Shown: positions 1 to 64,000 of the stretch, one piece after another | How positions within the stretch are numbered: position 1 is the stretch's first letter | Layout: the number at the start of each line of letters is the position of its first letter | NCBI RefSeq assembly: GCF_018866245.1 | Contig: NZ_CP076458.1 | Location: 2,542,001-2,606,000 of the forward strand | From: Novisyntrophococcus fermenticellae | Lineage (GTDB): Bacteria; Bacillota; Clostridia; Lachnospirales; Lachnospiraceae | Direction of reading: 5' to 3' | DNA: 64,000 nt | Made by a program: the position numbers and the translations under genes | Notes under the pieces: generated by a model | What the model was told of the DNA's origin: nothing | What the model saw: only the letters and a program-made list of their open reading frames with translations | Database searches by the model: none

Positions 1-36
1 AATATCTATGAAATGTCAGGGAAATGAGGTGTGGAG

Positions 37-1383
37 ATGGGAGAAACACAAGAGCGAAGATATGGTCTGCTCATGGCCATCGCAATGATTGTAGGTATCG
101 TAATAGGATCCGGTATATTTTTTAAAGCCGATGATATTCTTGTTCAGACAAAGGGGAATGTGGCCGTTGGGTGCCTGGTATTGGTAATTGGTGCTTTGGG
201 AATCATCTTTGGAGGCATCACCATTTCCGAATGGGCAAAGATCACCGATGATGCAGGTGGTCTTATCAGCTATGCGGAAAAATCATTTGGGCATCCGTTT
301 GCCTTTATCCTGGGTTGGTTCCAGGCAATTGCATACTATCCCGCATTGACCGCTATTGTTGCCTTTGTTGGTGCAAATTATACGCTGTCGCTGTTTCCGC
401 AGCTGACATTTGGCGCCTATGGTATCTGGATCATAAGTATTCTTTACCTCGTGCTTCTCTATTGCATGAATATCTTCTCGGCCAGAATCTCCGGGTATTT
501 CCAAACGTCGTCCATGTTTATAAAGCTGATTCCCTTGTTCTTGATTGCAGTACTTGGAATCATCTTTGGGAATCCTTCCAGCTCCTCCGGAGATGGCTTT
601 GGCCTGCCTGCAGTTATGTCCTCCAGCGGTGCAATTATTTCTGTTGCATTCTCCTATGACGGGTGGTCTATCGCACCTTCTATCTGTCATGAAATTAAGA
701 ATGCAAAGCGAAATCTTCCGCTTGCACTGATTATCAGTCCTATAATCATATTGATTGTCTATGTAAGTTATTTTCTGGGGATTTCCTATCTGATCGGACC
801 TCAGAAAATAATGGAAATGGGTGATCTTGCTTTTTCTCTGGCTGCCAGAAGCCTGTTTGGAAGCCTCGGTGAAAAGATTATGCTTCTGATGGTGATTATC
901 TCCGTATTGGGTACTGCCAATGGACTGGCCCTGGGCGGAACAAGGGTTCCCTATGCGCTGGCTTTGCGAAAAGACCTCCCCTGTAGTGAAAAAATCGCTG
1001 AAATTCATCCCAAATACAAGGTTTCTGTAATCTCTTCATTACTTAGCCTTGCATTCTCCGGATTCTGGTTGTTTGTACATTTTCTGTCTGTAAACGTTCC
1101 GGTCATAAAGGATATGGGGATTGATATCTCTTCTATTCCAATTGTGATCATGTATATCTTTTATACGATACTGTATATAGGGATTATTATCCGAACAAAG
1201 AAGGGGCTTATTAAGAACAAGCTTACCGGTATCCTTTGTCCGGTCCTGGCAATTCTGGGTGCTGCCACTATCTTATACGGAGGACTTACAGCGTCAAATG
1301 CCAACATATATCTGATTGTTTCTTTCCTGATTTTTGTAAGCGGTATTTTATTTTACCGATATATAAAGCCCAAATCAAGTTGA
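37..1383 (+). CDS. APC superfamily amino-acid permease
   Basis: Integral membrane transporter of about 448 residues with roughly twelve hydrophobic segments. The N-terminal stretch IGSGIFFKADDIL (about residues 23-35) matches the GSGIF loop of APC transporters, which contacts the amino and carboxyl groups of the substrate. Such proteins work as proton/amino-acid symporters or exchangers; the substrate cannot be read from the sequence. The ATG at 37 is chosen because a GAGG box lies 7 nt upstream; an in-frame GTG at 31 overlaps that box. No partner enzyme such as a decarboxylase is seen, but upstream DNA is outside the window. A monocistronic gene is likely, since the next gene is 193 nt away. 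Confidence 0.85.
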   Translation: MGETQERRYGLLMAIAMIVGIVIGSGIFFKADDILVQTKGNVAVGCLVLVIGALGIIFGGITISEWAKITDDAGGLISYAEKSFGHPFAFILGWFQAIAYYPALTAIVAFVGANYTLSLFPQLTFGAYGIWIISILYLVLLYCMNIFSARISGYFQTSSMFIKLIPLFLIAVLGIIFGNPSSSSGDGFGLPAVMSSSGAIISVAFSYDGWSIAPSICHEIKNAKRNLPLALIISPIIILIVYVSYFLGISYLIGPQKIMEMGDLAFSLAARSLFGSLGEKIMLLMVIISVLGTANGLALGGTRVPYALALRKDLPCSEKIAEIHPKYKVSVISSLLSLAFSGFWLFVHFLSVNVPVIKDMGIDISSIPIVIMYIFYTILYIGIIIRTKKGLIKNKLTGILCPVLAILGAATILYGGLTASNANIYLIVSFLIFVSGILFYRYIKPKSS

Positions 1384-1576
1384 TTTAATATTGTATAAAA
1401 GGCCTCTGGTTATTTTTTCCAAACAATAGAAACAATTTATTCTTTTTTTCTTTTTTTGTCAAGTAAGTGGACAAAAATAGTGTATAATAAAACCTATACA
1501 CCAGTGTGCACTTTAACGCTTGCCAACGGCTTTGTAGTACACTCTGGAATTCAACGATAGGGATCGGAGATGAACT

Positions 1577-2995
1577 ATGAAAATTGGGATGTTGTTAGAG
1601 GAACTTATTAATATTTCGAATGTTTCAAAAACTGACTTTGCTCTTAGCATGAATATGACACCCAGCGGTTTAAGCAAAATTTTGACAGGAAACAGACTTC
1701 CTCTTCTAAGAGAAAAAAATATTTTCAGCAGCGAGGCTGCTGCCTATTTTACTGAAAAAATATTTAGTCCCGGATGCTATTTAAAGTTTAAAGATATATT
1801 TCCGATAATTTATGACTTTCATTTTAAGAGTGAACTTGAAATATTTTTAATCTGTGCAATTGATTATGCATTGGAAAGAGACTTCGCCGTAGCAAATAAT
1901 CTGAATATAGATGGAAATGATCAGGGGAAAAGTCTCTTTGGAAAAAGAGAGGTTTTGAATATGCTTTGTGTTCTTTTTTCAGATGCTGTAAGGGACGACG
2001 ATAGTTTTCCATTAACCCTCTATGGAAATCTTCCTCTTTACGATTCGATTTATTCTGAAATCTTTCCCCGGATTAAACTGGTTTCTCCATTAAAGCAAAA
2101 AGGTATCACCTTTAACTACTTTTCCAGTGAATCCGACTTTGAATCAGCCTTAGAGACTCGTCACCTTGAACCAGTTTCCACTGTTATCTATGCACAGCAG
2201 TACTTCGATTTAACCTTATGGAGGCTGAATCAGACGATAGATACAGCCTTTTTGTTACTAAAGGGGCGCTTCCTGCTGCTTTTTCATCACCCGATTGAGG
2301 CTATTCCGCTTCTCACCATAATTAGCCAGAAGACCTATATGACCATATTTCTCAATACCCTGATGAAGGCACAGCCGACAAAAATCAGTTATACTCCGGA
2401 TAGTGTGGTCAGCCTCCTGAAGCATGATCCGGCTTATATAGACAGACTCATTCAAACACCTTTTGATACGGTCTATAATTTTATGTCCATCGGCTATCTT
2501 CTCGAAAGAGACGAACTCGATTCGTTGGAAGGAGATGCATGTACAAAAGATGATATTTATAAATTATATCATCATGTGCTTACTTCCGAAACAACATTTG
2601 CCGTCACTATAGATGCTATGACAAATTTTTACACTACAGGAAAAGCAGTTGTACCGCTTTTGGGCGCTGTTGATTTTCCCCCGGAAGAACGTCTCCATTA
2701 CCTTCACCGGTTCGATGCCCTGATGTGTGATGAGGCTTCGGATAAAATCAAAGTCTTAAATTTGAAATTTCCGAATGCCGTAATTCTATGTTCTGAAGAA
2801 TTTACGATTGTCTACCTGACGGACGACGAGTTTGAACCCGAAAAGCTGCATTACTTCAGGACATCTGTCATCAGTAAACTTCTTAAAAAGGAGCTTATCG
2901 GAAATGATATGAAATTGTTAAGCTTCAGTCCCGATTTGTGGGACACGTATCTGGATGAGTTGAGCCGGTCCTCCAGATCTTTGGTTCTTTCCTGA
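1577..2995 (+). CDS. Orphan protein with XRE-like N-terminal helix-turn-helix
   Basis: Not recognised as a named family. Residues about 15-45 (SKTDFALSMNMTPSGLSKIL and following) look like an XRE/Cro-type helix-turn-helix: a short helix, a turn and a recognition helix with SGLSKIL. The remaining ~420 residues are alpha/beta in character, without membrane segments, signal peptide or a catalytic motif I can name. The start is supported by GGAG 7 nt upstream. It lies between a permease and, convergently, the giant adhesin gene, separated from the latter by a shared terminator. A role as a one-component regulator sensing a ligand through the C-terminal part is inference only. Confidence 0.6.
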   Translation: MKIGMLLEELINISNVSKTDFALSMNMTPSGLSKILTGNRLPLLREKNIFSSEAAAYFTEKIFSPGCYLKFKDIFPIIYDFHFKSELEIFLICAIDYALERDFAVANNLNIDGNDQGKSLFGKREVLNMLCVLFSDAVRDDDSFPLTLYGNLPLYDSIYSEIFPRIKLVSPLKQKGITFNYFSSESDFESALETRHLEPVSTVIYAQQYFDLTLWRLNQTIDTAFLLLKGRFLLLFHHPIEAIPLLTIISQKTYMTIFLNTLMKAQPTKISYTPDSVVSLLKHDPAYIDRLIQTPFDTVYNFMSIGYLLERDELDSLEGDACTKDDIYKLYHHVLTSETTFAVTIDAMTNFYTTGKAVVPLLGAVDFPPEERLHYLHRFDALMCDEASDKIKVLNLKFPNAVILCSEEFTIVYLTDDEFEPEKLHYFRTSVISKLLKKELIGNDMKLLSFSPDLWDTYLDELSRSSRSLVLS

Positions 2996-2997
2996 GT

Positions 2998-3053
2998 AAA
3001 AACCCCCTTGTGAATTCCTCAATGTTGATTTGGAATTCACAAGGGGGTTTTTC
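2998..3053. terminator. Bidirectional terminator between the XRE-like gene and the adhesin gene
   Basis: A near-perfect inverted repeat (AAACCCCCTTGTGAATTCC and its complement, 13-nt loop) flanked by A-runs on the left and T-runs on the right. It serves both convergent genes. Confidence 0.9.
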
Positions 3054-3073
3054 TCACTTATCTTTCAATAGAT

Positions 3074-6000
3074 TTATCTTCTTTTCCTCTTAATTCTGAG
3101 TGCCTCCGCTATAGCACCTGCACTGGCCAAGAGGATTACCCCATACATAAGCGGTGTGCTTGTATCTCCTGTCTTTGGTGAAGCTGCTAGTTTATTTGTT
3201 TTTCCAGAGGTTCCGGATTTCGGTGATTCTGGTTTATAAATGTTGGTAAAACTTTGGTCTCCTTCGTATTCTGTTGATGCCACAAGCTGCCCGTCATTAT
3301 CTTCCACATTTACTTTTACATTAATTACATGGCTATCATAGGCAACTCGTGCTAACTTACCAGTCACTTCTGCAATTGTATATACATATGTTCCTGCTTC
3401 GTTGTACTTGATCGGGTCAAAATAGATTTTACCCTGAGCATTGTTTTGTTTGATCTGAAGAACATTTCCGTTCTCATCTTTCAAGACAAAGCTGAAATCT
3501 CCGGCCTTCAATTTCTTCCCTTTAAGAACTTTATTTGCCTGCAATACAACACTCCCATCCGCAGGTTTATAAGTGTTCGTAAAGGTCTGACTGCCCGTAT
3601 ATACCGGTTCAGCCACAAGTTGTGCGTCTTTGTCTGTCACAATTACTTTGACATTGATCACATGACTATCATAGGTGACTCCTGCAAGATTTCCCTGTAC
3701 TTCTTCAATCGTATATTTATAGATTCCAGCTTTTGTATATTCAACCGGATCAAAGTAAATCTTGCCCTGAGCATCATTTGATAGTGTCTGAAGAACTTTT
3801 CCATCCTCGTCTTTCAATTCAAATTTAAAATCTCCAGCTTTCAGATTCTTGCCTTCCAGCACTTTTTGTGCTTCTAATACAACACTTCCGACTGCTGGCC
3901 TATAATTATTTGTAAAGGTCTGGTTTCCTTCATATACCGGTTCTGCCACAAGTTGTGCATCTTTATCTTCTACGGTAATCATGACATTAATCACGTGGCT
4001 GTCATAGCTGACTCCCGCAAGATTTCCTTTTACTTCTTCGATTGTATATTTATAAATTCCTGTTTCGCTGTACTCAATTGGATCAAAGTAAATTCTGCCC
4101 TGGGCATCATTAGACTTTGTCTGGAGTATATTTCCACTTTCGTCTTTCAAATCGAAGCTGAAGTCTCCAGCTTTCAGATCTTTTCCCTCCAGTATCTTCT
4201 GCGCCTCTAATACAATACTTCCAGGCGCTGCCTGATAAGTATTTGTAAAGGTCTGACTTCCTTCATATACCGGTGTCGCCACTAACTGTGCATCTTCATC
4301 ATTTACAGCTACCGTAACATCGATTACATGGCTGTCATAGCTGACTCCCGCAAGATTTCCTTCCACTTCTTCAATTGTATACCTATACGTTCCAACTTCT
4401 GTGTATTTAATCGAATCAAAATAAACTTTACCTTGGGCATCGTTCATCTTTGTCTGAAGAACTGTTCCCTCTTCGTCTTTCAATGTAAAACTGAAATCTC
4501 CGGCTTTTAGTTCTTTTCCAATCAGTTCCTTTTGTGCTTCTAATATGATGTTTCCATCTGCCGGTTTATACGTGTTCGTAAAGGTCTGACTTCCTTCATA
4601 TACCGGTGTTGCCACTAACTGTGCGTCTTTATCTTTTACAGTTACCGTGACTTTGATTACATGGCTGTCATAGCTGACTCCTGCAAGATTTCCTTTTACT
4701 TCTTCGATTGTATACTTGTAGGTTCCCACTTTTGTGTAATTAATCGGGTCAAAATATACCTTGCCCTGAGCATCATTAGTCTTTGTCTGAACAACTGTTC
4801 CTTCTTCACCTTTCAGTTCAAATCTAAAATCTCCAGCTTGCAGATTCTTCCCATTCAAGACTTTCTGTGCCTCTAATACAATGTTTCCGTCTGCCGGTTT
4901 ATAAGTATTCGTAAAAGTCTGACTTCCTTCATATACCGGTGTTGCTACTAACTGTGCATCTTTGTCTTCTACAGTCACTGTAACTTCGATTGTATGGCTG
5001 TCATAGCTGACTCCTGCAAGATTTCCTTTTACCTCTTCAATTGTATACTGATAAGTTCCTACTTCTGTGTACTCTATTTGGTCAAAATAAACTTTTCCCT
5101 GAGCATCGTTTTTCTTTGTCTGAAGAAGATTCCCGGCTTCGTCTTTTAAGTTGAAACTGAAGTCCCCGGCATTTAGGTCTTTCCCGTCCAGTACCTTCTG
5201 CGCCTCTAATACGATACTTCCCGATGCTGCCTGATAAGTATTTGTAAAAGTCTGACTTCCTTCATATACTGGCTCTGCCACTAACTGTGCGTCTTTGTCT
5301 TTTACAGTTACTGTGACTTTGATTACATGGCTGTCATAGCTGACTCCTGCGAGATTTCCCTTCACCTCTTCGATCGTATACTGATAGGTTCCCGCTTCTG
5401 TATACGCAATCGAATCAAAGTAAACTTTTCCCTGAGCGTCATTAGCCTTTGTCTGGAGAATATTTCCGCTCTCATCTTTTAGATTGAAACTAAAGTCTCC
5501 GGCTTTTAACTCTTTTCCTTCCAGTACCTTCTGCACTTCTAATAAAACGCTTCCCGGTGCTGCCTGATAGGTATTCGTAAAGTTCTGGCTGCCTCCATCA
5601 TATTCCGGAGTAGCAGTAAGCCTTCCGTATCCTTCTTTGTCTTCAACATTAACTGTTATACTGATTATATTTTTATCATATATAATACCGGCTTCGTCCC
5701 CTGAAACTTCCTGAATCGTATAATGATATTCTCCCGGCTGATTGTATTCTATTTCATCGAATACAACATTACCTTCAAGGTCATTTTTCTTTGTCTGAAT
5801 TATTTCTCCATCTTCATTTTTCAATTCGAAGGTGAACAAGCCATCTTCCAGTTTTTTTCCTTCCAGAATTTTATGTGCTTGCAGTACTACAGATGTCGGT
5901 GCATATTCACCTTCTTTATAATTCTCAAGTAAAATAAGATTAGCATCATCTCCTGTTTTTCCATCAACAGATACAACCGTTGTATCATCCGTCTTCTCAA

Positions 6001-9000
6001 CTAAAAGAGTGTGATCGCTCTTATCAAGATTATATCCTTCCGGAGCATATGTTTCTCTAATTATAAAGCTTCCGGCAGGCAAACCTCTGAGTATCAGTTT
6101 CCCTCCCGTACCCGTGGTTCCTTTTCTGACCACAGTTGATCCATCTGTCGCAAAGATTGTGAATTCAACCCCCGCAAGAGGAGCTTTCGTAGTTCCATCA
6201 ATCTTGGTAATCTCAACCCAGCCACTCTTTCTCATAGTAGCATTACCATCTTGACTACTGATTTGATATGAACTATTGGTGTTTTCACCTTCTTCATCAC
6301 CACCATAAAGTTTTACATGATTGGTTACTATTCCCGGCTCACCCGTCACATCGGTCAGATAGCTGAAACGATAAGCTTTAATATTTTCCGGAATGCTGAA
6401 TGTCAGTATCCTTGTTTCATTATCGTAAGAAACATTCTTCCCAATAACAGGTGTAACTTCATCTCCTTCTGTATAGCTGCTATCCGCATTCAGCTTCAAT
6501 TCTGTAATCTTTATGTTTCCATCCAGAAGCAGATTTCCATTCGCATCTGTACGCAGATCAAGCCCCGTTGGTAATGTGTCCTCGATTTTACTGAATGTAT
6601 TATCAAGTTCATAAGGTTTATAGTCTACAGTCCAGTTCACAACACCCGCTTCGACTAGTGCAGCCTCTTTAGATAATAATGAACTTTTAACTGTAACATT
6701 ACGCTTAGATTCAATTCCTGTACTCCAATTTTCCGAGGTCATTTTTACGGTATTTGTTACCGTATTATTACTATTTTTCCCAAAATATTTTTCCAGAGTT
6801 TCAGCATTTGGTTTCGCCTTAATAAGAACAACATAAGGCTTATCCAATGTTTCAAATGTTAAGGAAATACTGTTTGCTGTCTTGGTGTGGGTCAAACCAT
6901 CAACCGTAACAGGTGTTGTGCTTTTAGCAATTACACTGCTTTCCCAGTCATTTTTCGCAGCACCTTCAAATATTAAGTAATCATTTCCAGAAGTAATTTC
7001 TGACAGTTCCCAACCATCCGGTAATGTATCCGTAAGCGTTACAGTTCCCAACGGATTCCCATTTGCATTCGTCAGATTTAAACCATCAGCATTTACACTG
7101 ATACGGAATATCGCTGATTTATCCTGATAATCAAAACCATCATTATTCCAGTCATCCAGAACATCATTCACTCCAGAAGCCGGATTATCTGTATAACCAC
7201 GTTTAATCATTTCCTTCTTCAACATAAAACTTGGATAGGAAACTTTTGCATCAGCTTTGTTTAATTTCGTATCTTTGCTATAAAGGGAAGCTGTATTCTT
7301 AACATCTTTCCATGTATTTGATACAAAAATATCCGGGTTTGTGACAACAGATTCAAAATCAAAAGTAGCTTTCTCGCTTGTAAACCCGGTAACGACTAGC
7401 AGGTCACCCACACGTTCTCCGTCTTTCATAACAGGAAGTACTTCTAAATTAAGCCCTTCTCCTGAGAAAGAACTATCTTTATACCTCTGATTGAATTGGG
7501 GCGTCAGACCTTTGATGACATCAGCACTAATGTTATCAACAGACAAATCTGTTACTTTAGAACTGCCTTCCTTTCCATATAGCAATAAATCATAGACAGT
7601 AGTATCCGGTATGGTCTGGCCTTTCGGATCAACATTAACTGTCCATTGAATGGTCTGATTATCTTTGTCCGAAATTTGACCGCTCTTACTGATTGCATTG
7701 TATCCAATTCCTACGTTGACATTACCAGTGCCTATTTCTCCATGATTGTCCCATGCAATAGAAGCTTTATTTTTATAGTTTGTCACACCTGCTGTGTAAT
7801 CTTCATCTGGAACTTTCGTTACAATTGTCAGCAGAACCTTCGTATTCAGGACTCGGTCGCTTCCAGATGTTGTGTTTCCGATTTCATACACGCCATTCTC
7901 GTCTGGTTGAATGTCTATTGCCTCATTCCAGGCATTTTCATTCCAATACTGTACTGTTGCCTGTTTCAGTGTCAATCCTTCTGGTAGCACATCTGTCAGC
8001 ACTGGATTTTTTAATGTAGCTTCCATATCATTAGCCGTGATAGTCCATGTAATCGTACGATCCTTTGGATTATAGACTCCACTGCTGCCGTCCTGATCAC
8101 TCTTTCCTTTTTTATCAATCCACTGTGGTGTGAATGAAATGGATCCATTACCCTCAGTAACATAGTTGTCTTCATTATAAAGCTCAGCTTTGTTTCCAAT
8201 CCGTTGTGAACCGCTTGCATAATATTTCTCATCCGAAATGGTTGTTTTGAATTTAACAATCTGTTCGCCTTTTGAATTCTCCGGAAACGTATAGCTTAAA
8301 TTATTATCTGTTACATCAGGATCATCGACGCTTGTATCATTGACAATAAATGAGCCTGGTACATATTCGCCGACATCCTTTAAGTTATCTTTTAGCTCAT
8401 ATCCAGCAATATCTACAAAATTTGCTCCTTGTTTCCCGGAAGCCTTTACTGTCCATTCCACAGTTTTATCAGCAAGATTTACTTCACCGGATTTACTCAT
8501 GAAATATTCTGTTTCAATCACTGGCTTCTCAAGATTGAATTCACGGTCGAAGATTTCAATAATCTTGTCTCCTGAACCAGAAGTCCCGCCCTCTTCTTTC
8601 AAATCAAAGGTTGCTTTAAAGGAAACGTTTACCTCCGCCTTCTCGCCGTTAAAGACTTCATCGTTTCCGTCAAAGTCAACTCGCGCTGTCACCACTCCAT
8701 CAACATCTATAAAGGTTACATGTCCAACAATAACACCATCCGCTGTCTTCAGAGGAATTGCTTCTGATGAATCAGGAACCTTGATCGAATTACTTAAGGG
8801 TATTAATGCGTAATCCCCTTTCTCAATATATGTTCCGTCATCTCCTCCGTCTCCCAGAACAGGAACATCAAAGGAAGCAGAAAGCTCTACTGGCTGATCA
8901 TCCAGGATTACCCCATCATCTTCTATTTCTTTTCCGTTCTGCTTTACAGATGTTAATAGAGATGCAAGCAAATTTGTTACATCTTTTCCCGCTGCAAAAA

Positions 9001-9649
9001 CACTGCGTTTTATTGACTGTTTTTCATCAGTATTAACTGTAGACTCAGAATTCTGTGCTTTGCTTTCGTCAGTTTTTTGTGCAGACATACTTACAATATA
9101 ATTCTTATTAAGAATTGATACATTGTGGTCCCCGGAGACCCCATTTTCACCATCCGTATTATATGCCAGATTCAGATGAAACTCGGCAGCTATGTCATCG
9201 TTTGACTGGTCAAATGCCTTATCATCCCAGTTAAATGTTATACTTGCGGTAATCTCACCTGAACTGTCATTTTTAGTAAACTGGATATTTCCGATTGTTT
9301 TTCCTTCTTTTGTAAACAGGTTTGTACTCTTTTCTCCAACCAGATTAAATCCCTTAGCCACATGAAAAGATGCAGTATCCCCATTTTTTACCTGGATATT
9401 CGGAGAAGCTTCATTGTTTCCTATAGGTATTTTAAATGACACCACTGCTGAAACATTGTCTTTGGCGGATATTGAACCATTATCGGCAATTTCCGTCCCA
9501 TTCTGGCTGACAACAGCCTTGACATTCGTGAGGGCAGATGTTTTGTCTGTTCCCGTATTTTCAGCAAAGGCAATGCTCGCAGGCATGCTGCTGAAAATCA
9601 TTAATACTGTCATTACCCAGCTAATAAATGAACGTATTTTTCTTTTCAT
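3074..9649 (-). CDS. Giant cell-wall anchored adhesin with eight tandem isopeptide pilin repeats
   Basis: A 2191-residue surface protein. Residues 1-30 are a Sec signal peptide ending near AFA-EN. Then come non-repetitive beta domains (to ~390) and about five Ig-like adhesin modules (~390-1140), each with a W-T-V type strand and often a DTLP/DVLP motif. A CnaB/SpaA-type domain follows (~1143-1250, beginning GWVEITKIDG), then eight ~111-residue repeats (~1250-2140) of the streptococcal pilin isopeptide (FctA-like) type. Each repeat keeps a Lys near EAQK, a Glu in YTI-x-E and an Asn in FTN, the residues that form intramolecular Lys-Asn bonds in this family. The C-terminus has SPKTGD, a hydrophobic helix and RIKRKRR, a sortase signal. 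The ribosome binding site GGGAG lies 8 nt before ATG. No sortase gene is in the window. Confidence 0.92.
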   Translation of the reverse strand: MKRKIRSFISWVMTVLMIFSSMPASIAFAENTGTDKTSALTNVKAVVSQNGTEIADNGSISAKDNVSAVVSFKIPIGNNEASPNIQVKNGDTASFHVAKGFNLVGEKSTNLFTKEGKTIGNIQFTKNDSSGEITASITFNWDDKAFDQSNDDIAAEFHLNLAYNTDGENGVSGDHNVSILNKNYIVSMSAQKTDESKAQNSESTVNTDEKQSIKRSVFAAGKDVTNLLASLLTSVKQNGKEIEDDGVILDDQPVELSASFDVPVLGDGGDDGTYIEKGDYALIPLSNSIKVPDSSEAIPLKTADGVIVGHVTFIDVDGVVTARVDFDGNDEVFNGEKAEVNVSFKATFDLKEEGGTSGSGDKIIEIFDREFNLEKPVIETEYFMSKSGEVNLADKTVEWTVKASGKQGANFVDIAGYELKDNLKDVGEYVPGSFIVNDTSVDDPDVTDNNLSYTFPENSKGEQIVKFKTTISDEKYYASGSQRIGNKAELYNEDNYVTEGNGSISFTPQWIDKKGKSDQDGSSGVYNPKDRTITWTITANDMEATLKNPVLTDVLPEGLTLKQATVQYWNENAWNEAIDIQPDENGVYEIGNTTSGSDRVLNTKVLLTIVTKVPDEDYTAGVTNYKNKASIAWDNHGEIGTGNVNVGIGYNAISKSGQISDKDNQTIQWTVNVDPKGQTIPDTTVYDLLLYGKEGSSKVTDLSVDNISADVIKGLTPQFNQRYKDSSFSGEGLNLEVLPVMKDGERVGDLLVVTGFTSEKATFDFESVVTNPDIFVSNTWKDVKNTASLYSKDTKLNKADAKVSYPSFMLKKEMIKRGYTDNPASGVNDVLDDWNNDGFDYQDKSAIFRISVNADGLNLTNANGNPLGTVTLTDTLPDGWELSEITSGNDYLIFEGAAKNDWESSVIAKSTTPVTVDGLTHTKTANSISLTFETLDKPYVVLIKAKPNAETLEKYFGKNSNNTVTNTVKMTSENWSTGIESKRNVTVKSSLLSKEAALVEAGVVNWTVDYKPYELDNTFSKIEDTLPTGLDLRTDANGNLLLDGNIKITELKLNADSSYTEGDEVTPVIGKNVSYDNETRILTFSIPENIKAYRFSYLTDVTGEPGIVTNHVKLYGGDEEGENTNSSYQISSQDGNATMRKSGWVEITKIDGTTKAPLAGVEFTIFATDGSTVVRKGTTGTGGKLILRGLPAGSFIIRETYAPEGYNLDKSDHTLLVEKTDDTTVVSVDGKTGDDANLILLENYKEGEYAPTSVVLQAHKILEGKKLEDGLFTFELKNEDGEIIQTKKNDLEGNVVFDEIEYNQPGEYHYTIQEVSGDEAGIIYDKNIISITVNVEDKEGYGRLTATPEYDGGSQNFTNTYQAAPGSVLLEVQKVLEGKELKAGDFSFNLKDESGNILQTKANDAQGKVYFDSIAYTEAGTYQYTIEEVKGNLAGVSYDSHVIKVTVTVKDKDAQLVAEPVYEGSQTFTNTYQAASGSIVLEAQKVLDGKDLNAGDFSFNLKDEAGNLLQTKKNDAQGKVYFDQIEYTEVGTYQYTIEEVKGNLAGVSYDSHTIEVTVTVEDKDAQLVATPVYEGSQTFTNTYKPADGNIVLEAQKVLNGKNLQAGDFRFELKGEEGTVVQTKTNDAQGKVYFDPINYTKVGTYKYTIEEVKGNLAGVSYDSHVIKVTVTVKDKDAQLVATPVYEGSQTFTNTYKPADGNIILEAQKELIGKELKAGDFSFTLKDEEGTVLQTKMNDAQGKVYFDSIKYTEVGTYRYTIEEVEGNLAGVSYDSHVIDVTVAVNDEDAQLVATPVYEGSQTFTNTYQAAPGSIVLEAQKILEGKDLKAGDFSFDLKDESGNILQTKSNDAQGRIYFDPIEYSETGIYKYTIEEVKGNLAGVSYDSHVINVMITVEDKDAQLVAEPVYEGNQTFTNNYRPAVGSVVLEAQKVLEGKNLKAGDFKFELKDEDGKVLQTLSNDAQGKIYFDPVEYTKAGIYKYTIEEVQGNLAGVTYDSHVINVKVIVTDKDAQLVAEPVYTGSQTFTNTYKPADGSVVLQANKVLKGKKLKAGDFSFVLKDENGNVLQIKQNNAQGKIYFDPIKYNEAGTYVYTIAEVTGKLARVAYDSHVINVKVNVEDNDGQLVASTEYEGDQSFTNIYKPESPKSGTSGKTNKLAASPKTGDTSTPLMYGVILLASAGAIAEALRIKRKRR
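3230..5905 (-). repeat. Eight tandem ~333-bp repeats encoding isopeptide-linked stalk domains
   Basis: In-frame tandem repeats of the adhesin gene. Units 2-7 share long runs such as GNLAGVSYDSHVI, DKDAQLVA and YEGSQTFTNTY. The first (membrane-distal) and last (wall-proximal) units are the most diverged. This is the usual pattern for arrays that expand and contract by recombination in the middle. Confidence 0.9.
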
Positions 9650-10001
9650 TTCTAAATCTCCCTTCTCAAAATTATTATTTTTTAATAAATATAAGAAATC
9701 TATATTCTATTCAATACTATACTGATTCTAATAATTTTGCTTGAATTTTAAAAGAAGTAATTGTTATTGTTTTTGTATGAGAGGCAATTTACGGCATTGA
9801 ATTTTCTTTATTTAGAAAATAGAAACACAAGTCTTTGACAGTTGCAAATCACTTAAAAAACTCCATTCGGAACTGCTGAAAATAACAACTTATTCAAGAG
9901 CGTATGTGTAGGAAATTTAAGAATATGAAATAGATAATATCAGAAAAAGGCAGCCACTCCACTTTAAATAAAGCCAGAATGACTGCCTTGATTTCATTAC
10001 A
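9650..10001. other. Intergenic region upstream of the adhesin gene
   Basis: This 352-bp AT-rich stretch holds the adhesin ribosome binding site at its left end and the terminator of the metallo-hydrolase gene at its right end. A weak minus-strand promoter-like pair (TTCAAG, 18 bp, TATAGT) near 9716-9745 may drive the adhesin gene. No small gene was found. Confidence 0.4.
9946..9990 (-). terminator. Terminator of the metallo-hydrolase gene
   Basis: Read on the minus strand, AAGGCAGTCATTC pairs over 13 positions (including G-U pairs) with GAGTGGCTGCCTT and is followed directly by a T-run. Confidence 0.7.
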
Positions 10002-11411
10002 CTACCAACACTTCTTACAGCGTCCATACCCCTGTGCTTCTGCATCGGCCAGGGACATTTGATAAGCATTGTCCGGATTCATTCGTCCACAATCCGGTAT
10101 ACTGTGATATTTACTTCCGGTCTCTGATATCCAGACCATCTCTCCCTGCGTCTGCTGTGGCTGCTCTGTCGGCTCAGGAGTGGATTCAGGCGTAGATTCC
10201 ACTACACGCTGAACATCCGGTTGTGGAGCAGCTTCTGCCGCTGCTTCAACAGGCTTTTCCCCGGGAGTCATGGATGTACTTGGTGCGGTACTCCACATAA
10301 TATCCGCCCCGTCGCTTTCGGCAATAACAGTGCCCTGTTCGTCCATTCGGAATATCTGTATCCCATGCGCCTGGAATAACGCCAAAACAGAGAGATCCGG
10401 ATGCCCATATTGGTTTCCTTTCCCACAGCTTATAACGGCATAGTCCGGATTGATTGCTTCAAGCAAGGCTTCTGAATTGGATGTTTCGCTGCCATGATGC
10501 CCGGCTTTGAATACATCTGCTTTCAGATTAATACCCGTATTTAAAATATCCTTTTCCGTCCGTGCTTCAGCATCACCGGTAAATACAAAACTGTTCTTCC
10601 CATTGACGAGCCTGATACCCACCGACCAGTTATTCAGTTCGTCGCCATAGTCGGCATCTGCATTGGGTGCAAGAATTGTAAATTCCGCTGTTCCTAAAGC
10701 ATATGTATTCCCTGTAACTGCCTGCGTGATACCCAGCCCTTTATCCTGAATCGCCTGCAGTACATCCATGTAAGTCTGTGATGTGTGTGTCTTTCCAGGC
10801 AGGATGACCGTACCGATTTCAAAGTTATGGATTACGTCATCCATACCCCCGATATGGTCTTCATGTGGGTGGCTGCCTATCACATAATCAAGTCTGGTTA
10901 CACCCTGCTGCTGTAAATAGGCTACAACCGCCGCACCATCTTCATTTTCTCCCGCATCAATGAGCATGTCCGCAGATGGCGTGTCTATAAAAATACTGTC
11001 TGCCTGTCCGACATCTATGAAATGAACCGACATCTGTTCGGACTCCGGTGTCGGTTCAGGTGTCGGCGTCTCCGTAACAGTTGGCGTTGGCAGGGGTGTT
11101 TTCTTCGCATTCGCCTGATCCGCTTTAACTGATTCCCGGGCAGTTTCCGCCGGCTGACTGTCAGCCGGCGCCGCCGCATATGCACTGATTGAAATCAGTA
11201 ATACAGGTACAGCAATTGTGATAAAACGATTTAACTTTTTATCTAAATGAAATCTTTTTAATTGCGCCGTAACCACAGGCAGCAGTGATATGCCAAACAA
11301 CAGCATAAAAAATCCGGATAATCTTCCTTCGGCATTACCAAAATCAGTTAATCCGGCAAGTATAAATAATATACCCATAACCCATCGTGTTATATTAATT
11401 CCTTTTTTCAT
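10002..11411 (-). CDS. ComEC-like metallo-beta-lactamase-fold protein, membrane-tethered or exported
   Basis: About 469 residues. The N-terminus carries two to three hydrophobic segments within the first ~75 residues. A Pro/Thr/Glu-rich linker (~90-125, TPTPEPTPE type) leads to a metallo-beta-lactamase domain with HFIDVGQADSI, DAGEN and the metal motif SHPHEDHIGG (~residue 180), plus later TGDAE and KAGHHGSE. This arrangement matches the C-terminal hydrolase domain of ComEC and its stand-alone relatives. A second low-complexity linker precedes a short C-terminal module with spaced cysteines (DCGRM and RCKKCW) that probably binds metal. ATG at 11411 is preferred over an upstream in-frame ATG because GGAGGG lies 10 nt before it. 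Substrate unknown; nucleic acid or phosphodiester is a guess. Confidence 0.8.
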   Translation of the reverse strand: MKKGINITRWVMGILFILAGLTDFGNAEGRLSGFFMLLFGISLLPVVTAQLKRFHLDKKLNRFITIAVPVLLISISAYAAAPADSQPAETARESVKADQANAKKTPLPTPTVTETPTPEPTPESEQMSVHFIDVGQADSIFIDTPSADMLIDAGENEDGAAVVAYLQQQGVTRLDYVIGSHPHEDHIGGMDDVIHNFEIGTVILPGKTHTSQTYMDVLQAIQDKGLGITQAVTGNTYALGTAEFTILAPNADADYGDELNNWSVGIRLVNGKNSFVFTGDAEARTEKDILNTGINLKADVFKAGHHGSETSNSEALLEAINPDYAVISCGKGNQYGHPDLSVLALFQAHGIQIFRMDEQGTVIAESDGADIMWSTAPSTSMTPGEKPVEAAAEAAPQPDVQRVVESTPESTPEPTEQPQQTQGEMVWISETGSKYHSIPDCGRMNPDNAYQMSLADAEAQGYGRCKKCW

Positions 11412-11580
11412 TCTGTAATTTCCCTCCTCACAAATACTAACCAAATGATACACCTTTTATGGCTGGAAAACAATGGCGAATAAACCGGCTGAAATATTAT
11501 CCTTATATTACGCAAAAACAGAGTACATCCTCTTTTAAAGGATATACCCTGACTTATATCATTTATGAAAACCTTAAAAA

Positions 11581-11651
11581 AGCAGATAGCGGGGGTCGAA
11601 CCCGTCTCTCCAGCTTGGGAAGCTAGCGTTCTACCGATGAACTATATCTGC
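11581..11651 (-). tRNA. tRNA-Gly (anticodon CCC)
   Basis: Cloverleaf on the minus strand: acceptor GCAGATA/TATCTGC, anticodon stem CTAGC/GCTGG with loop TTCCCAA (anticodon CCC), and a T-loop of TTCGA type. The outermost T-stem pair is mismatched. The 3' CCA is not encoded; a T-run follows directly and may terminate transcription. It stands alone, away from the tRNA operon at the right end. Confidence 0.9.
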
Positions 11652-11791
11652 ATGCATTCTATTATATCGCCTTTGCTAAAAAATAGCAAGAAGTTTTTTG
11701 ATGCCGGGGAGGAAGTTTCCACATCCGTACAGAAAACCTGCCACCGGCAGCTTTCCTCGCATACTTTGGTATAAACCTTCCCTTCCTCCGG

Positions 11792-11828
11792 AAAAACAGG
11801 TGAGCATCCCTCAAAGACATGCTCACCT
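11792..11828 (-). terminator. Terminator after uxuB
   Basis: On the minus strand AGGTGAGCAT pairs perfectly with ATGCTCACCT (17-nt loop) and is followed by TGTTTTT. Confidence 0.85.
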
Positions 11829-11833
11829 TAAGT

Positions 11834-13447
11834 TTACTGCATTACATATTTCTCCAGTGTTGCTGCCACAGCACCGGTACCGGCGGCAAGTTCTTTATAG
11901 TATCCCAGAACCAGCTCTGCAAGGCCCGCCTCGTACAAATCCACACCGAATAGTGCCGGATTTTGCATGAATGGTTTCAAAACCTTTTCTGCATCCCCTA
12001 CTTCGCCTAATCTGAGGGATGCCAGAGCGGGGCAGATGGAAGAAAGCATCGGGTCCGGGCTTAGTTCAAACTCCTCTCCGTTGTCATCTACTCCCATCAG
12101 ATAGCGGAACCACCCGGCATATACAAGTGGAATCATCTTCAAATCTTCCACTGCAAGTTTTTCATCTTCCAGATAGGCCTTGATTGTTTCTCCAAAACGG
12201 ATGGCCAGCTTCTGCGAAGTGTCCGTAGCGATCCGCTGCGGAGTGTCCGGCATGAATGGATTCGGAATTCTTAAGTTCACAACCTCGTCAATAAATTTCC
12301 GGGGATTCAGAATACCAGGATCCGTAACGACCGGAAGCCCCTCCTGGTATCCGATTCTTTCCACCAGCTTTTTTAAGACGGGATTCTTCATTTCCTCAGA
12401 AATTAATTGATATCCCAACAGACATCCATAGACTGCAAGTGCCGTGTGCAGCGGATTCAGGCAGGTACACACCTTCATACGCTCTACCTTTTCAACGGTT
12501 CCTCTGTCAGTAAAGATTACGCCGGCCTTTTCCAGAGGCATGCGGCCGCCGGGAAACTTATCTTCCACAACCAGATACTCACACTCTTCGGCGTTGACAA
12601 ATGGTGCCACATAGGTTTTCTTACCCGTAATGATTGGCTTTACATCTTCTATGCCATCTGCTTCCAGAATGGTTTCTACTCTCTGGTCCGGACGGGGGGT
12701 GATTTTATCAATCATTGTCCACGGAAAGCTGACACAGCCTTCATCCTTCAGGTATTCCGGAAAGCCGGGTTCCGTCAGGCCTGCCTTCGTCCATGCCTCT
12801 GCAAACTCCATAACCGCGGCCTGCAGCTTCCCCCCATTATGGGAACAGTTGTCCATGCTGACCATGGCAATCGGCAGCTTTCCTGCCTGATAACGTGCAT
12901 AGAGCAAAGAAGTAATCTTGCCTATATAGCTGACCGGTCTTTCCGGTCCGTTCTTCATGTCCAGGTCAACAGCGCACTGATAGTTTCCAGAGGCATCCAC
13001 AAGCTGATATCCTTTCTCGGTAATCGTAAAACTCGCCATCTGAAGCGAAGGCTTCACGAAGATTTCATTTATTCTGCGAAACTCAGGCTCATTTTCACTG
13101 TCTAATGTTATGGATTCCACGATACTGCCAATTACGTGCTTCTCCAGCGTATGATCCGCCTTCAGGGTTACAAGAATGCTCAAATTGTCATGGGGGATAT
13201 TTACCATCTTTATGATATCGTAGTCGAAACCTTCCGCAACTACCAGTCCTGTATCACAGATTCCCTGATTCAGAAGCTTCTGTACCAGATTGGCCTGGAA
13301 AGCACGAAAAATATTTCCGGCTCCGAAATGCAGCCACTTCGGTTCTGCCTTCGTCTTCTCCGTCACTGCCGCCCTGTCAAATGTGGGCACCTGATAACCG
13401 GCGTCTTCCCATGCTCTGCTCTTCAATCCTTCATCATCCAGACGCAT
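11834..13447 (-). CDS. uxuB: Fructuronate reductase, mannitol dehydrogenase family
   Basis: 537 residues; NAD-dependent polyol dehydrogenase of the long-chain mannitol dehydrogenase family. In this context it should interconvert D-fructuronate and D-mannonate in the glucuronate pathway. The sequence shows the nucleotide-binding region LHFGAGNIFRAFQANLV near the N-terminus and the conserved VSMDNCSHNGGKL region around residue 205, typical of UxuB/MtlD-type enzymes. ATG at 13447 is preferred because AAGGAGGGG lies 6 nt upstream, inside the end of uxuA; the 2-nt gap indicates translational coupling. A mannitol- or tagaturonate-specific relative is possible, but the adjoining uxuA makes fructuronate reductase most likely. 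Confidence 0.88.
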   Translation of the reverse strand: MRLDDEGLKSRAWEDAGYQVPTFDRAAVTEKTKAEPKWLHFGAGNIFRAFQANLVQKLLNQGICDTGLVVAEGFDYDIIKMVNIPHDNLSILVTLKADHTLEKHVIGSIVESITLDSENEPEFRRINEIFVKPSLQMASFTITEKGYQLVDASGNYQCAVDLDMKNGPERPVSYIGKITSLLYARYQAGKLPIAMVSMDNCSHNGGKLQAAVMEFAEAWTKAGLTEPGFPEYLKDEGCVSFPWTMIDKITPRPDQRVETILEADGIEDVKPIITGKKTYVAPFVNAEECEYLVVEDKFPGGRMPLEKAGVIFTDRGTVEKVERMKVCTCLNPLHTALAVYGCLLGYQLISEEMKNPVLKKLVERIGYQEGLPVVTDPGILNPRKFIDEVVNLRIPNPFMPDTPQRIATDTSQKLAIRFGETIKAYLEDEKLAVEDLKMIPLVYAGWFRYLMGVDDNGEEFELSPDPMLSSICPALASLRLGEVGDAEKVLKPFMQNPALFGVDLYEAGLAELVLGYYKELAAGTGAVAATLEKYVMQ

Positions 13448-13449
13448 CT

Positions 13450-14523
13450 TTAGCCCCTCCTTGCATTTTTGTCGATTGCTTCCCATAAACCATTAAGATA
13501 TGTGGCTCCCAAAGCACGGTCATAAAGTCCATACCCCGGCATAGCCTTCTCCCCCCAGATCATCCTTCCATGATCAGGACGAATCGGACCTTCGAATCCT
13601 ATCTCGTATAAAGCTTTCATAATCTCATACATATCAAAAGAACCGTCGGAAGAAAGGTGTGCTGCTTCCTCGAAATCATTTTTTGAGTTAAATTTCAGGT
13701 TACGCACATGGGCAAAATGGATTCTTCCCTTCAGTGAACGGATCATATCCGGCAGATCATTCTGCAGATTGGTTCCATAGGAGCCGGAGCAAAAGGTCAC
13801 TCCGTTATGCGGATTGTCTACCATATCCATCAGACGCAGAATATTTGTTTTGTTTATGATGATACGGGGCAGTCCAAATACGCTCCAGGCAGGGTCATCC
13901 GGATGGATTGCCATATGAATGTCATATGTATCACATACAGGCATCACACGCTCCAGAAAATACTTCAGATTGGCAAAAAGCTTTTCGTCATCCACATCCT
14001 TGTACAGTTCAAACAGTTCTCTGATTTTTGTCATACGCTCCGGCTCCCACCCGGGCAGCATAATACCGTTAGAATCCGCTTTGATAGATTCAAACATCTC
14101 CTCCGGCTTGATTCTATCCACAGCCTCCTGCGTATAGGCAAGTACCGTAGAACTATCCGGACGCTTTCTGGCCAACTCGGTACGGGTCCAGTCAAAGACA
14201 GGCATAAAGTTGTAACATACGAGATGAATGCCCGCTTTTCCCAGATTCTCCAGTGTTTCAATATACGTTTCAATATACGCTTCCCTGTCCGGTGTCCCAA
14301 TCTTAATTGCATCATGAATATTCACGCTCTCAATGCCGGCCAGCGACAGACCAGAATCCTCCACTTCTTTTTTCAAATCCATAATTTCATCATAGGTCCA
14401 TCGTTCACCAGGCATCTTTTCATACAAGGTTGTGATGATTCCGGTGACACCGGGAATCTGGCGGATCTGTTCCAGCGTTACCGTATCATATTTACTGCCA
14501 TACCAGCGCATTGTCATCTGCAT
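13450..14523 (-). CDS. uxuA: Mannonate dehydratase
   Basis: 357 residues, the usual length. It dehydrates D-mannonate to 2-keto-3-deoxy-D-gluconate (EC 4.2.1.8), a cytoplasmic metal-dependent TIM-barrel reaction. Visible family signatures are the N-terminal MRWYG, MAIHPDDPAW near residue 200, FCSGSYG, HFAHVRN and the C-terminal RPDHGRMIWGE. The ribosome binding site GGGAGG lies 8 nt before the ATG. It is first of a two-gene unit with uxuB and is divergent from an AraC-type regulator; the promoter has a TATACT -10 at 14572-14577. Kinase and aldolase for the product are not in the window. Confidence 0.95.
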   Translation of the reverse strand: MQMTMRWYGSKYDTVTLEQIRQIPGVTGIITTLYEKMPGERWTYDEIMDLKKEVEDSGLSLAGIESVNIHDAIKIGTPDREAYIETYIETLENLGKAGIHLVCYNFMPVFDWTRTELARKRPDSSTVLAYTQEAVDRIKPEEMFESIKADSNGIMLPGWEPERMTKIRELFELYKDVDDEKLFANLKYFLERVMPVCDTYDIHMAIHPDDPAWSVFGLPRIIINKTNILRLMDMVDNPHNGVTFCSGSYGTNLQNDLPDMIRSLKGRIHFAHVRNLKFNSKNDFEEAAHLSSDGSFDMYEIMKALYEIGFEGPIRPDHGRMIWGEKAMPGYGLYDRALGATYLNGLWEAIDKNARRG

Positions 14524-14585
14524 AATTTATTCCTCCCTTTTGATATACATTGTTATCTATCGTTACTAATTAGTATACACGATTA

Positions 14586-14629
14586 TTTTTGCATTTTAAT
14601 ATCATTTTTTGCTTGATTTATTGCAAAAA
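14586..14629. promoter_or_regulatory. Candidate AraC-type operator between uxuA and its regulator
   Basis: Two direct TTTTTGC copies start 20 bp apart (14586 and 14606), and an inverted GCAAAAA sits at 14623. Half-sites two helical turns apart are typical of AraC-family dimers. They lie between the divergent promoters. Confidence 0.45.
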
Positions 14630-14658
14630 TTGCTGTATTCTAGGTTGGGAACTATAAT
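14630..14658 (+). promoter_or_regulatory. Promoter of the AraC regulator gene
   Basis: TTGCTG (14630-14635), a 17-bp spacer and a perfect TATAAT (14653-14658), 21 bp before the start codon. Confidence 0.75.
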
Positions 14659-14679
14659 TGAAACCAAGGAAACGATCAT

Positions 14680-15579
14680 ATGGCTAAAAAGCGAGTTACA
14701 ACTATGGCGGCAGATGATGCGCGCCAATATATGTTAAGAGAAAACTTTGAAATATATGAAAAGTCAGGTGTCCCCAGCGGTGCCATGGAAATGCACTTTC
14801 ATAATTTCTATGAAATCATGCATATTACCCAGGGGGAATATGCGATACTGCTGAACAATATCACCTACCGTCTGAAGCCCGGTGATTTTATTCTGATTAA
14901 CAGAAACCAGTTCCACCATTACCAATACGTGGAAAAGCAGCATGACAACTGCCGCAGGCTTCTGATGTGGATATCAAAAAGTTACCTGGAGCAGCTTGCA
15001 GGCCCGGATGTGGATCTTGCTTACTGCTTTACCCAGAATAAAACCCCAGCCTGGCATTTTCCTGCGCATCACCGGGAGCATCTGAATAAATACCTTACGA
15101 AGCTTCTCTATCTGGAGAGCGATGATAAAACCTCCGGCGGGGAACTGCGTCTGTTGGAAAATGCTTATCTCACCCTGTTTTTTGTCTCTTTAAACCAACT
15201 GTGCCGCCATCCGGAATTTTCATTTGCCACAGAAAACACCTCCAACAATCCTATGATCCGGACGCTGACAGATTATATCAACGGGCACATTGAACAGCCT
15301 ATAACGCTGGACATGCTGGCGGAACAGGCGCACTTAAGCAAATACCATTTTGTCCGTATCTTCAAGGAACTGACAGGGATGACCGTACATGACTTCATCA
15401 ATCATAAGAGAATCATAAAGGCCTGTGAGTTAATCTGGGAGGGCGAACCCCTGGGCAGCCTGTATCAGCGCTGCGGATTCTCCGATTATTCCTCCTTCTT
15501 CCGGAATTTCAAGGCCATCTATGGTATTTCTCCCCGGGAGTTTAAAGCCTTTTATGAAAAGGATACGGACCTGCCATAA
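14680..15579 (+). CDS. AraC-family regulator with N-terminal cupin, probable uxuAB regulator
   Basis: 299 residues. The N-terminal ~110 residues form a cupin sensor (HFHNFYEIMHI and KPGDFILI motifs). The last ~100 residues are an AraC-type double helix-turn-helix ending with the family signature CGFSDYSSFFRNFKAIYGISPREF-like segment. It is divergent from uxuA and convergent with the sugar transporter operon, so control of glucuronate catabolism or of the ABC transporter by a uronic acid or acidic oligosaccharide is a reasonable inference. AAGGAAA 7 nt before ATG serves as ribosome binding site. The ligand and the sign of regulation cannot be read from the sequence. Confidence 0.88.
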   Translation: MAKKRVTTMAADDARQYMLRENFEIYEKSGVPSGAMEMHFHNFYEIMHITQGEYAILLNNITYRLKPGDFILINRNQFHHYQYVEKQHDNCRRLLMWISKSYLEQLAGPDVDLAYCFTQNKTPAWHFPAHHREHLNKYLTKLLYLESDDKTSGGELRLLENAYLTLFFVSLNQLCRHPEFSFATENTSNNPMIRTLTDYINGHIEQPITLDMLAEQAHLSKYHFVRIFKELTGMTVHDFINHKRIIKACELIWEGEPLGSLYQRCGFSDYSSFFRNFKAIYGISPREFKAFYEKDTDLP

Positions 15580-15589
15580 ATCAGGCACC

Positions 15590-15634
15590 AAAAGGTCATG
15601 CTTTTCCATGCAGGCATGAAACGCATGACCTTTT
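15590..15634. terminator. Hairpin terminator between convergent araC and the solute-binding protein gene
   Basis: AAAAGGTCATGC pairs perfectly with GCATGACCTTTT (21-nt loop), with short T-runs in both directions. The right arm belongs to a 22-nt sequence repeated at 59310-59331. Confidence 0.75.
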
Positions 15635-15678
15635 GCCCCTATGATATCCGCAGATTGCTACGCACTTCGTACTCCCGA

Positions 15679-17358
15679 TTACTTAAGAAGATCCTTTGTG
15701 TCTTTATATATCTCATTTACTTTCTCTGCATATTTAGTGCTTCCTTTGGATTCGCACTCTTTTACATAGGCATCCCAGTCTGTATCAAGGCTTTTCTTTC
15801 CGGTTATAAATTCCAGCGCTGATATATTTACATAGTCCATAAGCGGTACCTTGATCAGATTCAGTTCCTCTTTCTGCTCTTCATCGGAAAGCACCGGAGG
15901 CTGAAGCTTCTGATTCTCTTTATTGGCATTGATTCTTTCATTCCACTCCTTTTCACCCTCGGTAAATTTGGAAAGCTGTATCTGCTTTTTGCCGCCGTAG
16001 GCAAAGACCCCGCCGCCAAAGCCATAGTCCACGTTCAACTGTTTAGCAGCGCCTGGATTAAATCCATTGTAATAGATGTCAGAGTTCAGGGTAATATTCC
16101 CGTCTGCATCTTTTGTATAGGTCTCACCCTCGACACCCCACTGAGACAGTTCATGACCTTCATCCGAATACCAGAGCCAGTCAATAAAGCGAAGCATTTT
16201 AATGAAGTCCTTCTCTCCCAGGTCTTCAAGAGCACTCTTGCTGATCATAATCCCATTCTCAAGACGTCCTACTGCACTCGAAACCTTCAGATTTCCCTTC
16301 GGTCCTGAAGGAGTTGTCAGGAAGTACAGGTCTGCATTCTCTACCTGCATCTTATTACCGGAAATGATATCAGACAGCAGCTGATAGTTTGCGGAGAGCA
16401 CATAGGAATCCCCGCGGAAAAATTTTGCCTGAGCCTGCTGGCTGTCCTGTGTAAACGTCTCGGGATCTATAATTCCTTCGCTGTATAATTTGTTAAAGTA
16501 AGAAAGGAAGTCTTTGTAGTCCTCTGTTGTGTCTGCAAAGTAGAATTCGTCCTTATCAAAATCAAACTTCATTCCATCCTGCAGTCCCCAGTCACCGCCG
16601 TCGGTGGAATTACCGGCCTTTACGCCATAAACATTGGCTGCAATATTCATCGCACAGCCGAACTGATACTGATCAGACCACACATTTTCCCTGCCCGTGT
16701 AATCCTGAACCTTTTTCAAGGCGTCATAGAAATCCTCCCAGGTCCAGGTGGCTTCTTTATTTAAATCAACACCTGCTGCTTCAAATACATCCTTGCGGAT
16801 AATAAAGGAGTAGCCGCCTGCCACATCCTCCCACATACCCGGAAGACGGTAATACTTACCATCCGAAGCATAAGTCTGTTTTAGTTCATCCTCCATGCCC
16901 CACTCTTTTACCTGTTTCTGGAAGTTTGGCATATACTGTACCCAGTCACTGACTGCCACAACCTGTCCGCTGTCTTCGAAGGCTTTTGAATCATAGATTT
17001 TCGGTATGATATAGGGTGCACTTCCGCTGTTTACGGCTGCTGTTACCTTATCATTGTAGTCAGTTCTGGCTACTGTAGTCAGATCGAAATCGACATTGGC
17101 CTTTTCCTTAATATAGCTCCAAAGTCTCCAATCCTTTTTTAAAGGATAATTTTCATGATCGGAAAACATCATGGAATAGGTTACCGGTTCCTCAGAATGG
17201 AAGGTGGTATCTTCTCCATATTCATAATCCAGGTCCTTCTCTGCCTCTGAAGAAGACAAAGCCGGCTCACTTCCGGATTTTGAATCAGAACCTCCACATG
17301 CGGCAAGGGAGCCTGCCATAACCAGGGAAAGCGTAAGTGCTGCAATTTTTCTCTTCAT
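15679..17358 (-). CDS. Sugar ABC transporter solute-binding lipoprotein (LplA-like)
   Basis: 559 residues. The signal peptide ends in lipobox GSLAAC with Cys21 as the lipidated residue, followed by a Ser/Gly-rich spacer. The mature part is of the large extracellular solute-binding type used by LPL-type oligosaccharide importers, with Trp/Tyr-rich segments that suit a sugar ligand. It is last in the run permease B, permease C, binding protein, 56 bp after permease C, with GAGGAGG before the ATG. Given the aguA/uxuAB neighbours, an acidic xylo-oligosaccharide or aldouronate ligand is inferred. The ATPase is absent and is probably a shared MsmX-type protein encoded elsewhere. Confidence 0.9.
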   Translation of the reverse strand: MKRKIAALTLSLVMAGSLAACGGSDSKSGSEPALSSSEAEKDLDYEYGEDTTFHSEEPVTYSMMFSDHENYPLKKDWRLWSYIKEKANVDFDLTTVARTDYNDKVTAAVNSGSAPYIIPKIYDSKAFEDSGQVVAVSDWVQYMPNFQKQVKEWGMEDELKQTYASDGKYYRLPGMWEDVAGGYSFIIRKDVFEAAGVDLNKEATWTWEDFYDALKKVQDYTGRENVWSDQYQFGCAMNIAANVYGVKAGNSTDGGDWGLQDGMKFDFDKDEFYFADTTEDYKDFLSYFNKLYSEGIIDPETFTQDSQQAQAKFFRGDSYVLSANYQLLSDIISGNKMQVENADLYFLTTPSGPKGNLKVSSAVGRLENGIMISKSALEDLGEKDFIKMLRFIDWLWYSDEGHELSQWGVEGETYTKDADGNITLNSDIYYNGFNPGAAKQLNVDYGFGGGVFAYGGKKQIQLSKFTEGEKEWNERINANKENQKLQPPVLSDEEQKEELNLIKVPLMDYVNISALEFITGKKSLDTDWDAYVKECESKGSTKYAEKVNEIYKDTKDLLK

Positions 17359-17414
17359 TTCCTTTCCTCCTCTTTCTTTAAATTTTTAATATCTATCACT
17401 CTGGTCTGCCTCCG

Positions 17415-18290
17415 CTATCCTTTTACTGCACCAATTGTCATCCCCTGCACAAAATATTTCTGGACAAACGGATAGACGCACATGATCGGAAGAGAGGTCA
17501 GTACCATAGTTGCGGATTTTAATGTAGCCTGCACGCTGCTGGCTTCTGCCGTGGAGCTGACATCCACGTTATTGGCTCCCTCTACAAGCTGTCTTACCCA
17601 AAGGGCAATCGGCCACTTGTCTCTGGTATTCAGATACAGGAATGGTCCGAACCATTCGTTCCACATGCCAACCAGATAAAACAATGTCATGGTCGCCAGT
17701 ATCGGCTTTGAAAGCGGAAGTATAATCCTGGCAAATATTCCATATACACCCATTCCATCGATTGACGCTGCCTCCTCAAGTTCATCAGGGAGTCCGGTAA
17801 AAAAGGATTTCATCAGCAAAAGGTTAAAGGTACTGATAGCACCCGGAAGTATGATTGCCCAGATGGTATCCCCCATACCCAGCCACTGGGTAATCAATAT
17901 ATAGTTTGGAATCATTCCTCCGGTAAAATACATCGTAAATACCACAAAAGGAGTAAAGAATTTATTCAGTCTCAGCTTCGGCTTTGAAAGCGGATATGCC
18001 AGTAAAGCCGTGCCTGCAACCGAGATAAAGGTGCCCACTACGGAATAAAGTATCGTATTCCCATAGAAGCGGAAGAAGGAATCATCCTTGGTCAATATGT
18101 ATTTATAAGTCTCCAGCGTAAAATCAATTGGGAAGAATGTGACCTTTCCTGCGCCTACTGCTGCATCATTACTGAAAGACTGTGCAACCAGATATATAAA
18201 CGGATACAGTGTAACGAAAATGACGAATATCATAATAACTGTGTTGAAAATCCGGAATACCTGATAGCCTTTTGATTGTTTAATATTCAT
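17415..18290 (-). CDS. Carbohydrate ABC transporter permease (LplC-like)
   Basis: 291 residues with six predicted membrane helices. The cytoplasmic EAA loop, EEAASIDGMGVYGIFARI (about residue 180), is the site that docks the ATPase. The C-terminus ends in GMTIGAVKG, the usual ending of this subfamily. It lies 18 bp downstream of the partner permease gene and 56 bp upstream of the binding protein, so the three are cotranscribed. It forms the heterodimeric channel with permease B. Confidence 0.93.
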   Translation of the reverse strand: MNIKQSKGYQVFRIFNTVIMIFVIFVTLYPFIYLVAQSFSNDAAVGAGKVTFFPIDFTLETYKYILTKDDSFFRFYGNTILYSVVGTFISVAGTALLAYPLSKPKLRLNKFFTPFVVFTMYFTGGMIPNYILITQWLGMGDTIWAIILPGAISTFNLLLMKSFFTGLPDELEEAASIDGMGVYGIFARIILPLSKPILATMTLFYLVGMWNEWFGPFLYLNTRDKWPIALWVRQLVEGANNVDVSSTAEASSVQATLKSATMVLTSLPIMCVYPFVQKYFVQGMTIGAVKG

Positions 18291-18308
18291 ACTTCACACC
18301 TGCCCTTT

Positions 18309-19253
18309 CTACCACAAGGATGTTTCTGTTAATTTTCTGGACAGGAAGTTTGCACTTGTCACCAGAATCAGACCTATAACGGCCTCAAAAAGCCCGACCG
18401 CAGATGCATAACTGAAGTTTCCTCCGGAAATACCCATACGGTAAACCAGTGTTCCGATAATATCCGCACGCTCCTGAGTCAGCGGATTGTACAAAAGCAA
18501 AATCTTCTGCATATTATTGGAGGTTACAATACCCCCGATATCCATAATCAACAGGGTCATGATTGTAGGAAGAATACCGGGAATCGTTACATGAATTGCC
18601 TGCTTGAATCTTCCTGCCCCATCGATTGCCGATGCCTCATACAGCTCCGTATTGATATTGGTCATGGCTGTCAGATACAGAATTGTTCCCCAGCCCAGGG
18701 CCTGCCATACACCTGATATAATATAGACTGCATCGAACCATCCGGGTTCTGACATAAACGCAATCTTCTCCATTCCCAAAGCCTGCAGCAATGCATTCAC
18801 CGGCCCATTGCCCGCCAGTAATTCCTTTACCATACCACATACGACCACCAGTGAGATAAAATGCGGGAGATAAGAGACTGTCTGAACGGTTCTCTTCCAT
18901 GCGGTTTTTCTGATTTCATTAATCAGAAGTGCAAAGATAAGTGTTGCCGGAAAACGAACCAGCAGATATCCGATACTCAGACGCAGGGTGTTGCCGAACG
19001 CCTTCCAGAAACTGGGATCCGTTAAAAACTGTCTGAAATATCTGAATCCCACCCATTCTTCCCCCAGAATGTTGGATCCTCCCTTGTATTTGCGGAAGGC
19101 AATGATATTGCCAAGTACCGGCACATATTTGAAGACCACGTAATAGAGAATCGGAAGTACCAGGAAGGAATACAATTTCCACTCCTTCTTCACATGATGT
19201 AAGAGTGAGGTTTTTGCTCCCACAGGCTTTTGTTTTGCTTTTTCTTTTGCCAT
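18309..19253 (-). CDS. Carbohydrate ABC transporter permease (LplB-like)
   Basis: 314 residues; six membrane helices after a basic, Lys-rich cytoplasmic N-terminus of about 25 residues. The EAA loop YEASAIDGAGRFKQAI is around residue 205. It is the typical LplB-type partner of the C-type permease, with PVLGNIIAFRKY and a terminal LTETSLW that are common in this family. It directly follows the alpha-glucuronidase gene (30 bp), which suggests that import and cleavage are expressed together. GGTGAT before ATG serves as ribosome binding site. Confidence 0.93.
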   Translation of the reverse strand: MAKEKAKQKPVGAKTSLLHHVKKEWKLYSFLVLPILYYVVFKYVPVLGNIIAFRKYKGGSNILGEEWVGFRYFRQFLTDPSFWKAFGNTLRLSIGYLLVRFPATLIFALLINEIRKTAWKRTVQTVSYLPHFISLVVVCGMVKELLAGNGPVNALLQALGMEKIAFMSEPGWFDAVYIISGVWQALGWGTILYLTAMTNINTELYEASAIDGAGRFKQAIHVTIPGILPTIMTLLIMDIGGIVTSNNMQKILLLYNPLTQERADIIGTLVYRMGISGGNFSYASAVGLFEAVIGLILVTSANFLSRKLTETSLW

Positions 19254-19283
19254 GTAATCACCACATTCCTTTCATTGTAAACA

Positions 19284-21266
19284 TTAATAAATCCTTCTTT
19301 TTTTCTCATCCGGTATCATGGACTTCCTGTAAAAATATGTATTTATCTGATCACGCCATTCCTTTGAATGATTTTTCTGATGCTCCAGACGGCTCTTCAC
19401 CCTTTCAAACACCTTCTGCGGAATCCTGCCTTCCAGCCCATCCCACATCTCCGCTATCTTGTCCACATCCTGAACGCCTTCAAAATGTGTATCGTAGATA
19501 TGCTGAATCAACGTTTTTCCGGATTTAAGTACATAATCATAAGGAACGTAATGGAAAAACAGCAACAGCTCCTCGGGACAGCTTTCTATGTTATCGTAGA
19601 CAGAAGCATTTGGTTCCCGGTACTGCCGGGCATATCCGGTACCGCCACTCCCTCTTTCCACACCGATTCCCTTATGATCAGCTCTATGATAGGTTCCCCA
19701 GCGGTCGTATTCGTACCCATCCACATTAGGCCCGTAGTGATGGTTTGGATTTACCATCCATCCGATTCCCAGAGGTGCGGTGTACTTTTCATACGCAGGC
19801 CAAGACATCATCAGGATGCTCAATATTTTCTGATGGATCTCCGGGGCATTCCCAAATGTACATCCAATCCACTCTTCAGCTATCTCTTCGGCCGTCAGAT
19901 CCATCTCAAAGCTCAGCCGGCCAAACCCATACAGATTGGCGGCCGCCAGATCATGTCCTGTCCAGTTGTCATCATCCCCGGTATTGGCCACCGCTGCGAT
20001 TCCACAGTTTTTCTGTCCAAAGGTCCTACCTGTTATAATGTCCCGAACCGTATCCGCTTCGGGAACACAGTGGGTATGGAAATTCAGAATTTCCCGGAAC
20101 ATCGGAATCAGATAACATACATGTCTCTGCTGCCCGGTATACTCCTGTGCAATCTGGACCTCAAGCATCTGATTCGTATGCTCCAGCCCCCCAAATAGAG
20201 GAGACACAGGTTCACGTACCTGGAAATCCATGGGACCATTCTTGATCTGAAGCATGACATTCTCCCGGAACTGTCCGTCAAGGGGCATGAAATTATCATA
20301 ACCGGACCTGGCGCGGTCTGTCTTTTTGTCTCTCCAGTCCTGCTGACAGTTGTATACAAAACATCTCCAGATAATCCTGCCTCCATAAGGTTTCACCGCT
20401 TCGGCAAGCATATTTGCACCGTCAGCATGGCTTCTTCCATAGGTAAAGGGACCTGGCCGCCCTTCTGAATCAGCTTTTACCAAAAATCCTCCCAATTGGG
20501 GGATCCGGCTATAAAGTACTGCCATCTTCTCTTTCCACCACTGCTTCACTGCCCCGTCGCAGGGGTCTGCACTTTCCAGATTTCCCAACTCTATAGGAGC
20601 CGCAAAGTTCAGGCTCAGATAAAGCTTTATTCCATATGTGGAAAAAAGTTCTGTCATCTGACGGATTTCTTTTTCATATTGGCAATCGATGAGCTTCGTG
20701 GCATTGCCCTTAACATTGACATTATTAATTACAACAGCATTAATTCCTACCGAGGCTGCCAGTCTGGCATACGCTCTTGTCCTGTTATTCACAAGAACCT
20801 TCTGCTCCCGGAAGAAGAAGGACTCACCCGCATATCCGCGTTCGATAGAGCCATCCATATTATCCCAGTGATTCAGCATTCTAAGTGGTGCAACAGGTAC
20901 CTTCCGAAGTTTTCTTCCCCTGAGGCTTTTACCGCACTGCATCTCACGTATAAAAGCAAAGCATCCATATAAAAGGCCTTTCTCACCGCCTGAGGTTATG
21001 GATATCTTGCCTTCGTGCTCCTCCAGCTCATACCCTTCTTCACCCAATCCTTTGGTTTCATCTGAAATCAGACAAATCCCTGCATTCTCCGGCTGATTGA
21101 TTTTCTCTATCTGCATTTCCAGTATTTCTTCAAATGCCAGCGTCAGCTCTGCCACTGCTGTTTCAGCAACACTGCCATGGGTATTTGAGAACAGACCCAT
21201 AACACCGCCTCCGGTCTCCACACCTTTTCTCTTATGGTAGGACAACCATGCATTTTCGTAACTCAT
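19284..21266 (-). CDS. aguA: Alpha-glucuronidase, glycoside hydrolase family 67
   Basis: 660 residues, close to the family norm of about 680. It removes alpha-1,2-linked (4-O-methyl)glucuronic acid from the non-reducing end of xylo-oligosaccharides. GH67 signatures visible are GLLYGCFAFIREMQ, LNHWDNMDGSIERGYAG, VKADSEGRPGP with the presumed acid Glu (~residue 266), GPMDFQVREP (Asp ~347) and AQEYTGQ (Glu ~375), the last two being the usual general-base pair. There is no signal peptide, so it acts in the cytoplasm on imported oligosaccharides. It is first in the run with both permeases and the binding protein. The GGAG box is only 3 nt from the ATG but extends upstream as GGGCGGAG. Confidence 0.95.
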   Translation of the reverse strand: MSYENAWLSYHKRKGVETGGGVMGLFSNTHGSVAETAVAELTLAFEEILEMQIEKINQPENAGICLISDETKGLGEEGYELEEHEGKISITSGGEKGLLYGCFAFIREMQCGKSLRGRKLRKVPVAPLRMLNHWDNMDGSIERGYAGESFFFREQKVLVNNRTRAYARLAASVGINAVVINNVNVKGNATKLIDCQYEKEIRQMTELFSTYGIKLYLSLNFAAPIELGNLESADPCDGAVKQWWKEKMAVLYSRIPQLGGFLVKADSEGRPGPFTYGRSHADGANMLAEAVKPYGGRIIWRCFVYNCQQDWRDKKTDRARSGYDNFMPLDGQFRENVMLQIKNGPMDFQVREPVSPLFGGLEHTNQMLEVQIAQEYTGQQRHVCYLIPMFREILNFHTHCVPEADTVRDIITGRTFGQKNCGIAAVANTGDDDNWTGHDLAAANLYGFGRLSFEMDLTAEEIAEEWIGCTFGNAPEIHQKILSILMMSWPAYEKYTAPLGIGWMVNPNHHYGPNVDGYEYDRWGTYHRADHKGIGVERGSGGTGYARQYREPNASVYDNIESCPEELLLFFHYVPYDYVLKSGKTLIQHIYDTHFEGVQDVDKIAEMWDGLEGRIPQKVFERVKSRLEHQKNHSKEWRDQINTYFYRKSMIPDEKKRRIY

Positions 21267-21422
21267 ATGCTCCGCCCTTCTACAATTTCATGAAACTGCA
21301 ATAGAAATTGTTTTGTACTTGATTAAATTATATGTCAGTTTTTGCTCCTGTGCTTCGCATATATTGCCAATGCCTATGCAGATATTGCGATGTATTCTTT
21401 TTATTGTTTGTGTTATTTGGCT

Positions 21423-21459
21423 ATTATGCATAATTTTATTCTGGTATTTTTATGCATTA
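21423..21459. promoter_or_regulatory. Paired ATGCAT-centred palindromes upstream of aguA
   Basis: ATTATGCATAAT (21423-21434) is a perfect 12-bp palindrome. A related TTATGCATTA sits at 21450-21459, 26 bp centre to centre. They lie in the 256-bp AT-rich region between the GH2 gene and aguA and are candidate operators; no promoter could be assigned with confidence. Confidence 0.35.
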
Positions 21460-21522
21460 TATTTATAACAAGTATTTTCCTTTAACTATTTCGACTTTTC
21501 TTTTCACACATTTTGCAATGTT

Positions 21523-24500
21523 CTATTTTTGAAATTTTAACCAGGAAAAGTCAAAGCTACTGCCTGGCAGGAATACAAAGCTTACCGTCTTTACCCCATA
21601 TACCCGTTTTAGCGGAAAGGTCTGTTCTGTATGACCATGCCTGAATTGCAGCATCTGCCGTTCCTCTGCACCCTCTGATACAAATCTTACAATAATTGTA
21701 TTCACTTCCAGAAGGGTACTGCCACATATAGTGATACTGCCTGTACCTTCCCTGCCAAAGTCCATCTGTTCAAATTCTATGGTAACATTGTTCCCAATCT
21801 TTTTTATCCTGTCTTTTTCCCGGAAATAGCTGTCCCCGTAAATATGATCGCATTCGGAAGCGGGCAGCTTCTGCCATGCGCGGGTGATTTTCATGAACCG
21901 GAATCCTTTCAGGTGAATCTTCTTTTCAACAACAAAGCACAGGCTGGTAACACCACTCAGACGTTTTTTCAGATGGTATGTTTCTTCCTGATATACATTC
22001 CAGACAGAAGGCTTCTGATACATACAATCACCTATCAAAGAAGCTTCCGGTTCTCCCGGCATCCCTTCATAAATCTTTATTTTGTATGGTTCGTCCGTGA
22101 GTGCGAAAATCGGCAGGATAATTTCGTCCGACCCATAGGAACCGAAATCAATATCATGAAAACCCACCTGGCTTTCACCATCTCTGGCTGTGGCGACACC
22201 ATGGTCATTACCATTTCCGATTTCCCCTTTACTATAATCATAAAGTCCCCCCGTTACAAACTCATAAGGATTATGAAAGGCTTTTCCCAGGCCTGTGATG
22301 ACAAACTCCAACTGTGAAATGATCCGGATTTTGTCTGTGCCACAACGTGACATGCAGCGCAGGCGAAACTGTCCGTCACTTTTTGCGGTCACTTTTGCAT
22401 TCCCTCCATGCGCTTCCACAGAAGCAATTTTGGATGGAATTCCGGCATCGTCCACTACACCCCAGACCAGTTCCCTGTCCGTGGCATTTTCAGGGCAGAT
22501 GGCCGCAGTTACTTCCGTAGATTTATTACCTTCATAAAGATGTATCCCGTTACTGCTTAAAAGGCGTATATTTCTCACAGGAATTTCCTGATTCTCTTCC
22601 CCGATATCAGGGCCTGCCAGGTATGCCAGCGGACTGCTCCCTTTCGTAGCTTTGCCTGCTATGACCGGTACATGCAGATAAGCACTGGGTAATCCAGGAG
22701 ATTCCACGGTAATTTTCAACTCACCCGGGACAGTATCTGCTTTACATACTGCCAGAAGCTTTCCGCTAAAGAGCTTTCTGCTGTAAGATTTATACCCGTC
22801 TGATTCGGTACTGTCACCATTATCCATGCCCACCAGGCTTCCAGCTCCTTCCACCCGGATATGAATCCGGTTATTTGCATTCTCCACCTGGTATCCCTCT
22901 TTATCTCTCATGGAAATCTCCAGAAACAGCAGCTCTTGACCATCGGCTTTCAGGTGACTTATGTCTGTATCCAGGCAGATACGCGCCGCCTCGCCAAAGG
23001 AGTGACGTACCTCCCGGGCCACCACCGTGCCATCCTCATCACAGGCAATCGCTTTGATTTCCCCTTTTGCGTAAGGCAGCTGCCAGTGCCCCACCAGCTG
23101 CTCTCCCCTTTTATGGTCGATGAAACAGGAACCCTGGCTTTTTCCATTAAGAAACAACTCCACCACTGGGGCATTGGAACATACTCTGATATCAATAAGC
23201 TGTTCTTCATTGAAATCCCAGTACGGAAAGATATGAACCATGGGATTCTTCCTGTAATCCGTCCATTCCGCCTGGAAAATGTAATAAGAATCTTTCGGAA
23301 AGCCTGCCGTGTCTGCCTGTCCAAAGTAAGAATTTCTGGTATGATATGGAGTTGGTTCTCCAATATAGTCAAATCCGGTCCACACGAACTGACCGCAGGA
23401 AAACGGATGATCGCGTTCCGCTATAATGCAGGCCTCTGTCGACCTTGCTCCCCAGCTTGTAGTGGAATTTCCAAGCGCAGAGCACTGCTCATCCACATCC
23501 GCCAATACGGACTGCTGATAAGGAAAATGATAGATACCCCTGCTTTGAACCGTGGAGCCTGTCTCGCTCCCATATATAATCCAGTCCGGATGCTCCTGAT
23601 GATGAAGCTCATAGTACTTATCTCCATAATTATATCCTGCAAGCTTTACTATGTCCGCGCACTTCCGGGCATTCTCCCAGGGCATGTAGTTCGACCCTAT
23701 GGTAACTGCTCCATTTCCCCGGGAATCATACTTTTTTACCTCATCTGTTAATATCCTGGTCCACGCACAGCCCCTTTCGCTTACATGTGTATCATAGATT
23801 TCATTCCCGATACTCCACATAATCAAACTGGGATGATTCCGGTCCCTGCGTATCCAGCTTGCCACATCTTTTGCATACCACCTGGTGAAAAAGCGAGCAT
23901 AATCATAGGTGTTTTTGGAAGACTCCCACATATCAAAAGCCTCCGATACAATCAGAATTCCCATCTCATCTGCCAGCTCCATGACATCCCGGGAAGGCAT
24001 GTTATGGGATAAACGTACCGCATTGACCCCCATGTCACGGAGTATTCGGAATTTTCTTCTCATAGCCTGGGGATGATAGGCAGCACCCAGACAGCCCAAA
24101 TCATGATGCTCGCATACACCATTCAGTTTTAACTTTCTTCCGTTCAGTAAAAATCCCTGTTCCGGTGAAAAATGGATGGTCCTGAACCCTATCGTCAGTT
24201 CCTCTGTCTGAAGGATGCGATTATGATACTCTAAACTCACCTTAAGCCTGTAGCAATCCGGATGCCCGACATCCCAGACCTTTGGATGGTCGATTATGGT
24301 TTCGAACAAAAACCTTACAGAATCATTTTCCTGCAGACATACCCTTTCCGCCGTCTCCTTTCCCGAGAGTATCCTCCACTCATCAGTGTCCGCTTGGGCA
24401 ATTTCATAAATAAGCTGGCAATCGGTTCCCTCCACTTCTGTCTCTATCGATACTTTCCATCTGTTTTGCCCAATTTCTTGTGCATGGAAGTATATTCCAT

Positions 24501-24945
24501 CAGACACAAGATGACACTGATGCACTGTTTTAATCCATACGTCCCTGTAGATACCGGCCCCCGGATACCAACGGCTGTTGGGATTCTGATAGTCCACTGA
24601 AACTTTAATTTCATTCTCTCCTTCTTTCAGACAGGATGTCATTTCGATTTCAAATGCTGAATAACCATACTTCCACTCACCGGCCTTTCTGTCATTCACA
24701 TAGACGGTACTATCCATGTAGATTCCGTCAAACCTCAGAAATACCCGCTGATTTTCCTCTGGCTTCCAGTAAAAAGTCTTTCGGTACCAGCCTGTCCCAT
24801 CTTCATAAAAATGCTCCGTGTCATAAATCAGCCAGTCATGTGGTAGCCCTACAGGGAGAAATGCCTCCCTTCTTTGATTAATTACTTCCAGATCTGTGTG
24901 AAGTGGCTGTTTACTGAATTCCCAGCCGTCATTAAATAGCTGCAT
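21523..24945 (-). CDS. Large glycoside hydrolase family 2 enzyme (beta-galactosidase/beta-glucuronidase type)
   Basis: 1140 residues, no signal peptide. The order is N-terminal sugar-binding jelly roll (~1-145, with GTGWYRKTF and SRWYPGAGIYRDVW), Ig-like domain (~150-260), TIM barrel (~265-560), further Ig-like domains of DUF4982 type, and a C-terminal carbohydrate-binding-like beta domain (~930-1070). The acid/base Glu lies in MWSIGNEIYDT (~379) and the nucleophile Glu in IYGSETGSTV (~461). The family covers beta-galactosidases, glucuronidases, xylosidases and others, so the exact bond is unknown; the locus suggests a side sugar on glucuronoxylan. The start is backed by AAGGAG 8 nt upstream. 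It follows the esterase gene by 34 bp. Confidence 0.88.
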   Translation of the reverse strand: MQLFNDGWEFSKQPLHTDLEVINQRREAFLPVGLPHDWLIYDTEHFYEDGTGWYRKTFYWKPEENQRVFLRFDGIYMDSTVYVNDRKAGEWKYGYSAFEIEMTSCLKEGENEIKVSVDYQNPNSRWYPGAGIYRDVWIKTVHQCHLVSDGIYFHAQEIGQNRWKVSIETEVEGTDCQLIYEIAQADTDEWRILSGKETAERVCLQENDSVRFLFETIIDHPKVWDVGHPDCYRLKVSLEYHNRILQTEELTIGFRTIHFSPEQGFLLNGRKLKLNGVCEHHDLGCLGAAYHPQAMRRKFRILRDMGVNAVRLSHNMPSRDVMELADEMGILIVSEAFDMWESSKNTYDYARFFTRWYAKDVASWIRRDRNHPSLIMWSIGNEIYDTHVSERGCAWTRILTDEVKKYDSRGNGAVTIGSNYMPWENARKCADIVKLAGYNYGDKYYELHHQEHPDWIIYGSETGSTVQSRGIYHFPYQQSVLADVDEQCSALGNSTTSWGARSTEACIIAERDHPFSCGQFVWTGFDYIGEPTPYHTRNSYFGQADTAGFPKDSYYIFQAEWTDYRKNPMVHIFPYWDFNEEQLIDIRVCSNAPVVELFLNGKSQGSCFIDHKRGEQLVGHWQLPYAKGEIKAIACDEDGTVVAREVRHSFGEAARICLDTDISHLKADGQELLFLEISMRDKEGYQVENANNRIHIRVEGAGSLVGMDNGDSTESDGYKSYSRKLFSGKLLAVCKADTVPGELKITVESPGLPSAYLHVPVIAGKATKGSSPLAYLAGPDIGEENQEIPVRNIRLLSSNGIHLYEGNKSTEVTAAICPENATDRELVWGVVDDAGIPSKIASVEAHGGNAKVTAKSDGQFRLRCMSRCGTDKIRIISQLEFVITGLGKAFHNPYEFVTGGLYDYSKGEIGNGNDHGVATARDGESQVGFHDIDFGSYGSDEIILPIFALTDEPYKIKIYEGMPGEPEASLIGDCMYQKPSVWNVYQEETYHLKKRLSGVTSLCFVVEKKIHLKGFRFMKITRAWQKLPASECDHIYGDSYFREKDRIKKIGNNVTIEFEQMDFGREGTGSITICGSTLLEVNTIIVRFVSEGAEERQMLQFRHGHTEQTFPLKRVYGVKTVSFVFLPGSSFDFSWLKFQK

Positions 24946-24979
24946 GCCATAGGCTCCTTTCTGTCAATTCAGGTTAAAT

Positions 24980-26833
24980 CTATCTTAACTGCAAGGTAAA
25001 CGGACCTGCACTAAGCCCGCTTTTATCACATAGTAATCCTCTGCACGGTGCAGCAGACCAGGCATACCGTACCCTGCATGGTTCGTTTACCTCCGGGCAG
25101 GTAATCCGTACCTCATTTCCCCGGACTGCTGCATAAGCCTGATGAAATTTCTGATCCACACCTGCCAGTTCAAATTCCCCGGGATTTTTTCCATCCACGG
25201 TCTCAAGCCCTTTTTGACTTCCTGTGTTAAACTGTAGGATGATCTGGTTCCCTTGCTGTATCCATCCATGTACCTGAGGTGCTTTCCAATTCAAGTCTTC
25301 TCCATATATCATTCCCCGGATGGCCAGACTGGCTCGATAAGCGATCGTCTTTTTATCCAGAGGATGAAGGTCATTTGTCTCTCCTAAATCCAGATTACAG
25401 GTGACAGCGGTATCAGGCAGCTCCGCTGCCCTGTGCTGTGCTTCCCTGATTCGGGGCCACGCATCCCCGGCCGCGATATCCACACCACAGCCAGGGAGCT
25501 GTACGATTACAAAAGGCAGTGTTTCCTGCATCCACTCCCTTCTCCAATCCATAATCATGGTCTTCAGCAATGCTTCATAAGCATCGGGATTCCTGTCATT
25601 GGATTCTCCCTGATACCACACAACTCCCCGTACCACGTAAGGAAGACAGGGAGCAGTCATTCCCTGGAAGAGCCCGGTGGGTCCACGGTTGACAAACTTC
25701 TGTTCCGGCCCTGGTTTCGTAACCGCACTTATCCCATATTCCCAACCTCCATCCAGGCGAATCCGACCTTGTTTCGTCACAATCTCGTAAGGCTTTCCGG
25801 GCGTAATCCTCCCTTTTCCGTTCCTGCAGACCAGTCGAATTATAATCTGATTTTCTCCCTCCATCAGCAGCCCTTCCGGAATTTTGTACCGCCTGGGTGG
25901 ATAACAGTAACCCGTCTCCCCGATCAGCACATCATTAAGATAGATACGGTCACTGTCAGTCAGGGTGCCAAATCTCAGAAAACCCTGGATGCCCTTCATC
26001 TTCGAAGAGATCCGAAAAGTTTTTCTAAGCCGGATACAGCCGCAGAAATCAGGCAGTCCTGCCTCGGAGAGGCTGCCCGGAAAAGTTATGGGCATCCAGG
26101 AAATAGCCTGATTCAAGGATTTTTTCTCCTGGATTTCGATCTCAGTCTGCCACCTTTTCTCAGCTCTTTCATACTGTTCCACCAGATTCTTTTGAACCTT
26201 CACATCCTGAAGTTTCCGTCTGTTTTCAAGCAATCCGGGCCACTTTGAAATTCCTTCTCTGCTCATCCATGCTTCGATTGGAGTCCCGCCCAGACTCAAA
26301 TTAATAATTCCTATGGGCACATTCTTGTTCTTATAAAGATACTTTCCCAGAAAGTAAGATACCGCAGAAATTTCTTCCAGATTTTCTCTTTGGCAGCTCA
26401 TCCACTCCGCTTTTAGATGATTCTTTCGTGGATTGGCGAAATCATAATGTTCCATTACCTTATACAGGTGTACGTCTTGCGCTCCCTGTCCTGAAAATTC
26501 TTCCGGAAAACGCTCCCACACCCTGCGCATAGGCAGTTCCATATTTGATTGCCCCGCGCATACGAAAACTTCGCCAACATATACCGGTGATCTGCGGATT
26601 TCCTGCCCCATCTTGCATGTCACTTCCAGCGTATAAGGACCCCCGGAGGGCAGATTTTGAAAAATGACTTCAAAACACGCATCTAAACCCACAACTGCTC
26701 TCTGGCGCCTTCCGGACAGCGTGACAGTCACCTCCTGCTCTTTTGGCCCCCAACCCCAGATTCTCGTCTTTTCTCCCTGCTGTAGCACACATCCATCACT
26801 CAAAATTCTGGGAAGGCTCAGTCTTCTGCTCAT
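24980..26833 (-). CDS. SGNH/SASA-family carbohydrate O-acetylesterase
   Basis: 617 residues in the sialate O-acetylesterase-like family, which includes acetyl-xylan side-chain esterases. The catalytic Ser is in VCAGQSNMELPM (~95). Other blocks are LGGTPIEAWMS, VVWYQGESNDRN (~409) and DLHPLDKK with the presumed Asp/His pair (~489). A galactose-binding-like insertion (~residues 270-345) is also typical. No signal peptide, hence cytoplasmic deacetylation of imported oligosaccharides. Deacetylation before AguA and xylosidase action fits glucuronoxylan better than sialic acid, as no sialidase or nan genes are present. It heads a two-gene unit with the GH2 gene. Confidence 0.85.
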   Translation of the reverse strand: MSRRLSLPRILSDGCVLQQGEKTRIWGWGPKEQEVTVTLSGRRQRAVVGLDACFEVIFQNLPSGGPYTLEVTCKMGQEIRRSPVYVGEVFVCAGQSNMELPMRRVWERFPEEFSGQGAQDVHLYKVMEHYDFANPRKNHLKAEWMSCQRENLEEISAVSYFLGKYLYKNKNVPIGIINLSLGGTPIEAWMSREGISKWPGLLENRRKLQDVKVQKNLVEQYERAEKRWQTEIEIQEKKSLNQAISWMPITFPGSLSEAGLPDFCGCIRLRKTFRISSKMKGIQGFLRFGTLTDSDRIYLNDVLIGETGYCYPPRRYKIPEGLLMEGENQIIIRLVCRNGKGRITPGKPYEIVTKQGRIRLDGGWEYGISAVTKPGPEQKFVNRGPTGLFQGMTAPCLPYVVRGVVWYQGESNDRNPDAYEALLKTMIMDWRREWMQETLPFVIVQLPGCGVDIAAGDAWPRIREAQHRAAELPDTAVTCNLDLGETNDLHPLDKKTIAYRASLAIRGMIYGEDLNWKAPQVHGWIQQGNQIILQFNTGSQKGLETVDGKNPGEFELAGVDQKFHQAYAAVRGNEVRITCPEVNEPCRVRYAWSAAPCRGLLCDKSGLSAGPFTLQLR

Positions 26834-26954
26834 AAATTTATCCCCCTTTTGATTCCTGATACCATCATAGCTTTGTTTTCACTTTCATTCAGCACGATTC
26901 TTGCCCTGTTCTATGCACTTTTTGCGTTTCTTTACATCATACTTTGGTATACAG

Positions 26955-27005
26955 AAAGGGGCTGCGCATCAACTGATCAATACCAGTTAATGCGTCAGCC
27001 CCTTT
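26955..27005 (-). terminator. Terminator overlapping the end of the second AraC gene
   Basis: On the minus strand GGGGCTG, CGCAT and AACTG pair in order with CAGTT, ATGCG and CAGCCCC, leaving a single bulged A and one U-G pair; a short T-run follows. The upstream arm contains the last four codons and the stop codon of the AraC gene. Confidence 0.75.
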
Positions 27006-27904
27006 GAGCCCCCACCCTTTGGGGGAGGCACATGCTGCAACACTTTATTTCTGAATCCACTGGGTGAGCATCCATTTACAGATTTAAATGTCCGGTTAAA
27101 GGCACTTAAGGACGAAAATCCGGAATTCATAGCCACATCTGTAATGCTGAGTTCCGTAGAGTACAAAAGCTCCTCTGCACGCTTCACTCTCTTGGAATTC
27201 AAATATTCGTAGAAAGTCATATTCATAAATTGTTTAAAGATTCTTGTGAAATGAAACTTGGAAAATCCGCTGATATTAGCTGTTTCTTCCAATGTCAGAT
27301 TCTCCTGATAATGGCGATTGATATAATTACAGGCATTCATGATCACTTCCAGATACTCTTTCTGTTTTACGACCTGGCCTTTGACACCTTCGTCACCCTT
27401 TATCATCTCCTGTGCGGTAGCTTCCCTGCCAAGCTTTACGAAAATCTCAATCATCATCGCATAAATGCTGGCCTCACGGAAGGTCTTTCTTTCGTCATAT
27501 TCATGGATGATCCGATTCATCCTGTCATGAACAAATTCATACAACTCTGTTTTATCTGTTTTTCGAAGCAGAAGCAGCGGCGGCAGTAAAGACAGCAGGG
27601 TTTCCATCTCCTTTAATGTATAAAGAAGTGCTGCATCAAACTGCAGGATAATACGTTCCCCTGTAGGTGGGGCTTTCAGAGCATGCAGGATGCCGGAATT
27701 TATCAGTGCGATATCCCCTGTTTCCAGGTGACAGCTGTTTTCCCCCACAAGAACCCAATATTCCGAGCTTAAGGGCATAATGATTTCGACTCCGGTGTGC
27801 CAGTGCTCCGGATAATCCTCATAATCCACATTATGATACAAGCGCAGCCCAAGAGAATCCTCAAAATTAATTGTTTCATGTAAACCATTCAGAATTTCTA
27901 TCAT
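26987..27904 (-). CDS. AraC-family regulator with N-terminal cupin
   Basis: 305 residues. Cupin sensor domain in the first ~90 residues (HWHTGVEIIMPL, ETGDIALINSG), a helical linker, and an AraC-type DNA-binding domain (~190-290) with SGFSKFHFTRIFKQF and NSGFSSLSAFNRTFKSVNGCSPSGFRNK. It probably regulates the downstream esterase/GH2 genes, which run in the same direction, although a terminator intervenes. The start lies 9 nt after the lysA stop and has only a weak, distant GGGATG, so translation may depend on coupling to lysA. The last ~15 residues (PPPKGGG and following) are encoded by two palindromes and look like an acquired extension. Confidence 0.87.
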   Translation of the reverse strand: MIEILNGLHETINFEDSLGLRLYHNVDYEDYPEHWHTGVEIIMPLSSEYWVLVGENSCHLETGDIALINSGILHALKAPPTGERIILQFDAALLYTLKEMETLLSLLPPLLLLRKTDKTELYEFVHDRMNRIIHEYDERKTFREASIYAMMIEIFVKLGREATAQEMIKGDEGVKGQVVKQKEYLEVIMNACNYINRHYQENLTLEETANISGFSKFHFTRIFKQFMNMTFYEYLNSKRVKRAEELLYSTELSITDVAMNSGFSSLSAFNRTFKSVNGCSPSGFRNKVLQHVPPPKGGGSKGLTH

Positions 27905-27913
27905 ATGATTTTA

Positions 27914-29188
27914 TTATTCATCCCGGAACATCTTTTTATACTCGGGTGTTCCATCCAGAGTGGCAAAGTAATCTCCCGGAGTTTCGGCACGCCTTATAAG
28001 TTCAAAATTGCCATCCTCCTTCAAAAGGACTTCCGCAGATTTCAATTTGCCATTGTAATTGTACCCCATGGAATAGCCATGAGCGCCCGTATCGTGGATA
28101 AAAAGGAAATCTCCTATGTCAATTTTCGGAAGCATACGGTCAATAGCAAACTTGTCATTGTTCTCGCATAGCGATCCGGTCAGATCATACATGTGGTCAC
28201 ACGGCTGATTTTCTTTCCCCATAACTGTAACGTGGTGATAAGCTCCATACATGGCGGGTCTCATCAGATCCACCGCACAGGCATCACAACCGATATATTC
28301 TTTATAGATATGCTTTTCATGAATGGCCTTCGTAACCAGAGCGCCGTATGGTCCCATCATAAAGCGGCCCATCTCGGTATATATATCCAGGTCTCCCATT
28401 CCTGCCGGAACCAGCACTTCATCATATACCTTATGAACACCCTCACCGATTATACGAATGTCGTTGGGTTCGTCCTCAGGTCTGTATGGAATGCCAACTC
28501 CCCCTGACAGATTGATAAACTTAATATGGCAGCCCGTCTCTTTTTGCAGTTTTACAGCAAGTTCAAAAAGTACTTTTGCCAGCATGGGATAGTATTCATT
28601 GGTTACGGTGTTTGAGGCAAGAAATGCGTGAACTCCGAATTCTTTCACCCCTTTGGCTTTCAATATTTGAAAAGCTTCAAATAACTGTTCTGTTGTCATG
28701 CCGTACTTGGAGTCTCCGGGATTGTCCATAATATCATTGCTGATTTTAAAAAGTCCGCCGGGATTAAACCGGCAGCTTATAATCTCCGGTATATATCCCA
28801 GTGTCTTTTCCAGAAAATCGATATGGGTAAAATCGTCCAGATTAATGATTCCGCCAATCTTCCGGGCATAAACATACTCCTCTGCCGGAGTCACGTTCGA
28901 AGAAAACATCACTTTATCACCGGTAAATCCCATGGCCTCAGAGAGCATCAGCTCCGTCAGAGAAGAACAGTCACAGCCACAGCCGTATTCTCCCAGAATC
29001 TTGATTAATGCGGGGTTTGGATTTGCCTTCACTGCAAAATACTCCCGAAAACCAGGATTCCATGCAAATGCATCCCTTACTGCTTTTGCATTCTCACGAA
29101 TTCCCTCTTCATCATAAAGATGGAAAGGGGTTGGAACAGATGCTGCGATTTCTTCCAGTTTGTCTTTTGTAACAAAAGGCTCTTTCAT
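27914..29188 (-). CDS. lysA: Diaminopimelate decarboxylase
   Basis: 424 residues; fold-III PLP enzyme converting meso-diaminopimelate to L-lysine, the last step of lysine synthesis. PLP binds Lys54 in FAVKANPNP. Also visible are SCRFNPGG, the glycine-rich phosphate site NLSGGVGIPYRPE, YTEMGRFMMGPYG, the catalytic Cys in IGCDACAVDLMRP, and HDTGAHGYSMGYNYNG. It is somewhat diverged from classical LysA, resembling the clostridial branch, so a related amino-acid decarboxylase cannot be fully excluded. The AGAGGAG box is 8 nt upstream. It follows pyk by 30 bp, without an obvious terminator. Confidence 0.85.
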   Translation of the reverse strand: MKEPFVTKDKLEEIAASVPTPFHLYDEEGIRENAKAVRDAFAWNPGFREYFAVKANPNPALIKILGEYGCGCDCSSLTELMLSEAMGFTGDKVMFSSNVTPAEEYVYARKIGGIINLDDFTHIDFLEKTLGYIPEIISCRFNPGGLFKISNDIMDNPGDSKYGMTTEQLFEAFQILKAKGVKEFGVHAFLASNTVTNEYYPMLAKVLFELAVKLQKETGCHIKFINLSGGVGIPYRPEDEPNDIRIIGEGVHKVYDEVLVPAGMGDLDIYTEMGRFMMGPYGALVTKAIHEKHIYKEYIGCDACAVDLMRPAMYGAYHHVTVMGKENQPCDHMYDLTGSLCENNDKFAIDRMLPKIDIGDFLFIHDTGAHGYSMGYNYNGKLKSAEVLLKEDGNFELIRRAETPGDYFATLDGTPEYKKMFRDE

Positions 29189-29218
29189 GTCTTATTCTCC
29201 TCTGGTGTATACAACTGT

Positions 29219-30655
29219 TTATTTTGCCTGTATAATATGAAGCATGTTGGTGACATTCCCTTTTCCATTCACCATATTGGTGGAAGGATCTCCCGCAGTG
29301 AAGATAACCATATCCCCTTTATGCACCAGCTTTTCGCGCAATACCATATACATTGCATGAGAGATAATGTTTTCTGTAGAATCTTCCTCATATCCCTCTA
29401 CCGGTTTTACCCCCCAGAACAACTGCATCTGTCTTCTCGCCCATTCATGAGGAGTAACCGCATAAATCGGCACGCTGGGACGCAGTTTCGAAATCAACCG
29501 TGCGGTGGTACCTGTCATCGTCGGCGTTACAATACAGGTTGCCCCGATATGATCTACCATATCCACGGCTGCGAATCCTACAGCACTTGATACACTGGCA
29601 GTTTCTTTCGCCAGTTTTGCATCACGGTAACAGTCAAATTTAAGATAGTGCTCCGTCTCCACAGCAATCTGGACCATCATCTCAACAGCTTCAACCGGAT
29701 ACTTACCCATCGCGGTCTCGCCGGACAGCATAACTGCATCTGTTCCATCATAGATAGCATTCGCAACGTCTGCTACCTCGGCACGGGTAGGGCGGGGATT
29801 GCGCATCATGGAATCCAGCATCTGTGTCGCAGTTATAACCGGAAGATAACGGTGATTGCACTTCTCTATAATCGTTTTCTGGATATGCGGCACTTGATAA
29901 GGCGGTATCTCAACTCCCAGATCACCTCTTGCGACCATAATCCCATCGGCCACATCGATAATACTGTCGATATTCTTAACTCCCTCGGCTGCTTCAATTT
30001 TTGCAATTACAGCGATATGTGTACCGCCATGCTCCATTAAAAAATCTTTAATTTCCAAAACATCCTCTGCTTTTCGAACGAAAGAAGCAGCTATAAAATC
30101 TACCCCCTGCTCAATTCCAAAGAGAATATCCTCCTTGTCCTTATCTGTGATGGCAGGAAGATTAACGGAAACATTAGGAACATTAATTCCCTTTCGTTCT
30201 CCCAGTTCTCCGCCATTAATCACTGTACAGACAATATCCGTATCAGAAACCTCTTCTATATGTAATTCAACCAGTCCGTCATCAATCAGAATCCTGTCGC
30301 CCCTTCTCACATCGCGAGGCAGTTCAGAATAGGTGACAAACACCTTGTCCGCATCTCCCACCATTTCTTCTGTAGTAAGAACAAAGGTCTGTCCCTCCTG
30401 CAGCTGCACCCTTTTGCCGTCTTTCAGCAAACCGGTACGAATCTCCGGTCCCTTGGTATCTAAAAGGATTGCAACCGGAACCTTCATCTCCTTACGGAGT
30501 TTTTTCAGCATGTCCATACGCTCCTTATGCTCCGCATGGTCTCCGTGTGAAAAATTAAATCTGGCAACATCCATTCCTGTCTGAATCAAGGTTTTCATCA
30601 CTTCCGGTTTGTCCAGATTCGGTCCCATTGTACACACAATCTTTGTTCTTTTCAT
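29219..30655 (-). CDS. pyk: Pyruvate kinase
   Basis: 478 residues. It transfers phosphate from phosphoenolpyruvate to ADP as the last glycolytic step. Signatures include the N-terminal RTKIVCTMGP, ARFNFSHGDH, LLDTKGPEIRTG and the active-site region IAVIAKIEAAEGV, followed by MVARGDLGVEIP, TATQMLDSM and AVMLSGETAMGKYP. It lacks the extra C-terminal PEP-utiliser-like domain found in Bacillus-type enzymes. ATG at 30655 is chosen because GAGG lies 7 nt upstream; the in-frame TTG two codons earlier is unlikely. Flanked by the rhomboid-like gene upstream and lysA downstream in the same direction. Confidence 0.97.
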   Translation of the reverse strand: MKRTKIVCTMGPNLDKPEVMKTLIQTGMDVARFNFSHGDHAEHKERMDMLKKLRKEMKVPVAILLDTKGPEIRTGLLKDGKRVQLQEGQTFVLTTEEMVGDADKVFVTYSELPRDVRRGDRILIDDGLVELHIEEVSDTDIVCTVINGGELGERKGINVPNVSVNLPAITDKDKEDILFGIEQGVDFIAASFVRKAEDVLEIKDFLMEHGGTHIAVIAKIEAAEGVKNIDSIIDVADGIMVARGDLGVEIPPYQVPHIQKTIIEKCNHRYLPVITATQMLDSMMRNPRPTRAEVADVANAIYDGTDAVMLSGETAMGKYPVEAVEMMVQIAVETEHYLKFDCYRDAKLAKETASVSSAVGFAAVDMVDHIGATCIVTPTMTGTTARLISKLRPSVPIYAVTPHEWARRQMQLFWGVKPVEGYEEDSTENIISHAMYMVLREKLVHKGDMVIFTAGDPSTNMVNGKGNVTNMLHIIQAK

Positions 30656-30674
30656 ATTCAAGCCTCACTTTCAT

Positions 30675-31517
30675 TTATCTGATATGTTCATGAGTAAACA
30701 GGTGATCCTGACAGTACTCATAATTCCCTTTGCACTTGGAACAGAACCGGAACTCCAATGTCGGATCATCCTTCTCCGTTCGTCCACAGACCGCACACTT
30801 ATGTGTTGTGATATTGGAAGCCTGCCCTCGTGACATAGCTTTTTTAAATTCATTCCTCCGATGTATCTCCTGCGGATTTACACGCTTGTAGTCTCTGGTC
30901 ATAAAAAAGAATACAATCACGTTCATCAGTGAGCAGATGATTACTACTCTGGTTGCCCAGTCTCCCTGGTACATAGAAACAGCCAGAAAGACCACGTCCA
31001 GTATGGCCAGATATTTTATCTTAATCGGTATCAGGAAATAAAGCATCATCCGCATATCCGGATAGGTCAGTGCAAATCCTAGGAATATGGAAAGACTGAC
31101 ATAGAAAGTGCTGAACTGCGTACCATAACCCAGTATGGTAAATGTATCCCCCATGACCGCATAGAGGATAAATGCTCCCACAATTGTCATAAGCAGTCCA
31201 AAGAATATATAGGCATTATAGCGGAACCTGCCCCAGGTCTGTTCCAGTGCCGTCCCCAGCTGATAATAGCAAAGCAGCATAATAATCGTAAATAAATCCA
31301 GCCGTCCCGGAGGGATCAAGACCCAGCTGACCAGGCGCCAGATCTGTCCTCTTAAAATCAATCCGGGATCCAGCATGAGATAACCCAGTACCGGTACACC
31401 GACCCGCCCCAGAAGCTGTAGAACATATCCTATAATATATGTGATAATAATGTATTTTGTCAGATTACGAATCGCATACTTTCCGAACTTACGTTCCATC
31501 TTGCTAAAAAATTTCAT
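30675..31517 (-). CDS. Rhomboid-like membrane protein with C-terminal zinc ribbon
   Basis: 280 residues with about six membrane helices in a rhomboid-like order (WRLVSWVLIPPG, then LGTALEQTWGRFRYNAYIFF). The protease motif GxSG is absent: the corresponding stretch reads YGTQFSTFYVS, so it is probably not a protease. The C-terminus (~235-280) has CAVCGRTEKD, FCSKCKGNYEYCQDH and HEH, a likely zinc-binding tail facing the cytoplasm. It sits between corA and pyk with gaps of 18-20 bp, so it is cotranscribed with them. Function unknown; quality control or scaffold roles known for rhomboid pseudoproteases are only an analogy. Confidence 0.65.
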   Translation of the reverse strand: MKFFSKMERKFGKYAIRNLTKYIIITYIIGYVLQLLGRVGVPVLGYLMLDPGLILRGQIWRLVSWVLIPPGRLDLFTIIMLLCYYQLGTALEQTWGRFRYNAYIFFGLLMTIVGAFILYAVMGDTFTILGYGTQFSTFYVSLSIFLGFALTYPDMRMMLYFLIPIKIKYLAILDVVFLAVSMYQGDWATRVVIICSLMNVIVFFFMTRDYKRVNPQEIHRRNEFKKAMSRGQASNITTHKCAVCGRTEKDDPTLEFRFCSKCKGNYEYCQDHLFTHEHIR

Positions 31518-31535
31518 ATTTTCACCTAATCCTAC

Positions 31536-32480
31536 TTATTTAAACATGTTTTTCTTTGAAAAAAGCAAAGCTACAATCAGACTTATTACCAGCGATACGA
31601 TGATAACGGCTGCAAATCCAAATGGACTGCCCGCAAATGGCATTCCTTTTGCATTCACATTCATACCATAGGCAGAATAGATAATTGTGGGGATGGACAT
31701 CACAATTGTAATCACTGAAAGAGCCTTCATAACAATATTCTGATTATTGGATATAACCGAAGCGAATGCATCCATCGTTCCGCTTAATATGCCGCTGTAG
31801 ATATTTGCCATCTCAATAGCCTGCTTGTTCTCAATGATAACATCCTCCAGAAGATCCTCATCCTCCGGATACTTTTTAATCTTTTCCACCTTCATCAGTT
31901 TTTCCAGCACCACTTCATTGGAGCGCAGGGAAGTCGTAAAGTAAACCAGAGACTTTTCCAACTCCAGCAATTCAATCAGTTCCTGATTCCTCTGTGATTT
32001 ATGAAGGCGTTTCTCAACCATCTCACTCTTTTTATCTATAATGCGCAGATAATGCAGAAACATGCTGGCATTCTTATATAGAATCTGCAGAATGAAACGT
32101 GTCTTCATGTGTGTATAGAAATTCCTGACTCTTCCGTCCATGAATGCACTTAATATAGGGGTATCTTCCAGGCATACCGTAATAATAACGTGATCTCCGA
32201 TTATAATACTCATAGGAATTGTTCCATACCAGTCTTTATCATTACGTTCCTCTATTACAGGAATATCTACCAAAACCAAAGTATAATTATCTTCCTGCTC
32301 AATACGGGAACGCTCTTCTTCATCCAGCGGTGCCCGCAAATCCTCCACATCCAGCTGATAACGCTGTGCCACTTCAAACAGTTCCGTAGCAGTGGGATCC
32401 GTCAAAGCAATCCAGCATCCGTCCTCCGGCATATCGAGCTTTGAGATACCGCTCTCCGTCGATTTAAAAATTCTGATCAT
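31536..32480 (-). CDS. corA: CorA-family magnesium/divalent metal transporter
   Basis: 314 residues. Large N-terminal cytoplasmic domain, long coiled helix (~residues 150-235) and two C-terminal membrane helices. The signature YGMNV at the end of the first helix forms the ion-selectivity loop; the next residues are NAKGMPF instead of the classical PE-type loop, as in many Firmicutes homologues. It forms a homopentameric Mg2+ channel in the membrane. AAGGAG lies 9 nt before the ATG. It heads the run corA, rhomboid-like, pyk, lysA, araC. Two overlapping mini-ORFs precede it (32499-32605). Confidence 0.9.
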   Translation of the reverse strand: MIRIFKSTESGISKLDMPEDGCWIALTDPTATELFEVAQRYQLDVEDLRAPLDEEERSRIEQEDNYTLVLVDIPVIEERNDKDWYGTIPMSIIIGDHVIITVCLEDTPILSAFMDGRVRNFYTHMKTRFILQILYKNASMFLHYLRIIDKKSEMVEKRLHKSQRNQELIELLELEKSLVYFTTSLRSNEVVLEKLMKVEKIKKYPEDEDLLEDVIIENKQAIEMANIYSGILSGTMDAFASVISNNQNIVMKALSVITIVMSIPTIIYSAYGMNVNAKGMPFAGSPFGFAAVIIVSLVISLIVALLFSKKNMFK

Positions 32481-32840
32481 GTCATGTTGCTCCTTTCATC
32501 ATCCACAAAGGGACAAAAAAGAAGCGCACGCCGTATCCCTCCGCGTCATTTTATATATTTAATTTGGTTAAAACTTCGCGATTCAGGGGAAGGCCCGCTT
32601 TCCATAACTACACATCCTTTCATACTTAAGACGAATCCATGCAAGAAAAAGTTTCCTGCCAAACAAAAACTATGCCTATCTTAGCATGTAATCATATTCA
32701 CCTGTTGTACATTATAATCTTTGGAAATATGTTTGTCAAACCTAAAATCAATTACATAAAAGTTGCTTGCTTCACCCGGGCTTTCCGTTGTATACTGAAA
32801 GTATCGACGAAATTGTATAGAGTATACTGGAGGATAACGA
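32481..32840. other. Divergent intergenic region between corA and aroC
   Basis: 360 bp. A TATACT at 32791-32796, 45 bp before aroC, is a possible -10, but no good -35 matches it. On the minus strand an AT-rich stretch near 32550-32570 may hold the corA promoter. Two tiny overlapping frames ahead of corA (32546-32605 and 32499-32549) are discussed as a finding. No larger gene is present. Confidence 0.4.
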
Positions 32841-33941
32841 ATGGCAGGCTCAACATATGGAACAATCTTTAAAATCACTACCTGGGGTGAATCACACGGA
32901 AATGGAATAGGCGTGGTTGTAGACGGCTGTCCCGCAGGGCTGCCTTTAAACAGATTTGATATTCAGGAATTTCTGGACCGCAGAAAGCCCGGTCAGCACC
33001 GCTACTCCACCCAGCGGAAGGAGGGAGATAAAGTTGAGTTACTCTCCGGTGTCTATCAGGATCATACTACGGGCACGCCCATCTCCATGATGGTACGTAA
33101 TACAGATCAGCGCTCCGGGGATTATGGTAAAATTGCAGAATATTACCGCCCCGGTCATGCGGATTACACCTATGATGAAAAATATGGTTTCCGGGATTAC
33201 CGCGGCGGCGGACGCTCCTCCGGGCGCGAAACCATCGGGCGTGTTGCTGCCGGCGCCATTGCTTCCAAGCTGTTGGCGGAACTCGGAATCAGCGTAACTG
33301 CCTATGTGCGCTCCATAGGTCCTGTGGCCATAGAGACATTTGACCCGGAAGAAATTCGGAAAAATCCGCTATGTATGCCGGATGCCCGGGCAGCCGCCCA
33401 GGCTTCGGAGTATCTGGAGAAATGTCTGGAAGAACTTAATTCTTCCGGAGGATGTGTAGAGTGTATCGTACATGGCATGCCTGCAGGAGCAGGTGAACCC
33501 GTCTTTGAAAAGCTTGATGCCAATCTTGCTAAAGCATTGATGTCCATAGGGGCAGTAAAAGCTGTGGAAGTCGGAGACGGAGCTGCTGTCGCCGCCACAA
33601 CCGGAATAGAAAATAATGATGCATTTGCTGCCGATGCGGACGGGCGTATCTTTAAAAAAACGAATCATGCAGGCGGCACTTTGGGGGGAATCAGTGACGG
33701 AAGCGATATCCTCCTCAGAGCCTCCTTCAAACCCACTCCCTCCATTTTCAGCACACAACAGACAGTGAATAAAGACCATGAAAATATACAAATCAACATC
33801 AAAGGAAGACATGATCCCATCATCCCCCCGAGGGCTGTGGTAGTAGTGGAATCCATGACCGCAATCACCCTGATCGACAGCCTTATGACAGGCATGAGCG
33901 CAAAGCTTTCCAATCTGAAAAGAATTTGGATGGACGATTAA
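32841..33941 (+). CDS. aroC: Chorismate synthase
   Basis: 366 residues. It converts 5-enolpyruvylshikimate-3-phosphate to chorismate with reduced FMN, the last common step of aromatic amino-acid synthesis. Family signatures are GESHG at residues 16-20 with the catalytic His19, GHADYTYDEKYGFRDYRGGG, GRSSGRET and, near the C-terminus, KPTPSIFSTQQTVN and GRHDPIIPPRAVVVVE. GGAGG lies 7 nt before the ATG. It is a single gene here, with no other shikimate genes nearby, and ends in a hairpin shared with the convergent lactonase gene. Confidence 0.97.
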   Translation: MAGSTYGTIFKITTWGESHGNGIGVVVDGCPAGLPLNRFDIQEFLDRRKPGQHRYSTQRKEGDKVELLSGVYQDHTTGTPISMMVRNTDQRSGDYGKIAEYYRPGHADYTYDEKYGFRDYRGGGRSSGRETIGRVAAGAIASKLLAELGISVTAYVRSIGPVAIETFDPEEIRKNPLCMPDARAAAQASEYLEKCLEELNSSGGCVECIVHGMPAGAGEPVFEKLDANLAKALMSIGAVKAVEVGDGAAVAATTGIENNDAFAADADGRIFKKTNHAGGTLGGISDGSDILLRASFKPTPSIFSTQQTVNKDHENIQINIKGRHDPIIPPRAVVVVESMTAITLIDSLMTGMSAKLSNLKRIWMDD

Positions 33942-33943
33942 AG

Positions 33944-33974
33944 ACTCAGATGGGGCTTAGACCCCCATCTGAGT
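33944..33974. terminator. Bidirectional hairpin between aroC and the lactonase gene
   Basis: ACTCAGATGGGG pairs with CCCCATCTGAGT around a short loop. The hairpin overlaps the last codons of the lactonase gene. The following T-runs are weak, so it may work with Rho or by blocking convergent read-through. Confidence 0.65.
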
Positions 33975-35015
33975 GATTAATATACAATTTGGTGTTTCCA
34001 CCTGCATCGGTCTTCCCTTCTGCACCAGAAGCTTTTTCTCGTAATCAATTGTAAATGTGGTAATACTGTTGGACTCATGGTTTACAACTGCAATATGCTT
34101 ATCATCGGGGAAAATCGCTATATCCTTCGGATACTCCCCGCTTATGGGAAGTGCAAATTCCTTGTTCAGCAACCCGCTTTCCGGATCAATTGTATACATA
34201 GCCACCGTATTATCTCCGGCCGTTGAAGTAAACAGATGCTTTCCATCGTTGGACAGGCACATGCCGGAAGCCGCATCGTGTGCGCGGTCGACATTATCTG
34301 AAGTGGTGCTTATCGTCTGAATCTTCTCGAATACAGGAACATTACTTCCTGCTTCATAAGTAAACACATCCACCTCGTTCGTCAGCTCATACAGCAAATA
34401 TGCAAATTTTCCATTTTGTGAAAATGCCAGATTTCTGGGACCGGATTCCCGCTCACAGCGAAGAATATCAACAAGCTGCAGTTTATGTCTGCGTGTATTG
34501 ATCTTATAAATCTTAACCTGATCAATTCCGTTATCGACCGCACAAAGATACTTGTTGTCGGGCGTAGGTATCACGCAGTTTACATGGGGACGGAAATTAC
34601 GTTCTGCAACACTGCCCAGGCCTTTATGGAAAACCCCGTCCATAACACTGCCCAGCCGGCCGTCCTGGTGTGTATGCACTACAGTTACCTTTCCGTCATG
34701 ATAACCGGCCACAAAGAGATATCGTCCGCTCTGATCCACTGACAGATAGCAGCCGCGCATACCATCAATATCCACCTTGTTAATCAGACACAGATCTCCG
34801 TCTTCCTCGTCTACTGAAAATACCGCAACACCTTCATCTGCTATGGAATACATATATTTTCCATTTAAAGACCGACAGATATCAGAAGAATTATTAATCG
34901 GAATCACCTTCCGTTCCGTCAGTGTCCCTTCCTCCACATCCACATCATATAAGTGGATTCCTATACTGCTGCCATGGGTATAAGTCCCGACATATGCTAC
35001 ATACTTTTCACCCAT
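33957..35015 (-). CDS. Lactonase-family seven-bladed beta-propeller (6-phosphogluconolactonase-like)
   Basis: 352 residues of repeated beta-propeller blades (motifs such as FVAGYHDGKVTV, PHVNCVIPTPDNKYLCAVD, PRNLAFSQNGKFAYLLYE). The N-terminal YVAYVGTYTHGSSIGIHLY is typical of the YbhE/Pgl-type lactonase family. Some members hydrolyse 6-phosphogluconolactone; others are uncharacterised, and no pentose-phosphate genes are adjacent. ATG at 35015 is preferred over one 24 nt earlier because AAGGATGG stands 6 nt before it. No signal peptide, so cytoplasmic. Confidence 0.8.
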   Translation of the reverse strand: MGEKYVAYVGTYTHGSSIGIHLYDVDVEEGTLTERKVIPINNSSDICRSLNGKYMYSIADEGVAVFSVDEEDGDLCLINKVDIDGMRGCYLSVDQSGRYLFVAGYHDGKVTVVHTHQDGRLGSVMDGVFHKGLGSVAERNFRPHVNCVIPTPDNKYLCAVDNGIDQVKIYKINTRRHKLQLVDILRCERESGPRNLAFSQNGKFAYLLYELTNEVDVFTYEAGSNVPVFEKIQTISTTSDNVDRAHDAASGMCLSNDGKHLFTSTAGDNTVAMYTIDPESGLLNKEFALPISGEYPKDIAIFPDDKHIAVVNHESNSITTFTIDYEKKLLVQKGRPMQVETPNCILITQMGV

Positions 35016-35139
35016 AAAAACCCATCCTTTCTGCAGCATAACTTTTCATCATATTTATCGTTATTCTGCAACGTTCATGTTTTTATTTTAGCACAACTTG
35101 GGAAAATCTACAATTACAGAGGATTATTTTTTTATTCTG

Positions 35140-35148
35140 TGCTATAAT
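35140..35148 (+). promoter_or_regulatory. Extended -10 promoter directly before the pseudouridine synthase gene
   Basis: TGCTATAAT is a perfect extended -10 element. Its expected start site falls at about 35155-35156, on the ATG of the gene. No clear -35 box is present, as is usual for extended -10 promoters. Confidence 0.6.
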
Positions 35149-35155
35149 GCACTAC

Positions 35156-36046
35156 ATGATTAGAGATTTCAGATATGAACTGACTGCCGAAGCGGCAGAT
35201 AAGACAATTACACAATATTTACATCAAATGGGATACTCCCACCACATAATCACCAGCTTGAAAAGGACACCGGCTGGAATCTGCCTGAATGGAAGCCGCG
35301 CCTATGTCTCACAAAGAATACGGCCGGGGGATATCCTGACTATTCACCTGGAGGAACCGGAATCATCCCGGGGAATCGTACCTGCCCCTGTCCCTTTTGA
35401 TATTCTGTATGAAGATATGGATCTGTTGATTGTCAATAAGCCTGCAGATACCCCTATCCACCCTTCTCCGGGGAATTTTAACAATACTTTGGCAAATGGC
35501 ATAGCCTGTTATTTCGCCAGACAGAATATTCCTTATGTCTATCGCTGCATCAACAGGCTGGACAGGGATACCACCGGGCTGCTGATTCTTGCCAAACACG
35601 GCATAAGTGGTGCCATCTTATCCAATCAGATGATGAAGCGCCGAATCATCCGGACTTATCGTGCTCTTGCAGAAGGTATTACTCCCTCCGAAGGAACGAT
35701 CGATGCTCCGATTGCCCGGAAAGAAGGTTCTGTAATTGAGCGGTGCATCAATTACGAAGCAGGAGAACGGGCAGTTACGCATTACCGCAGGCTGGATAAA
35801 GGACAGATTGGTTCCGGTTCTGAAAAGATTCTCTATTCCAGACTGGAACTTAAACTTGAGACAGGACGAACGCATCAGATCAGAGTGCATATGCAAAGCA
35901 TCGGCCACCCGCTGCTGGGAGATACCTTATACCACCCCGAAAATCATGCCGGGTTTTCCCACCAGGCACTGCACTCCTATTCGCTGAAATTTACACATCC
36001 GATCACCGGAGCACCTATGTATTTTTCCGTACCGGAGCCCTGGTAA
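35156..36046 (+). CDS. RluA-family RNA pseudouridine synthase
   Basis: 296 residues from the second possible ATG. An S4-like RNA-binding segment (~1-60) precedes the synthase domain. Catalytic Asp is in CINRLDRDTTGLLILAKH (~residue 140); GRTHQIRVHMQSIGHPLLGD near the C-terminus is the second family motif. It isomerises uridine in rRNA or tRNA; the target base is not predictable. The ATG at 35147 overlaps the TATAAT box, so it cannot be in the transcript from that promoter. The ATG at 35156 has no ribosome binding site and seems to lie at the transcript's first base. No operon partner; ends in a hairpin at 36081-36112. Confidence 0.88.
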   Translation: MIRDFRYELTAEAADKTITQYLHQMGYSHHIITSLKRTPAGICLNGSRAYVSQRIRPGDILTIHLEEPESSRGIVPAPVPFDILYEDMDLLIVNKPADTPIHPSPGNFNNTLANGIACYFARQNIPYVYRCINRLDRDTTGLLILAKHGISGAILSNQMMKRRIIRTYRALAEGITPSEGTIDAPIARKEGSVIERCINYEAGERAVTHYRRLDKGQIGSGSEKILYSRLELKLETGRTHQIRVHMQSIGHPLLGDTLYHPENHAGFSHQALHSYSLKFTHPITGAPMYFSVPEPW

Positions 36047-36080
36047 ATACGACGTAAAAACATTTTTCATACACAATAGC

Positions 36081-36112
36081 CCTGAAAACACTATTTTACA
36101 GGTGTTTTCAGG
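36081..36112. terminator. Hairpin between convergent RluA and UPF0303 genes
   Basis: CCTGAAAACAC and GTGTTTTCAGG form a perfect 11-bp stem with a 10-nt loop. ACTTTCGTTC follows on the plus strand; the minus-strand tail is not T-rich. Confidence 0.65.
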
Positions 36113-36155
36113 ACTTTCGTTCACCAAACAGTCATGAAATCCGGTAAATTTTGTA

Positions 36156-36644
36156 TCAGAGCCCATGAATTCTGGGGACTTCGTCTACATGCAGATATTT
36201 GCTGACACACTTCACAATCAAATCATGGTCCAGAACATGGTCCTGTCCGGAAACTACGATGGCTCCGATGACTCCCACCTCTTCAATTCTGATTGGAAAT
36301 CCGCCACCCATTGCAGCATATTCTGTTCCGGGACCGAGTATCTCTTCCTGGGCTATCTCTTCCAGACGCAGTTGAATATAAAGGTGCATACTGCTTTGTT
36401 CTGTGAATTTTACGGTATTATACTTTCTTCTCAGGATTTCTTCATTATAAAGTGTCGTACCGTCAAATCCATATTGAAAAACCGTATACCCATTGTTCAG
36501 ACGGATACTCACCGCCACCGACTGATTTCTGCGGTTCGCCTCCATTACAATCTGATTTCCCAATTCCCATGCATCTGCATTAGTAAAATGAGAAAACTGC
36601 AGAATCTCCTCCTGCATTTCCAAAACCTTTAATAGTTCTTCCAT
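36156..36644 (-). CDS. UPF0303 family protein (GlcG/HbpS-like fold)
   Basis: 162 residues. The sequence matches the UPF0303 / YBR137W-like family, related to heme-degrading-domain (GlcG/HbpS) proteins: an N-terminal helix, then AVSIRLNNGYTVFQYGFDGT, and a C-terminal GGGFPIRIEEVGVIGAIVVSGQDHVLDHDLIV motif. The biochemical role of the bacterial members is not established. ATG at 36644 is chosen, with GGGTGG 10 nt upstream, over a TTG two codons earlier. Last gene of the minus-strand run, 27 bp after luxS, so probably cotranscribed with it. Confidence 0.8.
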   Translation of the reverse strand: MEELLKVLEMQEEILQFSHFTNADAWELGNQIVMEANRRNQSVAVSIRLNNGYTVFQYGFDGTTLYNEEILRRKYNTVKFTEQSSMHLYIQLRLEEIAQEEILGPGTEYAAMGGGFPIRIEEVGVIGAIVVSGQDHVLDHDLIVKCVSKYLHVDEVPRIHGL

Positions 36645-36671
36645 TGTCAAATAGCCACCCTTTCCTATTTA

Positions 36672-37151
36672 CTATTGTGGATATACCAGACGTTCCGGTT
36701 TCATATCATATAATACCTGTGTCAGATATCTGTTTGCCAAATACCTTGCCATATCCAGATTCTGATCCAGATAATTTCCACAGTCCTTTGCTTTAGCTCC
36801 CGGTATTTCCCCTTCAAAGTCCCGAATAAACTCAAACGTTTTTACAATGAGCTCCACGATATCCCGGGACTCATAGTCTCCTGCAAGAAGCAGATAGTTT
36901 CCGGTTCTGCAGCCCATAGGGCCAAAGTATATTACCTTGTCCTGCCACTTAGGGTCATTGCGGAGATAAGTAGCCGCAAGATGCTCAATGGTATGAAGCT
37001 CAGCGGTATTCATAACCGGTTCCTCATTCGGGGATGTCATGCGAAGATCAAAGGTTGTTATGGTCTCTGCACCGATGTGGTCTTTCCTGGATACGTAGAT
37101 ACCCGGCTGCAGTTTCAGATGATCAATTGTAAAGCTTGCTATTTTTTCCAT
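36672..37151 (-). CDS. luxS: S-ribosylhomocysteine lyase (autoinducer-2 synthesis)
   Basis: 159 residues, the normal length. It cleaves S-ribosylhomocysteine to homocysteine and DPD, the precursor of autoinducer-2, in the activated methyl cycle. Metal ligands are His53 and His57 in HTIEH plus the Cys of AKAKDCGNY; GPMGCRTGNY carries the catalytic Cys. GAAGGA before the ATG is the ribosome binding site. The partner pfs/mtnN gene is not nearby; a short gap to an unknown gene upstream and UPF0303 downstream suggests readthrough expression. Confidence 0.97.
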   Translation of the reverse strand: MEKIASFTIDHLKLQPGIYVSRKDHIGAETITTFDLRMTSPNEEPVMNTAELHTIEHLAATYLRNDPKWQDKVIYFGPMGCRTGNYLLLAGDYESRDIVELIVKTFEFIRDFEGEIPGAKAKDCGNYLDQNLDMARYLANRYLTQVLYDMKPERLVYPQ

Positions 37152-37175
37152 TTAATTTTCCTTCTTCCATACTCT

Positions 37176-37811
37176 TTATTGGTTATTATGTTCTATTTTC
37201 TTTATCAGATGGCTCCCCTCCGGAAACATGTCCGTGAAAGCATCAACCACTGCATCCTGTAAGATCCGGAACCCATCCTCCATCTGCAGAATCCGGGGCG
37301 CATGAATCGAAATCTCACATACCTCATCTGCGATTTTCTCTGTCAGTTTTTTCTGGTCCATCTGCATCATACCCATAAGATATGAGCGGTAATTTCTGTC
37401 ATTCATACATAGATTTATATAGCATTTTACCATATTATAAAGTTCCTGATATAGAAGCTTTTCTCCGGAGTCTCCCATTCCCTGCAAAAAATCCAGATTC
37501 CAATCCTCTTTTATCTTTTGAATTTCCTTTCGCTCACGCCGTCTTCCAAAAACTGAAGAACCTTGTCTCTTTAGATACACGGCCGTCATCCATCCCCGGA
37601 TGTAGTAATCAACTCCTTCCGGTTCTTTCTCCCGCCGTTTATATCTCCGATTCCAGATTTCCTGTCTTAAAGCGTCTTCCCGATTCATATGCTCCTCTTT
37701 GACTGCCTGCTCAAGAAGCACCTTCCGCTTATTCTTATCTATCTCCTGATAATATAGTTTTTCCATCTCCTGATTCATAAAACAGATAATCCCTTCTTTT
37801 TTATTATCCAT
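37176..37811 (-). CDS. Uncharacterised charged helical protein
   Basis: 211 residues, not recognised with certainty. Rich in Lys, Arg and Glu, with the segment KRKVLLEQAVKEEHMNREDALRQEIWNRRYKRR-like charged helix near the N-terminus, no membrane segment and no signal peptide. Later parts contain IHAPRILQMEDGFRILQDAVVDAF. It resembles hypothetical proteins common in Lachnospiraceae. The chosen ATG overlaps the upstream flippase gene by 8 nt, suggesting coupling; an ATG at 37778 with GAAGGG 12 nt upstream is an alternative start. No function is proposed. Confidence 0.6.
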   Translation of the reverse strand: MDNKKEGIICFMNQEMEKLYYQEIDKNKRKVLLEQAVKEEHMNREDALRQEIWNRRYKRREKEPEGVDYYIRGWMTAVYLKRQGSSVFGRRRERKEIQKIKEDWNLDFLQGMGDSGEKLLYQELYNMVKCYINLCMNDRNYRSYLMGMMQMDQKKLTEKIADEVCEISIHAPRILQMEDGFRILQDAVVDAFTDMFPEGSHLIKKIEHNNQ

Positions 37812-39426
37812 AAACTCTTATAAGCCGCAGAAATGTTATAATTTTACTCCCAAATGGGAATTTCTGCATCTCGTCCTCTGTTGTTCCGGTGACAATGACA
37901 AAAAGGACCATATAGATTATCACCGCTGACAGTATGGAAATCACCAAGCATATGAACGGCCGTCTTGTCAGCGCAAAGAGACCATAGTACAAAAGTCCGG
38001 CAACCACTCCCATACCAGCCGCTGCAAGGAATGGTTTTCCATAAGAATCCATAAGTTCATTCCGGTACCCCAGATACTGTTTAAGCGCTAATCCATTCAA
38101 TACACACATGCAGACCGAAAACAGAATATTGGCTGCCAGCATGGCGTAAATTCCCGTACCTGGAAGCACGAGAAGCAAAAGTGTCAGAGAAACCAGATTA
38201 AGTCCCAGTGATACTGCCGCATTCCGGAGCGCAATTCCCTGCTTCCCGATGGACTGTAAGACACTGTTGGTAATCGTTGATAAGGCCGAAAAAACCACAG
38301 ATACCGCACCAAACATCAACAGGTTGCTTCCCAGCTTTGTGGAAGCAGGAAAAAGTACGCCCATAATCGGGTGTGCCAGCACAGCCAGCCCTACGGCAGC
38401 AGGCACACAGATGAACATGGTCAGCCGGATTGTCTCATTGATTTTATCATTCGCGACTCTTTTCTCACCGGTCGCATAATTTCCTGAAACAACCGGCATC
38501 ATGGCAGATGCACTGGCCGAAGCCAGAGCCAGCGGAACGTTAATCAAGGTTACATAATAATTGCTGAACTCACCGTACTGTTCAGAGATAACCTTACTGG
38601 ATACTCCGTGTATCCCTTGAATACTGGAAAAGATGTAGCTGTCCAGATAGGAACTGGCATTATAAATAAAGGTCGTAAAAATAACCGGAGTTACCAGTTG
38701 GAAGATTATCCGGAAGATTTCCCCGAAGCTTTCTTCCTCATGATAAATGTCTCTTCTGACCTGGCTGTTTATGGTCCCTCTGTTCACACCGTAAACAAAC
38801 AGCATAAATAAAAGTCCGGTCAAAACACCTGCCCCGGTACCCAAAGTTCCCCCGGCAGCTCCGTAAACCGCATGTGTTGTGTCGTTCAAAGCAAAGCCCT
38901 TAATCAGCAGGTATCCTGCCAGGACGCTTATAATTGCATTCATAATCTGCTCTGCAATTTGAGAGATGGAGGTGGGCATCATCGTATTATGCGCTTGAAA
39001 ATATCCACGGAAGACGCCCAGAACTGCCGAAAGTAAAATCGTCGGAGCCAGAATCCGCAGAGCCAGAACGGCATTCTGCTGATTTTTAGGCAGAAGGACG
39101 CTCCCGCCAAAAAATGCAAGCAGTGCTGCAGCTCCTCCCACGAGTAAGGCATACAAAAGTGCTCCCTGAAACACTTTATGTGCGTTTCGGTATTGCTTTA
39201 ATGCCAGGCGTTCGGATACAACCTTGGAGACAGCCATCGGGATACTGTATGAGGATATAAGCAGTAATATTGCATACAGATTACTTGCATATGCATAATA
39301 CCCCATTCCTTCTGCGCCTAAGACCTGCCCCAGGGGACGGCGGTATAACAGGCCAATAATTCTGGAAATCATCGATGCCGCCATGAGCAGCGATGCATTT
39401 TTCATCAACGTGTTTTTCTTACTCAT
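37804..39426 (-). CDS. MOP-superfamily flippase (MurJ/YtgP/SpoVB-like)
   Basis: 540 residues with about fourteen membrane helices. The N-terminal motif SMISRIIGLLYRRPLGQVLGAEGMGYYAYA is typical of the polysaccharide/lipid II flippase family (YtgP, SpoVB). Charged residues Arg and Lys in the central cavity helices fit a polyprenyl-phosphate substrate. The chromosomal location with ung and his genes gives no specific substrate; lipid II flipping is the best inference, since this branch includes B. subtilis YtgP (MurJ). AGAGGT before ATG. A paralogue is at 50867-52381. Confidence 0.82.
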   Translation of the reverse strand: MSKKNTLMKNASLLMAASMISRIIGLLYRRPLGQVLGAEGMGYYAYASNLYAILLLISSYSIPMAVSKVVSERLALKQYRNAHKVFQGALLYALLVGGAAALLAFFGGSVLLPKNQQNAVLALRILAPTILLSAVLGVFRGYFQAHNTMMPTSISQIAEQIMNAIISVLAGYLLIKGFALNDTTHAVYGAAGGTLGTGAGVLTGLLFMLFVYGVNRGTINSQVRRDIYHEEESFGEIFRIIFQLVTPVIFTTFIYNASSYLDSYIFSSIQGIHGVSSKVISEQYGEFSNYYVTLINVPLALASASASAMMPVVSGNYATGEKRVANDKINETIRLTMFICVPAAVGLAVLAHPIMGVLFPASTKLGSNLLMFGAVSVVFSALSTITNSVLQSIGKQGIALRNAAVSLGLNLVSLTLLLLVLPGTGIYAMLAANILFSVCMCVLNGLALKQYLGYRNELMDSYGKPFLAAAGMGVVAGLLYYGLFALTRRPFICLVISILSAVIIYMVLFVIVTGTTEDEMQKFPFGSKIITFLRLIRVYG

Positions 39427-39444
39427 AAGTATTGACCTCTGTCT

Positions 39445-40119
39445 CTATATATTCTCTATCTGCCAGTCAATTGGATCCAGGCCGTTCTCCTGCAGATACT
39501 GATTAGTTCTGGAAAAAGGTCTGCTCCCGAAAAATCCTCTGTAAGCCGCCAGTGGACTGGGGTGAGGCGCTTCCAAAATCAAATGCTTTGGATTGTACAG
39601 CATGCTTTTCTTCATCTGTGCCGGTTTTCCCCAAAGTATGTATACCATAGGACGATCTTGCTCCGCAAGTATCCTGATTGCAGCATCGGTAAATTGCTCC
39701 CATCCGATTCCACGGTGGGAATTCGCCTGATGCGCACGCACGGTCAGTACTGTGTTCAGCATCAGTACTCCCTGATTTGCCCATTTTACCAGGTATCCAT
39801 TGTTCGGAACATAGCACCCCAGATCGTCTTCTAATTCTTTGTAGATATTTACAAGTGACGGTGGAATTTCAACATCGGGCTTCACAGAGAAGCAAAGCCC
39901 GTGAGCCTGTCCATCGTTGTGATAGGGATCCTGTCCCAGAATAACCACCTTTACCTGGTCCAGCGGAGTAAGGTGGAATGCATTGAAGAGATCCTCCGGC
40001 GGCGGAAATACCTTGCGCGTCTGATACTCTCTTCCTACTGTCTCAAATAATTCCTTATAATATGGTTTATGAAATTCACCCTGCAGGGCCTTCGCCCAGC
40101 TTCCGCTTATCGGCGGCAT
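39445..40119 (-). CDS. ung: Uracil-DNA glycosylase
   Basis: 224 residues, family 1 UDG. It removes uracil from DNA to start base excision repair. Visible signatures: the water-activating [18 protein letters not shown] with the catalytic Asp, LLNTVLTV-like [16 protein letters not shown], and the DNA-intercalating [19 protein letters not shown] loop with the catalytic His. It has an ideal AGGAGGTGA ribosome binding site and overlaps the end of hisF by 13 nt, which implies coupling to hisF translation. Confidence 0.97.
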
Positions 40120-40889
40120 GGTGTCACCTCCTGCATACGGACAGGAACACCTTTGTCCGCCAGATAATTCTTAACTTCTTTTATTTGGAGTTCCTTAAAA
40201 TGAAAGAGTGATGCCGCCAGCGCCGCATCCGCTTTACCTTCGGTCAACGCTTCATAAAAATGCTCCAGTGTGCCTGCCCCTCCGGAAGCAATAACCGGAA
40301 TATTGACCGCTTCTGAAATTGTTCTGGTCAATTCAATATCATAACCTGCTTTTGTTCCGTCACAATCCATGCTTGTCAGCAAAATCTCTCCGGCACCCAG
40401 TTTCTCCGCACGTACGGCCCACTCTACAGCGTCGATACCCATATCGACGCGGCCCCCATTCTTATAGATATTCCAACCACCATTCTTGCGGCGCTTTGCA
40501 TCGATGGCAACAACCACACACTGACTTCCGAATTTATATGCCGCATCACTGATCAGCTCCGGATTCAAAATAGCAGCTGAATTGATGGATATCTTATCAG
40601 CACCCTCTCTAAGCAGCACTTTAAAATCCTCCACAGTGCGTATTCCACCTCCAACCGTAAAGGGAATGAATACGTTAGCCGACACCTTTCTCACCATATC
40701 CACCACTGTTCCACGATTATCGGAGGATGCGGTGATATCCAGAAACACTACCTCATCTGCCCCTGCTTTATCATAGGCTTTGGCAATTTCAACCGGATCA
40801 CCGGCATCTTTTAAATTCACAAAATTAACACCCTTTACAACCCTTCCCTGATTCACATCCAGACAAGGAATGATTCTCTTTGTAAACAT
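40107..40889 (-). CDS. hisF: Imidazole glycerol phosphate synthase, cyclase subunit
   Basis: 260 residues; TIM barrel that cyclises PRFAR with ammonia from HisH to imidazole glycerol phosphate and AICAR. Catalytic Asp11 is in IIPCLDV and the second Asp in [10 protein letters not shown] (~130). Phosphate-binding motifs VGGGIRT and IASGGAG are present. Start and stop overlap as TAATG with hisH, so the two subunits are coupled and made in equal amounts. No other histidine genes lie in the window. Confidence 0.97.
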
Positions 40890-41509
40890 TAAGCACGCTC
40901 CTTTCCTACGGATGCAAAATTCTTTAAGATCGCAAGCCCTACATCCGAACTTTTCTCCGGATGAAATTGACAGCCAAACAGGTTGCCGGCTTCCACAGAG
41001 GCATGAATATGTGTGCTATATTCTGTTGTCGCCTTTACAATCCGCTCGTCCTTTGCTTTCAAGTAATAGGAATGGACAAAGTATACATAAGGCTGATTCG
41101 AAATACCGCGAAACAGCCTTCCCTCATTCTGCAGTTCAAGGGAATTCCAACCCATATGGGGAATTTTAAGCCCCTCCTGATCCGGAATACGCAGAATCTC
41201 GCCCTCAAGCAAGCCTAGGCCCTGAACTCCAGGACTCTCCTCACTATTCTGAAAGAGGAGCTGCAGGCCGAGACAAATTCCCAAAAACGGCGTTCCCCGG
41301 TTTACAATTTCATGAATAACATCCACCAGACCGAATTTATGCAAATTTTCCATGGCGTCTCCAAAGCTGCCCACACCCGGCAGAATCACCTTCTCCGCCT
41401 GCAGCAGCTCCTCCGGTGTTCTGCTTACAAGTACCTCTTCTCCCAATGCCTGAAGCGCTTTTTCAACGCTTTTAATATTCCCTGCATCATAATCAATTAA
41501 AGCAATCAT
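40889..41509 (-). CDS. hisH: Imidazole glycerol phosphate synthase, glutaminase subunit
   Basis: 206 residues; class I glutamine amidotransferase that supplies ammonia to HisF. The nucleophile Cys is in [12 protein letters not shown], and the catalytic His and Glu are in CQFHPEKSS near the C-terminus; oxyanion segment [10 protein letters not shown] is present. ATG at 41509 is preferred to far upstream in-frame starts because GGGGAG lies 7 nt before it and [14 protein letters not shown] is the usual N-terminus of the family. Confidence 0.97.
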
Positions 41510-41564
41510 ATACGTTCTCCCCTTATTGGCTCCAAAATATAAAAAGTTCCGGCAGCGTCGGATA

Positions 41565-42020
41565 TCATATCCCTGCCGGGCCTCTGTCCGGCCCATAATA
41601 GCGTGAACTTCCCAGACCCAGAATCATAATAAAAACCGTATTAAAGAAGAATAACCCGGCTGCAAAGATCAGACTTCTGCCAAAGGAACCTGCCAGCTTG
41701 GCACAGAACAGAATCTGAATAGCCAATAGGGCCGCACCAACCAGAAAAACCAGCAGACCAATAAACCAGCTCCTGTTCTTTCCATCCAGAAATGATCCTA
41801 TAATTTCCAGCACAAGCATGAGTGCAAATGCCTTTACATTCCAGCATATTTTATATAAAATATAGATATTGTAGACAGGAATCAGGGATTTCCATCCACT
41901 TTCCCCAGCCTTGACAAAAATCATCCACATACCGACAACACTCAAAACCACGATTGCTATCACTGCCAGCCAGGCCAGAAACCCCAGGCTTAGTAAAAAT
42001 ACAATCAAGTTAAAAATCAT
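41565..42020 (-). CDS. DUF5684-type small membrane protein
   Basis: 151 residues with four membrane helices. The segment VKAGESGWKSLIPVYNIYILYKI after the first helix is the hallmark of DUF5684, a module often found fused to signal peptidase I domains; no protease residues are present here. A C-terminal polar tail (RYYGPDRGPAGI) follows the last helix. AAGGAG lies upstream of the ATG. It sits between the sigma-like gene and hisH, all in the same direction. Function unknown. Confidence 0.72.
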   Translation of the reverse strand: MIFNLIVFLLSLGFLAWLAVIAIVVLSVVGMWMIFVKAGESGWKSLIPVYNIYILYKICWNVKAFALMLVLEIIGSFLDGKNRSWFIGLLVFLVGAALLAIQILFCAKLAGSFGRSLIFAAGLFFFNTVFIMILGLGSSRYYGPDRGPAGI

Positions 42021-42048
42021 AATCTGTCTCCTTCCTCACTTATGTTAC

Positions 42049-42804
42049 TTATTTATCGTCACCTGTAAGCCGTAGTACATCCTTAATTTCCTCAACACTC
42101 ATGTCCAGAAATACAGAGAGCTCTTCCACGCTGAATTTATCCTCAGCTCCATCAGTCAAATCTCTGACCGCCGCTTCCAGCTTCTCTACCCTGTTGATCA
42201 GATAATCATCCTCCCGGCACTGTTCCTGATACATATGAAGAAACTGTTTTATTTCTTTATTTATAGACTCCAGTATCCATTCATGGGGATTCTCTGCTGC
42301 GTTCAGCGTTTCCAGAGCAGATAAGAGTCCTATATTCCCTTCCTGCAGCATATCCCCTGCAAAGATTTCTTTGCGGTGCAGACTCCTTACCGCCCGAATC
42401 ACCTCCGGAAGATAGCCTTCCACCAGACGCTGCCTTGCCGCTGCGTCACCGTCCATGGCTTTTTGGAATAACTCTTCCCGCTCCACTTTCGATACAAATC
42501 CGGCTTTGACACCCTCTACATAGTTTTTCAGGTATTCCTCTTCTTCCACAGACAAAGGATCTGCTTCTGTCTTTTCATCGATCTGTGCGGGCATCATGTC
42601 ATAATCACTTTCCGACTCCCTGGTTCCACCCTTAACATGTATTCCCTGAGATTTCAGATACACATAGATACTCTTTATCTGGTTTTCCTCCAGTCCGCAT
42701 GCACCAAAAAACTGTTCAACCAGTTCTGCATTCAATGTCCTGTTATTATATTTTGCAAGCTCTACAAGCTCACCTAATTTTTTTTGAAAGCTTTTTATGT
42801 CCAA
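42049..42804 (-). CDS. Sigma-70-like protein lacking region 4
   Basis: 251 residues. Residues ~1-60 resemble sigma-70 region 1.1 (LVELAKYNNRTLNAELVEQFF ... LKSQGIHV). Residues ~120-165 resemble region 2.1-2.2 (RLVEGYLPEVIRAV, IFAGDMLQEGNIGLLSAL), the core-RNAP binding part. After a region-3-like helical stretch the protein ends with VEELSVFLDMSVEEIKDVLRLTGDDK; the -35 binding helix-turn-helix of region 4 is missing or vestigial. It starts with TTG, supported by AAGGATGG 6 nt upstream and by the lack of any in-frame ATG before ~residue 69. A partial sigma, co-sigma or RNAP-associated protein is inferred. Confidence 0.7.
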   Translation of the reverse strand: MDIKSFQKKLGELVELAKYNNRTLNAELVEQFFGACGLEENQIKSIYVYLKSQGIHVKGGTRESESDYDMMPAQIDEKTEADPLSVEEEEYLKNYVEGVKAGFVSKVEREELFQKAMDGDAAARQRLVEGYLPEVIRAVRSLHRKEIFAGDMLQEGNIGLLSALETLNAAENPHEWILESINKEIKQFLHMYQEQCREDDYLINRVEKLEAAVRDLTDGAEDKFSVEELSVFLDMSVEEIKDVLRLTGDDK

Positions 42805-42913
42805 ATGAGTCCATCCTTACGTTATAATTATATATTTCCCTTGTATCTTAACACAAATCTTTTGTTCCGTCACCCCGTTATTTTCTTCATTGGTGCGAGT
42901 TTATCCGAAAGAT

Positions 42914-42956
42914 AAAGGGCATATATCCTGACGAAGTCCTGTCAGTAATATGCCCC
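42914..42956 (-). terminator. Terminator after tpiA
   Basis: On the minus strand GGGCATAT and CTGAC pair with GTCAG and ATATGCCC, separated by small internal loops, and the stem is followed by TTTATCTTT. Confidence 0.75.
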
Positions 42957-42974
42957 TATGCCCTCATTTAATCC

Positions 42975-43721
42975 TTATTTATAATTCACGATTTTACCGA
43001 AGTCAGCTTTCAGAGATGCTCCCCCCACAAGCCCGCCGTCAATATCCGGCTGTGCAAACAGTTCCGCTGCATTGCCCGCATTGACGGAACCACCGTACTG
43101 AATGCGGATTTCTGCTGCTGTAGCATCATCATAGATTTCAGCAATGCATTCGCGGATGCCTCTGCAGACTTCTTCGGCCTGCTCTGTGGTGGCTGTCTTA
43201 CCTGTTCCGATGGCCCATATAGGCTCATATGCAATCACAGTAGTCTTTGCCTGATCTGCCGTCACATTCTGGAATCCAACCTTAACCTGCTGACGGATGA
43301 AATCCATCGTAACACCCTGCTCTCTCTGCTCAAGTGTCTCTCCGCAGCACATAATCGGAGTAATACCATGTTCCAGTGCCTTTAAGACTTTTTTATTCAC
43401 ATCTGCATTGGTCTCATGAAAGTATTCTCTTCTCTCCGAATGACCTAAGACTACGTATTTCACACCTGCATCCGTCAGCATATCCGGTGAAATCTCTCCG
43501 GTATATGCACCGCTCTCTTCAAAATACATATTCTCGGCACCCACCTGAATGTTTGTGCCTTTGCATGCTTCTGTTACAGGGACAATATCAATAGCAGGCA
43601 CGCAGAACACTACATCGGCTTCTTCGTTAGCTACTAATGGCTTTAATGTATTCACCAACTCCACCGCCTGGCTTGGTGTCATATTCATTTTCCAGTTTCC
43701 CGCAATAATTTTTTTCCTCAT
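42975..43721 (-). CDS. tpiA: Triose-phosphate isomerase
   Basis: 248 residues, normal length. It interconverts dihydroxyacetone phosphate and glyceraldehyde 3-phosphate. Catalytic residues are the Lys of AGNWKMN near the N-terminus, the His of [11 protein letters not shown] and the Glu of [11 protein letters not shown], followed by the flexible loop GTGKTAT; phosphate site IQYGGSVN and GLVGGASL complete the barrel. ATG at 43721 has a perfect AAGGAGG 5 nt upstream. It is the third gene of gap-pgk-tpiA, but 559 bp of palindromic repeats separate it from pgk. Confidence 0.97.
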
Positions 43722-43748
43722 ATTTTCCTCCTTTGCCAAATGCAAAAT

Positions 43749-44280
43749 AAGTGTTCGGGTAGGTTCCCCTTACTAAGCTCGATATATCTCGCTAAGTGCG
43801 GCGAACTAAGTAAACACTAGTATAGACGACATTAAATAACTTGCTGATTCAATGAGGATGATTTCGTGAGAACCGTGATGGCAAAACGTAGCCGTAGCGG
43901 GCTACGGCGAGGCTTTGACATTGCGGTTATCGCGGAATTCAGACCAGTGAAGCAGAAAGGTATTTATGATCGGCTATACTAAGGCTCGAAAACACCTCGC
44001 CAAGTGTTCGGGTAGGTTCCCCTTACTAAGCTCGATATATCTCGCTAAGTGCGGCGAACTAAGTAAACACTAAGGCTCGATAACACCTCGCCAAGTGTTC
44101 GGGTAGGTTCCCCTTACTAAGCTCGATATATCTCGCTAAGTGCGGCGAACTAAGTAAACACTAAGGCTCGAAAACACCTCGCCAAGTGTTCGGGTAGGTT
44201 CCCCTTACTAAGCTCGATATATCTCGCTAAGTGCGGCGAACTAAGTAAACACTAAGGCTCGAAAACACCTCGCCAAGTGT
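43749..44280. repeat. Array of four 91-bp palindromic repeats between pgk and tpiA
   Basis: Copies begin at 43749, 44002, 44093 and 44184, with a 6-nt fifth start at 44275. Each unit has a ~70-bp imperfect palindrome (ends AGTGTT and AACACT, centre GATATATC) plus a ~21-bp linker starting AAGGCTCG. The palindromic parts are identical in all four copies; one linker differs by one base. Copy 1 is split by a 160-bp insertion at 43820-43979. The stop codon of pgk abuts the array. Confidence 0.95.
43820..43979. mobile_element. 160-bp palindromic MITE-like element inserted in repeat copy 1
   Basis: Ends are GTATAG and CTATAC, an inverted pair, flanked by TA on both sides (43818-43819 and 43980-43981). 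The uninterrupted copies have a single TA at the same place, so a TA target was duplicated, as with IS630/Tc1-mariner-type elements. The whole element is an imperfect palindrome centred near the GTAG-CGGG-CTAC segment and can fold into one hairpin of about 75 bp. It has no coding capacity. Confidence 0.8.
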
Positions 44281-45474
44281 TTACTTATTATCAGCGGCTG
44301 CTACGCCGGGGAGTTCTTTTCCTTCCAGGAATTCAAGGGAGGCTCCGCCGCCTGTGGAGATGTGTGTCATCTTATCTCCATAGCCCAGGATGTTTATCGC
44401 TGCTGCGGAATCTCCGCCTCCGATAATTGTAACAGCGTCTGTTTCGGCAAGTGCTTTTGCAACTGCTTCGGTGCCTACAGCAAATTTAGGCATCTCAAAT
44501 GCTCCCATAGGGCCGTTCCAGACGACTGTTTTTGCTTCTTTTACGGCACCTGTAAACAATTTTACTGTCTCGGGTCCGATATCAAGGCCTTCCCAGTTAT
44601 CCGGAATATCGCCTGCATTTACAACTTGGGTGTTTGCATCATTGGAGAAGTCATCTGCGATGACAGAATCCACCGGAAGCAGCAGCTTTACGCCTTTATC
44701 TTCAGCCTTCTTTATCATTTTAACTGCATAGTCACAGTAATCTTCCTCCAGAAGCGAATTTCCTACGTTCCCGCCCATTGCCTTGCTGAACGTATAGGAC
44801 ATACCGCCTCCGATAATCAGAACATCTACCTTATCGAGCAGATTCTCAATTACAGAAAGCTTGCTGGAAACTTTTGCTCCGCCTAAGATTGCAACAAACG
44901 GACGCTCCGGATTATTTACAGCATTTCCCAGGAAATCTATTTCCTTCTGCATCAGATAGCCCACGACATTTGTCTTCATGTATTTGGTGACTCCGACATT
45001 TGAGCAGTGTGCCCTGTGTGCAGTACCAAAAGCATCATTTACGAAGACTTCTGCCAGGGAAGCCAGATCTTTACTGAATGCATCTTCATTCTTTGTCTCT
45101 TCTGCTCTGTATCTGGTGTTTTCCAGAAGTACAATATCGCCGTCTTTCATGGCCTCTGCGGCTGCCCTTGCATTTGGTCCGACAACTTCAGGATCCGCAG
45201 CAAACTTAACTTCCTGTCCAAGCAATTCACTCAAGCGAACTGCCACCGGTGCCAGAGACATCTCCGGAAGCGGCTGTCCTTTGGGTTTTCCAAGATGAGA
45301 GCAAAGAATCACCCGTCCTCCATCATTCACCAGTTTCTGAATCGTCGGAAGTGCTGCCACAAGACGGTTCTCATCTGTGATCTTTCCATCCTGCAGCGGT
45401 ACGTTAAAGTCACAGCGAACCAGGACCTTCTGTCCTTTTACATTAATATCATCTACACTTTTTTTATTTAACAT
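44281..45474 (-). CDS. pgk: Phosphoglycerate kinase
   Basis: 397 residues. It transfers phosphate from 1,3-bisphosphoglycerate to ADP. N-terminal substrate site [18 protein letters not shown], the hinge and nucleotide segments [25 protein letters not shown] and the C-terminal GGGDSAAAI and [15 protein letters not shown] are all present. ATG at 45474 has AGGAGG 7 nt upstream; an earlier in-frame start lies inside the hairpin and is unlikely. It follows gap by 68 bp with an intervening hairpin, and its stop codon touches the palindromic repeat array. Confidence 0.97.
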
Positions 45475-45497
45475 AGAATTTCCTCCTGCGCGAAATA

Positions 45498-45528
45498 AAG
45501 GGCCCGGTCCCAAGAGAACCGGACCCTT
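45498..45528 (-). terminator. Hairpin between gap and pgk
   Basis: AAGGGTCCGGT and ACCGGGCCCTT pair over 11 positions (one U-G or mismatch) and are followed by TATTT. Its place inside a glycolytic operon suggests partial termination or protection of the gap mRNA end. Confidence 0.6.
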
Positions 45529-45542
45529 CCTGGATCTGACTT

Positions 45543-46556
45543 TTATGCTAACTCTGAGAAATATTTGATCGTACGAACCATCTGGCTTGTATATGAGTTT
45601 TCATTATCATACCATGATACAACCTGTACCTGTGTTGTTCCGTTATCAAGCGGAAGAACCATAGTCTGAGTTGCATCAAACAGAGAGCCATATCTCATAC
45701 CAACGATATCGCTGGATACAATCTGATCCACATTATAGCCATAGGATTCTGTAACAGAAGCCTTCATCTTTGCGTTGATTTCGTCAACAGTTACAGTTCC
45801 GTCTACAACGGCTGTCAGAATTGTGGTAGAACCTGTCGGAGTAGGAACACGCTGTGCAGAACCAATCAGTTTTCCATTCAGTTCCGGTATAACGAGACCG
45901 ATGGCTTTTGCTGCACCTGTGCTGTTCGGAACGATATTGAGGGCTGCTGCACGGGATCTTCTTAAATCACCGTTCCTCTGAGGTCCGTCAAGTGTCATCT
46001 GGTCACCTGTATAGGCGTGAATGGTACACATAATACCTGTTTTAATCGGTGCAAGTTCGTTCAGTGCCTGTGCCATAGGAGCCAGACAGTTTGTTGTACA
46101 GGATGCTGCGGAGATAATCGTATCCTCAGGTTTCAATGTATCATGGTTTACGTTATATACAATTGTAGGAAGGTCATTTCCGGCAGGAGCAGAAATAACT
46201 ACTTTGCGGGCACCTGCATTGATATGTGCCTGTGCTTTTGCCTTGGATGTATAGAATCCTGAACACTCAAGGACTACATCTACGCCAAGTTCTCCCCATG
46301 GGCAGTTATTCGCATCAGGAAATGCATAGATTTTAATATTCTGTCCGTCCACAGTGATGGAATCCTCACCTGCTTCTACCTTATCAGCCAAAGCATATTT
46401 TCCCTGTGAAGAATCATATTTTAATAAATGAGCTAACATTGTCGGGGATGTCAAGTCGTTTATAGCCACTACTTCATATCCTTCCGCACCAAACATCTGT
46501 CTGAAAGCAAGACGTCCGATACGTCCAAAACCATTAATTGCTACTTTTACTGCCAT
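45543..46556 (-). CDS. gap: Glyceraldehyde-3-phosphate dehydrogenase
   Basis: 337 residues. NAD-dependent oxidation of glyceraldehyde 3-phosphate with phosphate. The N-terminal Rossmann motif is [16 protein letters not shown]; the catalytic Cys is in [13 protein letters not shown] and its partner His in the following HAYTGDQ region; the C-terminus has [19 protein letters not shown] specificity is suggested by the acidic residue in INDL after the second strand. GGAGG lies 9 nt before the ATG. First gene of gap-pgk-tpiA with its own promoter. Confidence 0.97.
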
Positions 46557-46628
46557 GATTTAATTCCTCCTAAAGTGTTTAGATTCATTGTGCTTCTTAC
46601 TTTGTTAAAGAAACATCAACCTAGTGTT

Positions 46629-46657
46629 ATTCTACCTAATTTCTACAGAAAATTCAA
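46629..46657 (-). promoter_or_regulatory. Promoter of gap
   Basis: On the minus strand TTGAAT, a 17-bp spacer and TAGAAT, 73 bp before the gap start codon. Confidence 0.65.
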
Positions 46658-47454
46658 TCCTTAATTGAAATAAATATAGGCTTTTTTTGTCTGTATACTG
46701 TATAATACCCATATCCGCATTCCTTCAGAAGCTCTGCAATATGGGTAAATCCATATCCCACCTGTTCAGGAGTATGCCCATCTGCACCGATTGTAATCAG
46801 TTCTCCGTCTAATTCGTGGTATCGGAAGAGTATCTCTCTGCCCGGATTCGTGCGTGCAAGCCGGGAGCGGCAGCCACCTGTATTGATTTCCAAAGCAATC
46901 CCATATTGAATCAGTTTCTTCAGAATCTCATCAATCTCATCCTGATAATCCTGATACTGGTAATCACCTGTTTCCCAGTTTAAATACCTGGCCAGATAAT
47001 CCAGGTGTCCAAGACTCTGGAAGGCATGGAAACTTTCGATATTGGCTGCCGTATCCCGGAAATATTGGCGGAGCAGCTCTTCATCGCTTCTCCCGGAAAA
47101 ATTCTCAGGATAATAGGGGTCTCTGCCCTCCAAAAGGTGCATAGACCCTATGATAAAGTCAAACGGATATTGATTTACATAGCTTTGGAGCCATTCCTTC
47201 AGATGTATCTGAAGACCCAGCTCTACACCCGACCGGATTTCTATCTGATCTCCGAATTTTTCACGCATTGCGGAAATGGACTTCAGATATGGCTCTGTAT
47301 CTAACTGAAAATTATCATTTTCATAATCCTTATCATAGTGATCCGTAAAACAGATGCTTTTTATTCCTAAATAAATTGCCTGCTGCACCATCTGCTCCAT
47401 TGGGGTTTCGCTGTCACTGGAAAAATTGCTGTGCATATGGGAATCCGCTATCAT
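46654..47454 (-). CDS. PHP-domain phosphatase, histidinol-phosphatase (HisK) type
   Basis: 266 residues. PHP-fold metal-dependent phosphoesterase of the HisJ/HisK type. Metal motifs: DSHMHSNFSSD near the N-terminus, ICFTDHYDKD, the Glu in SGVELGLQ, GSMHLLEGRDPYY, SLGHLDYLARY and GADGHTPEQVG near the C-terminus. Histidinol phosphatase activity is the usual assignment, but no his genes adjoin it. ATG overlaps the mnmA stop as ATGA, with AGGAGG 9 nt upstream, so it is translated in coupling with mnmA as the last gene of the iscR operon. Confidence 0.82.
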   Translation of the reverse strand: MIADSHMHSNFSSDSETPMEQMVQQAIYLGIKSICFTDHYDKDYENDNFQLDTEPYLKSISAMREKFGDQIEIRSGVELGLQIHLKEWLQSYVNQYPFDFIIGSMHLLEGRDPYYPENFSGRSDEELLRQYFRDTAANIESFHAFQSLGHLDYLARYLNWETGDYQYQDYQDEIDEILKKLIQYGIALEINTGGCRSRLARTNPGREILFRYHELDGELITIGADGHTPEQVGYGFTHIAELLKECGYGYYTVYRQKKPIFISIKD

Positions 47455-48530
47455 CTGATTGTTCCTCCTGCCGCCACATATCCATCCTTGTAAAGTACAA
47501 GAGCCTGTCCCGGCGTCACGGCACGAACCGGCTCGGGAAATTGACATACCAGTTCATCTGAACCGGTTCTGGTCGCAATACATCTTGCACCTTTGTGTCC
47601 ATATCTGATTTTGCCTGTCAGTTCCATGGAATCTCCTATCGGAATATCTTCAATTCCCATGAAATTCAAATGATTTGCCCGGACTGTGTGAGAAAAGACT
47701 TCATCCCCTTCTCCAATAACGACCTCGTTGGTCTCCGGCCGTATTTCCAGTACGAATACCCGTCTGCCGGCTGCAAGATTGAGCCCTCTGCGCTGGCCGA
47801 CGGTATAGTGTGTTATGCCGCGATGGCGGCCGATTACCCTGCCCGCAGTATCCACAAAGTTCCCCTGGGGCACTGTTTCTCCGGTTTCCCGTTCAATAAA
47901 CGATGCATAATCACGATCTGTGATAAAGCAGATTTCCTGGCTGTCCTTCTTATCTGCCACAGGCAGACCGATCTGCTTTGCCACAGCACGGATTTCATCT
48001 TTGGTATAAGCCCCCACCGGCATCAGTGTATGCGCCAGCTGCTCCTGAGTCAGATTGTATAGTGCATAGGTCTGGTCTTTTGCAGCAGTTACTGAGTTTT
48101 TGATGGCATATCTGCCATTCGTAAGCTTCGCAACCTGTGCATAATGGCCCGTGGCAATGTAGTCGGCCCCGATGTCCAGGCTGCGCTTTAAAAGCGCTTC
48201 CCATTTCACATACCGGTTACAGGCAATGCAGGGATTCGGAGTCCTCCCATGAAGATATTCATCTACAAAATAATCCATGACCTCTTTTTTAAATTCCCTT
48301 TTAAAGTTCATTACATAATAAGGAATATCCAGAATCCGGGCAACCTTACGGGCATCATCAACAGCAGACCAGCCGCAGCAGCCTCCGTTTTCTTCCAGTG
48401 AGCATTCATCTTCCTCCTGCCAGATCTGCATCGTGACTCCAATCACTTCATATCCGGCTTCTTTCAGAAGGTACGCCGCTACAGAAGAATCCACCCCTCC
48501 TGACATGCCCACCACTACTTTTTCAGCCAT
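47451..48530 (-). CDS. mnmA: tRNA-specific 2-thiouridylase
   Basis: 359 residues. It activates U34 of tRNA-Lys, -Glu and -Gln with ATP and inserts sulfur delivered from a cysteine desulfurase. The PP-loop motif GMSGGVDSSVAAYLL is at the N-terminus. The catalytic cysteines are in TPNPCIACNRYVKW (~102) and DSQEICFI (~200). A beta-barrel C-terminal domain follows (GITHYTVGQRRGLN). It directly follows the Fe-S scaffold gene (1 nt gap) in the iscR operon, which matches its need for sulfur from IscS. Confidence 0.96.
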   Translation of the reverse strand: MAEKVVVGMSGGVDSSVAAYLLKEAGYEVIGVTMQIWQEEDECSLEENGGCCGWSAVDDARKVARILDIPYYVMNFKREFKKEVMDYFVDEYLHGRTPNPCIACNRYVKWEALLKRSLDIGADYIATGHYAQVAKLTNGRYAIKNSVTAAKDQTYALYNLTQEQLAHTLMPVGAYTKDEIRAVAKQIGLPVADKKDSQEICFITDRDYASFIERETGETVPQGNFVDTAGRVIGRHRGITHYTVGQRRGLNLAAGRRVFVLEIRPETNEVVIGEGDEVFSHTVRANHLNFMGIEDIPIGDSMELTGKIRYGHKGARCIATRTGSDELVCQFPEPVRAVTPGQALVLYKDGYVAAGGTIR

Positions 48531-48531
48531 C

Positions 48532-48969
48532 TTAATACTCTTCCTCTATTTCCTCTTCACCAATATCTGATTTTGGCTTGTCTAAGCCTTCAATTTTAAT
48601 GTGATGCTTCTCCGCATAATCCCAAAGAGCGGCATGAATTGCCTCTTCTGCCAAAAGCGAACAGTGCACCTTAACCGGCGGCAATCCGTCTAAAGCTTCC
48701 ATCACCGCCTTGTTTGTCACCTCCAGAGCCTCCTGAATCGTCTTTCCCTTCACCATCTCCGTGGCCATACTGCTGGTTGCAACGGCCGCACCACATCCGA
48801 ATGTTTTAAACTTCACATCCTTGATTACACCGTTATCCTCTATGTCCAGATAGATACGCATGATGTCACCACACTTTGCATTACCCACGGTGCCCACACC
48901 ACTGGCATTCTCTATTTCCCCTACATTCCTGGGGTTCTGAAAGTGATCCATAACTTTTTCACTGTACAT
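48532..48969 (-). CDS. iscU: Iron-sulfur cluster scaffold, IscU/NifU N-terminal type
   Basis: 145 residues. Scaffold on which Fe-S clusters are built with sulfur from IscS. The three cluster-binding cysteines are in GNAKCGD, TFGCGAAVA and KVHCSLLAEEA. N-terminal YSEKVMDHFQNPRNVGE is typical of the family. The C-terminus carries an acidic tail (GEEEIEEEY). ATG at 48969 has GGAGG 8 nt upstream, better than an earlier in-frame TTG. It is 23 bp after iscS. Named nifU in many annotations, but the C-terminal Nfu domain of NifU is absent. Confidence 0.94.
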   Translation of the reverse strand: MYSEKVMDHFQNPRNVGEIENASGVGTVGNAKCGDIMRIYLDIEDNGVIKDVKFKTFGCGAAVATSSMATEMVKGKTIQEALEVTNKAVMEALDGLPPVKVHCSLLAEEAIHAALWDYAEKHHIKIEGLDKPKSDIGEEEIEEEY

Positions 48970-48992
48970 ACTGTATTCCTCCAATCAATACT

Positions 48993-50174
48993 TTACTTTC
49001 TATTTTGTTTTTTTATAAAATCTTCATAGAGTGGGGACATGCTTCTCAGCCTCTCTACGATTCCCTTTATCTTGTCAACGGTAAAATCAACGTCTTTCTT
49101 CGTCGTATCCTCACCGAGTGTCAGCCGAAGTGAACCATGAGCGATTTCATGAGGCAGTCCAATAGCCAGCAATACATGAGAGGGATCCAGACTCCCGGAT
49201 GTACAGGCGGAGCCACTGGATGCGGCAATGCCTTCCATATCCAACATGATCAGCAAGGATTCACCTTCTATAAACTGAAAGCTGATATTTACGTTATTCG
49301 GCAGGCGTTTCACGGAATCGCCGTTTAACCGGCAATATGGGACTTCCTTAAGGATTCTGTCGATCATGTAGTCGCGTAATTCAATTTCCTTTTTTGTCCT
49401 CTTTTCCATCGTATCCGCAGCGCGTTTAGCCGCCGCTCCATATCCTACGATACCCGGAACGTTCTCCGTGCCCGCACGGCGTTTTCTTTCCTGCGCACCG
49501 CCATGAATAAAGGAGCGAATCTTTACTCCTTTACGAACATACAAGAATCCAATGCCCTTTGGGCCGTTGATTTTATGTCCGCTGGAACTGAGCATATCAA
49601 TATGATACTCCTCCACATGGATCGGAATCTGTCCAAATGCCTGAACTGCATCCGTATGGAATAATATATTATGTTCTTTTGCAATCATGCCGATTTCCTT
49701 AATTGGCTGAATTGTACCGATTTCATTGTTAGCAAACATAACGGAAATCAAAATTGTCTCCGGCGTAATTGCTTTTTCAAGTTCCTCCAGCTTCACAATA
49801 CCGTTCTCATCCACATCCAGGTAAGTTACCCTGGCACCTCTTTCCTTCTCCAGGTACTCGCAGGTATGCAGAATCGCATGATGCTCAATTTTTGTTGTGA
49901 TAATGTGATTTCCTTTGGATTTATAGGCTTCATAGGCTGCCTTAAGTGCCCAGTTATCCGCCTCACTTCCTCCTGCCGTAAAGTAGATTTCTTCCGGTCT
50001 GGCCTGCAATACATCCGCAATCTGGATTCTTCCTTTATCTATTGCCGTCTTACTTTTTCCGGCGATTTCATAGATGCTGGATGGATTTCCATATAACTCA
50101 CTGAAATAAGGAAGCATGGCTTCCACTACTTCGGGTGCGGTTTTCGTTGTTGCTGCATTGTCTAAATAAATCAT
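48993..50174 (-). CDS. iscS: Cysteine desulfurase, NifS/IscS type
   Basis: 393 residues. PLP enzyme that takes sulfur from cysteine for Fe-S clusters and tRNA thiolation. N-terminal IYLDNAATTKTAPEV, PLP Lys in SSGHKINGPKGIGF, HGGAQERKRRAGTENV, and the persulfide-carrying Cys in SSGSACTSGSLDPSHVL are all present. ATG at 50174 is preferred, with AAGGAG 9 nt upstream; an ATG 9 nt earlier sits directly on that box. Second gene of the iscR operon, 16 bp after iscR. Whether it also feeds pathways other than IscU and MnmA is unknown. Confidence 0.95.
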   Translation of the reverse strand: MIYLDNAATTKTAPEVVEAMLPYFSELYGNPSSIYEIAGKSKTAIDKGRIQIADVLQARPEEIYFTAGGSEADNWALKAAYEAYKSKGNHIITTKIEHHAILHTCEYLEKERGARVTYLDVDENGIVKLEELEKAITPETILISVMFANNEIGTIQPIKEIGMIAKEHNILFHTDAVQAFGQIPIHVEEYHIDMLSSSGHKINGPKGIGFLYVRKGVKIRSFIHGGAQERKRRAGTENVPGIVGYGAAAKRAADTMEKRTKKEIELRDYMIDRILKEVPYCRLNGDSVKRLPNNVNISFQFIEGESLLIMLDMEGIAASSGSACTSGSLDPSHVLLAIGLPHEIAHGSLRLTLGEDTTKKDVDFTVDKIKGIVERLRSMSPLYEDFIKKQNRK

Positions 50175-50190
50175 GCTGTCCATCTCCTTC

Positions 50191-50652
50191 TTATTCTCTC
50201 GATTCTTCACACGCACGTCTTCCCTGCGGCATTAATTTCTGCCTTTCTTCCAACAACTGACTCAACATGATGGCGTCTACCGCCGTCGTTATGCTGTCAT
50301 TGATTTCCTGCCAAACATAACGTGTTACGCAGAAATCAGCCTCTTCGCAACCTCCCTCACCTTCATTGGCCGGGCAGGTTACTGCGTCCAGACTGCCTTC
50401 CAGGGCTCTTAATGCATCCCCAACAGAAATTTCATCGGCGGATTTTGCAAGCATATAGCCTCCGCATGCTCCCCGTACGCTTTTCACAAGTCCTGCTTTT
50501 TTCAAAAGGCGAACCAGCTGCTCCAGATAGCTGACAGAAATCTTCTGGCGTTCAGAAATGCTTTGGATGGAAACAGCCTCATCTTCGTGGGAATATGCAG
50601 CCAAATCAATCAGTGCACGTAACCCATATCTTCCCTTTGTGGACAATTTCAT
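50191..50652 (-). CDS. iscR: Rrf2-family Fe-S regulator IscR
   Basis: 153 residues. Winged-helix Rrf2 protein; N-terminal STKGRYGLRALIDLA and recognition region ISVSYLEQLVRLLKKAGLVKSVRGACGGYML are characteristic. Three cysteines (93, 102 and 108) in the TCPANEGEGGCEEADFC region can bind a 2Fe-2S cluster, as in IscR. It heads the iscR-iscS-iscU-mnmA-PHP unit and probably represses it when the cluster is present. ATG at 50652 has GAGGTG 5 nt upstream. A 25-bp palindrome 99 bp upstream is its likely binding site. CymR-type regulators lack these cysteines, so IscR is favoured. Confidence 0.92.
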   Translation of the reverse strand: MKLSTKGRYGLRALIDLAAYSHEDEAVSIQSISERQKISVSYLEQLVRLLKKAGLVKSVRGACGGYMLAKSADEISVGDALRALEGSLDAVTCPANEGEGGCEEADFCVTRYVWQEINDSITTAVDAIMLSQLLEERQKLMPQGRRACEESRE

Positions 50653-50750
50653 CTTTTCACCTCTACATTTGAACAAACGCTGGCAGTGAAATTATGTTAC
50701 GTTTACGATTCTTTATATGGCTGAATCGTAATAGATTTATTTCGCTGCGC

Positions 50751-50775
50751 AATCCCGAGTAATTTACTCGGGATT
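50751..50775. promoter_or_regulatory. Candidate Rrf2/IscR operator
   Basis: Perfect inverted repeat AATCCCGAGTA-ATT-TACTCGGGATT (two 11-bp arms) between iscR and the divergent flippase gene. Rrf2 regulators bind palindromes of this length. No T-run follows, so it is not a terminator. Confidence 0.6.
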
Positions 50776-50866
50776 AATTTCAACTACAGAATAGCACTGT
50801 AAGCTGGTTCTGTCAAGGCCGTTTTTTACATATATTTAGTTTTAAGTAGATGAATCGGAGCATAAA

Positions 50867-52381
50867 ATGTCACGAAAAAAAACACTGCTTCTGGGCACAG
50901 TGATTTTGACTGCTACAGGGTTCTTAACCCGGATTATAGGTTTCTTTTATAGAATATTCCTGTCACATACGATTGGTGCCAGGGAGATTGGTATCTTCCA
51001 GCTTCTGACTCCCATAAATTCTCTTTGTACTGCACTTTGTATCGGAGGCATTTCCACGATTATGTCGAGGACAATTGCCGCCAAAACCGCTGTTGGTTCC
51101 AGAAAAAGTGGTTTTGACGTTCTTTTTATAGGAACAGGATTCTGCGTGCTGTTATCTATTTTGGCTGCTTTTGGTGTAAGAACCTTTTCGGGTTTTTTGT
51201 CTGCTGGAATCCTGGGAGAATCCAGCTGTGGTCCGCTGCTTGATATCATGGCATACAGTATTCCACTATCCACCGTACATACCTGCATCATTGCTTATTA
51301 TTATGCACAAAAAAAGACCGGAATCCCTTCTCTTAGCCAGCTTCTGGAACAGATTGTACGGGTTCTGTCTTCTTATTTTGTTTATTTAATTATGAGAAAC
51401 CAGGGCATACAACCCGATGCCAGACTGACTGTTATCGGTCTTCTGGCCGGAGAGGGCGTTGCCTGTCTGTTTACCTTAACCGCAATAACCTGGGAATGTT
51501 CAAAATATAAATATCATTTTCATCCGAATTCTTTAGATGTTCATCCAGTAGAGCTGTTCAGTCTTTCTCTCCCATTAACAGCCAACAGGATCTGCATCAC
51601 CCTGCTTCATAGCGTAGAGGCTGTTCTGATTCCAAACCGCCTCCGGTTATGTGGACTATCTAACAATGAAGCGCTGTCCCTCTACGGTATTATCACAGGT
51701 ATGGCTCTTCCCATGATACTCTTTCCAAGTGCAATTACCAATTCAGTGGCCGTCATGCTGCTTCCCAGCGTAGCGGAGGATCAGGCCTCCGGAAATTTGG
51801 CAAACGTACGCAGGACCATAGAGGCTACCATAAAGTATTGTCTGATTCTTGGGATCTTTGCCACAGGTTTATTCTGCGTTTATGGTCAGACCATAGGAAC
51901 ACTGATTTTCCGCATCAAGGATGCAGGTGTCTTTATACAGATTCTGGCTTTTATCAGTCCTTTCCTATACCTGAATTCCACACTGACCAGCATATTGAAC
52001 GGTCTTGGAAAGACAAGGCTTTGCTTTTACCAGAATATTGTCGGTCTTGGCATCCGTATTCTCTTTGTATTCTTTGCCATACCTGCCTTTGGCATACAGG
52101 GATACCTGTGGGGTGTTCTGGCAAGTGAACTGGCTTCCTCCATGCTGAACCTCTTCTTTTTGCACAGGACAGCCGACTTCTCCTTTGATGCCGCAGAATG
52201 TGTCCTGAAGCCGGTGATATCTCTTCTTATCGCCCTCGGAATCAGTTTTGCAGTCATCGGAATACTGAACAGTTTCTTTCTTTTTAATGAGGTCCTCCAG
52301 CTGCTGCTGGCGATTACTGCAATGGGAATCAGCTACCTGCTCCCACATCTTCCTACTCTGTTCAGACGCGTCCGAAATTAA
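50867..52381 (+). CDS. SpoVB/MurJ-like MOP-superfamily flippase
   Basis: 504 residues with about fourteen membrane helices. The N-terminal ATGFLTRIIGFFYRIFLSHTIGAREIG follows the pattern of stage V sporulation protein B and related lipid-linked oligosaccharide flippases. CGGAG lies 6 nt before the ATG. It is a single gene, divergent from iscR and ended by a strong hairpin. The spore-specific SpoVB role is possible but not proven, because no sporulation genes adjoin it. It is clearly diverged from the paralogue at 37804-39426. Confidence 0.8.
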   Translation: MSRKKTLLLGTVILTATGFLTRIIGFFYRIFLSHTIGAREIGIFQLLTPINSLCTALCIGGISTIMSRTIAAKTAVGSRKSGFDVLFIGTGFCVLLSILAAFGVRTFSGFLSAGILGESSCGPLLDIMAYSIPLSTVHTCIIAYYYAQKKTGIPSLSQLLEQIVRVLSSYFVYLIMRNQGIQPDARLTVIGLLAGEGVACLFTLTAITWECSKYKYHFHPNSLDVHPVELFSLSLPLTANRICITLLHSVEAVLIPNRLRLCGLSNNEALSLYGIITGMALPMILFPSAITNSVAVMLLPSVAEDQASGNLANVRRTIEATIKYCLILGIFATGLFCVYGQTIGTLIFRIKDAGVFIQILAFISPFLYLNSTLTSILNGLGKTRLCFYQNIVGLGIRILFVFFAIPAFGIQGYLWGVLASELASSMLNLFFLHRTADFSFDAAECVLKPVISLLIALGISFAVIGILNSFFLFNEVLQLLLAITAMGISYLLPHLPTLFRRVRN

Positions 52382-52440
52382 AACTGCTGCGATTTGGCCA
52401 CCCGTAAAAAATCGAGCTTATGGCCAAATCGCAGCAGTTT
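52381..52440. terminator. Bidirectional terminator between flippase and LCP genes
   Basis: A perfect 20-bp stem (AAACTGCTGCGATTTGGCCA and its complement) with a 20-nt loop, with T-rich ends in both directions. Confidence 0.9.
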
Positions 52441-52452
52441 TGTGCTGTTCTT

Positions 52453-53508
52453 TTATTCTACTGAGGAATTTCCATATATATCTGTCTGCAGCTTCCTGAT
52501 TGTTGACGTAAAATCCGGAAGCAGCATCTCTCCCTTTGAAGAAAACATACCATCATATGGAACACGGCTCTGTTCAATCTCATAGTTTCGTATGGTGGGT
52601 ACTTCTGACAAAAGAGTTAGCATCGTGCCCTCCTCAACGTTATGTGTGACCTTCGGCAGGAGACGATTTGCAAGAGCATTAATCTGGCTGATGTTCAATC
52701 CTTTTGATTTCTCAATAATTTTACTTAAAACCTCTCTCTGGCGTTCCGTCCTCTGATAATCTGCATTTCCAACATATCGGATTCTGGCATAAGCCACCGC
52801 CTGATACCCATCCATAAGCTGTTCACCGCTCTGCGTAAGTGCATGTTTGGATGCATCTTCATTCTTCAGTTTACACATCTCTTTGATGTAGTCATTTGCA
52901 ACCCTCATTTCATCCTCGGAGATATCAATTGAAACACCCCCAACCAAATCCACAATATCAATCATGGAATCAAAGTCCACGCTGGCATAATTATCAATTG
53001 GAATCTTGTAATTATCTTCAATTGTCTTCACTACAAGAGGCCCTCCCCCGTAAGCGCAGGCTGCATTTAATTTGTGCACACCCTTTCCCGGAATTGCCGC
53101 ATACAAATCTCTCATAAATGAGGTCATATGAATTTTCTTTGTGTCCTTATTAATAGACATAAGAATCATGGAATCCGAATTTCCATTCCAGGATTTATCC
53201 CTGCGGTCAACACCAATCAGCAGGATATTATAGACGTTCTTGTTGTTTGGCAAGGTAATATCATCCAATACTTCTTCGGTTTCCGCCTCCAAAGCACTGG
53301 ATTCTTCCTCTGTAAGTCCGGTGTCTTCTGTCTCCACGCTGTCCGCTACGGTAATCTCATCATCCTTTACATAATTGCTCTTTCCGTAATAATGTTTGAC
53401 TGCTGCATATGCTGAAACCAAAATCACAGCCAGAATCGCCAGAATCACAAGCAACACAATCCACAACTTCTTCTTCTTTTTCTGTTCGTGTTTTTCCTGA
53501 TTGCCCAT
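52453..53508 (-). CDS. LytR-CpsA-Psr family cell-wall ligase
   Basis: 351 residues. Basic Lys-rich cytoplasmic tail (HEQKKKKK), one membrane helix (~residues 14-38), an acidic extracellular spacer, then the LCP domain: NILLIGVDRRD, NSDSMILMSINKDTKKIHMTSFMRDLY, GGPLVVKTIEDNY and YARIRYVGNADYQRTERQREVL. Conserved Arg and Asp residues that bind the polyprenyl pyrophosphate are present. LCP proteins attach teichoic acids or polysaccharides to peptidoglycan. GGAGG before the ATG. Last gene of the run from glmM through hflX. Confidence 0.92.
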   Translation of the reverse strand: MGNQEKHEQKKKKKLWIVLLVILAILAVILVSAYAAVKHYYGKSNYVKDDEITVADSVETEDTGLTEEESSALEAETEEVLDDITLPNNKNVYNILLIGVDRRDKSWNGNSDSMILMSINKDTKKIHMTSFMRDLYAAIPGKGVHKLNAACAYGGGPLVVKTIEDNYKIPIDNYASVDFDSMIDIVDLVGGVSIDISEDEMRVANDYIKEMCKLKNEDASKHALTQSGEQLMDGYQAVAYARIRYVGNADYQRTERQREVLSKIIEKSKGLNISQINALANRLLPKVTHNVEEGTMLTLLSEVPTIRNYEIEQSRVPYDGMFSSKGEMLLPDFTSTIRKLQTDIYGNSSVE

Positions 53509-53531
53509 ATTTCCTCCAAACGTACTTCACG

Positions 53532-54776
53532 TCATACTTGTCCATAGATTTCTTTTGGTACATAAGCCTGAATCTGAATTCCCTCCGGAAGGTATTCTTC
53601 TGATACCAACTGACCATGCGCACGAATCAGAGATATCTTAGATGCCTCCTGGTAAGAATAGGTCCGGTCAATAAATATCTGCTGCTTTTTCAATATCTCC
53701 TCCAGCAGCTGCCGTAGCTCTTCCATGCCATTTTGAAATTTTAAGGATGTCTTTAAGACATAATCCGCATGCTTGTCTCTAAGCCTTTTATCTTCTGCTA
53801 ACTTGTCTTGTTTATTAAATAGTGTAATGATTGTCTGTCCTTCTACCCCCAGCTGTTTCAGGGTATCATACACAACGTCCATCTGCTGTTCCATCTGTGG
53901 ACTGGATGAATCCACAACATGAATGATAATATCTGCATAACGGGCTTCCTCCAGCGTACTTTTAAAAGCCTCTATCAGATGATGGGGCAGTTTGCGGATG
54001 AATCCAACCGTATCAGTTAAGAGAACCTGCTGTCCACCCGGAAGGTCCAGTACACGTGTAGTAGGATCCAGGGTTGCAAAAAGCTGGTCTTCCGCAAGAA
54101 TCCCGGCTCCCGTCATGACATTTAACAGGGTCGACTTGCCGGCATTGGTATATCCAACAATTGCACAGATTTTCCTTTGACTCCGCTCTCGTTGCTGCCG
54201 GATCAAATCCCGATGGCGCTGCACATCTTCCAATTCTCTGCGAAGGGCGGCAATCCTGTCTGTAATCAGACGCCGGTCCATCTCCAGCTTCTTTTCTCCG
54301 GGACCTCTGGTGCCGATTCCTCCACCCAGCCTGGAAAGTGATGAGCGCAGTCCTACCAGTCTGGCCTGCCGGTACTTCAATTGGGCCAGTTCCACCTGAA
54401 TCTTACCTTCACTGGTCTTTGCTCTTCCGGCGAAAATATCCAGAATCAGCAATGTACGATCCATGACCTTGCACTCCAGTTCCCTCTCCAGATTGTTCAT
54501 CTGTGCCGGAGACAGTTCATCATCACAGATGATTCCGGTAGCTTCAAGCACCTCCAGCATTTCCTTAAGTTCATCCAGTTTTCCTTTTCCCACATAAGTT
54601 GCAGGATGAATTCCTTCCCGGTTCTGCACGACCCTGGCCGCAACGAAAGCTCCGGCAGTCTGTGCAAGCTCCTCCAGCTCCAGGAGTGACCAGAAGACAT
54701 CCTCCTGCCGCTGCATCTGGACACCAACCAGAATCACCCTTTCTTTTATTTGATCCGATTCAAACAAATCTCCCAT
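53532..54776 (-). CDS. hflX: Ribosome-associated GTPase HflX
   Basis: 414 residues. N-terminal HflX domain (ARVVQNREGIHPATYVGKGKLDEL), helical linker with SSLSRLGGGIGTRGPGEKKLE, then the G domain: G1 VGYTNAGKSTLLN, G2/G3 region TRVLDLPGGQQVLLTDTVGFIRKLPH, G4 LFNKQDKL. It binds and splits stalled ribosomes, for example after stress. AAGGAG lies 5 nt before the ATG. It is 9 bp after the TPR lipoprotein gene and 23 bp before the LCP gene. Confidence 0.95.
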   Translation of the reverse strand: MGDLFESDQIKERVILVGVQMQRQEDVFWSLLELEELAQTAGAFVAARVVQNREGIHPATYVGKGKLDELKEMLEVLEATGIICDDELSPAQMNNLERELECKVMDRTLLILDIFAGRAKTSEGKIQVELAQLKYRQARLVGLRSSLSRLGGGIGTRGPGEKKLEMDRRLITDRIAALRRELEDVQRHRDLIRQQRERSQRKICAIVGYTNAGKSTLLNVMTGAGILAEDQLFATLDPTTRVLDLPGGQQVLLTDTVGFIRKLPHHLIEAFKSTLEEARYADIIIHVVDSSSPQMEQQMDVVYDTLKQLGVEGQTIITLFNKQDKLAEDKRLRDKHADYVLKTSLKFQNGMEELRQLLEEILKKQQIFIDRTYSYQEASKISLIRAHGQLVSEEYLPEGIQIQAYVPKEIYGQV

Positions 54777-54785
54777 ACCTTCTCC

Positions 54786-55826
54786 TTAGCGCTTCTGCAA
54801 AAATGTGTTTTCGCGGATGGCTGCTTCATTATCCGGATATTTTTCCAGAAAAGCGGTCATCTTTTCCTTCGCTGTCTCAAAATCCAATCGCCTTTCGTAT
54901 GCTATAATTTCATTAAACAGCAGGCTTTCCTGCTCCTCTTTACTTCCATATTTCAGACCCTTTTGAATGTTCTCCAATGCACTGTCATGTTCCCGATCTG
55001 CGATATCGCAAAGTGCCAGTCCATTATAAGCAATTGCAGACTTCCCATTATCCCGAAGATAATTCTGGTACAAGGCTCTGGCATTGACAGTATCACCTGT
55101 TTCAAGATAAATTCTGCCAAGAAGGAGCACGGCATCCTGATTCTTTGCATTCACGGCTTTATTCAGGACTTTTTTCGCGCTGTCATATTCCTCCAGATAA
55201 TAATAAATCCGTCCCTGCTGATACTGCTCTTCCGGTTTCTCCGAATCTTTATGAAGTGCCTTCTCCAGATAAGCGGCGCCATCGGCACCTCTGTTCTTAG
55301 CGGCATAAGCCATATAGACATTCATATAATTCTCATAACCTGTGTCCTTTTTCAGCGATGCTTTAAAGTCAGAAGTGGCTTTTTCTTCTTCCTGTTGTTC
55401 CAGATACAACTGTCCGCGCAGAAAATATGCTTCCGCATCCTTATACTTACTGATTAGTCCACTGTAAATCTCAATTGCTTTTTCTGTGTTCCCGCTCCCC
55501 TTATGCGCCTCTCCTAAATAGTAATTAACATCTTTTTCAAAATCTTCATGTTTAAACTTCAGTTCTTCCAGACTCTTATTCAGCAAGGTTACCGCAAAAT
55601 CATATTCCTGCATCTTTAGATAGACAATTCCCTCCATACGGTAAGCTTCGGCTTTATACCCATCTTCTTTTGCCGCCGATTGGAACTGTGCCAGCGCCGC
55701 AGTATACTCCTTCTTATCTAAAGCCGCGAGACCGGCTTCATAAGTGTCGGATTCACCTTTTATCTGACAGGCAGACAGCAGGCCCAACAGACAGCATATT
55801 CCTCCTATGATAATTGCTTTTCTCAA
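54786..55826 (-). CDS. TPR-repeat lipoprotein
   Basis: 346 residues. The signal peptide ends in lipobox LLSAC (Cys20), so the protein is anchored to the outer face of the membrane. The rest is a chain of tetratricopeptide repeats, for example YTAALAQFQSAAKEDGYKAEAYRMEGIVYL, YDSAKKVLNKAVNAKNQDAVLLLGRIYL and IAYNGLALCDIADREHDSALENIQKGL-like units, suggesting a protein-protein scaffold. It lies 15 bp after glmM and before hflX. No enzymatic motif; a role at the cell wall is inferred from glmM and LCP neighbours. Confidence 0.85.
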   Translation of the reverse strand: MRKAIIIGGICCLLGLLSACQIKGESDTYEAGLAALDKKEYTAALAQFQSAAKEDGYKAEAYRMEGIVYLKMQEYDFAVTLLNKSLEELKFKHEDFEKDVNYYLGEAHKGSGNTEKAIEIYSGLISKYKDAEAYFLRGQLYLEQQEEEKATSDFKASLKKDTGYENYMNVYMAYAAKNRGADGAAYLEKALHKDSEKPEEQYQQGRIYYYLEEYDSAKKVLNKAVNAKNQDAVLLLGRIYLETGDTVNARALYQNYLRDNGKSAIAYNGLALCDIADREHDSALENIQKGLKYGSKEEQESLLFNEIIAYERRLDFETAKEKMTAFLEKYPDNEAAIRENTFLQKR

Positions 55827-55841
55827 CGTTTTTTCTCCGCT

Positions 55842-57191
55842 TTATCCCTCTGCCACCAGATTCTCCGCCTGTATCACTTCCAGCACACGATTTACATATG
55901 TTTCGCACAGACTCTGATCTTCAGCCTCTACCATCACCCGGATTACCGGCTCTGTTCCGCTTTCCCTGACCAGAATTCTCCCCTCGTCTCCCAGCGCATC
56001 TTCCACTTCCTTTACGATTGCCTGCACGGCCGGATTCTCCCTGGCCTCTCTCTTATTGGAAACCCGTACATTCTTAAGCAGCTGTGGGTAGATTGTGATT
56101 TCATTTGCCAGTGTATGGAGCGATGTTTTTTTCTCTAGGATTACTTCCATGACCATCAAAGACGTCAGGATACCATCACCGGTCGCAGCATGCTTACTGA
56201 ATATAATATGTCCGGACTGCTCACCGCCCAGAGAATAACCATTCGCCATCATATTTTCACAGACGTTGCGGTCACCTACAGCAGTCTTCTCATAACGGAT
56301 ACCCTCCCGGTCACAAGCCTTATAAAGGCCCAGATTTGACATAATCGTGGTAACAATTGTATCCTCGTTCAGCCTCCCCTGTTCTTTCATATATTTACCG
56401 CAGATGAACATGATACTGTCTCCATCCACAATCTCTCCCCGCTCATCCACAGCGATGCAGCGGTCCGCATCCCCATCATAGGCAAATCCCACATCCAGCT
56501 GATTGTCCTTTACGAACCTCTGCAGCTGGTCAATGTGTGTGGATCCGCAGTCTTTATTGATATTTGTACCATCCGGTTCATTACTGATCACATAGGTTTT
56601 CGCTCCGACCGCATCGAATACACTTTTTGCAATAGAAGATGCACTCCCATTTGAACAATCCAGTCCCACGCGTACATTTTTAAAGGAGCGGGTAGGAATG
56701 GAGATGAGGTGCCCTATGTAACGGTTTCTCCCTGCGGCAAAATCTATGGTTCTTCCGATATTTTCTCTTGTGGCAAATGGAATATGTGGAGTTTTCTCAT
56801 CAATATAAGCTTCTATCTGCTTTTCAATGGATGTTTCCAGCTTCTGCCCCTGTCCGCCTATCACCTTAATTCCATTATCGTAAAAGGGATTGTGGCTGGC
56901 TGAAATCATAATTCCGCAATCAAAATTCTCGGTTCTCACCACATAAGAAACACTTGGTGTGGTAGTGACATGTAAAAGGTATGCATCTGCACCGGATGCA
57001 GTAAGGCCGGCTGCCAGTGAATACTCAAACATGTAGCTGGAGCGGCGGGTGTCCTTTCCAATCACAATGGATGCCCTGTGCTCTTTCCCAAAATACCAGC
57101 CCAAAAAGCGGCCTACCTTAAAGGCATGTTCTACAGTCAAATCGATATTGGCTTCTCCCCGAAAACCGTCTGTACCAAAATATTTTCCCAT
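55842..57191 (-). CDS. glmM: Phosphoglucosamine mutase
   Basis: 449 residues, normal length. It interconverts glucosamine-6-phosphate and glucosamine-1-phosphate on the path to UDP-GlcNAc and peptidoglycan. The phosphorylated Ser is in MISASHNPFYDNGIKV (~residue 100), the metal loop in DVGFAYDGDADRCIAVD, sugar recognition in SLGGEQSGHI and phosphate binding in RESGTEPVIRVMVEA. The ATG overlaps the stop of the upstream nucleotidyltransferase gene as TAATG. Confidence 0.96.
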   Translation of the reverse strand: MGKYFGTDGFRGEANIDLTVEHAFKVGRFLGWYFGKEHRASIVIGKDTRRSSYMFEYSLAAGLTASGADAYLLHVTTTPSVSYVVRTENFDCGIMISASHNPFYDNGIKVIGGQGQKLETSIEKQIEAYIDEKTPHIPFATRENIGRTIDFAAGRNRYIGHLISIPTRSFKNVRVGLDCSNGSASSIAKSVFDAVGAKTYVISNEPDGTNINKDCGSTHIDQLQRFVKDNQLDVGFAYDGDADRCIAVDERGEIVDGDSIMFICGKYMKEQGRLNEDTIVTTIMSNLGLYKACDREGIRYEKTAVGDRNVCENMMANGYSLGGEQSGHIIFSKHAATGDGILTSLMVMEVILEKKTSLHTLANEITIYPQLLKNVRVSNKREARENPAVQAIVKEVEDALGDEGRILVRESGTEPVIRVMVEAEDQSLCETYVNRVLEVIQAENLVAEG

Positions 57192-58120
57192 TATCTGCTC
57201 TCCTTATACAATTTCGCACTGTAAACGCCGGCTGCAATCAATTGCCGAAAAGCTTTAACGACAGCCTCCTTGTCCTCCTGATAGGTCACACCGAACCAGG
57301 TTGCATCTGTTTTAAGTACCTTTACCTGTGCTTTTCTTTTTTTAAGCAATTCATCAATGTATATGGGCAGGAGATATTCACACTTGTTCCCCTCTTTATC
57401 CATCCTGCCTAAAAACTCTTTGAACCCTGTGTCCAGAGCTTCCAGAAATTCAGGCTGCATCCCCCACATATTCATGGAAACCAGCGATTTCACATCCACA
57501 GGTTTCATACCATCCGCCCCTTTTACAGCTGCTCCCGCAGATGTCTTAACAATGTTGGACGTCTCATCGATTCCAATCAGATTCCCATCCGCATCTGTTC
57601 TGCAGATGCCACGGGTAACGCCCCCATTTTCACTTAAAGTATTGCCCAGCATAAAACCTGCCATACAAATTGGGTGGACGCCCTGTTCTATTGTATGCTC
57701 TTCCATCAGATATTCATGCAGTTTTATAAAGGGTTCTTTCCCATAATAATCATCTGCATTAATGACTGCGAACGGTTCCTGTATTGCATCCCGCGCGCAG
57801 AGAACAGCCTGACCTGTTCCCCAGGGTTTTGTCCTTCCTTCAGGCTTTGTAAAGCCCTCCGGCAGGTCATCAAGCTCCTGGAAGGCATATACCACCTCGG
57901 TAATTTTTTCTATCCGGTCACCTATGATATGTCTGAAGTCTTCCTCCAGGTCTTTCCGGATTACGAATACCACTTTGTTAAATCCTGCTTCCAGAGCATC
58001 ATGGATCGAATAATCCATGATGATTTCACCGCTTTCTCCCACTGGCTCCAGTTGTTTGATTCCCTTTCCAAAGCGGCTCCCTATTCCTGCCGCCATGATT
58101 ACTAAGGCAGTTTTTTTCAT
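57191..58120 (-). CDS. Nucleotidyltransferase (sugar-1-phosphate type)
   Basis: 309 residues. Rossmann-like NTP transferase domain: ALVIMAAGIGSRFGKGIKQLEPVG binds the nucleotide, PWGTGQAVLCA and FAVINADDYYG follow, the latter with the metal-binding Asp. A GlmU-like left-handed helix is absent. The sugar and nucleotide are not predictable; coupling to glmM (TAATG overlap) points to a hexosamine- or cell-envelope-related sugar. Two ATGs stand in tandem; the second (58120) is 6 nt from AAGGAG and is chosen. It is 18 bp after prfA. Confidence 0.82.
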   Translation of the reverse strand: MKKTALVIMAAGIGSRFGKGIKQLEPVGESGEIIMDYSIHDALEAGFNKVVFVIRKDLEEDFRHIIGDRIEKITEVVYAFQELDDLPEGFTKPEGRTKPWGTGQAVLCARDAIQEPFAVINADDYYGKEPFIKLHEYLMEEHTIEQGVHPICMAGFMLGNTLSENGGVTRGICRTDADGNLIGIDETSNIVKTSAGAAVKGADGMKPVDVKSLVSMNMWGMQPEFLEALDTGFKEFLGRMDKEGNKCEYLLPIYIDELLKKRKAQVKVLKTDATWFGVTYQEDKEAVVKAFRQLIAAGVYSAKLYKESR

Positions 58121-58138
58121 CATTTTCTCCTTTGTCAG

Positions 58139-59215
58139 TTATGCGCTCTCTTGTAAATTACTTAACTTTGCGGCCTGATCCGCCGCTATAAGGCTGTCAA
58201 TCACTTCATCCAGATCACCGTTCAAAATACCATCCAGGCGGTGCAGTGTCAGTTTGATTCTATGATCTGTTACGCGTCCCTGAGGGAAGTTGTAAGTTCT
58301 TATCTTTTCGGAGCGGTCACCGGTCCCTACCTGGCTTCTTCTGGCCTCCGCTTCTGCATCGTGCTGCTTTTCACACTCCAGCTCGTAAAGTCGGGAACGC
58401 AAAACTTTTAAAGCCTTGTCCTTGTTTTTGAGCTGGGACTTTTCATCCTGGCAGGATATCACAATGCCTGTGGGAATATGTGTCAGCCGGACAGCTGAAT
58501 CAGTGGTATTGACACACTGCCCGCCGTTTCCGGAGGCGCGGAACACATCAAATTTACAATCATTCATATCCAGCTGGAAATCAATTTCCTCAGCCTCCGG
58601 CATAATAGCAACCGTTATGGTTGAGGTATGGATTCTGCCTCCGCTTTCCGTCTCCGGAACACGTTGAACCCGGTGTACGCCGCTTTCATACTTCATTCTG
58701 GAATAAGCGCCTGCTCCGTTAATCATAAATGTCACTTCCTTGAACCCTCCGATTCCATTCTCATTGACATCTATCATCTCTGTTTTCCAGTTTCGGCTCT
58801 CCGCATACTTCACATACATGCGGTATACCTCCGCCGCAAACAGGGCCGCCTCATCCCCACCTGCTCCCGCACGTATCTCAACAATGACATTTTTGTTATC
58901 ATTGGGGTCTTTCGGAAGCAGAAGAATCTTTATTTCCTGCTCTAATTCCTCTACGCGTTTTTTCGCTGATGAGAGTTCTTCCTTCAGCATCTCTCTCATC
59001 TCTCCATCATTCTCTTCTTCCAGCATGGACAGGCTGTCTTCTATCGTCTGTTTATTTGATTTATATTCTCTATAAGCCTCTGCAATAGGCTGCAGTTCTG
59101 CCTGTTCTTTCATCAGTCTTTGGAATCTGGCGGAGTCACCGGCCACTCCGGGCTCAGCCAGTTGTCTTAGGATTTCTTCCAGCCGGATCAGAATGTCTTC
59201 TAATTTATCAAACAT
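58139..59215 (-). CDS. prfA: Peptide chain release factor 1
   Basis: 358 residues. Reads UAA and UAG stop codons and releases the peptide. The catalytic GGQ is in [22 protein letters not shown] (~233). The stop-codon recognition tripeptide of the PxT type is RVPETES, which marks RF1 rather than RF2 (SPF). Methylation of the GGQ Gln by PrmC, encoded immediately upstream, is expected. AAGGAGG precedes the ATG, and a hairpin stands just before it. Confidence 0.97.
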
Positions 59216-59241
59216 TTTGGGGCCTCCTTTGGAGTACGGAC

Positions 59242-59291
59242 GAAAATCGGCATCCGGGATGTTCCAGATCGCTCCTCAGATGCCAATTTTC
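59242..59291 (-). promoter_or_regulatory. Hairpin in the prfA leader
   Basis: On the minus strand GAAAATTGGCATC pairs with GATGCCGATTTTC (13 positions with one U-G pair), ending 15-20 nt before the prfA ribosome binding site. It may be an attenuator, a processing site or a weak terminator. Confidence 0.45.
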
Positions 59292-59309
59292 TGGTTGTCG
59301 TTATCTTGA

Positions 59310-59331
59310 GCATGAAACGCATGCCCTTTTG
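59310..59331. repeat. Dispersed 22-nt repeat, second copy of the one at 15614-15635
   Basis: The two sequences (core GCATGAAACGCATG, then C/ACCTTTTG) differ at one of 22 positions, and both are in short intergenic DNA at the ends of genes. Confidence 0.6.
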
Positions 59332-59345
59332 ACCCTGGTATCATT

Positions 59346-60209
59346 TTAGCACTTCGATATCCATTGGGCAACTGCTACTCTTGGAAGCGCTGCCAGGTCT
59401 TTTATTATTTGAATATTGGTATAGCCGGCCTCTGTCAGCAGAGTTGTCAGGGCATCGGGCTGATCAAAGCCGATTTCCATACAGAGCCATGCCTGGGATT
59501 TCAGATGACGGCGGGACTGGTCTATGATTTTTCGGTAAAAATACAAGCCGTCTTCGTGTCCGTCTAAAGCCAGAACCGGTTCGTGGTCACGGACTTCTTC
59601 CATTAATCCGGGGATTTCCCCGGAAGGGATGTAGGGAGGATTGGACGTAATCATATCGAAGGTTCCATCAATCTTTTCAAACAAATTACTTTCTATCCAG
59701 CTACAGTCTTTTAATCCCTGTCTTTTCTGGTTTTTTTCGGCCACTGCTAAAGCTTCAGGTGATATGTCGCTTCCTGCTCCTGTTACGGAAGCGTTTCGAA
59801 TCAGTGTGAGCAGGATACATCCGCTGCCGGTGCACAAATCCAGTATATGCATACCGGGCTTTAGACGCTTCAGGCTTTCTTCTATCAGAACTTCCGTATC
59901 CTGGCGGGGAATCAGTACGTGCTCGTCCACAAGATAGGATTCCCCATAGAACCAGGCTTCACCGGTCAGATATTGTACCGGAATGTGAGCAGCTCTTTTA
60001 TGAATCAGCTCCTGATACCTGAGGGCAGCTTTCTCTTCCATAAAATCATCCATATGAAAATAGTAGTAGTTTCTGTTCATTTTACAGACATATTCCATTA
60101 ACAGCCAGGCATCTGTATCCGCATCTTCAATTTTTGCATCTTTCAGATACCCCTGCCCATAGCTTCTCCATTCCTTCAGAGACCGCAGGGGCGTATTCCC
60201 TTCATTCAT
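59346..60209 (-). CDS. prmC: Release factor glutamine methyltransferase
   Basis: 287 residues. SAM-dependent methyltransferase that modifies the Gln of the GGQ motif in release factors. The N-terminal helical domain is followed by VLIPRQDTEVLIEE, the SAM site ILDLCTGSGCILL and the catalytic ITSNPPYIPSGEI (NPPY). ATG at 60209 has AGGAG upstream and gives a family-like N-terminus; longer in-frame extension upstream is only the overlap with the yqhQ gene. It overlaps yqhQ by 8 nt and precedes prfA. Confidence 0.95.
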   Translation of the reverse strand: MNEGNTPLRSLKEWRSYGQGYLKDAKIEDADTDAWLLMEYVCKMNRNYYYFHMDDFMEEKAALRYQELIHKRAAHIPVQYLTGEAWFYGESYLVDEHVLIPRQDTEVLIEESLKRLKPGMHILDLCTGSGCILLTLIRNASVTGAGSDISPEALAVAEKNQKRQGLKDCSWIESNLFEKIDGTFDMITSNPPYIPSGEIPGLMEEVRDHEPVLALDGHEDGLYFYRKIIDQSRRHLKSQAWLCMEIGFDQPDALTTLLTEAGYTNIQIIKDLAALPRVAVAQWISKC

Positions 60210-61182
60210 AAACTTCTCCTGAAGCAGACACTGCCTCCCCGTAGGAATAATCAAAATTATCTGCAAGATAAGCACGCCAGTCAAATACGGCCTCCACCGC
60301 CGTAATCGCCACCTGGACTTCTTCCTCGTCCGGTTCACGTGTTGTCATGTGCTGAATCATCATGCCGGGTTTACTTAACAGATTCACCAGTTTATGATCG
60401 CTTCTTCCTGCCAGGCGTATGATTTCATAGGAAACCCCAGCAATCACCGGAAGGAGAAGGATACGAATCAGGACCCGCCAGAGGGCAGAATCCACACGTA
60501 TAAACATCAGAAAAACCGCACTGACAATCATAACAAAGAATAAGAAACTAGTGCCGCAGCGTTTATGTTCTCTGGAGCTTTTCATCACATTCTCCACATT
60601 TAATTCCAGGCCATGCTCGATACAGTTGATGCACTTGTGTTCAGCACCATGATATTCAAACGTTCTCTGAATATCTTTCATATGGGAGATAAGGGCCAGA
60701 TACAGCAAAAATATCAGCACACGAACCAAAGATTCTGCAAACCCTAAGATTCCCTGAGATGTGGTTACATGGCGCAGCAGGCTGGTCAGATAATAGGGCA
60801 GGAGCATGAAAACAGCAACAGAAATCACAACAGAAAATGCCACAGTTCCATACATGAGCCACTTTTCCTGACTTGCCTGTTTCATCTCCTGCTTCTCGCG
60901 TTCTTCCTTCGTTATGTTCTTTTTCTCTTCTTCTTCGTCCTCAAAAAACGAAGCAGAATACATCAGACATTTGGTTCCGATTAAGAGCGAATCTATAAAG
61001 CTGAACACCCCCCGGATAATCGGAAGGCTGAGCACTTTTTTATTCTTGATGAGACTCTTATATTTCTCTACTTTTACTTCTATTTCCTGGTCTGGTTTAC
61101 GAACTGCTATGGAATATGCATCACCATGGCGCATCATAATTCCTTCCATAACAGCCTGTCCGCCGATGTTGGATGATTTCAT
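60202..61182 (-). CDS. yqhQ: YqhQ-like DUF1385 membrane protein
   Basis: 326 residues. N-terminal GGQAVMEGIMMRHGDAYSIAVRKPD and the central FEYHGAEHKCINCIEHGLELNVENV are signatures of DUF1385. Four or more membrane helices. Conserved next to prmC-prfA and rpmE in many Firmicutes. The His/Glu/Cys set in YHGAEHKCINC suggests metal binding. Biochemical role unknown. AGAGGT lies 6 nt before the ATG. Confidence 0.88.
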   Translation of the reverse strand: MKSSNIGGQAVMEGIMMRHGDAYSIAVRKPDQEIEVKVEKYKSLIKNKKVLSLPIIRGVFSFIDSLLIGTKCLMYSASFFEDEEEEKKNITKEEREKQEMKQASQEKWLMYGTVAFSVVISVAVFMLLPYYLTSLLRHVTTSQGILGFAESLVRVLIFLLYLALISHMKDIQRTFEYHGAEHKCINCIEHGLELNVENVMKSSREHKRCGTSFLFFVMIVSAVFLMFIRVDSALWRVLIRILLLPVIAGVSYEIIRLAGRSDHKLVNLLSKPGMMIQHMTTREPDEEEVQVAITAVEAVFDWRAYLADNFDYSYGEAVSASGEVYE

Positions 61183-61221
61183 GTGAATACCTCTGAATAA
61201 CTTATTATAGTAAAAAATAGT

Positions 61222-61252
61222 AAAAAGGGTTGAGATTTTCCAACCTCAACCC
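61222..61252 (-). terminator. Terminator after rpmE
   Basis: GGGTTGAG and CTCAACCC form an 8-bp stem followed on the minus strand by TTTTTACTATTTTTT. Confidence 0.8.
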
Positions 61253-61268
61253 AAGCGTCTACCCATGT

Positions 61269-61469
61269 TTATTTTATACCATATTTTTTGTTAAACTTCT
61301 CAACACGTCCACGAGCTGATGCCGCCTTCTGCTGTCCCGTATAGAACGGATGGCATTTGGAGCAGATTTCCACATGGATTTCTTCTTTAGTTGAACCCGT
61401 GGTAAATGTATTGCCACAGTTACATGTAACAGTCGCTTCGTGATAAACTGGATGGATTCCTTCTTTCAT
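61269..61469 (-). CDS. rpmE: 50S ribosomal protein L31
   Basis: 66 residues. Zinc-containing (C+) form with cysteines in VTCNCGNTF and [11 protein letters not shown]. It bridges the ribosomal subunits and, in the zinc form, can be exchanged under zinc shortage. ATG at 61469 has GAGGTG 6 nt upstream; an in-frame GTG three codons earlier lies in that box. It follows rho, as in many Firmicutes, and has its own terminator. Confidence 0.96.
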
Positions 61470-61576
61470 CTTTTTCACCTCTTCTACATATGTTATCTAT
61501 TTGTGGGTATACCACATAACTTCGAATTTTAAACAGCTTTCAAATTATATCATAACTTTAAAATGATTGCAAGTCC

Positions 61577-62995
61577 TTATATGAATTTCTGGCGGCGGAT
61601 TGTTGCCACCACTTCCTGATTGTTTTTTGTATGTGTAAACATGTTCATGAGATTTTCAGCAGCCTCTTCCGCCTTCATACCGTTAAGTGCCTTTCTCATG
61701 ATGTTTACAGCCTCCATTTCCTCCCTTGAAAGCAGCAGATCCTCTCTCCTGGTTCCGGATTTGGCAATATCAATGGCCGGGAAAACGCGTCTTTCCTGCA
61801 GTTTTCTATCCAGGACAAGTTCCATGTTTCCGGTACCTTTAAATTCTTCATAAACCACGTCGTCCATCTTACTTCCCGTATCTACAAGGGCAGTGGCAAG
61901 AATTGTCAGGCTTCCTCCTTCACGCATGTTTCGCGCAGCACCAAAGAAACGTTTCGGCATATGAAGTGCTGCCGGATCCAGACCACCTGATAAAGTTCTT
62001 CCGCTGGGCGGAACCGTCTGATTATAGGCACGGGCAAGTCTTGTAATACTGTCGATGAAAATAACCACGTCTTTCTTATTCTCAACCAGACGTTTTGCGC
62101 GTTCAATGGCCATTTCCGAAACTCTCTTATGGTGCTCCGGAAGTTCATCAAAGGTTGAATAAATCACGTCCACATTAGGTCCCTGAATAGCCTCTTTAAT
62201 GTCCGTCACTTCTTCCGGACGCTCATCAATCAGGAGAATCATCAGATGCATCTCCGGATTGTTCTTCAGAATGGACTTTGCGGCATCCTTCAGCAAGGTT
62301 GTCTTGCCGGCCTTTGGCGGGGAAACAATCATACCTCGTTGTCCCTTTCCAACCGGGCTCACGAGATCTACGATACGCATGGCGGTGCTTCCGCCTTTAC
62401 GTTCCAGATAAATTCTGCGATTTGGAAAGATAGGTGTCATATCTTCAAAATTCATCCTCCTGGCGCAGACCGATGGAGGCATATTATTGATTGACTTTAC
62501 ATAAAGCAATGCTGAGAATTTCTCTGTGGGGGACTTGATTCTGGTGTTCCCTTTGAGGATATCACCTGTTTTCAAGCGGAACCGTCTGATTTGGGAAGGA
62601 GCTACATAGACATCATTTTCACCGGGGAGAAAGTTGTCGGAACGAATGAATCCATAACCATCTGTCATGACCTCAAGAATTCCTTCTACCTCTTCACCAC
62701 TGTCCAGCCGGTCAAAATCTTTTCTGGAATGCTCATCACCGTCATTGACTGGTTTCGTATATGTCTGTCCCGAGCTGTTATCACTGCGCCCGCGTACCGG
62801 GTCAGGCTCTTTTACAACCGTTTCTTCTTTTCCGGTCCTCTCTTCCTGTTCAGGTATCTCCTCTTTTTCATCTTCTTCCAGCATTCTTTGTATTAATGCA
62901 TCTTTTTTTAAAACAGATATCCCTTTTAATCCCCGGGCTTTGGCTAATTCCTTCAGCTTACTGAGGTGTAATGTTTCATATTGCGCTTTTGTCAT
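61577..62995 (-). CDS. rho: Transcription termination factor Rho
   Basis: 472 residues. Hexameric RNA-dependent ATPase that ends transcription. The N-terminal Rho-N helix bundle ([19 protein letters not shown]) is followed by a charged, low-complexity insert (~45-100), the RNA-binding cold-shock-like fold ([20 protein letters not shown]), then the ATPase: P-loop [12 protein letters not shown], Walker [17 protein letters not shown]-loop region [18 protein letters not shown]. The insert is longer than in enteric Rho and similar in kind to that of other Clostridia and Actinobacteria. AAAAGGAG before the ATG. TATAAT at 63061-63066 (minus strand) may be its -10. Confidence 0.96.
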
Positions 62996-63077
62996 AGCAA
63001 ACTCCTTTTATTTAATTGTTCCATTCACAGTTTCCATGTTTTCTATTTTTTTGGGGGGTAATTATAGACTGGATACA

Positions 63078-63102
63078 AAGAGGCTGCCACTGGCAGCCTC
63101 TT
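63078..63102 (-). terminator. Terminator of the tRNA operon
   Basis: AAGAGGCTGCC pairs perfectly with GGCAGCCTCTT around a 3-nt loop. Confidence 0.85.
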
Positions 63103-63120
63103 GCATACTCTGGCATTAAG

Positions 63121-63201
63121 TGCGGTCAGAGGGACTTGAACCCTCACGTCACGGACACAAGAACCTAAATCTTGCGCGTCTGCCAATTCCGCCATGACCG
63201 C
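63121..63201 (-). tRNA. tRNA-Leu (anticodon UAG)
   Basis: Acceptor GCGGTCA pairs with TGACCGC; the anticodon loop TTTAGGT gives UAG. A long variable arm (GTGTCCGTGACGT region) marks a class II tRNA. Last gene of the tRNA operon; no encoded CCA. Confidence 0.93.
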
Positions 63202-63233
63202 TGATAAACAGGAATGTTTTATCTGATATAGTG

Positions 63234-63261
63234 AAAGCAAGCCTTGTCCAAGACTTGCTTT
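63234..63261 (-). terminator. Hairpin between tRNA-Lys and tRNA-Leu
   Basis: AAAGCAAG pairs with CTTGCTTT, with extra pairing inside the loop. It may be a processing signal or a partial terminator, because a further tRNA gene follows. Confidence 0.45.
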
Positions 63262-63263
63262 TA

Positions 63264-63336
63264 TGAAGCATCGGGGATTCGAACCCCGGACAACTTGATT
63301 AAAAGTCAAGTGCTCTACCGACTGAGCTAATGCTCC
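63264..63336 (-). tRNA. tRNA-Lys (anticodon UUU)
   Basis: Acceptor GGAGCAT with ATGCTTC (one G-U pair), anticodon loop CTTTTAA (UUU). No encoded CCA. U34 is a predicted target of MnmA, encoded at 47451-48530. Confidence 0.95.
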
Positions 63337-63345
63337 TTATATAAA

Positions 63346-63417
63346 CTGGGCTAGCTGGATTCGAACCAGCGACTGCAGCAGTCAAAGTGCTGTGCCTTAC
63401 CGCTTGGCGATAGCCCA
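63346..63417 (-). tRNA. tRNA-Gln (anticodon UUG)
   Basis: Acceptor TGGGCTA with TAGCCCA, anticodon loop CTTTGAC (UUG), G discriminator. No encoded CCA. U34 is a predicted target of MnmA. Confidence 0.95.
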
Positions 63418-63438
63418 ATGATTCGCCACGAACGGCAG

Positions 63439-63513
63439 GGTGGATAATGGGATTCGAACCCATGGCCTCCAGAGCCACAATCTGGCGCGCTAACCAACTG
63501 CGCTATACCCACC
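63439..63513 (-). tRNA. tRNA-His (anticodon GUG)
   Basis: Anticodon loop TTGTGGC (GUG). The extra G at position -1 (63513) paired with discriminator C (63439) is the histidine identity element. No encoded CCA. Confidence 0.95.
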
Positions 63514-63531
63514 ATAATATTTTAAGCAAGA

Positions 63532-63605
<74 letters not shown>

Positions 63606-63608
63606 GTA

Positions 63609-63679
63609 AGCGGGTGATGGGAATCGAACCCACGTATCCAGCTTGGAAGGCTGGTGTTCTACCATTGAACTACACCCGC
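63609..63679 (-). tRNA. tRNA-Gly (anticodon UCC)
   Basis: Acceptor GCGGGTG with CACCCGC, anticodon stem CCAGC/GCTGG with loop CTTCCAA (UCC). No encoded CCA. Only 3 nt separate it from tRNA-Arg. Confidence 0.95.
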
Positions 63680-63688
63680 ATAATACAG

Positions 63689-63763
63689 TCGGGGTGACAG
63701 GATTCGAACCTGCGGCCTCCTGGTCCCAAACCAGGCGCTCTAGCCAAGCTGAGCCACACCCCG
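63689..63763 (-). tRNA. tRNA-Pro (anticodon UGG)
   Basis: Acceptor CGGGGTG with CACCCCG, anticodon stem CCTGG/CCAGG with loop TTTGGGA (UGG). First gene of the seven-tRNA operon. No encoded CCA. Confidence 0.95.
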
Positions 63764-63821
63764 TGAATATTCACTGTACTTCGTGCCCGTGCGCTGCGCA
63801 CAAGCATTTGACGCAAGTAAT

Positions 63822-63850
63822 AGTATATTACAGCATTTTTAAAATGTCAA
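63822..63850 (-). promoter_or_regulatory. Promoter of the tRNA operon
   Basis: TTGACA (63845-63850), a 17-bp spacer and TATACT (63822-63827) on the minus strand, close to the sigma-A consensus, as expected for stable RNA genes. Confidence 0.9.
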
Positions 63851-64000
63851 CACTTTTTTCAAATTCTTTAGACAAGCTATGTAATGCCTTAGCCCTCTTC
63901 TCAAAGAAAACAAATCTTATAGTGTGCTTCATGATACTGGTCAATTTCCATAACTATATAACTCGGTCTGCGCCCCATCTGTCTGGGGTAGCTTAAAGAA

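Follow-up and report, generated by a model that had tools for sequence, protein, structure and literature searches.

A 160-nt palindromic element lying between two sugar-metabolism genes of Novisyntrophococcus fermenticellae belongs to a superfamily of mobile hairpins, present in many gut bacteria, in whose interior selection on one particular strand maintains the fold, as shown statistically by the contrasts described below. We consider it somewhat probable that the element is an IS630-type MITE carrying this one-strand-selected interior, likeliest as a transcribed structured RNA. It occupies positions 43820-43979 of the window (the whole stretch of 64,000 nucleotides that was analysed) and is placed on the + strand, which forms the more stable RNA hairpin.

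The sequence-only reading had given the element these coordinates, ends of GTATAG and CTATAC and TA on both sides, all of which proved exact. The TA target-site duplications (43818-43819 on the left and 43980-43981 on the right, neither assigned a strand) enclose a left end, GTATAGACGACATTAAATAACTTGCT (43820-43845, + strand), and a right end that reads inward as GTATAGCCGATCATAAATACCTTTCT (43954-43979, - strand). The left end is of type a (GTRYA..., then AAATAAC) and resembles the IS630 ends of loci L048, L196 and L198. Between the ends lie a conserved centre, AAAACGTAGCCGTAGCGGGCTACGGCGAGGCTTTG (43883-43917, + strand), and the two sides of a tandem purine mismatch, GGAT on the 5' side (43856-43859) and AGAC on the 3' side (43941-43944), both on the + strand. 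The palindrome is imperfect, and at 160 nt it is too short for a transposase gene to lie within it. Folded as a single hairpin it reaches -65.8 kcal/mol against a mean of -36.7 for 200 shuffles (z -8.2, none as good), which bears out the earlier expectation that its halves pair as one hairpin.

The host DNA at this site records the insertion. On the - strand lie tpiA (triose-phosphate isomerase, 42975-43721, TIGR00419 above cut-off), pgk (phosphoglycerate kinase, 44281-45477) and gapA (type I glyceraldehyde-3-phosphate dehydrogenase, 45543-46556, TIGR01534 above cut-off); pgk matches the first 393 of the 645 positions of NF010569, a bifunctional pgk/tpi model whose whole-protein cut-off the match does not reach. 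As far as the pgk stop codon, the pgk-tpiA spacer is occupied by an array of four 91-bp tandem repeats (43749-44281, no strand assigned), the first of which is split by the element. The three intact copies each keep one TA within the empty site CACTAAGG, exactly where copy 1 is split, and the 71 nt of copy 1 to the left of the insert match an intact copy at 100%. The claim that copy 1 is interrupted where copies 2-4 have a single TA is therefore exact, and the identification as an IS630-type MITE with TA duplication is upheld by the split repeat, the single-TA empty sites and further copies at TA sites. Within the own genome a 122-base query from the array gave 4 matches, all in this spacer. 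Recovery of tpiA succeeded in 5 of 6 genomes of the genus, the own genome included, and the four others (G002-G005), whose pgk-tpiA spacers could be read, all lack the insertion, giving the empty allele that the earlier reading had proposed to look for. The spacers of G003 and G005 hold pieces like the 91-bp repeat, and those of G002 and G004 are short. The glycolytic location looks incidental.

A whole-genome search with the 160-bp sequence, as had been proposed, found other copies, again at TA sites. Twenty BLAST pieces in the 3.42-Mb single-contig genome, window copy counted, merged into 17 places: nine two-ended copies of 160, 158, 160, 85, 82, 76, 57, 51 and 48 nt, and eight fragments. 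Identity to the window copy is 98% and 94% in the two remaining long copies, and the six short forms are without much of the palindrome middle. TA stands on both sides of eight of the nine two-ended copies, the exception being L002 (TG/TA); the end-pattern scan missed L002 and L004, and both were read separately. C precedes the left TA in all nine (CTG in L002) and G follows the right TA in eight, the window copy having TAA, so that the two-ended copies sit mostly within CTAG contexts. A preference of IS630 for CTAG was reportedly described by Tenzen and Ohtsubo in 1991. Because copies that have lost their centre still carry both ends, at 48-85 nt here and at 107-108 nt in L322 and L327, the core is dispensable for movement.

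The earlier reading had further proposed a non-autonomous element mobilised by a transposase encoded elsewhere. The MITE part of this stands, and "elsewhere" applies in a stronger sense than was meant: a domain search did not find DDE_3 in the own genome (3 of 14 control genomes gave a signal) or in five further genomes of the genus (58-99% complete), and a search of the own genome with the L048 protein gave no match at E<=1e-20. L048, from the relative G008, is a complete IS630-family element of about 1.29 kb with type-a ends in a CTAG context, its interior taken up by a protein of 396 aa that has DDE_3 and HTH domains; a search of 299 genomes of the family found relatives of this protein in 18 (E<=1e-20). 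Paired type-a-like ends were present at 16 of 67 scanned transposase loci, including L048, L196, L198 and L202, with L048 and L195 representing one place and L199 and L258 apparently another; no such pair was found at the remaining 51, several of which are cut by contig ends. The MITE L095 and the IS630 element L269, which were placed in one assembly by accession prefix (CANSYK01, G327), share 21 terminal bases at one end. A full-length element with like ends was thus found in relatives, and none was found with exactly the ends of the own genome. L005 and L007, 3.2 kb apart, were considered as one long element and rejected, the second end not being found; judged by eye, no ORF in the interval resembles a transposase, and a 512-aa ORF near L007 (L075, 6374-7912) is presumably a transposase of another kind. 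For ISY100, the excerpted text of PMC2170065 reports that transposition in vitro needs transposase alone, that mini-transposons with 30 bp per end are functional and that TA is duplicated.

Relatives of the element were collected with a 29-base centre pattern, which matched at least 119 stretches from Lachnospiraceae, other Clostridia or unclassified bacteria. Among the matches listed, 96 were usable and 23 were too close to the end of their locus; of the 96, 64 were typed by an automatic caller, 38 as type a and 26 as type c, leaving 32 uncalled, many with a degenerate end. Among these listed matches, type a has IS630-like ends and a TA duplication, measures 158-160 nt in 35 of 38 cases and is flanked by CTA on the left and TAG on the right in 32 of 38, where for a call the left flank had to read TA or CA and the right flank TA or TG, the outer C and G being left free. 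Type c, again among the listed matches, has ends of GGAACTGT and variants with a TWA duplication and measures 153-158 nt in 20 of 26 cases; its flanks are TTA/TTA in 15, TAA/TAA in 9 and unequal in 2, the caller having required TWA on each side without requiring the sides to agree. The two types are connected through their arms, in that type-a profiles deprived of the centre were run against 14 type-c elements and recovered both arms in 7 (E 5e-5 to 0.19), with hits outside elements beginning at E 0.58. Type-c ends matched in 19 of 20 genomes searched and exceeded 100 per strand in two of the 20; the top genome gave 137 forward and 126 reverse matches, and 0 with the reversed pattern. An autonomous type-c element was not found: via DUF4096, 1 of 19 genomes was positive, without type-c ends, and none of 30 loci scanned after DDE_3 appeared in 9 of these 19 genomes was flanked by a type-c end pair. 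Two long type-c candidate pairs resolved into separate ends around host genes.

A covariance model, R1, was built from 34 non-redundant elements. In a family sample of one genome per genus it matched 38 of 200, and in the class 7 of 196, the own genome being counted in both; these counts are lower bounds because searches over 40 genomes apply stricter filters. The superfamily is one of Lachnospiraceae, rarer in other Clostridia, and consists of rod-like hairpins that keep close to 160 nt and have an interior common to its members despite their differing transposon ends. Several of the class-level R1 matches carry other ends, and L350-L354, from other Clostridia, have similar length and motif with end types such as GGCA...TGCC and GCCTA...TAGGC. 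At 395-433 of L242 lies a very small type-c palindrome (about 39 bp) with both ends and TWA and almost no interior, and its end sequence recurs elsewhere in G331. Plasmids gave no match to the element; viral contigs gave one, L282 (5938 bp), in which the conserved centre lies near both contig ends in identical orientation. Rfam returned 0 matches at E<=1 for window positions 43600-44400 and, for six type-c loci, a single chance-level hit (E 0.41) under the gathering score.

Pairing was analysed in 34 non-redundant elements with mutual identity below 85%. Double changes occur at 31 of 40 pairs, and 91.7% of cells are paired, a value that none of 500 shuffles reached. Controls in which the structure was slid gave 30-39% of cells paired, a comparison that is inflated because the structure was derived from the same alignment; the strand result is independent of that. 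RNA folding of every element in both senses showed the + strand to be more stable than its reverse complement in 33 of 34 elements, by a mean of 14.5 kcal/mol. The lone exception is L028 (1501-1660), an element from the same genus that has the look of one left arm joined to another, its right arm resembling a left arm reversed. A second, partly overlapping set gave 44 of 45 (exception L298), or 40 of 41 once at least four duplicates of earlier elements (L289, L302, L309, L318) are removed, and other Clostridia gave 7 of 7; these figures are weaker than 33 of 34 because most orientations came from the model, which has a preference of its own for the stable strand.

So that G.U would not be favoured, a strand-neutral test aligned the two halves with equal penalty for G.U and A.C. 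Across the 34 elements this gave 168 G.U against 101 A.C, with 27 elements favouring G.U, 2 favouring A.C and 5 even. Among 35 disjoint pairs of pattern-oriented elements, changes to G.U outnumbered those to A.C by 104 to 56 (p 1.8e-4). In 55 disjoint pairs, using pairing agreed by both partners and drawn from 112 unique elements that include model-oriented ones and overlap the first set, the counts were 155 and 58 (p 2e-11), with 39 pairs leaning to G.U, 4 to A.C and 12 even. The excess arises from both G-C pairs (85 vs 17) and A-T pairs (70 vs 41), so one-sided C-to-T mutation alone is insufficient to produce it. In type a it is present in the outer (26 vs 10) and inner (65 vs 22) parts, and in type c in the inner part (37 vs 20, p 0.03); the type-c outer part alone was not significant (21 vs 11, p 0.11). 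Running the reverse complement mirrored the asymmetry. Covariation accompanied by strand-specific wobble, which serves as a criterion for a functional structured RNA, was thus found in these elements.

The tandem purine mismatch shows conservation of a different kind. An invariant G-C pair (34/34) is adjoined by A.G in 32 of 34 elements, and the position pair between the invariant G-C and the fixed A.G holds A.G in 13, G.A in 10, G.G in 4 and others in 7 of the 34. Switching between A.G and G.A covaries (Fisher p 0.0013), and a pattern count over the 52 of 114 unique elements in which both sides were found agrees (p 1e-6, ignoring relatedness). Switching of this sort is consistent with sheared tandem G.A pairs, which occur in folded RNA and in DNA as well.

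The usual view of bacterial MITEs is that they are inert deletion derivatives, and the family could be an ordinary IS630 MITE without a function of its own, its shape kept only by template-switch (quasipalindrome) correction and recent spread. Insertion at TA within CTAG and the matching IS630 ends agree with such an origin, as do the 145 double changes from one Watson-Crick pair to another that the 55-pair contrast contains and that template switching could make; that it can generate double changes is stated in the part of PMC8794818 available to us. Maintenance at the level of DNA only would, however, be expected to leave the strands symmetrical, and both the fold comparison and the G.U counts are one-sided. 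The mismatches also persist uncorrected at fixed places (A.G as above, G.A in 25/34), and we see no feature of template switching that would favour G.T on one strand of the element over the other. We regard this account as unlikely, though deserving some weight. The one-strand fold preference suggests RNA action rather than inert parasitic DNA, and selection on a transcript would be the simplest cause of the strand asymmetry.

Selection on one strand might instead act on single-stranded DNA, for example on a hairpin exposed during replication and bound by protein. G.T and tandem G.A pairs form in DNA too, and orientation leans against the local GC skew, with 66 loci opposite and 36 the same among 102 (p 0.004), a weak replication bias. 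If + were the strand that acts as single-stranded DNA, it should lie on the lagging-strand template, and going by the same skew it probably tends not to. In the own genome, matches of at least 60 nt are 8 opposite and 1 same, and no claim is made from this since all 17 places give 10 to 7, a ratio that argues against the single-stranded reading. So does the transposase-only requirement of IS630-type cut-and-paste in vitro (PMC2170065, in the excerpt cited above). The lean against GC skew may mean that the strong hairpin is selected against where it would enter host mRNAs or lie on one of the replication strands. Taken together, a transposable structured RNA appears preferable to a single-stranded DNA hairpin, which we think decidedly unlikely.

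Orientation also bears on how a structured RNA would be made. Relative to neighbouring genes it is mixed (14 same and 20 opposite in type a, 8 and 9 in type c), counts that do not support an orientation bias, and because of this mixture many copies would not have their + strand read by neighbours. At the window copy the + strand is antisense to pgk-tpiA, whose mRNA would carry the less stable strand (-54.1 vs -65.8 kcal/mol). Either the RNA has a promoter of its own, or activity is confined to some of the copies, or selection falls on single-stranded DNA. Promoter-like sites numbered 0 in window positions 43650-44350, a weak result since 0.7 are expected by chance. At L085, L137, L150, L163, L094, L143 and others, the element abuts an ORF end, as if a TAG or TAA stop codon had been the insertion site and had been re-formed by the end of the element.

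A regulatory hairpin or terminator specific to the pgk-tpiA operon would account for the position between both genes, and one terminator-like site lies on the mRNA strand at 43908-43891; with 0.7 such sites expected by chance, copies at other places and the G002-G005 spacers free of the element, this is very improbable. An IS200/IS605 (HUH) element, REP/REPIN-like and without true target duplication, would likewise be palindromic, strand-biased and present in many copies per genome, and is hardly credible given a DDE_3 transposase between like ends and a TWA middle base that agrees on both sides in 24 of 26 listed type-c elements, agreement that implies true duplication where, for type a, flanks alone cannot tell.

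Under the reading that we prefer, a mobile element carrying a transcribed structured RNA, an IS630-family transposase acting in trans on the element ends would have inserted the element at a TA in a CTAG-like site, and the anatomy suggests that the TA was duplicated on insertion. The selected strand would then be transcribed and work as structured RNA, the likeliest reason for its selection. The candidate RNA would form a long rod, GC-rich at its cap and marked by the conserved tandem purine mismatch, and a putative partner, host or element-borne, may recognise the rod. Because neighbours and orientation vary, such an RNA would serve persistence of the element and not the adjoining genes. A tentative extension, which we would stop short of calling probable, is that the family constitutes a transposable RNA gene, a rod of about 160 nt with one strand conserved across Clostridia that borrows unrelated DNA-transposon ends. 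The lasting unit of such a gene could conceivably, and with similar reserve on our part, be the RNA and not the ends, which are IS630-like with TA in one case and of another kind with TWA duplication in the other. If true, a family with an interior that outlives its transposon ends and with one-strand selection on its base pairs would amount to a mobile structured RNA. The old question whether MITE hairpins act would then become directly testable, since the RNA and a partner could be sought in gut bacteria that can be cultured; carriers of this sort include Blautia wexlerae MSK.20.46, Coprococcus catus VPIC661 and Lachnospiraceae bacterium A4. R1 can be used for annotating these repeats.

Among open-licence papers, a weak basis for a negative, we found no description of the hairpin family, and several known systems resemble it in part. 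To our knowledge, ISY100, IS630 and Tc1-mariner elements are without a conserved internal hairpin. They share TA duplication with the element, as the excerpted account has it (PMC2170065), and unlike it are autonomous. The MRSC-65-2 motif, as the sections of PMC11109978 at hand present it, is similarly a single long covarying stem with dozens of copies per genome, and the same sections mark a mobile or repeat candidate class by inconsistent orientation to genes; its conserved UYCCGG repeat occurs here in 2 of 114 unique elements. ERIC/IRU/RU-1 and Correia/NEMIS, compared by description only, are also MITE-like repeats of 100-200 bp with TA at their ends whose transcripts form long stem loops, and they differ in their hosts (PMC2229807, in part). 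As a transposable element the hairpin is an IS630 MITE comparable to RUP of Streptococcus pneumoniae, which the same partial review text describes as intergenic, with IS630-type ends and a TA target, as 107 bp long and as having no further signature of structure or function (PMC2229807). Compared with RUP as that review describes it, the present element is distinguished by its length of about 160 nt and by strand-specific conservation across genera.
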